Assembly: GCA_013002065.1 (NCBI GenBank)
Contig: JABDKT010000204.1
Span: 1-43,666 of the forward strand
Source: Flavobacteriaceae bacterium
Lineage (GTDB): Bacteria; Bacteroidota; Bacteroidia; Flavobacteriales; Flavobacteriaceae
DNA: 43,666 nucleotides
Reading direction: 5' to 3'
Each line of letters begins with the position of its first letter. The first letter of the stretch is position 1. Shown piece by piece: positions 1 to 43,666 of this stretch. The translations under genes and the position numbers were made by a program. Below the pieces are notes generated by a model that was not told the origin of the DNA, made no database searches, and worked only from the letters and a program-made list of their open reading frames with translations.

Positions 1-1
1 G

Positions 2-286
2 ATTCATGGAGTGAAGAACATTTCCGAAGGAAACATAAAAGTAAATTATTCATTAGAAAATGATCGGGTTGTAGTGGTCATAAGAGACAATGGGAAAGGA
101 TTTGTCGCGGATAGTATAAATTCGGGAAATGAATTGCATAAGTCAATGGGCACGGATATTATTCAGAAAAGAATGGATGCCTATCAAAAGCTTCATAAAT
201 TTGAGATCAGTACAAATTTGGTGTCCGGAGAGGACAAAGGAACCGAAATAACTCTTACATTTCCGATGAAAATAAAAACTATTTAA
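2..286 (+). CDS. Sensor histidine kinase, C-terminal fragment (5' end outside window)
   Basis: The reading frame is open to the left edge of the window; the GTG at 11 is not a credible start because the frame continues upstream as I-H-G. What remains is the end of a GHKL-type ATPase domain: the end of an N-box (IHGVKNISEGN), a G1 box (DNGKGF), and a closing GTEITLTFP strand typical of the G2/end region. This is the ATP-binding half of a histidine kinase, probably of the LytS/NarX-like class common in Bacteroidota. Its stop overlaps the ATG of the following LytTR response regulator by one base (TAATG), so the pair is almost certainly translationally coupled and forms a two-component system. 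The sensor domain and phosphoacceptor histidine lie outside the window. Confidence 0.88.
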   Translation: MHGVKNISEGNIKVNYSLENDRVVVVIRDNGKGFVADSINSGNELHKSMGTDIIQKRMDAYQKLHKFEISTNLVSGEDKGTEITLTFPMKIKTI

Positions 287-1023
287 TGTCGATAAGTTGT
301 TTGGTGATAGAGGATAATGTAAAAGCCAGTGAACGGATTGGTGACATTGTAAGTTCCAATTTTTCCATGGTGACCCAGCTCGATTTCGCATATAATTTGG
401 AAGAAACACGGGCTCATCTTGAATCACATACACCACAATTGATCGTGTCCGACATACATTTGGGAGACGGCCAGGTTTTTGAAGTGTTCAAAGAGTTTCC
501 TAGCTTGAATTCAAAAATAATATTCACCACCTCCCATAGTGAGCACGCGATTGAAGCCTTTAAATTTAGTGCTTTGAGTTATTTGCTAAAGCCATTTACT
601 TCGGAAGAGCTCATTTCAGAAATAAACAAAACTATCGCGATTATCAACCAGGAGAATTACCATAAACAAATGGAGGTGCTGCTGCACAATTTAAATACTC
701 AACAAAAGTCGCAACGTATAGTGCTTAAAAATCACGATCTCATTCATGTGGTTGAAATCGATACCATTCTATATGCCCAGGCGGATAACAACTATACTCA
801 TTTCTATTGTGAGGACCGAAAAGTGCTGGTTTCAAAATCCCTTAAGACCTTTGAGGAACAGCTTTCTCCCTATAATTTCTTCCGTTGCCATCATTCGTAT
901 CTTATAAATTTGAAGAAAGTAAAAGCCTTGCATAAATCGGGTGATGCAGTTATTCTTAGCGATGAAAGCAATGTGCCTGTTGCGAGTAGCAAGAAGAAAA
1001 TCCTCTATTCACTGATAGGCTAA
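286..1023 (+). CDS. LytTR-family response regulator
   Basis: 245 residues in two domains. An N-terminal receiver (about 1-120) shows the acidic pair E9/D10, phosphoacceptor Asp-56 in IVSDIHLGDG, a TTSHSEHA segment and Lys-102 in LLKPF. A C-terminal LytTR DNA-binding domain (about 140-245) shows the usual RIVLKN...ILYAQADNNYTHFY...FRCHHSYLINL...VPVASSKK pattern. Regulators of this family bind two direct repeats about 21-22 bp apart and typically control secreted or surface products. It is coupled to the upstream kinase by a one-base overlap. The next genes are secreted paralogues, which are plausible targets; the spacing of GTTAA repeats upstream of them is reported separately. Function is assigned confidently at family level only. 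Confidence 0.95.
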   Translation: MSISCLVIEDNVKASERIGDIVSSNFSMVTQLDFAYNLEETRAHLESHTPQLIVSDIHLGDGQVFEVFKEFPSLNSKIIFTTSHSEHAIEAFKFSALSYLLKPFTSEELISEINKTIAIINQENYHKQMEVLLHNLNTQQKSQRIVLKNHDLIHVVEIDTILYAQADNNYTHFYCEDRKVLVSKSLKTFEEQLSPYNFFRCHHSYLINLKKVKALHKSGDAVILSDESNVPVASSKKKILYSLIG

Positions 1024-1119
1024 TCCCTTTAATTTTACCTTAATCTCGTCCAAACCCCTTAACGGCTCATCGAAAAGGGTCAATGGCTCATTTGCTTCAT
1101 ATTGAGTGATTTATACTGT

Positions 1120-1127
1120 TAAGTTTG
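1120..1127 (+). promoter_or_regulatory. Candidate Bacteroidota -7 element (TAAGTTTG)
   Basis: TAAGTTTG matches the Bacteroidota -7 consensus TAnnTTTG exactly and would start transcription near 1133, about 23 bases before the ATG at 1156. The nearest TTTG upstream (1091-1094) gives a 25-bp spacer, slightly longer than usual, so the -33 element is uncertain. The element overlaps the first of three GTTAA repeats. Confidence 0.45.
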
Positions 1128-1155
1128 ATTTGTTAACCCGTTAAAATTAAACAGT

Positions 1156-1998
1156 ATGAAAGCTTTAAAACAATTAAAATTTGTCTTGCTGTTCTTACTT
1201 ATTAGTGAGTTAAGTACAGCTCAAATCCTGAACCCATTCGATCCGGTACCCAGCCAGGAGAGTGTAAGCTCTTTTTATGATGTAGTAAACAACATTGATT
1301 GGGGTGATCATGATATCGAATTGGAAGCTCCGGGAGTTCCTTGTCGTTCCGAATTATACACATTTATGGAAACAGAACTGGAAAAAATCGATTTCCGTTT
1401 TGACTCCTATTATCGTGCTGTTTTCCAGCTACGTTTGTTTATGGCGATGGTTTATACCTCTCTGGAGAACGACTTCACGGAAATTGAAACCGATATTTGG
1501 GACCCATCCACCAACCCACGCAGGGATAAAATGATGGACGCACTCAGGGAATCCATAAGTTATGAGGACTTCAAATCCCGGTTTAACCGTCCCAATGGCC
1601 AAACAGGTTCCGAGCCCCCCTTGTCACCAAATGATATACAATGGTTGGAGACCCTTTACCCATTTTACACAAGATTGATCACCAATGATCAATTCTTGTT
1701 CACACACTATATTCATTACCAACCTGGAGAACCTTGTGCTTATATCATTGATTTTTACATAAGACCCACGCTCATTGATTTTGACAAAGTCGACTGGCAG
1801 TTACGAGCTAATGTAATGATGAATTGTCAATGTGAACGACCAGACAATACGACCAGAAATGTCGACGATGCTAAAGTGCATCTTAAGTCAAAACTTACTT
1901 CCACTATGTCCGATTTTGATGTTGAGAATATAAAATTTGAAACAGCGTCAAGGCCGAGATTGTCTGTGGATTGGTTGAATTGTTGTGGACAACAATAA
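1156..1998 (+). CDS. Secreted Cys-containing hypothetical protein, paralogue of the next gene
   Basis: 280 residues beginning with a clear signal peptide (positive start, hydrophobic core LKFVLLFLLISELSTAQ), so the mature protein is exported. I do not recognise a named family. It is homologous to the N-terminal half of the following gene: both share an S-x-x-SFY-x-x-[IV] segment near the start, a Cys-rich C-x-x-EL motif, a C-x-C strand (NCQC here, NCDC there), a K-x-HLKSKLTST / K-x-KLKSEVTST block and a terminal CC. The conserved cysteines suggest a disulphide-stabilised periplasmic or surface fold. It ends 26 bases before the ATG of its paralogue, so the two are probably co-transcribed. It has no barrel or sorting domain of its own. 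Confidence 0.8.
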   Translation: MKALKQLKFVLLFLLISELSTAQILNPFDPVPSQESVSSFYDVVNNIDWGDHDIELEAPGVPCRSELYTFMETELEKIDFRFDSYYRAVFQLRLFMAMVYTSLENDFTEIETDIWDPSTNPRRDKMMDALRESISYEDFKSRFNRPNGQTGSEPPLSPNDIQWLETLYPFYTRLITNDQFLFTHYIHYQPGEPCAYIIDFYIRPTLIDFDKVDWQLRANVMMNCQCERPDNTTRNVDDAKVHLKSKLTSTMSDFDVENIKFETASRPRLSVDWLNCCGQQ

Positions 1999-2024
1999 AT
2001 ACAATAACTATAAAAATCCTAATT

Positions 2025-3470
2025 ATGAAAAAAGCAGTATTTGCAGTGTGTATTATGATGTTAATGCTACTGCCGGGTCAAATTTTTGCCCAAGAAGAAA
2101 ACACCGATCCTAAAGAGCCCACCAAAGAGAGTATGGATTCCTTTTATAATTTAATTGACGGAATAAAATGGAAAGACTATGAAGTGGTAGAAGATAAAGA
2201 TACCAAAAGAGATTGTTATCCAGAATTGATTAATCGATTCAAAGCGCTGGTCCCTAAACTGTTGTTGAAAAGGAACAATAATGAAGCATACCGTTCGGCA
2301 ATGGATCGTTTTCAAAGTGTTCAGCGATTTATCAATCAGGGGAACTTTCAAAATTTGGGGGTAAAGAATACCGGAGGATTTCCCAACCTGGTGAGAGACC
2401 ATTTTTTTAATTACCTGAGCCAAGATCTTGAACCACAAACCTATAGAGAAAAGATCATCGGAGCCGGAAATGCAAATGACACCGAAGTGAGCTTGATGGA
2501 TGCGTTGAGGTGGTTAAAATATAACGCGAGAGGACATCTGGCCAAGCGCGATTTTAATCAAGCAGGATGTAATATATATCAACTTATTAAGATCGAACCC
2601 ACCAATCATGACGTTGCGAATGCGAAGATTACCTGGGCAGTGACTAATACAGTTACCATTAATTGTGATTGCACTGAAAGAAAGAACTCAAAAAGATTGG
2701 ATAGAGGAACTATAAAGCTTAAATCTGAAGTAACCTCTACCTATTTGATTAAGGGTATTTTCAACATTATTTTTACGGAGGCATCAAAGCCAAAACAAGA
2801 GTCTTTAATGGTAAGTTGTTGCCCCGATCCTATTCGAGACGAATCCGATAAACCTGCCGATGACAATGGAGGAGATGGAAACAATGGTAATGGTGATTCG
2901 AAAGGTGATGGTAGCGATTCTAAATCGGAGAAAGACAAAGATTGCTGCTTTCCTGGGGAAAATAAATTCACTATCGGATTATTCCCTTTGATTGCCGTAG
3001 AAAATAATTTTGAGGACTCCGGATTTGGAATAGGCGTTGAAGGATTGTACAACATAGGAACTTCCTTTGGCAATAACGAATTCTATGCTGGACTTCAAGC
3101 TCAGTATCTCACAGAAAGTTCGCAAGAAGGAGAAGTAACACAGAACACTTTCTCTGGAGCCGCGATATTAGAAAATAGGACGCCTATCCTTCCATGTGTT
3201 CAGTGGGTACAACGAATTTGCGGGCAGTATTCCACAGGTACAATCGAAGCCTTCAACAATAAGGACGATTTTGATGGATTGACCTTCGGAATCCACACAG
3301 GATTTAATTTAGATGTTTCCGAGAATGTAGCCATTGGCTTGGATGCGACTGTGGTAACTTTTGGCAAAACCACTTTCACTCCCGAAAATGGTCCTGATAT
3401 CGAACAGGATATTGGAGAATTTAACCTAGGAGGAAAACAAGTGAGATTCGGGATACGATTTAAATGGTAA
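2025..3470 (+). CDS. Secreted Cys-rich domain fused to outer-membrane beta-barrel
   Basis: 481 residues. The track starts 18 codons early; the ATG at 2025 gives a clean signal peptide (MKKAVFAVCIMMLMLLPGQIFAQ). Residues about 24-270 are homologous to the whole preceding protein, including the NCDC and SCC cysteine motifs. A highly polar Asp/Gly/Asn/Ser/Lys-rich linker follows (about 275-305), then a roughly 170-residue segment of alternating hydrophobic strands (FTIGLFPLIAV, FGIGVEGLYNIG, FYAGLQAQYL) ending in an aromatic-terminated strand (VRFGIRFKW), typical of an outer-membrane beta-barrel. The likely role is presentation of the periplasmic or surface domain on a small barrel. No enzymatic motif is visible. 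Function unknown. Confidence 0.8.
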   Translation: MKKAVFAVCIMMLMLLPGQIFAQEENTDPKEPTKESMDSFYNLIDGIKWKDYEVVEDKDTKRDCYPELINRFKALVPKLLLKRNNNEAYRSAMDRFQSVQRFINQGNFQNLGVKNTGGFPNLVRDHFFNYLSQDLEPQTYREKIIGAGNANDTEVSLMDALRWLKYNARGHLAKRDFNQAGCNIYQLIKIEPTNHDVANAKITWAVTNTVTINCDCTERKNSKRLDRGTIKLKSEVTSTYLIKGIFNIIFTEASKPKQESLMVSCCPDPIRDESDKPADDNGGDGNNGNGDSKGDGSDSKSEKDKDCCFPGENKFTIGLFPLIAVENNFEDSGFGIGVEGLYNIGTSFGNNEFYAGLQAQYLTESSQEGEVTQNTFSGAAILENRTPILPCVQWVQRICGQYSTGTIEAFNNKDDFDGLTFGIHTGFNLDVSENVAIGLDATVVTFGKTTFTPENGPDIEQDIGEFNLGGKQVRFGIRFKW

Positions 3471-3494
3471 TTGTTTAATTTTAACTGGTAACCT

Positions 3495-3528
3495 GAAACC
3501 CACCATGACTTCGGTTGTGGTGGGTTTC
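3495..3528 (+). terminator. Hairpin terminator after the barrel-fusion gene
   Basis: An 11-bp perfect inverted repeat (GAAACCCACCA / TGGTGGGTTTC) extends inward to a GAC-TTCG-GTT hairpin with a TTCG tetraloop. It begins about 25 bases after the upstream stop codon. The following tract is only moderately T-rich (TCTAATTTAA), so efficiency is uncertain. Confidence 0.7.
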
Positions 3529-3585
3529 TAATTTAAAAATCTACGCATTTAACAGCTTTGCATACGGCAAACAAATAAATAGTAT

Positions 3586-3593
3586 TATTTTTG
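3586..3593 (+). promoter_or_regulatory. Candidate -7 element for pdhB (TATTTTTG)
   Basis: Exact match to TAnnTTTG, 41 bases before the pdhB ATG, giving a predicted 5' leader of about 35 bases. A TTTG at 3557-3560 could be the -33 element but the 25-bp spacer is long. It follows the preceding terminator, so pdhB probably begins a new transcript. Confidence 0.45.
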
Positions 3594-3634
3594 TCATTCT
3601 GAAATTTTAATGCGAACAAAATTCAGCAGATACT

Positions 3635-4612
3635 ATGAAAACGTTACAATTCCGAGAAGCAGTTTGTGAAGCCATGAGCGAGGAAATGCGCCGTGATGAA
3701 TCTATCTATTTAATGGGTGAAGAAGTGGCCGAATACAATGGTGCCTATAAGGCGAGTAAGGGCATGCTCGATGAGTTTGGAGCCAAACGAGTTATCGATA
3801 CTCCTATTTCCGAATTAGGTTTCGCCGGGATCGCAACCGGTTCTGCCATGAACGGCAATCGTCCTATCGTGGAATTCATGACCTTTAACTTTTCCCTAGT
3901 CGGAATTGATCAAATAATAAACAACGCCGCAAAGATTAGACAAATGAGCGGAGGCCAATTTAATTGTCCTATCGTTTTCCGTGGTCCAACTGCCTCTGCA
4001 GGACAGCTGGCAGCGACGCACTCGCAGGCTTTCGAAAGCTGGTTTGCCAATTGCCCGGGATTAAAAGTAGTGGTTCCCAGTAATCCGGCCGATGCCAAAG
4101 GATTGCTGAAAAGTGCCATTCGCGATGACGATCCAGTGATCTTTATGGAAAGCGAACAGATGTATGGTGATAAAGGCGAAGTTCCGGAAGGAGAATATTT
4201 AATCCCCTTGGGAGTTGCAGATATCAAACGTGAAGGTGGCGATGTAACCATTGTTTCCTTCGGAAAAATCATAAAAGAAGCTTATGCTGCCGCCGAGAAA
4301 CTTTCCGAAGAAGGAATCGAATGCGAAATCATCGACCTGCGTACCGTTCGCCCCATGGATCACAAAGCTATTATGGATTCGGTAAAGAAAACCAACCGAT
4401 TGGTTGTACTCGAAGAGGCCTGGCCATTTGGCAATGTCGCAACCGAAATTACCTATCAGGTGCAAAACCAAATATTTGATTATTTGGATGCGCCTATCGA
4501 AAAAATTAATACTGCCGATACACCAGCTCCTTATTCTCCTGCACTTTTGGCCGAATGGCTTCCCAACAGTGAAGATGTAATAAAGGCCGTTAAAAAAGTG
4601 TTATATAAATAG
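3635..4612 (+). CDS. pdhB: Pyruvate dehydrogenase E1 component, beta subunit
   Basis: 325 residues, the normal length for a stand-alone E1 beta. Together with E1 alpha it binds thiamine diphosphate and decarboxylates pyruvate, passing the acetyl group to the E2 lipoyl domain. Family landmarks are the N-terminal REAVCEAMSEEM, MGEEVAEYNGAYK containing the cofactor-activating glutamate, DTPISELGFAG, EFMTFNFSLVGIDQIINNAAK, FRGPTASAGQLAATHSQ, and the C-terminal LEEAWPFGNVATEI of the transketolase C domain. The E1 alpha and E2 genes are not adjacent, unlike in many bacteria. A separate fused E1 alpha-beta of a different 2-oxoacid dehydrogenase lies at 35576-37705; this stand-alone subunit is closer to the pyruvate type. 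Confidence 0.95.
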   Translation: MKTLQFREAVCEAMSEEMRRDESIYLMGEEVAEYNGAYKASKGMLDEFGAKRVIDTPISELGFAGIATGSAMNGNRPIVEFMTFNFSLVGIDQIINNAAKIRQMSGGQFNCPIVFRGPTASAGQLAATHSQAFESWFANCPGLKVVVPSNPADAKGLLKSAIRDDDPVIFMESEQMYGDKGEVPEGEYLIPLGVADIKREGGDVTIVSFGKIIKEAYAAAEKLSEEGIECEIIDLRTVRPMDHKAIMDSVKKTNRLVVLEEAWPFGNVATEITYQVQNQIFDYLDAPIEKINTADTPAPYSPALLAEWLPNSEDVIKAVKKVLYK

Positions 4613-4673
4613 GTATATTCACACTTTTTTAGCGTATTTAACGTTTCCAAATCTATCAGCTTGATTCCTTGCT

Positions 4674-7160
4674 ATGAGGCAAACTTTACTCTTCTTTCTA
4701 TTATTTCTTCCAGCATTAGTGCTTTCTCAAACGAAGGTGAGTGGAGAAGTGAAAGATGAGTTTGGTGAACCCGTCGCTTTTGCCAACGTCATCTTCAAAG
4801 ACACCAACGAAGGAACTATCACTAACGAAAATGGTCGCTTCTATTTGGAAAGTGACGATACTCAAGAGGCACTGTGGGTTTCGTTTGTAGGCTATGAGCT
4901 TCAGACCGTACCTTTGGTAAAACGCGCTACCTACGAAATGGTGATTACTCTAAAGGAAGAGGCTGCCGCTTTGGACGAAGTTGTTATTTTTAGTGGTAAA
5001 ACCTCCAAGAAGGACAATCCGGCGATTGCAATTCTTCGAAAAATTTGGGATAACCGTCGCGAGAACGGTGTGAAAAAGTTCAAGCAATACAAATACGACA
5101 AGTACGAAAAGCAAGAATTCGACTTAAATACCATCGATTCGGGCCTCATCAAGAGCAAGGTTTTTAAGGGAATGGAGTTTATCTTCGATCAAGTAGATAC
5201 TTCCAGTGTCACAGGAAATACCTATTTGCCCATATTTGTTAATGAAGCAGTTTCAACGGTTTATGGCGATAATCAATTGAATGTCGAAAAGGAAATACTA
5301 GAAGGCAATAAAAATTCAGGATTTGAGAATAATCAAGCGCTTATCGCTTTTGTAAAAGACCTATACAACGAATACGATGTGTACGATAACTATTTGAAGT
5401 TTTTTGACAAGGCCTTTACGAGCCCGCTATCGAGAACAGGAATCGACGTTTACAACTATATTTTATTGGATAGTGCTTACCGCGATAACAAGTGGTGTTA
5501 TAACATTGTCTATTACCCCAGGCGTAAGAATGAGCTCACTTTCAAAGGTGATTTCTGGGTAAATGATTCCACCTGGGCTATTAAAGAAATTAATTTACAG
5601 GCGTCCAAGAGTGCAAACCTCAATTGGGTGCGTGAAGTGTATATCGAACAGGAGTTTGAGGTTTTAAACGATTCCATATTCCTAATTACTCGAGATTACT
5701 TTTTAAGTGATTTTTCACTTCGGAAAAAGGAGAAGGCTAGAGGTATCTACGGAAAAAGAACCACCCTGTACGACAATTACGAATTTGATATTCCGAAGGA
5801 AAAGAGTTTTTACAAAGCTCAGATCGATCCCTATCAATATGAAGTTTATAACCGACCCGATACGTTTTGGGATGAGAATCGGATGGAAAAGTTGAGTAAA
5901 GACGAAAAAGGTGTTTACAAAATGTTAGATACCCTAAAAACCGTCCCGCGATTTAAGGCACTTTATAATATTGGAGCAACGCTTGCTTCCGGATATTACG
6001 AGTTTAATAACTTCGATTACGGCCCCATATTCTCAACTTTTGGCTTCAATGAAGCGGAAGGTTTTAGAATACGTGCCGGAGGTCGCACCTATTTTAGTCA
6101 GAATGATACCTGGCGAATCGAAGGTTTCGGTGCTTACGGTTTCAGAGACGATAAATTTAAGTATGGAATTTCGGGTAAAGCCTTACTCGACCGTAAATCC
6201 AGATTGACCATTTTTGGCGGAAATAGACGCGACGTGGAACAAACAGGCGCCAGTTTAACTTCCAGTACCGATGTGCTGGGTAGAAATCTCGCTTCATCCT
6301 CTTTGGTGACGGTGGGGGCAAACGATAGGCTTACAAGTATCAATTTAAGTACCATCGGATTAGAAGCCGAGTTGGTCAAAAATTTCATTACCAGAATTAC
6401 AGGTGCGTATCGAACTCTGAGCTCGGCTACAGATACCTTTAGTTTGGACTATATCGATGAGAATGGGAATATTCAGTCGCAGATCAATCAGCCGGAGATC
6501 GATATCAGCTTTAATTATACTCCCGGTCGTAAAACCATCGGTTACGGGGTAGAGCAAAAAATCGTAAATGACACCTATCCAATTATATATGGTAGTTATA
6601 CAGTGGGATTAAAGGGTGTTTTGGGAGGTGATTTTGAATATCAAAAAGTGCAAGCTTTATACACTCAACCGTGGAATATTGGCGGATTGGGTCGTGCCTT
6701 TACTACTATTGAAGCAGGAAAGATTTATGGTGAAGTTCCTTTAGGATTATTGAGTCCCATTCCGGGCAATCAGACCCTTTTCAGCATATACAATACTTTC
6801 AACCAATTGGATTTCTATGAATTTGTAAGCGATACCTATGCTTCCTTTCATTTACAACACAATTTTGGCGGCCGATTGTTTTCAAGAATTCCGGGTCTTC
6901 GGAAATTGAACCTTCGGGAAGTAGTTGGCTTTAGAGCCGTATATGGACAATTATCGGATGCGAATCAGGCGTTGAATGTCGATACCATGGGAGCTCCTAT
7001 TATGTATCAGGCTCCTGAAGACGTTTATTGGGAGTGGAGTGTTGGAGTTGGTAATATTTTCAGGGTATTCCGACTCGATTTCAATTTTAGGGGTAATTAC
7101 CTCGACAATCCCGATGCGCGTAAATTTGGAGTTACAGGAGTGTTCGGGTTCTCCTTTTAA
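4674..7160 (+). CDS. DUF5686 outer-membrane protein with carboxypeptidase-regulatory-like domain
   Basis: 828 residues. It has a signal peptide (LLFFLLFLPALVLSQ), then a carboxypeptidase-D regulatory-like beta-sandwich at about 20-110 (VSGEVKDEFGEPVAFANVIFKDTNEG...GRFYL...VSFVGYE). The DUF5686 region follows, beginning DNPAIAILRKIWDNRRENG with a Tyr/Lys-rich stretch (KYDKYEKQEFDL), and the C-terminal third is barrel-like and ends GVFGFSF. This architecture is widespread in Bacteroidota and is an outer-membrane protein of unknown function, sometimes annotated as a TonB-receptor relative although no TonB plug is visible. It is a single gene between pdhB and hppA, 61 bases after pdhB and without an obvious promoter of its own. 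Confidence 0.88.
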   Translation: MRQTLLFFLLFLPALVLSQTKVSGEVKDEFGEPVAFANVIFKDTNEGTITNENGRFYLESDDTQEALWVSFVGYELQTVPLVKRATYEMVITLKEEAAALDEVVIFSGKTSKKDNPAIAILRKIWDNRRENGVKKFKQYKYDKYEKQEFDLNTIDSGLIKSKVFKGMEFIFDQVDTSSVTGNTYLPIFVNEAVSTVYGDNQLNVEKEILEGNKNSGFENNQALIAFVKDLYNEYDVYDNYLKFFDKAFTSPLSRTGIDVYNYILLDSAYRDNKWCYNIVYYPRRKNELTFKGDFWVNDSTWAIKEINLQASKSANLNWVREVYIEQEFEVLNDSIFLITRDYFLSDFSLRKKEKARGIYGKRTTLYDNYEFDIPKEKSFYKAQIDPYQYEVYNRPDTFWDENRMEKLSKDEKGVYKMLDTLKTVPRFKALYNIGATLASGYYEFNNFDYGPIFSTFGFNEAEGFRIRAGGRTYFSQNDTWRIEGFGAYGFRDDKFKYGISGKALLDRKSRLTIFGGNRRDVEQTGASLTSSTDVLGRNLASSSLVTVGANDRLTSINLSTIGLEAELVKNFITRITGAYRTLSSATDTFSLDYIDENGNIQSQINQPEIDISFNYTPGRKTIGYGVEQKIVNDTYPIIYGSYTVGLKGVLGGDFEYQKVQALYTQPWNIGGLGRAFTTIEAGKIYGEVPLGLLSPIPGNQTLFSIYNTFNQLDFYEFVSDTYASFHLQHNFGGRLFSRIPGLRKLNLREVVGFRAVYGQLSDANQALNVDTMGAPIMYQAPEDVYWEWSVGVGNIFRVFRLDFNFRGNYLDNPDARKFGVTGVFGFSF

Positions 7161-7198
7161 TTTCCTTCTGAAATTTTAACTCCCCCATAAAATTTTCT

Positions 7199-7206
7199 TA
7201 CTTTTG
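7199..7206 (+). promoter_or_regulatory. -7 promoter element for hppA (TACTTTTG)
   Basis: TACTTTTGC is an exact TAnnTTTG match in the context (followed by C) typical of flavobacterial promoters, 38 bases before the hppA ATG. No convincing TTG lies 19-21 bp upstream, so the -33 half is weak. Confidence 0.5.
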
Positions 7207-7244
7207 CAACCGCAAAATTGAACCGAATACTAAATAACTATCTT

Positions 7245-9758
7245 ATGTTAGAACAGAACATTATTTTTGTACCCATAGCACTAGCTGTGCTAGGTTTACT
7301 TTTCATGCTAGTTAAAATGAGCTGGGTTAAAAAACAACCTGCCGGAAATGAGCGCATGCAGAGTATATCCAAAAGTATTAAAGAAGGGGCGCTAGCCTTT
7401 TTAAATGCGGAATACAGACTCTTAGTAATTTTCGCCATCATTGCAGCCGCTTTACTCTTTGTAATTTCCACCTTGGTTGAAACAACCAGTTGGATGATTG
7501 TACCGGCATTTATCTTTGGTGCCATCTTTTCTGCCCTTGCAGGGAATATTGGTATGCGAGTGGCTACAGAAGCCAATGCGCGTACTGCCGAAGCTGCAAA
7601 AACAAGTTTACCACAAGCCTTAAAAGTATCATTCGGTGGAGGTACCGTAATGGGATTGGGTGTTGCTGGTTTAGCCGTATTGGGACTTAGTTTGTTCTTT
7701 ATGTTCTTCGTGAGCCAATTTATGGGGAACGACGGAGGTTTTTACAATAATATGACTATCGTACTGGAAGCTCTTGCAGGTTTCTCTCTTGGAGCCGAAA
7801 GTATTGCATTATTCGCCAGAGTTGGTGGAGGTATTTACACCAAGGCAGCCGATGTTGGTGCCGATTTGGTTGGAAAAGTAGAAGCAGGAATTCCTGAAGA
7901 TGATCCTCGTAACCCTGCAACTATCGCCGATAATGTAGGTGATAATGTTGGAGATGTTGCCGGAATGGGAGCCGACCTATTTGGTTCTTATGTAGCCACA
8001 GTTTTAGCCTCAATGGTATTAGGTAACTACCTAATAAGAGACATGTCTGCAACAGGACAATTCACCGATGCATTCAATAATATGGGACCCATCTTACTTC
8101 CATTAGTAATTGCAGGTGTTGGAGTATTAGCTTCAATTATCGGAACTTTCTTAGTAAAAATTAACAACAACGAAGCTAAAGAGGCGCAAGTTCAAAAAGC
8201 CTTAGACATGGGGAACTGGACAGCTATCATCCTTACATTGATAGCGAGTTATTTCCTTATCGATTGGATGCTTCCCGAGACTATGACGATGAACTTCTTT
8301 GGAGAAGGTGCTAAAGAAATTTCTTCAATGAATGTTTTCTATTCGGCATGTATCGGACTTGCAGTGGGAGCATTAATTTCATTTGTAACAGCATATTTTA
8401 CCAGTTTAGGTAAAAAACCAGTTATGGACATCGTGACCAATTCTTCTACAGGAGCGGCAACAAATATTATTGCAGGTCTTGCTGTAGGGATGAGATCTAC
8501 TTTCTGGAGTGTTTTATTATTTGCTGCAGCGATCTATGGATCTTACGAGTTAGCAGGATTCTACGGAGTTGCCTTGGCAGCTTCAGCAATGATGGCTACC
8601 ACGGCTATGCAGTTGGCCATTGATGCTTTCGGACCTATCGCCGATAACGCAGGTGGTGTAGCCGAAATGAGTGAATTAGAGCCTCACGTTCGTGAGCGTA
8701 CCGATATATTAGATTCTGTTGGTAATACAACAGCAGCCGTTGGAAAAGGATTTGCGATTGCATCTGCAGCCTTGACCGCTTTAGCATTGTTCGCAGCCTA
8801 TGTAACCTTTACTGGTATTGACGGAATTAACATCTTTAAAGCCGATGTGCTTGCTGCCTTATTCGTTGGTGGTATGATACCAGTAGTATTCTCTGCCCTT
8901 GCAATGAAGAGTGTAGGTAAAGCCGCTATGGAAATGGTTCAGGAGGTAAGAAGACAGTTTAAAGAGATTCCGGGAATTATGGAAGGAACCGGTACTCCGG
9001 ATTACGCCAAATGTGTGGATATATCAACAAAAGCTGCACTTAAAGAAATGATCTTACCCGGATTAATTACCATTATAACACCTGTACTTCTGGGCTTGAT
9101 CTTTGGAGCTGAGCCTCTAGGAGGTTATATGGCCGGGGTTTGTGTAAGTGGTGTAATGTGGGCAATCTTCCAAAACAATGCCGGTGGTGCATGGGATAAC
9201 GCGAAGAAGTCTTTTGAAGCTGGCGTAGAGATCAACGGTGAAATGACTTATAAAGGAAGTGATGCTCATAAAGCAGCCGTAACAGGAGATACTGTTGGAG
9301 ATCCGTTTAAAGATACTTCAGGGCCATCTATGAACATTCTTATCAAGTTAACTTGCTTGGTAGGATTGGTAATTGCTCCAATCCTCGGTGGACATGGTTC
9401 GGACGAAGGTGTTGGAATGAATGAAGAAGTAAACGTCTGGGTGGATGAGAACGGTAAAGAGCACGTGATAAAAGGAGATAAAGAATTACACTTCTCCGAT
9501 GAAGGAAATATGGAAACCGCCGAGATGACTAAAGAAGTCAAAGTGGAGATGTCTGAAGCAGATGGTCAAACCGTAGCTAATGTCACCATTACTACAACAA
9601 AAGATGGTGAGGAAACGGTAGAGACCAAAACTTTCACTGGTACTGAAGAAGAAGTTAGAGCTCAGATTGATGCCTTAAAAGATGCTGATGTCGAAGAAGA
9701 AGGTGCAGAGGTAATCAAGAAAGTAATAAAAGAAGTGGAAGAAGAAACTACTAACTAG
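7245..9758 (+). CDS. hppA: Membrane-bound ion-translocating pyrophosphatase, K+-dependent type, with acidic C-terminal tail
   Basis: 837 residues. The TTG at 7218 used in the track is less likely than the ATG at 7245 ([17 protein letters not shown]). This integral membrane enzyme couples hydrolysis of pyrophosphate to pumping of H+ and/or Na+. The signature [20 protein letters not shown] is followed by the pyrophosphate/Mg-binding block [19 protein letters not shown], and there are many hydrophobic helices. In [10 protein letters not shown] the position that is Lys in K+-independent enzymes is Ala, predicting K+ dependence; whether Na+ or H+ is pumped cannot be settled by eye. About 121 highly acidic residues follow the last helix, an unusual addition. 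It is monocistronic, with a strong terminator behind it. Confidence 0.95.
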
Positions 9759-9776
9759 TCAATCTTCTAAAAATAT

Positions 9777-9803
9777 AAAAGCCCGGACATTGTCCGGGCT
9801 TTT
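9777..9803. terminator. Bidirectional intrinsic terminator between hppA and the deoxynucleoside kinase gene
   Basis: AAAAGCCCGGAC / GTCCGGGCTTTT forms a 12-bp stem with an ATT loop, followed by TTTTTTT on the plus strand and a T-rich tract (CTTTTATATTTTTAG) on the minus strand. It lies between two convergent genes and should serve both. Confidence 0.93.
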
Positions 9804-9819
9804 TTTATATGTAAGATTG

Positions 9820-10443
9820 TTAACTTAGCTCGAATAATCCGTGTAATTCGGCGTCTATTTTATTGATGACTTCCCCTAGATCCTCTGGGTTATCCACAAA
9901 GTTGAGGTTATCGACGTCAATTACCAGTAGGTTGCCTTTTTCATAATCATGAATCCATGCCTCATACCGCTCGTTCAGACGACTTAAGTAATCAATACTA
10001 ATTGAATTTTCATAATCCCGCCCACGCTTGTGAATTTGATTCACCAAATTAGGAATGGAACTGCGCAAGTAAATGAGTAAATCTGGACCTTTGGTCACAC
10101 TTTCCATAAGATCAAATAATGCACGATAATTCTCATAATCGCGATTTGTCATCAAACCCATGGCATGTAAATTGGGTGCAAAAATATAAGCGTCTTCATA
10201 AATCGTACGATCTTGAATCACTTTCTTTCCGCTTTCACGAATGTCCAGTATTTGACGAAAACGACTGTTTAAAAAGTAAATTTGAAGGTTGAAAGACCAG
10301 CGTTCCATCTGATTGTAAAAATCGTCCAGATATGGATTGTCTTCTACATCCTCATAATGAGCTTTCCATTTGTAATGCTTGGCTAATAAACGCGTGAGCG
10401 TGGTCTTACCGGAACCAATATTTCCTGCAATGGCAACATGCAT
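9820..10443 (-). CDS. Deoxynucleoside kinase (dNK / deoxyadenosine-deoxyguanosine kinase family)
   Basis: 207 residues, normal for bacterial dNK. It phosphorylates deoxynucleosides to their monophosphates in nucleotide salvage, in the cytoplasm. A P-loop is present at residues 7-15 (GNIGSGKTT), then a substrate-binding region rich in aromatics (EDVEDNPYLDDFYNQMERWSFNLQ), the DRTIYED motif with the conserved Arg-Glu catalytic/substrate pair, and a LID-like RGRDYENSI segment. Substrate (dA/dG versus dC) cannot be told from sequence alone. The start lies 5 bases after the stop of the upstream hypothetical gene, so it is the last gene of a minus-strand operon that probably begins with the histidine kinase. 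Confidence 0.93.
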   Translation of the reverse strand: MHVAIAGNIGSGKTTLTRLLAKHYKWKAHYEDVEDNPYLDDFYNQMERWSFNLQIYFLNSRFRQILDIRESGKKVIQDRTIYEDAYIFAPNLHAMGLMTNRDYENYRALFDLMESVTKGPDLLIYLRSSIPNLVNQIHKRGRDYENSISIDYLSRLNERYEAWIHDYEKGNLLVIDVDNLNFVDNPEDLGEVINKIDAELHGLFELS

Positions 10444-10448
10444 AAATC

Positions 10449-11225
10449 TTACTGCTTAGGTTGGGTTAGTGAATAAGTGAAAACCATATTTCCGTTATAA
10501 ATATACAGGAATTCTTGCGTTAGCTGCAAGTCTTTAATGGGTTTTTCGTTGAATGCAACATCAATTGGTACTATGGATTCTTCGGAAATGGAAAAGAGTT
10601 CATTTTCTTTGGCTAACATGACCATTTTGCCACTCCGAACGACCCGTTCGAATTCAGATATTTCAGTTTCAAATAATAAGCCTCCATAAATATTTATCTG
10701 GCTCAAACTGTTCTCAGTCAACACAAAGCAATCGTTAAAATTACTCACCTGAGACCTTAAAATTCCATTGATAGGCTGAGAAACAATCGTTTCTCTTTTA
10801 TTTCTGTAATCATAAAGTTGAAGCTGCTGCGTGTCAATATTGAATAACCACAACCGATTGTTTCCGGCATTTGTAGCGCCACCACAATTTATGAATGAAT
10901 CTAGTTCGTTGAAATTAATTCGCTCCTTTTCATTAAGGCGATTGTCTAAAAAAACCACCGTATTTACTTCAGCATAAAAAACCACCACATTCAACGGATT
11001 GATAATATCAACCGACGAAATGGGCCCCAATTGGTAATCCTTGAACACGAACTTTCCTAAATCTCCATCCTTGTGAAGCACACCTTCATTTATATAATAC
11101 AAATGTTGGTATCCATCATATCCAATAAAACGATCTGCTTGTAAAAAGAGGGAGTCTTTGAGGGTTAATTGTTGTCCAGTCAAAGTAAAAGAAGCCAAAA
11201 AAAGAAGAAAGAAACAACGTTTCAT
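10449..11225 (-). CDS. Exported hypothetical protein, beta-propeller-like
   Basis: 258 residues with an N-terminal signal peptide (RCFFLLFLASFTLTGQQ). The remainder is a series of short beta-strands with repeated F/L-D-x-x-x or L-Y-D turns (YQHLYYINEGVLHKDG, NRLWLFNIDTQQLQLYDYRN, KMVMLAKENELFSISEES), suggesting a small periplasmic beta-propeller. I recognise no catalytic residues and no named family beyond a flavobacterial conserved hypothetical. It sits 31 bases after the response regulator and 5 bases before the deoxynucleoside kinase, which suggests co-transcription. Role unknown. Confidence 0.8.
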   Translation of the reverse strand: MKRCFFLLFLASFTLTGQQLTLKDSLFLQADRFIGYDGYQHLYYINEGVLHKDGDLGKFVFKDYQLGPISSVDIINPLNVVVFYAEVNTVVFLDNRLNEKERINFNELDSFINCGGATNAGNNRLWLFNIDTQQLQLYDYRNKRETIVSQPINGILRSQVSNFNDCFVLTENSLSQINIYGGLLFETEISEFERVVRSGKMVMLAKENELFSISEESIVPIDVAFNEKPIKDLQLTQEFLYIYNGNMVFTYSLTQPKQ

Positions 11226-11256
11226 ATATTCACAAGATACAAAAACCGGGCCTAAT

Positions 11257-11937
11257 TCAATATACTAATTTGTAACCGTAACCCCGCACGTTGATTATCT
11301 GAATATTAGAATCCTTTTTAAGTTTTTTCCGAAGTTTACTTATAAAAACATCCATGCTTCTAGCGCTAAAAAAATCATCGTCGTTCCATAATTTTTTTAG
11401 GATAATAGAACGATCCAAAACCTTATTTCTATTGTTAGCGAGATGAAAAAGCAAGTGAGCTTCCCTATGAGTTAGTGAAACTGCCTCTTCATTCTTGTAT
11501 TGCAGTAATTGTTTTTTAAACTGAAATAAATAATCTCCGATGTTTAATTCGGTGGCAGGAACAGTAAGCCGGTAATTCAGTAAATTATTAATCCGAACTA
11601 TAAGCTCTTCAATACTAAAGGGTTTTTTTAAATAATCGTTTCCGCCCAAATTGAATCCTTCCACCACATCTTGAGGCTGCGATTTGGCGGTTAGGAAAAG
11701 AATAGGAATCTCTTCGTCCTGCATTCGAATTTCTTTCGCAAGTGTAAATCCATCCTTCTTTGGCATCATCACATCCAATACAAGTAATTCCGGTTTGTGC
11801 TCGGTGTAGGTTTGAAAAGCTTCCAGGCCGTTTTGACAATAGAACACTTCGAATCCCTTTAACTCCAAAGTTTCTTTTACGATGAGCCCTAATGCTGGTT
11901 CATCCTCGGCTAGTAATATTTTGGCGTTAGGATTCAT
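11257..11937 (-). CDS. OmpR/PhoB-family response regulator (RprY-like)
   Basis: 226 residues. The receiver domain (about 5-118) has acidic residues E11/D12, phosphoacceptor Asp-55 in LLVLDVMMPKKDG, a LFLTAKSQ segment and the invariant Lys in YLKKPF. A winged-helix domain (about 128-226) ends with the typical VRGYGYKLVY. Family members bind tandem direct repeats as head-to-tail dimers. Its start overlaps the upstream kinase gene by 11 bases, making a cognate pair resembling Bacteroides RprX/RprY. The likely targets are its own promoter and the divergent GLPGLI genes, because three 10-bp direct repeats lie between them. Confidence 0.95.
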   Translation of the reverse strand: MNPNAKILLAEDEPALGLIVKETLELKGFEVFYCQNGLEAFQTYTEHKPELLVLDVMMPKKDGFTLAKEIRMQDEEIPILFLTAKSQPQDVVEGFNLGGNDYLKKPFSIEELIVRINNLLNYRLTVPATELNIGDYLFQFKKQLLQYKNEEAVSLTHREAHLLFHLANNRNKVLDRSIILKKLWNDDDFFSARSMDVFISKLRKKLKKDSNIQIINVRGYGYKLVY

Positions 11938-13408
11938 AGGGTAAACTTATAATAAAACGGGTGTTCGGACGAATATTAACTTCAATATTTCCGCCGTGCT
12001 TCTCGATAATTTTTTTGGTATAATAAAGGCCAATTCCAAAGCCTTTTACATCGTGTGTGTTTCCTTTAGGGACTCGATAGAATTTTTCAAAGATTTGTTT
12101 CTGCTGTTGGTCGGTTAAAGAATTGCCCGAGTCACTTATTTCAATAATAATATTACCCTTTTGTTCCTTTAAATCAATGTTTATAGTGTCCCCACCGTAC
12201 TTTATGGCATTATCCACAATATTGTTGATCGCATTTTCAAAATGAAATCCGTCCACCGGATAATAAATCTCCTTCGATGTACCGTCGTATTTGATTGTTT
12301 TGTCAAGACCCGACAAATTTTCTTGTGTGGCAATTTTCCGAAGCATTTCAGAAAGATCTATGTTTTCATAATTGAGATGAAGCTCGTCGCTGTCCAGTGA
12401 GGCAGTTTCAAGTAGTTTTTCTACCATCATATTTAATTTCTCTACCTGCTCTTTTGAAATCTTCGCATATCTCAGATTTTTCTCTTGATCCTTTGCCGCA
12501 TCGAAATTAGTTATGGCTTCCATGGCGATTCCAATAGTGGCAATGGGTGTTTTGAACTCATGTGTAATGTTACTGATAAGATCATTTTTTACTTCAGCCA
12601 GCTGTTTTTGATGTTTGATGATTCTGAGTAAATACAATAGACATGCAATAACGCCAGCCACCAATAAGAAGGACAACAAAATTCCTATCATGTTCTTTTT
12701 TAGTAGAACTAAGGTGATATTACTGAAATGAGCTCTTAAATAATTTTTATGGAAAAAATAGGGCGATTCGGAAGTAGTCTCTAAGGTGGCCTGACTAATA
12801 ATTTTTGGTCGCAAAGAATCGTTTTGCTGAAAAAGTCCCGAATGACTTAATCCGTATTCCAATTTGATGTTTTTTCGTTTTAATTCTTCGGAAAACAAAC
12901 TATCCACCTTCCGAAGAGAAAGTCGGTCTTCAGAAAATGAAACAATAATTTTAGATGATAATTCACTTATCGGATTTTGAGCACTGTCGATAATCCGCAT
13001 AAGGTTATCGCCCATGGAAAATGTTCTTAAACTGTCAATAAAGGTGAGATTCAACTCCACACTGTCTTTAAAGTTAGATTTCATAATGGTAATGCCGTTC
13101 CTCATAGAATCTGAATGAAAAATAGGGTCATTTGGATGCAGTATAGAATCCCATTTTTTCTTAGCACTAAACTTGCGGTTACCGTAACTTATCTTTACGC
13201 TGTCATTGGCAAAGGTGTATTCATTATCGACAGCGAGATTAGTGTAATATTGATCGACCGCATTATCCAAACTAGTTTGAACATCGTTCATTAACTGCTG
13301 TTTACTCACCAAGTAATTTTTGTAATTCCAATACACCTGAATGCAAAGTGTTGCCAGAATTACTATCGCTATGAAATAGATAATACTCTTGTATTTCAAT
13401 CCGTTCAT
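11927..13408 (-). CDS. Transmembrane sensor histidine kinase (RprX-like)
   Basis: 493 residues. Two membrane segments (about 8-27 and 236-261) bracket a roughly 210-residue periplasmic sensor domain with no recognisable fold motif. A HisKA domain follows with the phosphoacceptor His-283 in ISNITHEFKTPIA, then HATPase_c with the N-box (FENAINNIVDNAIKYG), G1 (EISDSGNSL), F-box (IFEKFYRVPKG) and G2 (GFGIGLYYTKKI). It is the first gene of the minus-strand operon and overlaps its response regulator gene by 11 bases. The divergent neighbour encodes envelope proteins, so an envelope signal is plausible but unproven. Confidence 0.95.
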   Translation of the reverse strand: MNGLKYKSIIYFIAIVILATLCIQVYWNYKNYLVSKQQLMNDVQTSLDNAVDQYYTNLAVDNEYTFANDSVKISYGNRKFSAKKKWDSILHPNDPIFHSDSMRNGITIMKSNFKDSVELNLTFIDSLRTFSMGDNLMRIIDSAQNPISELSSKIIVSFSEDRLSLRKVDSLFSEELKRKNIKLEYGLSHSGLFQQNDSLRPKIISQATLETTSESPYFFHKNYLRAHFSNITLVLLKKNMIGILLSFLLVAGVIACLLYLLRIIKHQKQLAEVKNDLISNITHEFKTPIATIGIAMEAITNFDAAKDQEKNLRYAKISKEQVEKLNMMVEKLLETASLDSDELHLNYENIDLSEMLRKIATQENLSGLDKTIKYDGTSKEIYYPVDGFHFENAINNIVDNAIKYGGDTINIDLKEQKGNIIIEISDSGNSLTDQQQKQIFEKFYRVPKGNTHDVKGFGIGLYYTKKIIEKHGGNIEVNIRPNTRFIISLPYES

Positions 13409-13448
13409 GGGTTAAAAGTAGTAAGTTAGAGCTAAGTTCCCCAAATGC

Positions 13449-13478
13449 GTTAACACTAGTTAACACTGCTTAACTTTA
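13449..13478. promoter_or_regulatory. Three tandem 10-bp repeats (GTTAACACTA / GTTAACACTG / CTTAACTTTA), candidate response-regulator operator
   Basis: Three head-to-tail copies with core TTAAC at exactly 10-bp spacing lie in the 121-bp divergent region between the kinase and the first GLPGLI gene. OmpR-family regulators bind direct repeats spaced 10-11 bp. The block ends 18 bp before a near-consensus -7 (CATCTTTG, 13497-13504), placing it at the -33 region of the GLPGLI promoter as expected for an activator. Confidence 0.55.
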
Positions 13479-13529
13479 GAAAAGGGAAACTCGTTGCATC
13501 TTTGTAAGAGTAAAATAAAACACATAATC

Positions 13530-14375
13530 ATGAAATCACTTATACAACTTAGTTTGGTCTTGACATTTATCTGTCTTTCCCAAATTCACGCACAAAGCAT
13601 TCAAGGGGAAGCTACTTATAAGAGTCATCGGCAAATGAAAATCGAACTGGACAGTTCTCAGGTGAACGATGCCATGCGTCAACAAATCATGGCGCAATTA
13701 AAGAAACAATTCGAAAGGGAATACACCCTAGAATTTACCAATTACGAAAGTATTTACAAGCAGGTGGAAACATTGGAAAGTACACCTTTGGCCGGTGATG
13801 GTATGCAAATAGTGGTTGCCGGAAGTGGTGATAGCGATATACTCTACACGAATACTAAAGAGAATCGATTTACCAATCAGAATGAGATGTTCGGGAAGTC
13901 ATTTCTCATCAAAGATGAATTAAACCTGCCCGAATGGGAACTCACAAAAGAAACTAAAAACATAGGTGACTATACCTGTTTTAAAGCTACCTATACCTAC
14001 GAAAGAGATGTCATGCGAACAAGAGTGCGTCGCGATGGTGGCGATGTCGAAGAAACTCCTGCCGAAAAGGAATCGATTACGGTTTCGGCCTGGTACACGC
14101 CTCAAATTCCGGTGCAACATGGTCCGGCCGATTATCAAGGCTTGCCGGGAATGATTTTGGAGGTAAACGATGCCGAACTCACTTTGTTATGCAGCAAAAT
14201 AGTACTCAATCCTAAAAGTGGAATTCAAATCAAAGAACCTACCAAGGGGAAACTGGTAAATCAAGAAGAGAACGACAAGATTCTGGAAAAGAAAATGACC
14301 GAAATGAACGAACGATTTGAGGGCGATGGCAGACGTGAAGATGGAAATAGCATTGAAATTAGAATAGGAGGTTAG
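13530..14375 (+). CDS. GLPGLI family protein
   Basis: 281 residues. The ATG at 13530 is chosen over the TTG at 13494 because it begins a proper signal peptide (MKSLIQLSLVLTFICLSQIHAQ). The family signature appears as PADYQGLPGMILEV, preceded by the usual V-x-AWYTPQIPVQHGP stretch, with an early EATYKS strand and a YTLEFTNYESIYK strand typical of the family. Function is not established; members are exported proteins found next to outer-membrane barrel proteins in Bacteroidota. It is followed by a paralogue and a large barrel protein, and is divergent from the two-component system that probably controls it. Confidence 0.92.
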   Translation: MKSLIQLSLVLTFICLSQIHAQSIQGEATYKSHRQMKIELDSSQVNDAMRQQIMAQLKKQFEREYTLEFTNYESIYKQVETLESTPLAGDGMQIVVAGSGDSDILYTNTKENRFTNQNEMFGKSFLIKDELNLPEWELTKETKNIGDYTCFKATYTYERDVMRTRVRRDGGDVEETPAEKESITVSAWYTPQIPVQHGPADYQGLPGMILEVNDAELTLLCSKIVLNPKSGIQIKEPTKGKLVNQEENDKILEKKMTEMNERFEGDGRREDGNSIEIRIGG

Positions 14376-14471
14376 GAAGAAGTTATTTAAGGATTAAACC
14401 TTTTTAACAAATAATTGTCTAAGGATATTAGTATTATCATTTAATTTGAACAATCAACTAAATTCAAGGCA

Positions 14472-15362
14472 ATGAAAAAATTATTTCTTCTACTATTAGT
14501 TTTTTATTCTTTTACCGGGATTTCCCAAAGTATCAGCGGTATCGCGTATTATGAGTCCAAAACAACCATTGATATGGATAATTTTGGACGTAGGGATATG
14601 ACCGAGGCCATGAAGAAGCAGATTGCCGACAGGATGAAAAGCATGCTGGAAAAAACATATATACTCACCTTCAATAATAATGAATCGATTTATAAGGAAG
14701 AGGAAAAGTTGGAAGCCGGAGCAGGTGGAGGCGGATTTCGAATGATGATGAGCAGTTTTACTCCCGGGGAGCAGTACAAAAACATTGAGACCAATCAAAT
14801 TTTGGAGGAGCGTGAATTCTTCGGAAAGCAATTCTTGATCAATGATACTATTACCAATTTACAATGGGAAGTGGGGAAAGAGTCCAAACAAATTGGCCAA
14901 TATCTGGCTATAAAAGCCACAGCGATAAAACAGGTGGACCCAAATGATTTCAGTATGGCTCGAAGAAGACGACCGCCTAGTGAGTCGGAAGAGAAAAAAG
15001 AAGGTGAAGAAGTGAAGGATAGTATTCCGAAGGAAAGAGATCCCATGGACGAGATTGAGGTGCCCAAAGAAGTAACGGTAACAGCGTGGTTTACACCACA
15101 GATTCCGGTGAAGACAGGGCCCGGAGAATACGGCGGATTGCCCGGACTTATACTCGAATTGAATATAGATCGAACTACGCTCTTATGTTCGAAGATAGTT
15201 TTAAATCCGAAAGAAGCCGATAAAATTGCTCCTCCCGAAAAAGGGAAAGAAGTGAGCCGAGAGGAGTACAACAAAATAGTAAAAGAAAAAACCGAAGAGA
15301 TGCGTGAAAATTTCCGAAGAGGAGATGGTAGAAGAGGTGGCGGACGCAGATTCGGTGGATAA
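14472..15362 (+). CDS. GLPGLI family protein, second copy
   Basis: 296 residues with a signal peptide (KKLFLLLLVFYSFTGISQ). The exact GLPGLI signature occurs in GEYGGLPGLILELN, preceded by VTAWFTPQIPVKTGP. It aligns along its length with the previous gene (SGIAYYESK / GEATYKSHR; NNESIYK / NYESIYK; LLCSKIVLNPK identical in both), so they are tandem duplicates. It differs by an acidic/basic insertion before the signature (residues about 165-200) and a Gly/Arg-rich C-terminus (RRGDGRRGGGRRFGG). It starts 96 bases after the first copy; I see no strong promoter between them, so they probably share a transcript. Confidence 0.93.
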   Translation: MKKLFLLLLVFYSFTGISQSISGIAYYESKTTIDMDNFGRRDMTEAMKKQIADRMKSMLEKTYILTFNNNESIYKEEEKLEAGAGGGGFRMMMSSFTPGEQYKNIETNQILEEREFFGKQFLINDTITNLQWEVGKESKQIGQYLAIKATAIKQVDPNDFSMARRRRPPSESEEKKEGEEVKDSIPKERDPMDEIEVPKEVTVTAWFTPQIPVKTGPGEYGGLPGLILELNIDRTTLLCSKIVLNPKEADKIAPPEKGKEVSREEYNKIVKEKTEEMRENFRRGDGRRGGGRRFGG

Positions 15363-15385
15363 TCAAATAAATTTTAGTGCCTTCA

Positions 15386-15420
15386 AAGTTCCCTCTTATC
15401 TAAGAGAGGGCGGGGGAGAG
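15386..15420. repeat. REP-like palindromic element
   Basis: AAGTTCCCTCTTATCTAAGAGAGGGCGGGGGAGAG contains a 6-bp stem (CCCTCT/AGAGGG) followed by a purine-rich GGGCGGGGGAGAG tail. This resembles the short dispersed palindromes with a CCCTC...GAGGG stem and GGG-GAG tail found in many bacterial genomes. It lies in the 85-bp gap between the second GLPGLI gene and the barrel gene. Only one copy occurs in the window, so its repeat status is inferred. Confidence 0.45.
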
Positions 15421-15447
15421 ATGTTTCAGAAATAAATTACAACATTG

Positions 15448-18213
15448 ATGAAAAAACTAATTTTTGCCATTATAATGCTTGTAACTGGAGGGGTTACGGC
15501 ACAAACTGTAAAGGTGCGAGGAACTATCAAAGATTCTATTGGTAATCCGTTAGAGTTGGCGAATGTAATAGCAACGGTAAAATCTACCGGTGATATTGAA
15601 TCTTACGCGATTACAAATTCTGATGGCCGATTTCAGCTGGATCTTCCAAAAAATAATACCTACCTACTCAAAGCGAGTTTCTTGGGCTATGAAAATGCGG
15701 AAGCGGAAGTGGTTGTTTCTGAAACTTCCGAAAACTTGAATCGTGATTTTGTTTTAAAACAATCGGCGGCACAGTTGGCAGACGTTGAGTTAGTTTATGA
15801 AATGCCGGTGACGGTACGTGGTGATACGATTGTCTATAATGCAGATTCCTTCAATCGAGGAGACGAAAAAAAGTTGGGAGATGTGATGAAAAATTTACCC
15901 GGAGTGGAAGTCAACGACGAAGGTGAGATTGAGGTGGAAGGAAAAGCAGTCCAAAAGGTAATGGTCGAAGGAAAGGATTTCTTTGACGGAGATTCTAAAT
16001 TGGCCACCAAGAATATTCCTGCAGATGCCGTCGATAAAGTTGAGGTACTTCGGAATTACAACGAAGTAGATCAAATGCGAGGTCTGGGGAACGATCAGGA
16101 TAATGTAGCGATCAATATCAAGTTAAAAGAAGGGAAAAAGAACTTTTGGTTTGGGGAAGTCACAGCAGGAGCAGGAATTGATGATGAAGAGGAAGCTCGC
16201 TACTTGGTTCATCCTAAGTTGTTTTATTACAGTCCCAAGTACAGTTTAAATTTTATTACCGACTTCAACGATATAGGGGAAGTTCCGTTTACCTGGCGAG
16301 ATTATTTCAACTTTACGGGGGGCTTCCGAAATTTTAATCGAGGAGGGGGTACGAATTTTAATATAAGTGAGAATGATCTAGGTTTTGCCATTGCGCAAAA
16401 TAATCGGGCAAACGCCATCGAGACAAACTTCTTTGCCGGGAATTTTAGTTGGAGAGCGTCAAAAACGTGGGATGTAAGCGGATTTACGATACTTTCAGAT
16501 AATACAACCAATATCGTCACCAATTCAATTCGTCAATACATTTCGACCGGAACGATCGAAAATACGGTGAGTGATACCGATCAAAGAAATCAGTTGGGTA
16601 TGTTTAAATTGAGTAGTGTATTCAAACCGAACACCAACTTCCAACTGGATTATGACGCTTTGGTGAAAACGTCCAAACAAACCGAGGATGCTTCCACTTT
16701 ATCCATATTCGATGAGAATACAAACGATATTTCAGAAGCGATAGAAAACAGACCTACCTCTATCAATCAAAACGTGAATGCATATTTCACCTTGGATGAT
16801 GATAATATCTTTGCCGGACAAATTCAGCATCTATGGCAGGACGAAGATCCTTTTTACAATGCTATTACAGATTTAGTTCCCTTTCCCGGGATTTTGCCAT
16901 TAGATACACTTCAGAATCGATATAACATCAACCAAGAGAAGAATATTAAGACAAATAAACTGGATGCTAAGGTCGATTACTATTATGTGATCAATAATAA
17001 AAGTAATGTGAATCTAACACTGGGTGGAACCTTTAGCGATCAAAAATTTAATTCAAATATTTTTCAATTATTGGATAACAACAATAGAGAAGATTTAACT
17101 GAAACTCCTCTTATTGATGGTGAAACTGAGTCTTTGGAGAATGATGTTACTTATGGTTTCACAGATGCATTTTTAGGATTGCACTATAAGTTTAGGACTG
17201 GGAAATTTACATTTACGCCCGGAGTGACGCTTCATAATTACAACGTGAAGAATCGACAGAACGGGTTTACGACCTCTCAAAACGATTGGATGTTGCTGCC
17301 GGATGTGAACGCCATCATGGAACTTAAAAAAAGCGAAAATTTACGTTTCAATTACGCCATATCTGCCGAATACACCGACATAGTGAATTTTGCGGAAGCC
17401 TTTGTCTTCAACAACTACAACCGATTGTTTAGAGGAAACAGATTCTTGGAAAATGCATTATCGCACACCTATAATTTGTCCTATTTCAGCTTTAATATGT
17501 TTAACTACACCAATGTAAGTGCGTCGTTAAATTATACCCGAAGAGTGGACGGAATAAAAAGTAGTACCGATATAGTCGCTATTAATCAGGTGAGTAGTCC
17601 AATCAATATTGACAGTAATTTTCCCGATGAGACTTTTTCGGCCTTTGCCAGATGGAGCAAGCGGGTGAAGAAAATTCAGTTTACTGCCAATGCTAATTTG
17701 GCGCTTAGTAAGTCGAATAATATCATCCAAAATCGAAGTTTTGATGGCGGGGGGAACCCCACATTTTCAGAAATGATACAATTAAGCGAGAGTTTCACTC
17801 AAAGTTACAGAGGTAGTGTTCGTAGTAGCTTCAGAGACTGGCCAAATTTCGAGGCGGGTTATAATATTACCATTAACAATTACAACAATGGTGGTTTAGA
17901 ACAGACATTCTACACCCAGCGTCCTTATGTGAATATGGATGTAAACTTTCTGAAACACTTTTCGTTATCGGCAAATTGGGATTTCTATTTCTATCGAGAT
18001 GAAAACAACACTGTTGAAAACGATTATTCTTTTATGAATGCGACTTTGTATTATCAGAAAGGGGACAGCCCTTGGGAATTATCCGTTCAGGCAACCAATA
18101 TTTTGAATAACGAATCTACGAACAACGATAGCTTTAACGATCAGTTCAATACGACGAACCAGTATTTTGTACTGCCTAGAATTGTAATGTTGGTAGTGAA
18201 ATACGATTTATAA
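15448..18213 (+). CDS. Outer-membrane beta-barrel protein with carboxypeptidase-regulatory-like and TonB-plug-like domains
   Basis: 921 residues. ATG at 15448 preferred over the TTG one codon upstream. Signal peptide (KKLIFAIIMLVTGGVTAQ), carboxypeptidase-D regulatory-like domain at about 20-105 (VRGTIKDSIGNPLELANVIA...FLGYENAEAEV), then a plug-like region (LGDVMKNLPGVEVNDEGEIE...VEVLRNYNEVDQMRG), then about 680 residues of barrel strands with the many Asn/Tyr/Phe turns of the TonB-receptor-like OMP_b-brl_3 group. It is known that proteins of this type are neighbours of GLPGLI proteins, and here it follows two of them; the three probably act together in the outer membrane, for example in export or uptake of an unidentified substrate. 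No TonB box is evident. Confidence 0.9.
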   Translation: MKKLIFAIIMLVTGGVTAQTVKVRGTIKDSIGNPLELANVIATVKSTGDIESYAITNSDGRFQLDLPKNNTYLLKASFLGYENAEAEVVVSETSENLNRDFVLKQSAAQLADVELVYEMPVTVRGDTIVYNADSFNRGDEKKLGDVMKNLPGVEVNDEGEIEVEGKAVQKVMVEGKDFFDGDSKLATKNIPADAVDKVEVLRNYNEVDQMRGLGNDQDNVAINIKLKEGKKNFWFGEVTAGAGIDDEEEARYLVHPKLFYYSPKYSLNFITDFNDIGEVPFTWRDYFNFTGGFRNFNRGGGTNFNISENDLGFAIAQNNRANAIETNFFAGNFSWRASKTWDVSGFTILSDNTTNIVTNSIRQYISTGTIENTVSDTDQRNQLGMFKLSSVFKPNTNFQLDYDALVKTSKQTEDASTLSIFDENTNDISEAIENRPTSINQNVNAYFTLDDDNIFAGQIQHLWQDEDPFYNAITDLVPFPGILPLDTLQNRYNINQEKNIKTNKLDAKVDYYYVINNKSNVNLTLGGTFSDQKFNSNIFQLLDNNNREDLTETPLIDGETESLENDVTYGFTDAFLGLHYKFRTGKFTFTPGVTLHNYNVKNRQNGFTTSQNDWMLLPDVNAIMELKKSENLRFNYAISAEYTDIVNFAEAFVFNNYNRLFRGNRFLENALSHTYNLSYFSFNMFNYTNVSASLNYTRRVDGIKSSTDIVAINQVSSPINIDSNFPDETFSAFARWSKRVKKIQFTANANLALSKSNNIIQNRSFDGGGNPTFSEMIQLSESFTQSYRGSVRSSFRDWPNFEAGYNITINNYNNGGLEQTFYTQRPYVNMDVNFLKHFSLSANWDFYFYRDENNTVENDYSFMNATLYYQKGDSPWELSVQATNILNNESTNNDSFNDQFNTTNQYFVLPRIVMLVVKYDL

Positions 18214-18540
18214 TTAGGGTAGATAAACCGTGGCATGACCTTCGGAAACCAACCATTCGTTGATGTTTAGTTCATCCAACATAATAGTTGCAAGGTATCT
18301 ACCGTATTTTCCCTGTTTGTCTTTGTAAGTATGAATTTCCACCTCTTTTTCCAGAATGAGGTCGCGTAAAATATCGCGTACGATAAGACCTTGTGGCCGT
18401 TCCGGGCCCCGCAATTCGGGAGTGTCAATTCCATACAGTCGAAGTTTCATTTCCTGGTAATGAAGAAAACCAAGATCCACTACAGCGGTGATGGTATCGC
18501 CATCGTAAACGTCTTTTACAAATGCTTTATAATGATACAT
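18214..18540 (-). CDS. SNase-like (thermonuclease-fold) nuclease
   Basis: 108 residues, the minimal length for a staphylococcal-nuclease OB-fold domain. Active-site elements are present: YDGDTITAVVDLG (metal-binding Asp), RLYGIDTPEL (catalytic Arg, metal-binding Asp, catalytic Glu) and KYGRYLATI (second Arg). There is no signal peptide, so it would act in the cytoplasm unless exported unconventionally. Its stop codon directly abuts the stop of the convergent barrel gene, with no bases between. A 15-bp inverted repeat ends one base upstream of its ATG, unusual for a translated gene (see findings). Confidence 0.9.
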   Translation of the reverse strand: MYHYKAFVKDVYDGDTITAVVDLGFLHYQEMKLRLYGIDTPELRGPERPQGLIVRDILRDLILEKEVEIHTYKDKQGKYGRYLATIMLDELNINEWLVSEGHATVYLP

Positions 18541-18541
18541 A

Positions 18542-18584
18542 ATTCAGGTTTTTGTAAGCAATGCTAAGCTACAAAAACCTGAAT
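18542..18584 (-). terminator. 15-bp perfect inverted repeat between the rhodanese and SNase genes
   Basis: ATTCAGGTTTTTGTA / TACAAAAACCTGAAT with a 13-base loop. It could terminate the hydroxylase-rhodanese transcript, but its last base is one base from the SNase start codon, so it would also sequester the translation start of that gene. There is no separate T-tract downstream. Confidence 0.6.
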
Positions 18585-18625
18585 ATCAGAAAATTAATTT
18601 TCCCTGAATTTATTGAGGAAAAACC

Positions 18626-18928
18626 CTATAATTTCTGATATAAGGACTGCCATCCGCCTCCATTCACGGCCTCAATTCCGTTTTTTCTCAAAATACCGGC
18701 GGCACTTCCACTGCGCATTCCACTGGCACAACAAGTAATCACCGGCCGATCCCATTTCTTTATTTCTGAAATCTTTACTGAAATTTGCTGCAACGGAATA
18801 TGTTTAGACCCCGGAATAGCTCCGCTGTCGTATTCGCTCTTCGTTCTCACGTCAAGAATGACAGCATCACGACTTTTAAAGTCGTTTATCTTTTTATTTT
18901 TATTTCCAAATAACCCAAAAAATCCCAT
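18626..18928 (-). CDS. Rhodanese-like domain protein
   Basis: 100 residues; the ATG at 18928 is preferred to the TTG two codons upstream. It is a single rhodanese domain, with the CDC25/rhodanese pattern DAVILDVRTKSEYDSGAIPGSKHIPL and the active-site loop CCASGMRSGSAA containing the catalytic Cys. Single-domain rhodaneses transfer or carry persulphide sulphur in the cytoplasm; the acceptor here is unknown. No signal peptide is obvious, although the first residues (MGFFGLFGNKNKK) are hydrophobic then basic. It starts 9 bases after the aromatic amino acid hydroxylase stop, so the two are probably co-transcribed. Confidence 0.93.
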   Translation of the reverse strand: MGFFGLFGNKNKKINDFKSRDAVILDVRTKSEYDSGAIPGSKHIPLQQISVKISEIKKWDRPVITCCASGMRSGSAAGILRKNGIEAVNGGGWQSLYQKL

Positions 18929-18937
18929 AGTCAATTT

Positions 18938-20701
18938 TTAATCTTTAATTTCTATTTCTTTACGAATTAGCTCCAGCCCGTTGTTGATCAAATGACCCAG
19001 CTCCGGTCTTCGTTGTTTTAGTTCTGTTAGATACTCTCTAACACTCATCGAAAACTGTGAATTTTCATCGGCCACCAATTCATATATTTCCAAAGACAGC
19101 AGCCAGTCGTTCGGATGATCGCGTTTCACCAACTCGAATATTTCAGCTAAAGGAGTATCACTTTCCATACCTCCCCGAATATTTCGAACTTCGGCGTAAA
19201 GCTCGTTTAATTGCTTTTCTTCTACTGAAACCTTTGCGTGTATCGTTTCGGTCTCACTTACATGATGCCGAACATCAAAAGATAAATAATCGGCAGCACC
19301 GGCAAAAGCCGATACAATTTCCTGTCCTACGGCCATATCGAAATCGCCGTCTTCCGGCGAAAACAAAACCTCGTCCCTATAACGAACGGTACAATTCGTA
19401 AACTGAATAAGCATCAACTTACCATTCAGGTTACGCATACCTGTTACGTTTAATCCTTCAACCGTAATCCCACTTTCAAATTCAAACGAAATTGGCTTTC
19501 CATCGTAAAAATTATAGGCTTGTAAATCGCGCGGACCCATATTTTCAATCGACAAATTGATTCCTTTCAGTTTGCCCAAAGGCGATCTAAAGCCATTTAT
19601 ATGTCGTGAAATTCCATGACCAATCACTTCCTTTTCTCTGTACGCCAAAGCAGTTTCACCTTCCGTTTCAAAATATACCACCTCATTGTCTTCATTTTGA
19701 ATCATCCGTGTAAATACACCACTCACCTGAAGACCTGTGCTCAATTCGATAGTCCCCAGCTGCTTGGATTCAATCAATTTTTTAAGTCCTCTCCATCCTC
19801 CTTTGCGTACCGCCATGGTGTTCGCAAACTCTTCCAAAACTTCCTGCAAATAGGCAAAGTCGGGCGTAACGTACAATTGCGGCTGAGGTTTGGTAATATC
19901 AAAATCCTGATATGCAGCATCGATGGAATAAGGAATTTTTTTCACTCCCGACTGCATGCACCATGCACTTTCGCCTATAGAGGATAGTAGTCCTGCTCCG
20001 TAAATCTTCGGATTTTCAACCGTGCCTACTAGACCATACTCCACGGTCCACCAGTGTAAATTTCGAATCAATGCTATCTCCGAAGGTTCAACTTTTTTAT
20101 TTTGTAAAGCTTCTACTTTCGCTTCGGCTATGTCAATTTGATCTTTGGAAATTCCTTCGGCCTCTTTTAAAATCGAGAGCTTTCGAACGGCCTCGTACAT
20201 TTCAAAATCGTGGGCACTAGAAATAGCTTTTGCGCCAATTTCCCCAAAACGCCTTAAATATTCCGCGTAATCCGGGCTGGCAATGATAGGCGCGTGCCCG
20301 GCTCCTTCGTGTATGATGTCTGGCGCAGGAGTGTATTCTATGTTTTCCAACTGCCGAATATCACTGGCGATGACCAAAATCTTATACGCCTGAAACTCCA
20401 TAAAGGCATTGGGTGGTATGAATCCATCGACGGCCACAGCAGCCCAGCCAATTTCTTTTAGAATACGATTCATACCGTACATGGATGGAATCTCATCGAT
20501 GGAAATACCAGTTTGCCTTAATCCGTCCACATAGCTTTCATGGGCAACCTTGCTTAAGTAATCGACGTTTTTACGCATCACATACCTCCAAACCGCCTGA
20601 TTTATAGGCGTGTACTGCTCGTATTGCTGAGGCTTAATGTATTGCTTCAGGTGCGGCGGTAAACGGTCGATTAATTCGTTGGATTCAAACTTGGTTTCCA
20701 T
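18938..20701 (-). CDS. Aromatic amino acid hydroxylase (phenylalanine 4-monooxygenase type) with large C-terminal extension
   Basis: 587 residues, about twice the usual bacterial phenylalanine hydroxylase. The pterin-dependent non-haem iron domain lies in the N-terminal half: iron ligands His-131 and His-136 in PDIIHEGAGHAP and Glu-221 in HWWTVEYGL, with GAGLLSSIGE behind it. A helical insertion (about 170-205) separates the His pair from the Glu ligand. Residues from about 320 to the end form an additional beta-rich then helical region with no catalytic motif that I recognise and no ACT-like regulatory domain at the N-terminus. It converts Phe to Tyr, the entry to the homogentisate route; this is alternative to the phenylacetyl-CoA route encoded by the divergent operon. 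Confidence 0.9.
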   Translation of the reverse strand: METKFESNELIDRLPPHLKQYIKPQQYEQYTPINQAVWRYVMRKNVDYLSKVAHESYVDGLRQTGISIDEIPSMYGMNRILKEIGWAAVAVDGFIPPNAFMEFQAYKILVIASDIRQLENIEYTPAPDIIHEGAGHAPIIASPDYAEYLRRFGEIGAKAISSAHDFEMYEAVRKLSILKEAEGISKDQIDIAEAKVEALQNKKVEPSEIALIRNLHWWTVEYGLVGTVENPKIYGAGLLSSIGESAWCMQSGVKKIPYSIDAAYQDFDITKPQPQLYVTPDFAYLQEVLEEFANTMAVRKGGWRGLKKLIESKQLGTIELSTGLQVSGVFTRMIQNEDNEVVYFETEGETALAYREKEVIGHGISRHINGFRSPLGKLKGINLSIENMGPRDLQAYNFYDGKPISFEFESGITVEGLNVTGMRNLNGKLMLIQFTNCTVRYRDEVLFSPEDGDFDMAVGQEIVSAFAGAADYLSFDVRHHVSETETIHAKVSVEEKQLNELYAEVRNIRGGMESDTPLAEIFELVKRDHPNDWLLSLEIYELVADENSQFSMSVREYLTELKQRRPELGHLINNGLELIRKEIEIKD

Positions 20702-20708
20702 AGAATTT

Positions 20709-20740
20709 CAAAAGTAGTATGAAAAGTTGAAATCCTGCAA
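20709..20740 (-). promoter_or_regulatory. Promoter for the aromatic hydroxylase gene (TTG-N21-TACTTTTG)
   Basis: On the minus strand TTG (20740-20738) and an exact -7 TACTTTTG (20716-20709) are separated by 21 bp, matching the Bacteroidota promoter. The -7 ends only 8 bases before the A of the ATG complement at 20701, so the transcript would have almost no leader. Confidence 0.6.
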
Positions 20741-20758
20741 TTTAATATACTTTTTATG

Positions 20759-20895
20759 AGGGCGTTACCCTACGTAGCAATTCTAAATTGCTCCATAGGG
20801 TCGCGTCTTACGCTATATTCCCTGTAGTGCCGATAAAGTAGAGCGAAGCTCACTTTACGACAACTTCAGGGGATGCCGCTACAACCGCTAACGCG
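20759..20895 (+). repeat. Structured multi-hairpin element of flavobacterial type
   Basis: A closing stem GCGTTA (20762-20767) / TAACGC (20889-20894) encloses three hairpins: CCCT/AGGG with inner AGCAATT/AATTGCT; GCGT-CTT-ACGC; and CCCTG/CAGGG with a long inner arm TAAAGT-A-GAGC-GAA-GCTC-ACTTTA. The conserved-looking strings GGGCGTTACCC, GGATGCCGCT and CTAACGC resemble a dispersed intergenic element I have met in flavobacterial genomes. Only one copy is visible here, so the repeat status is from memory. It fills the gap between the hydroxylase and TetR genes. Confidence 0.55.
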
Positions 20896-20938
20896 ACAAT
20901 CGTACGATAATTACTATCTTGCAATTGCGATTCCATTC

Positions 20939-21499
20939 ATGACTAGAAAAGAAGAAATAGTAAACGCCGCATCCCAACTTTTTAAGGAAAAAGGATATAG
21001 TGCTGTTTCGGTACGAGATATCGCTCAGGCAACGGGAATGAAGGCCGCTAGCCTTTACAATCATATTGCAAGTAAGCAGGAAATTCTTTCCATACTTATT
21101 CTCGATTTGGCCAACGAATTTACCTCGGGTATGGCCAACATTCGTGATCGAGAAATTTCTCCCCTGCAGAAAATTGAAAAAGTCATCGAATTACACATCG
21201 ACATCACCGTGAACCAATCGGAAGCGCTGGCAGCTCTAAATAACGATTGGATGCATTTGGGGGAGGATGATTTAGCAAGTTTCGTCCAAATGAGGGAGGA
21301 TTATGAGGATAATTTCAGAAACATCATAAAAAAAGGGATCAAAATAGGCCAAATACAACCGCGACATCCCGAAGTCATACTATTTTCAATACTTTCTACC
21401 CTAAGAACCTTGTATTTGTGGTATCAAAAAAGAGGAAAATTAGATGTGAATGTCCTAAAAAAAGACATGGTCGCCGTCCTATTGAGAGGGATCGTATAA
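20939..21499 (+). CDS. TetR/AcrR-family regulator, probable PaaR-type repressor of the phenylacetate operon
   Basis: 186 residues. The track start at 20873 lies inside the structured element; the ATG at 20939 begins MTRKEEIVNAASQLF, the standard TetR N-terminus. The helix-turn-helix (about 24-45) reads VSVRDIAQATGMKAASLYNHIASKQEIL. The C-terminal ligand-binding domain is helical and variable. It is co-directional with the paa operon and 59 bases upstream of paaE, and the intervening region carries a palindrome close to the TetR-family PaaR site described in Thermus. In that system phenylacetyl-CoA relieves repression; the same is inferred here. Confidence 0.92.
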   Translation: MTRKEEIVNAASQLFKEKGYSAVSVRDIAQATGMKAASLYNHIASKQEILSILILDLANEFTSGMANIRDREISPLQKIEKVIELHIDITVNQSEALAALNNDWMHLGEDDLASFVQMREDYEDNFRNIIKKGIKIGQIQPRHPEVILFSILSTLRTLYLWYQKRGKLDVNVLKKDMVAVLLRGIV

Positions 21500-21504
21500 T
21501 TAGA

Positions 21505-21536
21505 CTTGTTTATTTAACTAACAAACGTTAGTTTTG
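21505..21536 (+). promoter_or_regulatory. Promoter of the phenylacetate operon (CTTG-N20-TAGTTTTG)
   Basis: TTG at 21506-21508 and an exact -7 TAGTTTTG at 21529-21536 have a 20-bp spacer, the optimum for Bacteroidota promoters. Transcription would begin near 21542, about 16 bases before the paaE GTG. Confidence 0.7.
21516..21533. promoter_or_regulatory. Palindromic operator AACTAAC-AAAC-GTTAGTT (PaaR-like box)
   Basis: A 7-bp perfect inverted repeat with a 4-bp spacer. Its core CTAACAAACGTTAG differs at one defined position from the PaaR consensus CNAACGNNCGTTNG as I recall it for Thermus. It covers the spacer and the first half of the -7 element, so bound repressor would block the promoter. 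Confidence 0.65.
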
Positions 21537-21558
21537 TATGCCTTTTTAAATAGATAAT

Positions 21559-22629
21559 GTGGCTACATTTCATAAAATTAAAGTAAAGGACATTTACAAG
21601 GAAACAGCCGATACATCGGTGGTTACCTTTGATATGCCAGTCGATCTCAAAGATGAATTTGCCTTTCAGCAGGGGCAACACCTCACCCTAAAGGCTAATT
21701 TGGATGGAGAAGACGTACGTCGTTCGTATAGTTTGTGTTCGAGTCCGTTTGAGGACCAATGGCGAGTCGCAGTAAAACAAATACCGGGCGGAAAGTTCTC
21801 AACTTACGTAAATGAGAAATTGTCGGCTGGTGATACACTCGAAATAATGCCGCCAAGTGGGGCATTTGGAGTAGATTGTTCGGAAGATGCCAAAACCTAT
21901 GTTGCTTTTGCGGCCGGTAGCGGAATCACTCCCGTTTTGTCTATGATCAAGACTCATTTGGCAAAAGAACCCAATGCTAAATTTAAGTTATTCTACTTGA
22001 ATCGAACTGTGAAATCGATTATCTTTAAAGAGGAGATTGAACAGTTGAGGAACAAATACTTTGGTAGGTTTGAAATATTCTATTTCTTAACGAAAGAGCG
22101 CCGGGATATCGAGTTATTCAACGGTAGGTTTACTTCGGAAAAATTGAAGGAGATCTTCGGTAAACTGTTGTACGTTCCCGCTGTAAATGAGGCATTTTTA
22201 TGTGGTCCGGAAGAAATGATATTTCTAATTCGTGACGAATTGGTCAATGCCGGAATGCCTAAAGAAAATGTTCATTACGAACTTTTCGTAACAGGCCTTT
22301 CCGAAGAAGATAAAAAACGCGCCGAAAGACTGGCACAGCAAAATGTGGAAGGTGTGGACGTAACTATCGTTGATGGAGGTAAAGAATTTCATTTTACCAT
22401 GACCAGCGATTACGACAATATTCTCGATGCAGCATTAGGAGCTGGTGCCGATTTACCTTTCGCCTGTAAAGGAGGAGTTTGCAGCACTTGTAAATGCCAA
22501 ATAGTGGAAGGAAATGTTGAAATGAAAATAAATTATGCTTTGGAAGCCGATGAAGTGGAACAAAACTTCGTTTTGAGCTGCCAATCGGTTCCCATGACCG
22601 AAAAAGTAAAACTGGATTTTGATGTTTAA
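21559..22629 (+). CDS. paaE: Phenylacetyl-CoA epoxidase reductase subunit PaaE
   Basis: 356 residues, the length of E. coli PaaE (356). The GTG start gives MATFHKIKV, which lines up with the family start M-x-TFH. A ferredoxin-NADP reductase module (about 1-245) has the flavin motif RRSYSLCSSP, the pyridine-nucleotide loop AAGSGITPVLSMI and CGPEEMI. It is followed by a plant-type [2Fe-2S] ferredoxin domain with CKGGVCSTCKC and a distal Cys (SCQS). It passes electrons from NADPH to the PaaA di-iron centre. It is the first gene of the operon, unlike E. coli where paaE is the last epoxidase gene. Confidence 0.96.
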   Translation: MATFHKIKVKDIYKETADTSVVTFDMPVDLKDEFAFQQGQHLTLKANLDGEDVRRSYSLCSSPFEDQWRVAVKQIPGGKFSTYVNEKLSAGDTLEIMPPSGAFGVDCSEDAKTYVAFAAGSGITPVLSMIKTHLAKEPNAKFKLFYLNRTVKSIIFKEEIEQLRNKYFGRFEIFYFLTKERRDIELFNGRFTSEKLKEIFGKLLYVPAVNEAFLCGPEEMIFLIRDELVNAGMPKENVHYELFVTGLSEEDKKRAERLAQQNVEGVDVTIVDGGKEFHFTMTSDYDNILDAALGAGADLPFACKGGVCSTCKCQIVEGNVEMKINYALEADEVEQNFVLSCQSVPMTEKVKLDFDV

Positions 22630-22639
22630 ATAGTAGACT

Positions 22640-23596
22640 ATGAGTGATAAGGAAATAAAAAATTTAGAAGAGATCTTTGAAGCTCGAATCGCAAGGGACG
22701 AGAAGATTGAACCCAAAGATTGGATGCCGGAAAAGTACCGCCAAACGCACATCCGGCAAATTTCGCAACATGCCCATTCAGAAATTGTGGGAATGTTACC
22801 GGAAGGAAACTGGATATCTCGTGCTCCGTCTTTGAGGCGTAAAGCAGCGTTGCTTGCAAAAGTGCAGGATGAAGCAGGTCACGGACTCTACTTGTATTCA
22901 GCCTGTGAAACATTGGGAATATCCCGAAATGAATTATACGATCAACTTCATACGGGCAAGGCGAAGTATTCTTCAATCTTTAACTATCCAACTATAACCT
23001 GGGCCGATATTGGTGCCATTGGTTGGTTGGTTGACGGCGCGGCCATAATCAATCAGGTACCGTTGTGTAATACTTCCTTTGGTCCTTATGCACGAGCCAT
23101 GGTAAGGGTGTGTAAAGAAGAGAGTTTCCACCAACGACAAGGGTTCGAAATAATGCTTACGCTTTGCAACGGAACTCCGGAGCAAAAAGATATGGCACAA
23201 GATGCTTTGAACCGATGGTGGTGGCCCAGTTTAATGATGTTGGGTCCAACCGATGCAGAGTCGGTGCATACCGAACAATCCATGAAATGGAAATTGAAAC
23301 GTAAAACCAACGATGAATTGCGCCAGCAGTTTATTGATCAGACAGTCCCACAAGCAGATATTCTAGGAATCACAGTTCCCGATCCCGATTTAAAGTTTAA
23401 TGAAGAAACCGGACATTACGATTTTGGTGAAATCGATTGGGACGAATTTTGGCAAGTAGTAAAAGGACATGGACCTTGTAATAAAGAACGTATGAATGCA
23501 CGTGTTTCTGCCTGGGAGAATGGGGAATGGGTAAGAGATGCAGCCATGGCATATGCCGAAAAACAAGCAAAGAAAAAAGTAGCGAAAGCGAGCTAA
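22640..23596 (+). CDS. paaA: Phenylacetyl-CoA epoxidase catalytic subunit PaaA
   Basis: 318 residues (E. coli 309). It is the oxygenase subunit that forms 1,2-epoxyphenylacetyl-CoA. The ferritin-like four-helix bundle carries two ExxH-type iron-binding motifs, Glu-78/His-81 in [17 protein letters not shown] and Glu-161/His-164 in [13 protein letters not shown], with a further candidate ligand at Glu-48 (HSEIVGM). The C-terminal half matches PaaA ([19 protein letters not shown]). It starts 10 bases after paaE and is followed 10 bases later by paaB. The Lys-rich C-terminus ([11 protein letters not shown]) is not conserved. Confidence 0.97.
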
Positions 23597-23606
23597 AAGT
23601 ATAATT

Positions 23607-23891
23607 ATGGATAAAAATTGGCCTTTATGGGAAGTGTTCGTTCGTTCAAAGAACGGATTGGAACACAGGCACTTTGGAAGCTTACACGCTGCCGATGCCG
23701 ACATGGCTTTGGAGAATGCCAGAGATGTTTACACAAGACGGAATGAAGGGGTGAGTATTTGGGTCGTGGAAAGCAAATACATTACAGCATCCAATCCGGA
23801 GGATAATGGTGAACTTTTTGAGCCTGCTCAGGATAAAGTGTATCGACACCCCACATTTTACAATTTACCCGATGAGGTAAAACATATGTAG
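23607..23891 (+). CDS. paaB: Phenylacetyl-CoA epoxidase subunit PaaB
   Basis: 94 residues (E. coli 95). It starts with the family hallmark WPLWEVFVRSKNGLEHRHFGSLHAAD and continues MALENARDVYTRRNEGVSIWVV. PaaB is a small structural subunit needed for the PaaABC(D)E epoxidase; it bridges PaaAC heterodimers rather than binding metal. Spacing to paaC is a single base (TAGTATG), which suggests translational coupling. Confidence 0.97.
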   Translation: MDKNWPLWEVFVRSKNGLEHRHFGSLHAADADMALENARDVYTRRNEGVSIWVVESKYITASNPEDNGELFEPAQDKVYRHPTFYNLPDEVKHM

Positions 23892-23892
23892 T

Positions 23893-24648
23893 ATGAATAA
23901 GGAATCATTGTATCAATATATTTTAGGAATTGCAGATAACAGCTTGATCTTAGGTCAGCGGTTGGGCGAATTGTGCGGACACGGACCCAGTTTGGAAACC
24001 GATATCGCTCTCACCAACATTTCGCTGGATCTCATTGGTCAAACAAGAAGCTATTATCAATATGCTGCTAAAATTTCCGAAGAAAATAAAACCGAAGACG
24101 ATATTGCTTTTCTGAGATTAGAACGAGAATATCGGAACGTGCTCATGGTTGAACAGCCCAACACGCATTTCGGGTATGTGATTGGACGACAATACTTGTT
24201 CGATGTTTATCATTTAATGTTGATGGAAGAGTTGCAAAACTCTCAAGACGTGACCCTTTCCGCCATCGCAAAAAAGGGAATCAAAGAAGTGAGCTACCAC
24301 AAACGCTTTTCGGGCGATTGGGTGAAACGCTTGGGGGATGGTACTGAAGAAAGTCACGACAAAATGCAGCAGGCCATTAATGATCTTTGGCGATTTACCG
24401 ACGAACTTTTTTATACCACAACAGCAGATAAGGAAGCTATAGAAGTGGGCGTGGGAGTTGACGTTTCTAAATTTAGAGATAAATATTATGAAGAAGTTTC
24501 AGAATTGCTAAAAGAAGCAACTTTGGAGATTCCGGAAAGCAAATATTTCACCAAAGGAGGCAAAGAAGGAATCCATTCGGAACATATGGGTTATTTGTTA
24601 GCCGATTTACAATATATGCAACGAACCTATCCTAATATGCAGTGGTAA
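23893..24648 (+). CDS. paaC: Phenylacetyl-CoA epoxidase structural subunit PaaC
   Basis: 251 residues (E. coli 248). PaaC is a ferritin-like paralogue of PaaA that has lost the di-iron site and scaffolds the PaaAC core. Landmarks are LRLADNSLILGQRLGELCGHGP-like LGIADNSLILGQRLGE, DIALTNISLDLIGQTRSYYQYA, the KEVSYHKRFSGDWVKRLGDGTEES helix and the C-terminal HSEHMGYLLADLQYMQRTYP. It is separated by one base from both paaB and paaD, so the four epoxidase genes are translated as a tight block. Confidence 0.96.
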   Translation: MNKESLYQYILGIADNSLILGQRLGELCGHGPSLETDIALTNISLDLIGQTRSYYQYAAKISEENKTEDDIAFLRLEREYRNVLMVEQPNTHFGYVIGRQYLFDVYHLMLMEELQNSQDVTLSAIAKKGIKEVSYHKRFSGDWVKRLGDGTEESHDKMQQAINDLWRFTDELFYTTTADKEAIEVGVGVDVSKFRDKYYEEVSELLKEATLEIPESKYFTKGGKEGIHSEHMGYLLADLQYMQRTYPNMQW

Positions 24649-24649
24649 A

Positions 24650-25153
24650 ATGACAATCGTTCATGAGCCAAATATCGATGTGGATTTAATTCCGATACTG
24701 GAAACGGTTTCGGATCCTGAAATTCCTGTGTTGACGGTCTTAGATTTAGGAGTTATTCGAGAAGCAAGGGAGGTTAATGGTGAAATTGTAATAAAATTGA
24801 CACCTACCTATTCGGGTTGCCCCGCCATGGATGTAATTGGTGATGATCTTAAGAAAGCATTTGCCGATATTGGGAAAGTAGCAAAAGTAGAATTGGTGTT
24901 AGCTCCGGCATGGTCTACCGACTGGATTTCGGAAGAAGGAAGGCAAAAAATGGAGGCCTACGGAATTGCACCACCTTTATCTGCCACGGCCGATAAAGAA
25001 GCATTGTTGGGAAACAAAAAGATAGTGAAATGCACTTTATGCGGAAGCACAAATACGCATTTAGTGAGTCAGTTTGGTTCAACAGCTTGTAAAGCACTTT
25101 TTAAGTGCGATGACTGTTTGGAACCTTTCGACTATTTCAAATGTCTGAAATAG
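24650..25153 (+). CDS. paaD: PaaD, Fe-S/maturation accessory protein of the epoxidase
   Basis: 167 residues (E. coli PaaD about 165). The N-terminal MIP18/DUF59 domain (about 10-90) shows ETVSDPEIPVLTVLDLGVIRE and TPTYSGCPAMDVIGDD with the conserved Cys. The C-terminal zinc-ribbon-like cluster has CTLCGSTNTHLVSQFGSTACKALFKCDDCLEPFDYFKC, a five-to-six cysteine pattern. DUF59 proteins act in Fe-S cluster assembly, and PaaD is believed to help mature the PaaE cluster or PaaA iron site. The Cys-rich tail is intact, so the protein is expected to be functional. Confidence 0.94.
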   Translation: MTIVHEPNIDVDLIPILETVSDPEIPVLTVLDLGVIREAREVNGEIVIKLTPTYSGCPAMDVIGDDLKKAFADIGKVAKVELVLAPAWSTDWISEEGRQKMEAYGIAPPLSATADKEALLGNKKIVKCTLCGSTNTHLVSQFGSTACKALFKCDDCLEPFDYFKCLK

Positions 25154-25169
25154 ACAATAAATTATAGGT

Positions 25170-25955
25170 ATGAGCGAAAATTCAATTGAAGTTAAAGTTG
25201 AAGCAGGTGTTGCTGAACTAAGGTTAAATAGACCAAAAGTCTTCAATAGCTTCAATCGGGAAATGGCCTTGCGCTTACAATCGGAATTAGACACTTGTGA
25301 AAGTGATCCCGAAATTCGAGCCATTGTTATTACCGGAAATGGCAAAGCATTTTGTGCGGGTCAGGATCTTCAAGAAGTTACTTCGAAAGAACTCAATCCC
25401 GGGTTTAAAAAGATTCTGGAAGAACATTACAATCCGATAGTTTCCAGAATAAGATCGATTGAAAAACCTATCATCGCAGCGGTGAATGGCGTTGCTGCCG
25501 GTGCCGGCGCAAATATAGCGCTGGCTTGTGATATTGTAATAGCTTCGGAACATGCTAGTTTTATTCAAGCGTTTAGTAAAATTGGATTGATTCCCGATAG
25601 TGGCGGAACCTTCTTTTTACCACGATTAATCGGTTTTCAGAAAGCTTCAGCATTGATGATGTTGGGCGAGAAAGTGACTGCCCAGGACGCAGAAAAATTA
25701 GGAATGGTTTACAAGGTGGTTTCTTCGGAAAATTTCGAAGCCGAAGTTAAATCGTTGGCCGTTCAGTTGGCGACTATGCCTACCAAGGCACTTGGAATGA
25801 CCAAACGACTACTTAATGAATCGATGACAAACGATTTGAAGTCTCAACTGGAACTGGAATCGAAATTACAGATCGAGGCCGCTCAAAGTGAAGATTACTC
25901 GGAAGGAGTGACGGCCTTTATCGAAAAGAGAAAACCTGTATTTAAAGGAAAATAA
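25170..25955 (+). CDS. paaG: 1,2-epoxyphenylacetyl-CoA isomerase PaaG
   Basis: 261 residues (E. coli PaaG 262). A crotonase-fold enzyme that converts the ring epoxide to oxepin-CoA and also isomerises later intermediates. Diagnostic features are LNRPKVFNSFN, AFCAGQDLQEV (oxyanion hole), NGVAAGAGANIALACDIVIA and the catalytic Asp (about 143) in SKIGLIPDSGGTFFLPR, which distinguishes PaaG from Glu-dependent hydratases. The C-terminus EDYSEGVTAFIEKRKPVFKGK matches PaaG closely. Its stop directly abuts the paaH ATG. Confidence 0.95.
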   Translation: MSENSIEVKVEAGVAELRLNRPKVFNSFNREMALRLQSELDTCESDPEIRAIVITGNGKAFCAGQDLQEVTSKELNPGFKKILEEHYNPIVSRIRSIEKPIIAAVNGVAAGAGANIALACDIVIASEHASFIQAFSKIGLIPDSGGTFFLPRLIGFQKASALMMLGEKVTAQDAEKLGMVYKVVSSENFEAEVKSLAVQLATMPTKALGMTKRLLNESMTNDLKSQLELESKLQIEAAQSEDYSEGVTAFIEKRKPVFKGK

Positions 25956-27116
25956 ATGATAAAAAATGTTGGGATATTAGGTTCGGGAACCATGGGCAGT
26001 GGAATTGCACAAGTGGCGGCGACCGCTGGTTGTGAGGTTTATGTTTATGATACCAATGAACAAGCTTTGGAGAAAGCCCAGAATACTCTTGAAAAAATAC
26101 TTTCAAGATTGATTGAAAAAGGACGAATTACTTCAGAAGAAAAAAATAATATTCAGCAAAAGATTACCTACGTTACCTCCTTGGAGGATTTCAAAAAATC
26201 TGAAATTATCATTGAAGCCATCATCGAAGATTTGGCAATCAAACAGTCTGTTTTTAAAGAGCTGGAGTCGATTGTTTCCAAGAAAGCGATTCTTGCCAGC
26301 AATACTTCATCGCTATCCATTGCCTCGATTGCGTCTGCTTTGAATCGACCCAAACGATTTATTGGTATTCATTTCTTTAATCCGGCACCTTTGATGAAAC
26401 TTGTGGAGGTAATACCGGCAGTGCAAACCTCGAATCGCACGATGGAACGAACTATTCAAATTATTGAAGACTGGGGTAAAATAGTAGCAAAGGCCAAGGA
26501 TACGCCAGGTTTCATTGTGAATCGTGTGGCTCGACCTTTCTATGGAGAATCGCTTCGTCTTTATGAAGAAGGAGTGGCGAGTTTTGCCACCATTGACTGG
26601 GCGATGAAATCGATTGGCGGATTTAGAATGGGCCCGTTCGAATTGATGGACTTTATTGGTAACGATGTAAATTACACAGTTACTGAAACTGTTTTCAGAG
26701 AGTTCTGTTACGATCCGAGATACAAACCTTCGTTCACTCAAAAAAGAATGAGCGAAGCAGGATATTTGGGGCGTAAGACCGGTAAAGGATATTACAACTA
26801 TGCGGAAGGTGCGACCAACGATCCTCCGGAAGAAAATGTGGCTTTAGCACAAAAAATATTTGATAGAGTTTTAGTGATGCTTATCAATGAAGCAGCAGAT
26901 GCCTTGTTTTTAAATATTGCTAGCGCCGAAGATATTGACATGGCAATGACCAAAGGGGTAAATTATCCCAAAGGCCTACTGGCCTGGGCAGATGAGAAAG
27001 GGATTGATTGGTGTGTTTCGAAACTAGACGAAATGTACGACGAATACCATGAGGACCGCTACCGTTGTTCGCCTTTACTTCGGAAAATGAACCGGGAAAA
27101 TAAAACGTTCTTTTAA
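25956..27116 (+). CDS. paaH: 3-hydroxyacyl-CoA dehydrogenase PaaH (3-hydroxyadipyl-CoA dehydrogenase)
   Basis: 386 residues, shorter than E. coli PaaH (475) but with a full NAD domain and C-terminal domains. The Rossmann loop GSGTMGSGIAQVAA is at residues 9-22, the catalytic His is in RFIGIHFFNPAPLMKLVEV, the first 3HCDH C-domain has TPGFIVNRVARPFYGE and GPFELMDFIG, and a shorter second C-terminal module has LINEAADALF...KGVNYPKGLLAWAD. It oxidises 3-hydroxyadipyl-CoA to 3-oxoadipyl-CoA. Its stop shares one base with the paaI start (TAATG). Confidence 0.93.
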   Translation: MIKNVGILGSGTMGSGIAQVAATAGCEVYVYDTNEQALEKAQNTLEKILSRLIEKGRITSEEKNNIQQKITYVTSLEDFKKSEIIIEAIIEDLAIKQSVFKELESIVSKKAILASNTSSLSIASIASALNRPKRFIGIHFFNPAPLMKLVEVIPAVQTSNRTMERTIQIIEDWGKIVAKAKDTPGFIVNRVARPFYGESLRLYEEGVASFATIDWAMKSIGGFRMGPFELMDFIGNDVNYTVTETVFREFCYDPRYKPSFTQKRMSEAGYLGRKTGKGYYNYAEGATNDPPEENVALAQKIFDRVLVMLINEAADALFLNIASAEDIDMAMTKGVNYPKGLLAWADEKGIDWCVSKLDEMYDEYHEDRYRCSPLLRKMNRENKTFF

Positions 27117-27520
27117 TGGAAGGTGAGAAGATCCCACATAAAATGCTATCCTTAGATCCGTTCAGTCAATGGATGGGGATTGAAATATTGGAAAGTGATA
27201 TTGGGAAATGTAAAGTTGCACTTACGGTGCGACCTGAAATGTTGAACAGCATGGGAAAAGCCCACGGAGGAGTGAGCTATTCATTGGCAGACACTGCTTT
27301 CGGTTTTGCGGCGAACACCCACGGTAAATACGCGGTTTCAATCGAGACCTCTATTAACCATATTGAGGCACTGGAAGAGGGAGACTATTTAACTGCCGAA
27401 GCCGTAATTGATGTTACCAAAACAAAAGTCGGTTTCAATATCATTGAAGTAAAACGTGGAGAAGAAATTGTGGCTCTTTTTAAAGGAGTTGTGTATCGAA
27501 CCACCAAAGATTGGGAATAA
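27116..27520 (+). CDS. paaI: Hot-dog-fold acyl-CoA thioesterase PaaI
   Basis: 134 residues, within the range for PaaI thioesterases (about 130-140). It has the hot-dog signature GKAHGGVSYSLADTAFGFAAN with the catalytic-type Asp, then SIETSINHIEALEEGDYLTAEA and the final strand EEIVALFKGVVYRT. In E. coli PaaI hydrolyses hydroxyphenylacetyl-CoAs and is thought to rescue CoA from dead-end intermediates. It is coupled to paaH by a one-base overlap, and paaJ follows after 9 bases. Confidence 0.94.
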   Translation: MEGEKIPHKMLSLDPFSQWMGIEILESDIGKCKVALTVRPEMLNSMGKAHGGVSYSLADTAFGFAANTHGKYAVSIETSINHIEALEEGDYLTAEAVIDVTKTKVGFNIIEVKRGEEIVALFKGVVYRTTKDWE

Positions 27521-27529
27521 CTTGAACAA

Positions 27530-28741
27530 ATGAAAGAAGCTTATATAATTGACGGAATAAGAACTCCGATAGGAAATTACAAGGGAACCTTGAGTACGGT
27601 CCGCACCGACGATTTGGGTGCCTTGGTTATTTCTGAAATCGCTAATAGAAATCCCAACATTCCCAAAGAAGCCTTTGACGATGTGATTATGGGATGTGCG
27701 AATCAGGCGGGCGAAGACAACCGTAATGTAGCTAGAATGGCGCTGCTGCTGGCAGGCCTGCCATTCACCGTACCCGGTGAAACAGTCAATAGACTGTGCA
27801 GCAGCGGGCTGAGTGCTATTATTCACGCCAATAGAGCGATTAAAGCCGGAGACGGCGATCTTTTTATTGCCGGAGGCGTAGAAAATATGACACGAGGACC
27901 CTACGTCATCGCTAAACCCAGTTCGGCATTTGGGAACGATTCCAAGATGTACGACTCCAGTTTCGGTTGGCGTTTCGTAAATCAGAAGATGCATGATTTG
28001 TACGGAACCGATGGAATGGGCAATACGGCCGAAAATTTGGTTGAGAAATATCAAATTTCCAGAGAAGACCAGGATGCCTTTGCGTATTGGAGTCAGATGA
28101 AAGCTACGAAAGCTCAGGAATCCGGGCGTTTATCTCAAGAAATTATTTCCGTAGAAATTCCGCAGCGAAAAAAGGATCCAATCATTTTTAGTCAAGATGA
28201 ATTTATAAAACCGGCTACTACCAAGGAAATATTGGCCAAACTAAGACCGGCCTTTAAAAAAGAGGGAAGTGTGACCGCTGGAAATAGTTCCGGATTAAAC
28301 GACGGAGCCGCGGCTACCATTATCGCTTCCGAAGATGCCGTAAAAAAATACAGCCTAAAACCCATGGCTCGAGTGGTAAGCTCGGCGGTTATTGGCGTTG
28401 AACCACGAATTATGGGAATTGGACCTGTTCAGGCGAGCAATAAAGCTTTGGAGAAAGCTGGTATCACCATGAAGGATATAGACGTAATTGAACTTAACGA
28501 AGCCTTTGCATCACAAGCCTTGGCTTGTATCCGAGAATGGGGCTTAGCCGATGATGACCCGAGAATTAATCCGAATGGAGGTTCTATTGCGATCGGGCAT
28601 CCCTTAGGAGTCACCGGAACTCGAATTGCCTATTCGGCTGCTTTGGAACTGAAACAGAAAAATAAGAAATACGCTTTGATCACCATGTGTGTGGGGGTCG
28701 GACAAGGATATGCAGCCGTAATTGAAAACGTAAATCTCTAG
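27530..28741 (+). CDS. paaJ: 3-oxoadipyl-CoA / 3-oxo-5,6-dehydrosuberyl-CoA thiolase PaaJ
   Basis: 403 residues (E. coli PaaJ 401). The catalytic thiolase residues are all visible: nucleophile Cys-90 in VNRLCSSGLSAI, the GHPLG motif with its His in GGSIAIGHPLGVTG, and the second Cys in ITMCVGVGQGYAAV. The N-terminal IDGIRTPIGNYKGTLS is typical of the PcaF/PaaJ branch. It performs the two thiolytic steps of the phenylacetate pathway, giving acetyl-CoA and finally succinyl-CoA. It is followed one base later by the SDR gene (TAGTATG). Confidence 0.93.
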   Translation: MKEAYIIDGIRTPIGNYKGTLSTVRTDDLGALVISEIANRNPNIPKEAFDDVIMGCANQAGEDNRNVARMALLLAGLPFTVPGETVNRLCSSGLSAIIHANRAIKAGDGDLFIAGGVENMTRGPYVIAKPSSAFGNDSKMYDSSFGWRFVNQKMHDLYGTDGMGNTAENLVEKYQISREDQDAFAYWSQMKATKAQESGRLSQEIISVEIPQRKKDPIIFSQDEFIKPATTKEILAKLRPAFKKEGSVTAGNSSGLNDGAAATIIASEDAVKKYSLKPMARVVSSAVIGVEPRIMGIGPVQASNKALEKAGITMKDIDVIELNEAFASQALACIREWGLADDDPRINPNGGSIAIGHPLGVTGTRIAYSAALELKQKNKKYALITMCVGVGQGYAAVIENVNL

Positions 28742-28742
28742 T

Positions 28743-29342
28743 ATGAAAATAGTAGTTATAGGAGGAAACGGAACCATTGGAAAGAAGGTTACGGCACGCT
28801 TAAAGGAAAAGCATGATGTGATTGTTGCCAGTCGTACATCTGGAGATGTGCGAGTTGATATAGCCGATTCCAATTCTATTGCTGCCATGTTTTCTGAAAT
28901 AGGACAGGTGGACGCTATAGTAAATGTTTCAGGAGAAGCGAAATGGGACAAATTTGAGAACCTTTCCGAAGAAGATTACTATATCGGTATTAAAAGCAAA
29001 CTAATGGGACAGGTCAATCTGGTGAGAATTGGCAAAGACCATGTGACTCAAGGAGGCTCTATTACTCTAACTACGGGTATTCTAGCCGACGATCCCGTGG
29101 ATATGACTACCAGTGCAGCAATGGTGAACGGAGCCATCCACAGCTTCGTGAAGGCCGTGGCGTTAGAACTATACGATGTGAGAGTAAATGCTGTTTCCGC
29201 CGGATTGGTGGAAGACGCATATGAGAAATATAAAGATTATTTCCCCGGCTACGATGCTGTGGGAATGGACAAAGTGGTCAATGGATATGTGAAGAGTGTA
29301 GAAGGGAAGATACACGGACAAATAATAAGAGTGAATGCTTAA
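28743..29342 (+). CDS. Short-chain dehydrogenase/reductase lacking the canonical Tyr-x3-Lys active site
   Basis: 199 residues, short for an SDR. The NAD(P)-binding glycine motif is present as VIGGNGTIGKKV, and the family strand AIVNVSG replaces NNAG. Where classical SDRs have Ser...Tyr-x-x-x-Lys, this protein reads TTGILADDPVDMTTSAAMVNGAIHSF, with no Tyr or Lys, so dehydrogenase chemistry by the usual mechanism is unlikely. A subgroup of such atypical SDRs (Lin1944-like) of unknown function exists and fits best. Placement between paaJ and paaZ, at 1 and 12 base spacings, makes it part of the phenylacetate operon although it is not among the named paa genes of E. coli. Role unknown. Confidence 0.87.
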   Translation: MKIVVIGGNGTIGKKVTARLKEKHDVIVASRTSGDVRVDIADSNSIAAMFSEIGQVDAIVNVSGEAKWDKFENLSEEDYYIGIKSKLMGQVNLVRIGKDHVTQGGSITLTTGILADDPVDMTTSAAMVNGAIHSFVKAVALELYDVRVNAVSAGLVEDAYEKYKDYFPGYDAVGMDKVVNGYVKSVEGKIHGQIIRVNA

Positions 29343-29354
29343 AAAAGCAAGATC

Positions 29355-31850
29355 ATGAACAAAACGCAACATTACATTTCGGGCAAATGGGTTTCAGGAA
29401 GCGGGGAAGGAACTCCGATTCTCGATTCGGTGACTGGAGAACATTTTACAAATGTTACCACTGAAGGTCTCGACATTCCATCTATTCTTCAATACGGAAG
29501 AGACAAAGGTGATACGCTTCGGAAAATGACTTTTCAAGAGCGTGGATTAATGCTCAAAAAGTTGGCACTTTATCTTACCAAAAGAAAAGATCAGTTCTAC
29601 GAATTAAGTTATCGCACGGGTGCCACAAAAGTGGATAGTTGGATTGATATTGAAGGTGGCTTCGGAAATCTCTTCGCCAACGCCTCATTGCGTAAGTTAT
29701 TCCCTAATCAGTCGTATCATGTGGAAGGCGACCCCATCGATTTATCACGTGGCGGCCGATTTATGGCGCATCATATCATGGTGCCGAGACAAGGAGTTGC
29801 AGTACATATCAATGCCTTTAACTTTCCGGTTTGGGGAATGTTAGAGAAATGTGCCGTTAACTGGATGGCAGGAATGCCGGCAGTGGTGCTTCCGGCCCCA
29901 CAAACGGCCTATCTGGCCGAAGCCGTGGTTCGTGAAATTGTCGCATCGGGTATATTACCTGAAGGTGCAATTCAACTTATAAGTGGGACGGCTAAAACTA
30001 TTTTAGATACCGTACAATCTCAGGATGTGGTGACCTTCACTGGCTCCGCAAGCACGGGAAGAATATTAAAACAGCATCCGCAATTGATTCAGGAATCGGT
30101 TCCTTTTACCACCGAAGCGGATTCGCTAAACGCATCTATCTTAGGTGAAGATGCAACTCCAGGCACACCCGAATTTGATTTGTTCATTAAGGAAGTCCGA
30201 AAGGAAATGACGGTCAAGTGCGGGCAAAAATGTACTGCGATACGACGAATTATCGTTCCGGAGAAGTTGGTAGAAGATGTACAGATTGCAATTGGAAATC
30301 AGTTGGACAAGGTAACCATTGGAGATCCGCGATTACAGGAAGTGAGAATGGGAGCTCTGGTAAGTGATGCTCAAAGAAATTCAGTAAAAGAACAAGTTGC
30401 TAAAATCGCAGAATCTGCCAAAATAGTTTATGGTAGTTTGGATGAGGTGGATACGCTGGGTGCCGATGCAAAAAAAGGTGCTTTTATCAAACCTATTTTG
30501 TTGAGAGAAGACCATCCTTTTAAAAATGAGGCTGCTCATAATATTGAGGCGTTCGGGCCTGTGAGTACCATAATGCCTTATAAAGACTTGAACGAAGCCA
30601 TCGAATTGGCTAAAATGGGCAAAGGGTCTTTGGTTTCCTCCATTGCAACCTTTGACGATACTATTGCGAAAGAATACACCATTGGAGCGGCTTCTCATCA
30701 CGGGCGAATATTAATTCTTAATCGCGAAAATGCCAAACAAAGTACCGGTCATGGTTCGCCTTTACCGGCTTTGATTCATGGAGGTCCGGGAAGAGCAGGT
30801 GGTGGAGAAGAAATGGGCGGAATGCGTGGCATAAAGCATTATTTACAACGATGTGCTGTGCAAGGAACACCCACTACATTGACGGAGGTTACGGGTATTT
30901 ATCAGCCGAAAGGAGCTTACAAAGATGCGGAACAACATCCATTTAAATATCATTGGGAAGATATCAAACCGGGTATGTCGATGAAAACTCATAAGCGTAC
31001 CATCACCGATGGAGATATTGTGAATTTCGCCAATCTTACCTGGGATCACTTTTACGCACATACCGACATTACGTCTTTGGATGGAAGTATATTCGAAAAA
31101 AGAACGGCCCATGGATATTTTATTTTGGCCGCTGCTGCCGGGCTATTTGTTCATCCGAATAAAGGACCTGTAGCGGCAAATTATGGACTTGAAGAGTGCC
31201 GCTTCCTGCGTCCACTTTATCATAACGATACCATTTACGTCCGTCTTACCTGCAAACAGAAAATTGATAGAGACCAACGCGGAACTGAATTGCCTAGCGG
31301 AATTGTGAAATGGTATGGCGAAGTGTTTGATGAGGATGACGAGTTGGTTGCTATTGTTACGGTATTGACCATGGTTCAAAAGAAACAGACGGTTTTTGCA
31401 GAAATGACCACTGAGAGTATTACGAATTATCTGTCTAAACTCGCCGAAGACTCCAAACCCTCTTGGGGAGATATGACGCCACAGCACATGATCGAACATT
31501 TGGAATATACCTATCGAATTGCTTCCGGAGAGATTCAGGATTTTGAGATTGCAACTCCGGAAAAAATATTGGAGAAGGTGCATGCTACCCTTTATAACTA
31601 TAAGAAAATGCCCAGATCCTACGATTTTCCCTTGGCGGAAAAATCTAAGATCAAAGAATTAATCTACCCCGATCTCGATACAGCGAAAGCTAAGTTGATG
31701 GAAGCTCGGGAAGAATATTTACAGTTTTTCAAAGAAAACCCGGAAGCCAGGACCAATAATGTGGTTTTTGGACCATTGAATAAGTTCGAATGGTATCTAC
31801 TGGAACGAAAACATTTGAATCATCATTTTGAGCAATTCGGATTGCTTTAA
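29355..31850 (+). CDS. paaZ: PaaZ bifunctional oxepin-CoA hydrolase / semialdehyde dehydrogenase with C-terminal DUF1569 (DinB-like) domain
   Basis: 831 residues, 150 longer than E. coli PaaZ (681). The aldehyde dehydrogenase domain (about 1-520) has the catalytic Cys in VKCGQKCTAIRR, the Glu in PFTTEADSLN and the FTGSASTGR cofactor loop. The (R)-hydratase MaoC-like domain (about 530-680) has Asp and His in LTWDHFYAHTD. It opens the oxepin ring and oxidises the resulting aldehyde. After the normal PaaZ end (IVTVLTMVQ) a further domain of about 150 residues carries WGDMTPQHMIEHLEY and EWYLLERKHLNHHFEQFG, the hallmarks of DUF1569/DinB-like proteins. The frame is continuous and no stop separates the domains. 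Confidence 0.94.
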   Translation: MNKTQHYISGKWVSGSGEGTPILDSVTGEHFTNVTTEGLDIPSILQYGRDKGDTLRKMTFQERGLMLKKLALYLTKRKDQFYELSYRTGATKVDSWIDIEGGFGNLFANASLRKLFPNQSYHVEGDPIDLSRGGRFMAHHIMVPRQGVAVHINAFNFPVWGMLEKCAVNWMAGMPAVVLPAPQTAYLAEAVVREIVASGILPEGAIQLISGTAKTILDTVQSQDVVTFTGSASTGRILKQHPQLIQESVPFTTEADSLNASILGEDATPGTPEFDLFIKEVRKEMTVKCGQKCTAIRRIIVPEKLVEDVQIAIGNQLDKVTIGDPRLQEVRMGALVSDAQRNSVKEQVAKIAESAKIVYGSLDEVDTLGADAKKGAFIKPILLREDHPFKNEAAHNIEAFGPVSTIMPYKDLNEAIELAKMGKGSLVSSIATFDDTIAKEYTIGAASHHGRILILNRENAKQSTGHGSPLPALIHGGPGRAGGGEEMGGMRGIKHYLQRCAVQGTPTTLTEVTGIYQPKGAYKDAEQHPFKYHWEDIKPGMSMKTHKRTITDGDIVNFANLTWDHFYAHTDITSLDGSIFEKRTAHGYFILAAAAGLFVHPNKGPVAANYGLEECRFLRPLYHNDTIYVRLTCKQKIDRDQRGTELPSGIVKWYGEVFDEDDELVAIVTVLTMVQKKQTVFAEMTTESITNYLSKLAEDSKPSWGDMTPQHMIEHLEYTYRIASGEIQDFEIATPEKILEKVHATLYNYKKMPRSYDFPLAEKSKIKELIYPDLDTAKAKLMEAREEYLQFFKENPEARTNNVVFGPLNKFEWYLLERKHLNHHFEQFGLL

Positions 31851-31860
31851 ACAAACATAT

Positions 31861-32613
31861 ATGACACCACCTTACGTAAAAGAACATATTAATAATGGTA
31901 TTGCCACCATAGAGTTTTTCCATCCAGCGCATAACAGTTTGCCAGGTGATTTACTTTCTAAATTAACCCAACTTATTAAGGAGGCGGGTGAAAATGACGA
32001 GGTGAAAGTAATTATACTGAAAAGTGGTGGAGACCGTACGTTCTGTGCGGGCGCTAGTTTTAAAGAATTGATCAATATTAATGATGCTGAAACTGGCAGA
32101 GTTTTCTTTAGCGGATTCGCAAATGTGATCAATGCCATGCGAAAATGCCCAAAGTTTATCATTGGAAGAATTCAAGGAAAGACTGTGGGCGGTGGTGTAG
32201 GATTGGCCTCGGCAACCGATTATTGCATGGCAACAAAATACGCCTCCATTAAGCTAAGTGAATTGAATGTTGGGATTGGCCCATTTGTGGTGGGACCTGC
32301 CGTGGAGCGAAAATTAGGACTTACAGGTATGTCGCAAATTGCGATTGATGCCAATAGTTTTTACGATGCCGAATGGGCAAGACAAAAGGGGTTATTTACA
32401 AAAGTTTTTGACACTACCGAAGAGTTAGATGAGGCAGTTACCGAGTTCGCTCAAAATTTGTGCAGTTACAATCCGGAGGCGATGAAAGAAATGAAACAAA
32501 TCTTTTGGAAAGGCACGGAAAATTGGGACGATTTATTAGCAGAAAGAGCAGCAATAAGCGGCCGATTGGTGCTTTCAGAATTTACAAAAGAGACATTAAA
32601 ACGGTACCAGTGA
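31861..32613 (+). CDS. Enoyl-CoA hydratase/isomerase family protein, PaaF candidate
   Basis: 250 residues; ATG at 31861 preferred, as the TTG at 31828 overlaps paaZ. Crotonase fold: RTFCAGASFKEL (oxyanion hole) and IQGKTVGGGVGLASATDY. The first catalytic Glu of classical hydratases (GGxxE) is Gly here (GGGVGL), a pattern also seen in methylglutaconyl-CoA hydratases of leucine catabolism (LiuC), while the second Glu may be in KLSELNVGIGP. By position it could supply the 2,3-dehydroadipyl-CoA hydratase step (PaaF) missing elsewhere in the operon; because a branched-chain-type 2-oxoacid dehydrogenase follows, a LiuC-like role is a real alternative. paaY begins inside its stop. Confidence 0.85.
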   Translation: MTPPYVKEHINNGIATIEFFHPAHNSLPGDLLSKLTQLIKEAGENDEVKVIILKSGGDRTFCAGASFKELININDAETGRVFFSGFANVINAMRKCPKFIIGRIQGKTVGGGVGLASATDYCMATKYASIKLSELNVGIGPFVVGPAVERKLGLTGMSQIAIDANSFYDAEWARQKGLFTKVFDTTEELDEAVTEFAQNLCSYNPEAMKEMKQIFWKGTENWDDLLAERAAISGRLVLSEFTKETLKRYQ

Positions 32614-33110
32614 TTTATAGTTTTAAAGGACATATTCCCGTCGTAGATCCTACGAGCTTTGTGCATCCCTTGGCTGCCGTTACCGGCAATGTGATTATTG
32701 GAAAGGACTGTTATATCGGTCCTGGAGCTGCGATTCGAGGTGACTGGGGAGAAATTATTTTGGAAGATGGCGTGAATGTACAGGAGAATTGTACGATTCA
32801 TATGTTTCCCGGAAAATCGATTGTGTTGAAGAAGGGGGCTCATGTAGGACATGGCGCTGTAATTCACGGTGCAAATTTGGGAGAAAATTGTCTTATAGGA
32901 ATGAATTCGGTTATAATGGATGATGCTGAAATAGGAGACGAATGTATTGTTGGAGCGATGAGTTTTATTAAGGCTGAGACTGTCTTTCCGAAAAGGAAAT
33001 TGATCGTAGGAAATCCGGCGAAAGTGATTAAAGAGGTATCGGAAGAAATGATTGCTTGGAAAACGGCCGGAACCAAATTATATCAAAAATTACCCAAGGA
33101 TTGTCATTAA
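32610..33110 (+). CDS. paaY: PaaY gamma-carbonic-anhydrase-like hexapeptide protein, apparently truncated at its C-terminus
   Basis: 166 residues. The track start at 32460 lies inside the previous gene; the GTG at 32610 overlaps that gene's TGA (GTGA) and begins VIYSFKGHIPVVDPTSFVHP, the family N-terminus. It is a left-handed beta-helix of hexapeptide repeats (AAVTGNVIIGKDCYIGPGAAIRGDWG) with zinc-type His residues in TIHMFPG and HVGHGAVIHG. PaaY is a thioesterase-like protein that helps detoxify blocked CoA intermediates. E. coli PaaY is 196 residues; here the frame stops at TAA (33108-33110) after KLPKDCH, about 30 residues short, and the missing tail continues in the same frame. Confidence 0.93.
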   Translation: MIYSFKGHIPVVDPTSFVHPLAAVTGNVIIGKDCYIGPGAAIRGDWGEIILEDGVNVQENCTIHMFPGKSIVLKKGAHVGHGAVIHGANLGENCLIGMNSVIMDDAEIGDECIVGAMSFIKAETVFPKRKLIVGNPAKVIKEVSEEMIAWKTAGTKLYQKLPKDCH

Positions 33111-33209
33111 TCTTTAAGAGAAGTTGAACCACTAACGGAACTGCCAAAAAACCGACCGGTTCAAGAAGATTTTTATAAAACCTTGGAAGAAATTAAGAGG
33201 AACGAATAG
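33111..33209 (+). pseudogene. In-frame continuation of paaY beyond the TAA stop
   Basis: Thirty-two sense codons, in the same frame as paaY, encode SLREVEPLTELPKNRPVQEDF and onward to KRNE, ending with TAG at 33207-33209. The start of this tail resembles the C-terminal arm of E. coli PaaY (x-V-APLREIEPGR). The TAG is followed by T and then the E2 ATG (TAGTATG), the same junction used at paaB/paaC and paaJ/SDR, so it looks like the ancestral paaY stop. The stretch has no start of its own. Either a single-base nonsense change (for example GAA or CAA to TAA), a sequencing error, or readthrough explains it. Confidence 0.75.
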
Positions 33210-33210
33210 T

Positions 33211-34497
33211 ATGTCGGATGTAGAATTTAAATTACCCAAGATGGGTGAAAGTATTACCGAAGCTGCCATTATTAAATGGTTTAAGAAGGTTGGTGATACC
33301 GTGGAGCTGGATGAAATCCTGTTGGAAGTTGCGACCGATAAAGTAGATTCGGAAGTACCTTCGAATGTGGAGGGGGAGATTATTGAAATTTTATACGAAC
33401 CTAATGAAGTGGTGGGCATCGGTGAAGTTGTGGCCATCATTCGAACCAACGGAGAAGCTCCGGTTGCTAAAATTTCCGAAGAAAATAAAACTGCAAACCT
33501 TCAACAAAAAGAAACAAAAAGCAAAAAACGGCCGGCAAAGAAATTATCGACCACTCAGTCGTTTCAGGTTAAAGAAAATATGTTTGTAAGTCCGTTAGTG
33601 GACAAAATTGCTCGCGAAAACCATATAAGTTATGAGGAGTTGGCGAGAATTACAGGAAGTGGGAAAGACGGCCGACTTCGGAAATCGGATGTGATGAATT
33701 ATCTCGAAGAAGGGCGACCGTTTCAATTTGTACAACCGGTGCAAGAACCCTCCGGATTCAAAGTCCCAGATTTAAAATTCGATAAAGGTGATGGGAAGAG
33801 AGTCCCTATGGATCGTATGCGACAAATGATCGCCGATCATATGGTTTTTAGTAAACACACCTCTCCCCATGTGACTGCCTACGTGGAGGCCGACCTCACC
33901 GAGATGGTCAACTGGCGAAACGCTAACAAGGTTGCCTTTCAGAAAAAATACAACGAGAAACTTACGTTTACGCCCTTGTTTGTGGAAGCAGTGGTGAAGG
34001 CAATCAAAGACTTTCCGGAGATAAATTCTTCGCTGGACGGGAATGAAATCATCGTAAAGGATAAAATAAATATTGGAATGGCGACGGCCTTACCCAGCGG
34101 TAATCTTATTGTTCCGGTTGTAAAAGAAGCCTACGGAAAGGATTTGAAGACATTAGCAAGTATCACTAATTCTCTTGCCACAAAAGCCCGGGAAGGGAAA
34201 TTAAAAGCGGAAGATACCCAAGGTAGCACCTTTACCATAAGTAATGTAGGAACCTTCGGAAGTTTGATGGGTACTCCTATAATCAATCAGCCGGAAGCAG
34301 CGATTTTAGCAACGGGAATTATAAAAAAGAGGGCAGAGGTGATAGAGAAAGAGGATGGCGATGTTATTGAAATCCGATCTATGATGTACCTATCGCTTTC
34401 CTTCGATCACAGAATAGTGGACGGATATTTGGCGGGATCCTTTTTACGAAGAATAGCCGATTATATGGAACAGTTTGATTCCGATAGAAAAATATAA
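33211..34497 (+). CDS. 2-oxoacid dehydrogenase E2, dihydrolipoyl acyltransferase (branched-chain type)
   Basis: 428 residues. It has one N-terminal lipoyl domain (about 1-80) with the lipoylated Lys in EVATDKVDSEVPS, then a Lys/Gln-rich linker, then a peripheral subunit-binding domain (about 129-168; FVSPLVDKIARENHISYEEL...GKDGRLRKSDVMNYL). The acyltransferase catalytic domain (about 195-428) has the catalytic His/Asp in SFDHRIVDGYLAGSFL. It transfers the acyl group from E1-bound TPP to CoA. It starts one base after the paaY tail TAG. With the aminotransferase and E1 downstream, it forms an acyl-CoA-generating module; no E3 is present, so a shared dihydrolipoamide dehydrogenase is needed. Branched-chain or aryl substrate not decidable by eye. 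Confidence 0.92.
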   Translation: MSDVEFKLPKMGESITEAAIIKWFKKVGDTVELDEILLEVATDKVDSEVPSNVEGEIIEILYEPNEVVGIGEVVAIIRTNGEAPVAKISEENKTANLQQKETKSKKRPAKKLSTTQSFQVKENMFVSPLVDKIARENHISYEELARITGSGKDGRLRKSDVMNYLEEGRPFQFVQPVQEPSGFKVPDLKFDKGDGKRVPMDRMRQMIADHMVFSKHTSPHVTAYVEADLTEMVNWRNANKVAFQKKYNEKLTFTPLFVEAVVKAIKDFPEINSSLDGNEIIVKDKINIGMATALPSGNLIVPVVKEAYGKDLKTLASITNSLATKAREGKLKAEDTQGSTFTISNVGTFGSLMGTPIINQPEAAILATGIIKKRAEVIEKEDGDVIEIRSMMYLSLSFDHRIVDGYLAGSFLRRIADYMEQFDSDRKI

Positions 34498-34507
34498 ATG
34501 AGAGACT

Positions 34508-35572
34508 ATGATGGAAACGATGCAAAAGATTAAGATTACAAAATGTAACGAATCAAAATTAGAAACAATTGATTTTGAGAATATTCCGTTAGGTAGAGCT
34601 TTTACCGATCATATGTTTATTTGTGACTATACCGATGGTAAGTGGCAGGAACCTAGAATAGAACCTCTGTCGATGATTCCTACTCATCCCGCGGCCATGG
34701 CGTTGCACTATGGTCAGGCGATATTTGAGGGAATGAAGGCGACTGTTACTGAAAGTGGTACTCCTATGTTATTTCGTCCTTATAAAAATGCGGCAAGACT
34801 TAATTTTAGTGCCGATCGTATGGGAATGCCAAGTTTTCCTGAAGATTTGTTTGTGGATGGATTGAAGGAATTAGTGAATTTAGAGCGGAATTGGATTCCG
34901 AAGAAAGAAGGAAGCGCTCTTTATTTAAGACCTTTTATGTATGCCGACGAACCCTTTATTGGGATGCGGGCCGCCACGAGTTATAAATTTATCATTATTG
35001 CATCTCCTGCGGGACCATTTTTCAGCAAACGAATAAAACTATATGCCGAGAAAAAATACATTAGAGCTGCAGAGGGCGGTACTGGAGAGGCCAAAGCGGC
35101 AGGAAATTATGCAGCAGCCATTCGTCCTACTGAAATTGCTAAATCCAAAGGGTACGACCAGGTACTATGGTTGGATGCCATAGAGCATAAATACATCCAG
35201 GAAGTAGGGACCATGAACATATTTTTCAAAATGGATGGAAAATTTGTGACCCCCATAAGAGATGGGGCTATCCTCGACGGAATTACCCGTCTTAGCGTCA
35301 TGGACATTCTAAAAGATTTGGGACATGAGGTAATTGAAAGACCTATTACGATAGACGAAGTGCAGGAGGCTTCTAAAGATGGAACCTTGGAAGAAGCCTT
35401 CGGAACGGGAACGGCCGTGGGTATAGCCTATATACAAGAAATTGGTTGGGGAGATGAGATGATTCATGTGTCGAACGAAAGCCCTGTAGGCCTTGAAGTA
35501 AATAAAATATTGAATGATATTAAAACAGGTAAGACTGAAGACAAGTTTGGTTGGATGGTGCCTGTCGCATAA
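34508..35572 (+). CDS. ilvE: Class IV aminotransferase, branched-chain amino acid aminotransferase type
   Basis: 354 residues, typical of the longer eukaryote-like BCATs of Bacteroidota. A start at either of two adjacent ATGs (34508 or 34511) is possible. PLP-enzyme landmarks are ALHYGQAIFEGMKA, RPYKNAARLNFSADRM, RPFMYADEPFIGMRA, the cofactor Lys in GEAKAAGNYAAA, IQEVGTMNIFF and DGITRLSV, closing with EEAFGTGTAVGIAYI. It transfers the amino group of Val, Leu or Ile to 2-oxoglutarate; several BCATs also accept aromatic amino acids. It is sandwiched between E2 (10 bases) and E1 (3 bases), so its oxoacid product is presumably the substrate of that complex. Confidence 0.92.
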   Translation: MMETMQKIKITKCNESKLETIDFENIPLGRAFTDHMFICDYTDGKWQEPRIEPLSMIPTHPAAMALHYGQAIFEGMKATVTESGTPMLFRPYKNAARLNFSADRMGMPSFPEDLFVDGLKELVNLERNWIPKKEGSALYLRPFMYADEPFIGMRAATSYKFIIIASPAGPFFSKRIKLYAEKKYIRAAEGGTGEAKAAGNYAAAIRPTEIAKSKGYDQVLWLDAIEHKYIQEVGTMNIFFKMDGKFVTPIRDGAILDGITRLSVMDILKDLGHEVIERPITIDEVQEASKDGTLEEAFGTGTAVGIAYIQEIGWGDEMIHVSNESPVGLEVNKILNDIKTGKTEDKFGWMVPVA

Positions 35573-35575
35573 CCT

Positions 35576-37705
35576 ATGATTGAAGAGATCGAAAAATTAA
35601 ATACATCTAATATTGATATAGAAACCCTGAAAAAGGGCTTCTCAAATTTGGTGACGGCCAAGGCTCTTACCTTCTTATATGAGGAGAACTTTAAGGTAGT
35701 TTCAAAATACGTGCATGCCACATCTAGAGGTCATGAAGTAATTCAAACTGCCTTGGGAATGCAGTTGTTACCCCAAGATTATGCCTTTCCATATTACCGT
35801 GATGATAGTATGTTGCTCGCCATTGGTATGGAACCCTACGATTTAATGCTTCAGGTTTTGGCGAAACGAGATGATCCATTTTCGGGAGGGCGCACCTATT
35901 ATTCTCATCCTAGCTTGAAGGATGATGACAAACCTAAGATTCCTCACCAGAGTAGCGCTACCGGCATGCAAGCTATTCCCGCAACCGGTGTCGCACTCGG
36001 ATTTTGGTACAAGGAAGCTGAAGGAATTGCCAATGAGCTCTCGACGACGCTCGAGCAGACCAGTAATGTAAAAGATTCAAATACAGCCAAAAAGCCGGTG
36101 GTGGTTTGTAGCTTGGGAGATGCTTCCGTCACCGAAGGGGAAATCGCCGAAGCTTTTCAAATGGCAGCTTTAAAGCAATTGCCAATTTTGTATTTAGTAC
36201 AAGATAACGGTTGGGATATTTCGGCCAATGAGGAAGAAACAAGAGCTCAAAATGCGGCGGAGTACGCTGCCGGGTTTCATGGGTTGGAAGCCATTTCTAT
36301 TGATGGAACCGACTTTGAACAAAGCTATGAGACCATAAAGTACGTTCTGGAGACCATTCGTAAAGAACGACGACCGTTTTTGGTTCATGCGAAAGTTCCC
36401 TTGCTAAATCATCACACCTCCGGAGTGCGTATGGAATGGTACAGAGACGATTTGGAAGAGGCTAGGAGTAGAGACCCCTATCCCAAAATGCAAAAGCTGC
36501 TGGCCGATCGTGGTTTTACTGCGGAACAGATTCAGGAGATTGAAAACAAGGCGATCGCCAAAGTTCGAGAACAATTTGAAAAAGCATTACAAGCCGAAGA
36601 CCCCAAACCAGAAGACCTTTTTACGCACGATTTTGCACCCACTCCCATTTCCGAAGAAACCGGAACTCGAGAACCTGAGGGAGCCGATAAGGTGGTGATG
36701 GTGGATTGTGCTTTGTTTGCCATAGAAGAACTAATGGCCAAACACAAAGAATGTTTGTTGTATGGGCAAGACGTTGGAGGCCGATTGGGAGGAGTATTTA
36801 GGGAAGCAGCGACATTGGCTCAGAAGTTTGGCGATAATCGAGTGTTTAATACGCCTATTCAAGAAGCTTTTATTGTTGGATCTACGGTGGGTATGAGCGC
36901 TGTAGGATTGAAACCCATCGTTGAGGTTCAGTTCGCCGATTATATCTGGCCGGGGCTCAATCAATTATTTACTGAAGTTAGCCGAAGCTGTTATTTATCG
37001 AACGGAAAATGGTCGGTGTCCATGATTCTAAGGGTGCCCATTGGTGCCTACGGAAGTGGAGGTCCTTACCATTCGTCATCGGTGGAAAGTGTGGTCGCCA
37101 ATATTCGAGGCCTTAAGATTGCTTATCCGAGTAACGGCGCCGACTTGAAAGGATTAATGAAAGCAGCTTATTACGATCCTAATCCCGTGGTGATATTCGA
37201 ACACAAAGGATTGTATTGGAGTAAAGTGCCCGGTACCAAGGGCGCCACTTCGGTTGAGCCTGCGGAAGATTATATTTTACCCTTTGGGAAGGCTTGGGTT
37301 TTACAAGAAATCTGGAAGCAGGAGGATGAAGAGACCTTGTCCATTATTACCTACGGAATGGGAGTGCATTGGGCGATTAATGCTTCCGAAGAAATGGGGC
37401 TTCAAGACCGAATTGAAATCATCGATCTTAGAACGCTACATCCGTTAGATTATGAGACCGTTTTTAAGAGCGTCAAGAAATGTGGTAAGTGTCTTGTTGT
37501 AACTGAAGAGCCTTCCGAAAATAGTTTTAGTCGGGCGCTGCAAGGTAGAATTCAAGAAGAGTGTTTTCAGGAATTGGACGGACCGGTCATGATCATTGGT
37601 TCCGAAAATATGCCTGCGATTCCTTTAAATTCTACTTTGGAGCAAACGATGATTCCTTCCGTAGAAAAAGTAAAGAAGAAAATTGAAGAAATATTAAACT
37701 ACTAA
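35576..37705 (+). CDS. 2-oxoacid dehydrogenase E1, fused alpha and beta subunits
   Basis: 709 residues joining two normally separate subunits. The alpha part (about 1-340) contains the thiamine-diphosphate motif GDASVTEGEIAEAFQMAAL...LVQDN (a GDG-to-GDA variant) and HQSSATGMQAIPATGVALG. A linker of about 30 residues is followed by the beta part (about 375-709) with LYGQDVGGRLGGVFREA, FNTPIQEAFIVGSTVG, EVQFADYIWPGLNQLF, GAYGSGGPYHSSS and the transketolase C-domain VVTEEPSENSFSRA. It decarboxylates a 2-oxoacid and acylates the lipoyl domain of E2. It is the last gene of the paa operon, with a terminator right behind it. Fused E1 of the branched-chain type is the usual annotation; aryl specificity is possible. 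Confidence 0.93.
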   Translation: MIEEIEKLNTSNIDIETLKKGFSNLVTAKALTFLYEENFKVVSKYVHATSRGHEVIQTALGMQLLPQDYAFPYYRDDSMLLAIGMEPYDLMLQVLAKRDDPFSGGRTYYSHPSLKDDDKPKIPHQSSATGMQAIPATGVALGFWYKEAEGIANELSTTLEQTSNVKDSNTAKKPVVVCSLGDASVTEGEIAEAFQMAALKQLPILYLVQDNGWDISANEEETRAQNAAEYAAGFHGLEAISIDGTDFEQSYETIKYVLETIRKERRPFLVHAKVPLLNHHTSGVRMEWYRDDLEEARSRDPYPKMQKLLADRGFTAEQIQEIENKAIAKVREQFEKALQAEDPKPEDLFTHDFAPTPISEETGTREPEGADKVVMVDCALFAIEELMAKHKECLLYGQDVGGRLGGVFREAATLAQKFGDNRVFNTPIQEAFIVGSTVGMSAVGLKPIVEVQFADYIWPGLNQLFTEVSRSCYLSNGKWSVSMILRVPIGAYGSGGPYHSSSVESVVANIRGLKIAYPSNGADLKGLMKAAYYDPNPVVIFEHKGLYWSKVPGTKGATSVEPAEDYILPFGKAWVLQEIWKQEDEETLSIITYGMGVHWAINASEEMGLQDRIEIIDLRTLHPLDYETVFKSVKKCGKCLVVTEEPSENSFSRALQGRIQEECFQELDGPVMIIGSENMPAIPLNSTLEQTMIPSVEKVKKKIEEILNY

Positions 37706-37709
37706 AAAA

Positions 37710-37725
37710 GCCCCTCGAAAGGGGC
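37710..37725. terminator. Intrinsic terminator at the end of the paa/E1 operon and of the convergent gene
   Basis: GCCCCT-CGAA-AGGGGC forms a 6-bp GC-rich stem with a CGAA tetraloop, 4 bases after the E1 stop. The plus-strand tail is GAATTTTAAAA; on the minus strand the stem is followed by TTTTTTAG, so termination should be stronger for the minus-strand barrel gene. Confidence 0.88.
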
Positions 37726-37730
37726 GAATT

Positions 37731-38840
37731 TTAAAAGTAAAAGTTCAACGAGGTTCGTAGGTATTGGCTATTTACCTGATACTTGGTTACCACTTCTCCT
37801 CTTCTAAAATCAAGATCTCCGGTATATTCGGAAAGGTAACTTACCGTGACACCAATCGCTTTATTGTTTTTCAGGTTGAATATTATACCTGCACGAGGTG
37901 CGTAATAGACATTACCACTATTGATAACATTTCTGAACCCGTCGTAAGCTCCATTGAAGTAATCGCTGGCAAACCCTATTCCAATACCAACAAAGGGTTC
38001 AATGACTCCATTTTTGTTGACATGATATTCGGTGCCGAGCTCTAAACGATAGGTATTCACTTTAAAATTGGCTGCTAAAGGAGCGTTGGTAAAGGTTTTA
38101 TCGGACATAAAGTTGGCCGAAGCTTCCAAGCCGAAGTATAAATTTCCTTGAAGGGATTCCAAGAAGGCAGGAGATGCAATAATACCGAAGTTAACTCCGA
38201 AAGACGATTCATTTTGAGCAGTAGTACTATCGAAGAAGGTAATGTCGTTAAAAGCCATTCCCGCTCCGAAGTACAATTTCATTTGATCCGAATTAAATAG
38301 CTTGGCTTTTTTAATTTCCTCGACTGTAGGTTCAAAGTCTCCATACGAACAGCTGTTATACGACTTAACAAATTTGGCTAGTCGATTTCCACTAATTACA
38401 TCGGTATTGTTAATCTGGTCTCGAATGTCATTGCAGTCGTTAAAGAGAACTGCAAGTTTACCGGGAATCTGACTTTCGTCGTTTTTGAGATCTAAGACTT
38501 GTACGCCTTTTTCAGCATGATTAATAAGAAACACACTTTGAGTGGCATTGTAAAGTGTCGCTTTGCCCGTTTCCACTTTGTGCAGGAACCATGTGTTTTC
38601 ATCAAAGGTAGTTTTCTCAAACTTTTTACCTCTGAGGGTTACTTCGGAAATAGAACCAAAGTCGATACTTTGGCTGTCGTATTCCTTTTTTAGTTGTACA
38701 GTTTGAGTTTGTTGATCGATGGCGATTCGACCATTTAACACCGTATTGTCGTTTTTGGTAAGGGATCCATTTTGAAATCCCTGTGCATAGCTGATGACAC
38801 TGAAGAACATCAGTGCAATGAGTAATATTGAATTTTTCAT
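37731..38840 (-). CDS. Outer-membrane beta-barrel (porin-like) hypothetical protein
   Basis: 369 residues with a signal peptide (KNSILLIALMFFSVISYAQ). The N-terminal third (about 20-165) is a periplasmic-type domain (GSLTKNDNTVLNGRIAI...SIDFGSISEVTLRGKKFEK...WFLHKVETGKATLYN) with two Cys (FNDCNDIRD, SYNSCSYGD). The C-terminal half is a series of amphipathic strands (MKLYFGAGMAFNDIT, LYFGLEASANFM, PFVGIGIGFASDYF) ending in a terminal Phe (YLRTSLNFYF), the outer-membrane insertion signature. It resembles a common flavobacterial family of barrel proteins with no known ligand. It is transcribed convergently with the E1 gene. Confidence 0.82.
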   Translation of the reverse strand: MKNSILLIALMFFSVISYAQGFQNGSLTKNDNTVLNGRIAIDQQTQTVQLKKEYDSQSIDFGSISEVTLRGKKFEKTTFDENTWFLHKVETGKATLYNATQSVFLINHAEKGVQVLDLKNDESQIPGKLAVLFNDCNDIRDQINNTDVISGNRLAKFVKSYNSCSYGDFEPTVEEIKKAKLFNSDQMKLYFGAGMAFNDITFFDSTTAQNESSFGVNFGIIASPAFLESLQGNLYFGLEASANFMSDKTFTNAPLAANFKVNTYRLELGTEYHVNKNGVIEPFVGIGIGFASDYFNGAYDGFRNVINSGNVYYAPRAGIIFNLKNNKAIGVTVSYLSEYTGDLDFRRGEVVTKYQVNSQYLRTSLNFYF

Positions 38841-38919
38841 AAGCGATTTTAAGAGTCTAAATTATCAAAAATTATGCCCGATAGCCAAGGTTTTAACATT
38901 GCTGCTCTTAAAACGTAAA

Positions 38920-38943
38920 AAAGCCGGCAAAAGGCCGGCTTTT
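38920..38943 (-). terminator. Intrinsic terminator downstream of the sorting-domain protein
   Basis: On the minus strand AGCCGGC-CTTTT-GCCGGCT is followed by TTTTTACG, a classic hairpin plus T-tract, 21 bases after the stop of the gene at 38964-40046. Confidence 0.9.
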
Positions 38944-38963
38944 CGAAATATAAATTGGTTAGC

Positions 38964-40046
38964 TTATATTTTCACTAGCTTGATTACTTGAGTTGTATCT
39001 CCCGATTGAACTCTGGCCAGATAGTTACCTGTAGCCAAAACCGAAAGGTCCATTTCCATGGTAAAGGCATCTCCTTCTTGAGAGAATACTTGTTTACCTA
39101 GAACGTCAAATACAGTTACACTGTTTATTTCGCTGTTTGCGCTCACGTTGAAATTTGAATCTACCGGATTTGGATAGAAATTTAAACCGGCAATGATATT
39201 TTCGTTCACAGATAATAGTTCTTCAGCCACATAAACGTTGTATTTGGTGTTTTCAACCATCGCCGAAGTATCTTCCGTGTAAATTGTCCAATTAGATCCA
39301 TTATACCATACTCCTAATGTAACGTTCATCACAATATTTGCAGGTTCTCCAGTAGATGAACCCCAGTTGTGTGAAACAATTGGAAACGCATCAGGTTTGC
39401 CATTTAAGCTGGGATGGTCAATTATTGTATAGTTAGAGGTCGTATTTCCTGCCGTAGCCTGGTGTACGAAAGAATCGGCTCCTCCAGTGGCATCATCCAC
39501 CAACAATGTAAAGGTGGCATTGTTAGGTGCGTTTGTTGCTGTTGCCTCGTTATAAATGTTCCATCTTTCTGCTGCCGCATCGTACCAGAATCCGTAATTG
39601 TTGTTGTTATAAACGGAATTAGGATTCCAATACGTGGAATAAACGATTACGGCATTGGGATTACCATTTACTGCCACATCATCAATCACGGTTGTATAAG
39701 AAGTACCATCCGCTTGTTCAGTGATTACTTTTCCTCCAAAGGGGACATAAACATTGTAAGCCGAACCTTCCGCCATCGCTGAAATGTCTTCATTAAAGAC
39801 CGACCATTGAGAAATCCCACTGTTGTACCAAGTCCCGGTTATTTTGTCATTATAAACCGTCCCACCTACACTGAGGTTGTGGGTTACCAATATTAGTGCC
39901 CCGGGATTACCATTTAAGTCGGGATGATCAATGTAGCTAACGTTACCTGAAATATTAGCCACAGTGGCTTTGTGAGTAAATACCTTGTCTTGAGCTATTG
40001 TCACACTCATTGCAAAGCATAATAATAAAGTAATAATTGCTTTCAT
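38964..40046 (-). CDS. Secreted triple-repeat protein with type IX secretion sorting domain
   Basis: 360 residues. After a signal peptide (KAIITLLLCFAMSVTIAQ) there are three homologous modules of about 80-85 residues. The first and third share FTHKATVANIS / FVHQATAGNTT, YIDHPDLNGNPGA / IIDHPSLNGKPDA, and TGTWYNS..WSVFNEDISAM / LGVWYNG..WTIYTEDTSAM, while the second is more divergent (VIDDVAVNGNPNAV...GFWYDAAAERWNIYNE). The C-terminal 80 residues are a type A T9SS sorting domain (FYPNPVDSNFNV...VTVFDVLGKQVFSQ...GNYLARVQSGDTTQVIKLVKI). It is therefore exported across the outer membrane and either surface-attached or released. The repeated domain has no enzyme motif that I recognise. Confidence 0.9.
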   Translation of the reverse strand: MKAIITLLLCFAMSVTIAQDKVFTHKATVANISGNVSYIDHPDLNGNPGALILVTHNLSVGGTVYNDKITGTWYNSGISQWSVFNEDISAMAEGSAYNVYVPFGGKVITEQADGTSYTTVIDDVAVNGNPNAVIVYSTYWNPNSVYNNNNYGFWYDAAAERWNIYNEATATNAPNNATFTLLVDDATGGADSFVHQATAGNTTSNYTIIDHPSLNGKPDAFPIVSHNWGSSTGEPANIVMNVTLGVWYNGSNWTIYTEDTSAMVENTKYNVYVAEELLSVNENIIAGLNFYPNPVDSNFNVSANSEINSVTVFDVLGKQVFSQEGDAFTMEMDLSVLATGNYLARVQSGDTTQVIKLVKI

Positions 40047-40140
40047 AATTAATTGATTTAAGTTAATAAAGTGTTTTTTAGTTTAACAAAATTAACATCT
40101 AACTCTCTGAATATTAGCAGTTAAAAGAATGTAAATTTTA

Positions 40141-40174
40141 AGGAAAAACCCCCTATTCTCTTTTAGGTGTTTTC
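40141..40174. promoter_or_regulatory. Imperfect palindrome upstream of the sorting-domain gene
   Basis: AGGAAAAACCCCCTA and TAGGTGTTTTCCT form an imperfect inverted repeat in the 236-bp gap between two minus-strand genes, about 95 bases upstream of the start at 40046. It has no T-tract and lies beyond the preceding terminator, so a regulator site is more likely than a terminator. Evidence is limited to symmetry. A lone minus-strand -7-like TAATTTTG at 40087-40094 lies between it and the gene. Confidence 0.35.
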
Positions 40175-40251
40175 CTATACTGTAAATTTAATTATGAACT
40201 AGGGTGAAGAATGTCACATACGTATCAATAGATAGTACGGATGTAACATTA

Positions 40252-40277
40252 TAAAAAAAGCCTTCCGAAGAAGGCTT
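40252..40277 (-). terminator. Intrinsic terminator after the DUF4136 lipoprotein gene
   Basis: On the minus strand AAGCCTTC-TTCG-GAAGGCTT is followed by a run of T (TTTTTATAA), an 8-bp stem with a TTCG tetraloop. It is located 5 bases after the stop codon of the DUF4136 gene. Confidence 0.92.
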
Positions 40278-40282
40278 ATATT

Positions 40283-40828
40283 TTAGTTTCCTGAATTTGC
40301 TCCGGGAGGATATTTTGAGAGTATTTCTCGAACAATTTCTCGAATGCGCGCTTCCTTTTTATCGATATCGCTGTGAGTTATTAACCGGGCCCGCCCAATA
40401 CCTTGCCATACCAGTTCGTTGGTTTTGGCGTCGATAAAGTCGATATATAGACTTCCCTCGGTGGTTGTGGCTACATTGTTGCCGTACCAGCCACCATACC
40501 ACCATGGATTCCATCCCCAACCCCATCCGAAGTTGTTGTTGTAGACATCCACTCTTTCTCTTTCTTTAGTAAAAATGCTTACTAGAATGCTCGGGTCTTC
40601 CGACTTCTTCATTCCCTTGGCCGATAATTCCGAATCAATTGCTCGTAAGATTCGTTTTTTGTCCAAATCACTTACTTCAGCCTTATCGATACCCGGTTTG
40701 AAGAAAGCAAAAGATTGATATTCATTAAAGTTGGCTTCGCGGTCATAATCGGTGACCACTCTAACTGTTGTACAAGAGGTAAAAATGGCGAGAACCGCAA
40801 GCAGAGGTAAAATTTTAAAGATTTTCAT
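40283..40828 (-). CDS. DUF4136 lipoprotein
   Basis: 181 residues. The N-terminus is a lipoprotein signal (LLAVLAIFTSC, lipobox Cys at 19), followed by the DUF4136 pattern: VRVVTDYDREANFNEYQSFAFF near the start, a DKKRILRAIDSELSAKGM helix, ILVSIFTKER and the final ARIREIVREILSKYP. The middle is strikingly Trp/Gly-rich (FGWGWGWNPWWYGGWYG), as is common in this family. Function unknown; it is predicted in the periplasm or at the outer membrane. It starts 11 bases after hutU and may be co-transcribed, though a functional link to histidine catabolism is doubtful. Confidence 0.9.
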   Translation of the reverse strand: MKIFKILPLLAVLAIFTSCTTVRVVTDYDREANFNEYQSFAFFKPGIDKAEVSDLDKKRILRAIDSELSAKGMKKSEDPSILVSIFTKERERVDVYNNNFGWGWGWNPWWYGGWYGNNVATTTEGSLYIDFIDAKTNELVWQGIGRARLITHSDIDKKEARIREIVREILSKYPPGANSGN

Positions 40829-40839
40829 AGCATTAAATT

Positions 40840-42825
40840 TTAATTAAATAAATTCTCATCCACTATATTGGGTAATGTTACTTTAAGATTAGGTTGTTGT
40901 TCCATCGCACGTTTTATAGCAAAGATGGCCTCTTTGTTTCTAGCCCAACTTCTGCGTGCAATTCCGTTGTTAACATCCCAAAATAGCATGGATTCTAAAC
41001 GTTTTTGTGCCTCCTTAGTTCCATCAAGAACCATACCGAATCCACCGTTTATAACTTCTCCCCAACCTACGCCGCCTCCATTATGGATACTCACCCAGGT
41101 TGCGCCTCTGAAGCTGTCTCCTATGACGTTGTGAATGGCCATATCGGCAGTAAATCGGCTACCGTCGTAAATATTTGAAGTTTCACGATAAGGTGAATCG
41201 GTGCCGGAAACATCATGATGATCTCTTCCTAAAATTACCGGACCTATTTTCCCTTCTGAAATGGCTTGATTGAAGGCAGAGGCTATTTTCATTCGACCGT
41301 CCGAATCGGCATACAAAATACGTGCCTGTGAGCCAACGACGAGCTTATTTTCCTGTGCTCCTTGAATCCACTGAATATTATCAGCCATTTGCTGTTTGAT
41401 CTCTATCGGAGAGTTTTTCATCATGGTTTCCAATACTTCGGAAGCAATTTGATCGGTCATGGCGAGATCTTCCTCCAAACCGGATGCACATACCCATCTA
41501 AAGGGGCCAAATCCGTAATCGAAACACATAGGCCCCATAATATCCTGAACATAACTTGGATAAATGAATTCTCTTGCGGGGTTGGTGGTGTCCATTACAT
41601 CGGCTCCGGCTCGAGATGCTTCGAGCAAGAAGGCATTCCCATAGTCAAAGAAGTAGGTTCCACGATTTGTGTGTTTTTTAATGGCCGCAGCTTGTCGTCT
41701 TAAACTCTCCTGTACTTTTTCTTTGAATAAACCAGGGTTGTTAGCCATCATTTCGTTGGATTCTTCATAGCTCAAACCTGCCGGATAGTATCCGCCGGCC
41801 CAAGGATTGTGTAAAGAAGTTTGATCACTTCCCAGGTCTATGTGGATATCATTTTCAGCAAAATACTCCCACACATCAACGATGTTTCCGTCGTAAGCAA
41901 TGCTCACGGTTTCCTTACCGGCAACTGCAGATCTAACTCTTTCGGCCAATTGAGATACATCCGAAATCACTTCATCCACCCATCCTTGAGAATGTCTCAC
42001 ATGGGTTGCTTTTTTATTTACTTCGGCACAAACAGTTACACAGCCTGCTATGTTACCTGCTTTGGGTTGCGCTCCACTCATGCCACCTAATCCTGAAGTG
42101 ACAAACAATCCGCCCTCTGGCGATTTTTTAATTTTTCTGAAACCGTTAAGAACGGTAATTGTCGTTCCATGTACAATGCCCTGCGGACCGATATACATAA
42201 AACTTCCAGCCGTCATTTGTCCGTATTGAGTGACACCCAGGGCATTGAATTTCTCCCAGTCGTCGGGTTGAGAATAATTTGGAATCATCATGCCGTTGGT
42301 GACTACCACTCTCGGGGCTTCTTTCGAAGAAGGGAAGAGCCCAAGGGGATGACCGGAGTACATAACCAAGGTCTGCTCGTCGTTCATTTCGGCCAGATAT
42401 TTCATGACCAGACGGTATTGCGCCCAATTCTGAAAAACCGCGCCATTCCCGCCATAGGTAGTTAATTCGTGAGGGTGTTGGGCAACGGCATGATCCAAAT
42501 TATTTTGAATCATTAACATGATCGCCTTGGCTTGTTCACTTTTTCCGGGGTATTCTGAAATGGCTCTGGCATAAATTTTATGTTTCGGCATAAATCGATA
42601 CATATAAATCCTGCCATAAGTATCAAGTTCCGACTTAAATTCGGGCAGTAAGGTGGTGTGCTGTTTCGAATCGAAATAGCGAAGCGCGTTTTTTAAGGCC
42701 AATGTCTTTTCGTAATCCGATAGAATTTCCTTCCGTTTAGGCGCGTGGTTTATGGCAGGGTTATAGGGTTTTAATTCGGGTAATTCTGAAGGGATTCCTT
42801 GCAATATTTCTTCCGAAAAGGTCAT
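40840..42825 (-). CDS. hutU: Urocanate hydratase
   Basis: 661 residues, the long form compared with about 555 in Pseudomonas. It catalyses the second step of histidine degradation, urocanate to imidazolone propionate, using tightly bound NAD+. Features seen are LTTYGGNGAVFQNWAQYRLV near the N-terminus, YSGHPLGLFPS, TAGSFMYIGPQGIVHGT, an NAD-binding GLGGMSGAQPKAG, the conserved active-site Cys region FGPFRWVCASGLE, and the C-terminal GGGVGWGEVINGGFGMVLDG. No hutH, hutI or hutG is adjacent, so the pathway genes are dispersed or elsewhere. It starts 2 bases after a small Cys-rich gene and is followed by DUF4136. Confidence 0.95.
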   Translation of the reverse strand: MTFSEEILQGIPSELPELKPYNPAINHAPKRKEILSDYEKTLALKNALRYFDSKQHTTLLPEFKSELDTYGRIYMYRFMPKHKIYARAISEYPGKSEQAKAIMLMIQNNLDHAVAQHPHELTTYGGNGAVFQNWAQYRLVMKYLAEMNDEQTLVMYSGHPLGLFPSSKEAPRVVVTNGMMIPNYSQPDDWEKFNALGVTQYGQMTAGSFMYIGPQGIVHGTTITVLNGFRKIKKSPEGGLFVTSGLGGMSGAQPKAGNIAGCVTVCAEVNKKATHVRHSQGWVDEVISDVSQLAERVRSAVAGKETVSIAYDGNIVDVWEYFAENDIHIDLGSDQTSLHNPWAGGYYPAGLSYEESNEMMANNPGLFKEKVQESLRRQAAAIKKHTNRGTYFFDYGNAFLLEASRAGADVMDTTNPAREFIYPSYVQDIMGPMCFDYGFGPFRWVCASGLEEDLAMTDQIASEVLETMMKNSPIEIKQQMADNIQWIQGAQENKLVVGSQARILYADSDGRMKIASAFNQAISEGKIGPVILGRDHHDVSGTDSPYRETSNIYDGSRFTADMAIHNVIGDSFRGATWVSIHNGGGVGWGEVINGGFGMVLDGTKEAQKRLESMLFWDVNNGIARRSWARNKEAIFAIKRAMEQQPNLKVTLPNIVDENLFN

Positions 42826-42827
42826 AG

Positions 42828-43001
42828 CTATTTATTTTGGGTATTTGTTTTTTTGTCGAATCCGTAGGGACAGTGCCTACAGCCACTTTCACAACAGTGT
42901 CCTCTTTTGAGGTGATATTGCTCTGTAAAGCATCGATATCCTTCCGGAGTGATATAAAAATCTCCTTCTTCCAGTTCGATCTTTTTCTTAAAAAGTGACA
43001 T
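42828..43001 (-). CDS. Small Cys-rich protein (DUF5522-like)
   Basis: 57 residues. The ATG at 43001 (MSLFKKKIELEEGDFYITPEG) is preferred to the upstream start at 43034, which would run into the divergent gene. The body contains YRCFTEQYHLKRGHCCESGCRHCPYGF, with five Cys and one His grouped as CC-x3-C-x2-CPYG, a pattern that suggests metal binding (zinc or iron-sulphur). It resembles the short DUF5522 family, of unknown function. Its stop lies 2 bases before the hutU start, so the two are co-transcribed. A perfect -7 element lies just upstream of the ATG. Confidence 0.8.
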   Translation of the reverse strand: MSLFKKKIELEEGDFYITPEGYRCFTEQYHLKRGHCCESGCRHCPYGFDKKTNTQNK

Positions 43002-43005
43002 GCTG

Positions 43006-43013
43006 CAAAAATA
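43006..43013 (-). promoter_or_regulatory. Candidate -7 element for the hutU operon (TATTTTTG)
   Basis: TATTTTTG on the minus strand, an exact TAnnTTTG match, ends 4 bases before the ATG at 43001, so the transcript would be leaderless or nearly so. No clear TTG is found at the expected distance for the -33 element. Confidence 0.42.
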
Positions 43014-43034
43014 CCAATTTCTTATCTTGTTCAC

Positions 43035-43367
43035 ATGATCATAGTCGTGAATCGATTTCTATTGAGTAAAAAGTTTGCGGGCTTGGCATTATGGCCATTT
43101 ATTTTTGTAAAACGGGAAGAGTTATCTGCAAATCCAATATTTTTAAATCACGAGAGGATACATCTTCGGCAGCAAATTGAGCTTTTGGTTGTTCCATTTT
43201 TTATTTGGTATGGTTTGGAATATTTGTTGCGATTATTTCAATATAAAAGTACCTACCTGGCTTATAAAAATATAAGTTTCGAACGTGAAGCCTATTCCAA
43301 CGAAAAAGACCTCGAATATTTAAATAAGAGGCCTTTTTGGAAGTTTATCAGATACATAAAGATTTAG
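43035..43367 (+). CDS. Small membrane protein with HExxH motif, hypothetical
   Basis: 110 residues. A possible zinc-peptidase motif HERIH occurs at residues 39-43 (NHERIHLRQQIE), followed by a hydrophobic helix (about 50-68, LLVVPFFIWYGLEYLLRLF), and then a conserved-looking FEREAYSNE (83-90) that could give a third Glu ligand as in gluzincins. The first 25 residues are also hydrophobic. I recognise it only as a flavobacterial conserved hypothetical protein. It is divergent from the hutU operon by 33 bases, and its stop overlaps the stop of the convergent downstream gene by 3 bases (shared TTAG). Enzyme activity is not established. Confidence 0.72.
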   Translation: MIIVVNRFLLSKKFAGLALWPFIFVKREELSANPIFLNHERIHLRQQIELLVVPFFIWYGLEYLLRLFQYKSTYLAYKNISFEREAYSNEKDLEYLNKRPFWKFIRYIKI

Positions 43368-43666
43368 TTTCTAATCATTCTCAACGTCTTTTTGTTGCCT
43401 TGATCTGTAGTAATTTGCATAAAATATACCCCTGTTGGAATGTTCAATTTTAGATGTATGTAAGAGGTTTTATCGAAGTTTTTTTGCTGCACTCTTTGTC
43501 CCAAACTATTGTAAATTGAAATATTAATGCTGTCATACACTTGATCTAGGTCTATCGACAATTCACCTTGATTTGGGTTGGGTGCTATTGTAAACTTTGC
43601 TTCCGAATTCATGATGCTATTTAAACTAATTTCTTTAAAAACATAGATTGCACCTGTGCTTGGACC
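43364..43666 (-). CDS. Secreted protein with type IX sorting domain, C-terminal fragment (5' end outside window)
   Basis: The frame stays open to the right edge: upstream of the track's Met it reads GPSTGAIYVFKEISLNSI without a stop, so the listed ATG is internal. The last 80 residues are a type A T9SS sorting domain: FTIAPNPNQGELSIDL (PNP motif), ISIYNSLGQRVQQ, and the closing TGVYFMQITTDQGNKKTLRMIRN. The remainder of the protein, which holds its function, lies beyond the window; the visible part only says that it is a cargo of the type IX secretion system. Confidence 0.88.
   Translation of the reverse strand, partial: GPSTGAIYVFKEISLNSIMNSEAKFTIAPNPNQGELSIDLDQVYDSINISIYNSLGQRVQQKNFDKTSYIHLKLNIPTGVYFMQITTDQGNKKTLRMIRN

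Follow-up and report, generated by a model that had tools for sequence, protein, structure and literature searches.

Three head-to-tail 10-bp boxes with TTAAC cores, placed between divergent genes for a histidine kinase (HK) and response regulator (RR) on the minus strand and GLPGLI-GLPGLI-barrel genes on the plus strand, are with high probability the operator of the neighbouring OmpR-family regulator, which would activate the divergent GLPGLI operon and autoregulate the HK-RR genes. Judging from the aligned sequences, the boxes are conserved in more than 100 related bacteria. The more surprising part of the finding is that control of the operon seems to have been exchanged between the two-component system and an ECF-type promoter. 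The window, i.e. the whole stretch of 43,666 nucleotides that was analysed, carries the following features at this locus:

9820..10443, minus strand: deoxynucleoside kinase (dNK), a syntenic marker of the locus with or without the two-component genes
10449..11225, minus strand: 258-aa protein outside any Pfam family, its gene downstream of the RR gene
11257..11937, minus strand: OmpR-family response regulator, 226 aa (Response_reg and Trans_reg_C), the proposed binder of the boxes
11930..13408, minus strand: sensor histidine kinase, 493 aa (HisKA and HATPase_c), with a periplasmic domain between two membrane helices
13413..13420, minus strand: -7 element TACTTTTA of the HK-RR promoter (TACTTTTG in most orthologues)
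13449..13478, plus strand: three head-to-tail 10-bp boxes, candidate operator of the neighbouring OmpR-family response regulator (box 1 GTTAACACTA at 13449, box 2 GTTAACACTG at 13459, box 3 CTTAACTTTA at 13469)
13497..13504, plus strand: -7 element CATCTTTG in the promoter of the GLPGLI operon (consensus TANNTTTG)
13530..14375, plus strand: GLPGLI-family protein 1 (TIGR01200 / PF09697)
14472..15362, plus strand: GLPGLI-family protein 2
15448..18213, plus strand: outer membrane beta-barrel (OMP_b-brl_3) with a CarboxypepD_reg-like N-terminal domain, third gene of the proposed operon

The regulator consists of a receiver domain (PF00072) and a winged-helix domain (PF00486), both scoring over their cut-offs. 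The model of the kinase sensor domain is reliable only near the membrane helices and over roughly the last 120 residues, and a search with this predicted structure returned no PDB match at E < 0.001. GLPGLI proteins are common across Bacteroidota; we know of no function for them. The GLPGLI model (mean pLDDT 86) is like the N-terminal domain of PNGF-II and weakly like ependymin and RseB, a predicted fold that would suit a periplasmic protein carrying or sensing hydrophobic molecules. At about one third of the loci, the first gene past the site, ahead of GLPGLI1, encodes a protein of ~120 aa with a signal-peptide-like start (L006, L012, L014, L015, L021-L025, L027, L030 and L094); the one member examined has no Pfam family. 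One kinase orthologue (G136:C4:222122-223564) has a single internal TGA in the assembly.

Read directly from the sequence, the TTAAC cores occupy positions 13450-13454, 13460-13464 and 13470-13474, with a period of exactly 10, and the box consensus among orthologues is (CG)STTAACACWMGTTAACAYTNGTTAAC. The sequence-only reading, which had described three TTAAC repeats phased at 10 bp, was thus correct at 13449-13478; the interval that it gave, 13449-13504, ends on the right at the last base of the -7 element CATCTTTG. When up to two mismatches are allowed, 13449-13478 is the sole place in the window that matches a threefold STTAAC pattern, with one match on each strand, GTTAAC being palindromic; none of 100 dinucleotide shuffles gave the pattern. 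The 2.8-Mb assembly holds one other place, with two mismatches, and a reversed control pattern gives at least as many; a relaxed two-box search of the window's genome returned 3 matches against 9 in the control. Further sites above control level were not found in this genome and, as there is apparently one strong site, the regulator would be local rather than global.

On the GLPGLI side the boxes are followed by a sigmaA-type promoter. The element CATCTTTG differs from the -7 consensus at the first base alone, and.A..TTTG is found at a fixed place in 111 of the 122 loci, beginning 23 nt past the final base of the box 3 TTAAC. From the published flavobacterial -7 consensus and the distance of 4-5 nt between this element and the start (PMC6847099, PMC9723704), the GLPGLI transcript is predicted to start at ~13509, and the HK-RR transcript at the kinase's own ATG. 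The centres of the boxes are at approximately -37, -47 and -57 relative to the predicted GLPGLI start, which fits the earlier suggestion that they sit where an activator would contact this promoter. On the other side, a gap of 4 nt separates the -7 element from the kinase ATG (13408), both in the window and in 87 of the 117 loci in which an HK-side -7 element was found; a -7 element so close to the ATG leads to the prediction that the HK-RR transcript is leaderless. The predicted leaderless kinase mRNA (13408-13420, minus strand) can be set against the mapped mRNAs of F. psychrophilum, merely 5.5% of which are leaderless (PMC9723704). A scan for E. coli-type promoters found 25, about the number in shuffles (24.1).

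Operators of the OmpR/PhoB family are built from half-sites in tandem, spaced by roughly one turn of the helix, as in the pho boxes of PhoB, the F and C boxes of OmpR and the direct repeats of ArcA. The window site is like these in having direct repeats with a spacing near one turn, which lie upstream of the -35/-33 contact or replace it, and in the adjacent gene of an OmpR-family RR. Unlike them, it has its three boxes spaced by exactly 10 bp, their TTAAC core is unusually constant, and the divergent promoter region around them has -7 elements of the Bacteroidota type. In an operator of this family, two or more direct half-sites with a spacing of about 10-11 bp are expected ahead of a promoter, and three are present here; three do not fit a simple dimer, which is a point against the proposal.

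We propose that phosphorylated regulator protomers would line up head to tail along a single face of the helix, each occupying one 10-bp box. Relative to the GLPGLI promoter, box 3 would then span -39 to -35, in place of the sigmaA -33 contact, and the regulator encoded at 11257-11937 would touch RNA polymerase and activate transcription of GLPGLI1, GLPGLI2 and the barrel gene. Boxes 1 and 2, at approximately -41 to -55 of the HK-RR promoter, would serve the autoregulation of the leaderless HK-RR transcript. It is from position that the direction of regulation is deduced. In a variant of this explanation the regulator binds the boxes and represses the GLPGLI promoter. Certain OmpR-family regulators do repress, and box 3 is near the expected polymerase footprint, but the -7 element is free and box 3 takes over the position of the -33 contact; we consider repression rather unlikely. 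A link between GLPGLI/barrel expression and envelope signals is plausible, and the system would offer a precise switch for one GLPGLI operon, a kinase with which to search for the signal and a consensus for finding further targets.

A search for the kinase covered 151 family genomes, with each genus represented once, and found a clear orthologue in 52. An exact TTAAC-N5-TTAAC-N5-TTAAC adjoins the kinase in 48 of these (for one of the 48, the assembly is fragmented and the triple is on a different contig), and the remaining four have a degenerate triple at the same position. The distance from the boxes to the kinase ATG is usually 39-42 nt. A scan of named genomes by kinase alignment gave 80 loci, 78 of them not truncated by a contig end; 74 of the 78 have the exact triple, and GLPGLI and barrel genes are on the opposite side in nearly all named loci. 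The range reaches Roseivirga and another member of the Cytophagales, whose kinases are 36-41% identical. An order-level sample yielded no window-type kinase outside the family. In a gapless alignment of the loci, the information gathers at the boxes and at both -7 elements. The repeat is short and AT-rich, as a chance or neutral tandem repeat might be, but its conservation at more than 100 loci, among kinases as little as 36-40% identical, and the exact triple in 48/52 and 74/78 orthologous loci whose flanking intergenic columns are mostly near zero information, together with its absence from shuffles, make such an origin practically negligible.

Of the 151 family genomes, 61 contain the exact triple. 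Among the 99 genomes without the kinase it is present in 13, mostly in non-consensus sequence, and the reversed control pattern also finds several; one kinase-less genome (G113, a 64% complete assembly) has a triple of good sequence ahead of the barrel gene. These triples are a point against the proposal. The association of triple and kinase is strong (Fisher p ~1e-22), although the genomes are related and not independent; the same operon without the pair was therefore examined as a stronger control. Eleven kinase-less genera hold close GLPGLI1 orthologues (228-338 bits), and in all 11 the gene order is dNK, 258-aa-type gene, GLPGLI1, GLPGLI2, barrel, so that in these genera without HK-RR the 258-aa-type gene adjoins the GLPGLI operon, with one extra gene in some. 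None of the 11 operons has the boxes, the best match having 4-6 mismatches, against 48 of the 52 loci with the kinase that do. A GLPGLI1 tree calls for six or more gains or losses of the pair, of which well supported branches force three; the site tracks the pair in the three supported independent comparisons, a number below that needed for a sign test. The closest of the comparisons is between L004, with the pair, and L216, without it (support 100/99). The sequence-only reading had proposed that the boxes are a target of the neighbouring two-component system and that the repeat be sought at orthologous loci. It is present there, and its wide conservation and its absence where the pair is missing make the boxes very probably the docking site of the sensor's partner.

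Loci in which the two promoters have become separated bear on which of them the boxes serve. In L123 and L132 a 326-aa gene lies between the kinase and GLPGLI1; the kinase side has two boxes at the customary 40/50 nt, and the GLPGLI1 side has three boxes and a -7 element. In L031 the kinase is preceded by two boxes and the neighbouring gene by three, and L142 has a full site ahead of the first gene and a one-mismatch copy ahead of GLPGLI1. These splits argue that both promoters are genuine clients and that, as far as the arrangement of boxes can tell, three boxes are used at the target promoter, while two can be enough at the kinase promoter. The earlier designation of the GLPGLI genes as the target is supported, with the correction that the HK-RR operon appears to be served as well. 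In a few genomes there are also isolated triples, 45-82 nt ahead of genes mostly for secreted or outer-membrane proteins, a part of which may be chance matches:

L092: ahead of a barrel gene orthologous to 15448-18213
L085: ahead of another CarboxypepD barrel gene
L086 and L090 (two genera): ahead of a DUF4440-like secreted protein gene
L087: ahead of a thioredoxin-like protein gene
L088: ahead of an aspartyl-protease-like protein gene, of a kind also present inside the L125 cluster
L089: a Spy/CpxP-like protein gene on the other side

It could be argued that the site serves autoregulation of HK-RR only, the closeness of the GLPGLI genes being a by-product of the divergent layout, as the near-constant 39-42 nt between boxes and HK start would allow. 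We regard this as very unlikely, since the distance to the GLPGLI -7 element is equally constant, the GLPGLI gene retains three boxes after separation while HK has only two, and the extra triples precede genes of the target type that are distant from HK.

The pair had earlier been called RprXY-like. RprY (NF051850, of the RprXY system of Bacteroides and Porphyromonas) is the best NCBIfam match of the window RR, yet the score of 252 bits is under the cut-off of 370, and the window RR is not the best RprY match of its genome: a regulator at C164:4404-5099, beside the gene of a 520-aa kinase-like protein, scores 282 bits, also under the cut-off. The identification of the window pair as RprXY itself was rejected on these grounds, and the pair is taken to be a paralogous one. 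Just upstream of the RprX-like kinase gene in the window's genome (L115, 2773-2815) there are several TTAAC cores, including a minus-strand pair with a spacing of 11 nt.

The C164 regulator could share or compete for the boxes. It is 43% identical to the window regulator, and the recognition helices of the two are similar (RSMDVYIAKLRKYL and RSMDVFISKLRKKL, respectively). The boxes might even be bound mainly by this widespread RprY-type paralogue instead of the neighbouring regulator. Such a reading would gain from PhoP of Riemerella anatipestifer (RAYM_RS09740), an OmpR-family RR that binds upstream of its own operon (PMC9603813, PMC5399024), as its DAP-seq core, TTTAACA (583 peaks), and its direct targets, which include several GLPGLI genes, a beta-barrel gene and a Do-protease gene (PMC9603813), resemble the site. 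It would also gain from a related, TTTAAC-led triple between the divergent dapF and DegP-like protease genes in L091 and L098, one of the two genera having the window-type kinase and the other lacking it; this triple is possibly a site of an RprY-type regulator. However, a paralogue-like kinase of ~520-530 aa persists (with weaker matches) where the window-type kinase is missing, and yet the site is missing from the same operon in 11 such genera. The (TTTAACN4)3 class is rare, occurring in only 5 of 151 genomes, and was dropped as a separate class for the RprY paralogue. Binding mainly by the paralogue is, in our estimate, distinctly improbable, and the neighbouring regulator remains the preferred binder.

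Riemerella PhoP, the regulator of a relative, appears to share with the proposed window system the OmpR-family type, a TTAAC-containing core (TTTAACA), the GLPGLI and barrel targets and binding upstream of its own operon. It differs in being global, with its 583 peaks against the single window site, and in the base preceding TTAAC, which is G or C in the window boxes. In Porphyromonas gingivalis, of a more distant Bacteroidota order, deletion of the regulator gene PG0720 changed two GLPGLI genes and a DUF4252 gene; a motif or direct site was not found in the searched text of that paper (PMC8757827). The effects of the two regulators on GLPGLI genes, one with a TTTAACA core, count for the operator reading (PMC9603813, PMC8757827).

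Where the pair is missing, another promoter takes the place of the boxes:

L214 and L216-L224, upstream of GLPGLI1: TGWAAC-N16-CGTC instead of TTAAC boxes

In these 10 of the 11 pair-less genera, TG(A/T)AAC or a one-base variant is followed after N16 by CGTC, i.e. a TGWAAC-like -35 and a CGTC -10 at a fixed spacing. A motif score of 9-10 of 10 with a spacer of 16 is reached in 10 of the 11 pair-less loci, in 2 of the 122 loci with the pair and in 1.4% of letter shuffles. The motif exceeds the rate of a reversed control in seven of seven genomes, from 16 against 11 at the least to 25 against 7 and 15 against 3 at the most. In the window's own genome, TGTAAC-N16-CGTC stands 69 nt ahead of a gene for an ECF sigma factor (Sigma70_r2/r4; G000:C31, L256). 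A CGT-box ECF motif is known to control T9SS genes in F. psychrophilum (PMC9723704). The fixed spacer, the counts above control, the match at the ECF sigma gene and the known CGT-box make it very likely, on these sequence grounds, that the replacement is an ECF promoter, and a sigma factor would use TGWAAC-N16-CGTC in the pair-less genera. A dedicated promoter at orthologous operons that lack the boxes is expected if the boxes are needed for expression, which tells against repression by the bound regulator.

One of the two high-scoring loci with the pair, L071, has the triple and its -7 element and then, 3 nt further, TGTAAC-N16-CGTC; it appears to carry both promoters and is a possible intermediate. 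We lean towards the view that the operon has been repeatedly handed, among related genera, between two unrelated signalling systems, with the two-component boxes on one hand and the TGWAAC-N16-CGTC promoter of an ECF sigma factor on the other, perhaps by way of arrangements such as L071; at this locus the HK-RR genes are either fully there or cleanly missing. If this is true, two-component and ECF systems would both be signalling much the same state of the envelope, to which GLPGLI proteins of RseB/LolA-like fold would respond, and the swap of a two-component operator and an ECF-type promoter would be a clean natural case of changed control. The exchange would suggest that the operon is part of an envelope response under either system. 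Our literature searches found no description of the kinase-regulator pair, the three-box site or the exchange with an ECF promoter.

Two further observations concern the ECF-type motif in the window's genome. The ECF sigma gene of L256 is followed by two small genes, the first of which resembles an anti-sigma gene in its position and in encoding a predicted membrane segment. In L255 (G000:C98) the motif occurs twice, ~163 nt apart, ahead of the gene for an 845-aa CarboxypepD protein, and this tandem arrangement recurs in other genera.
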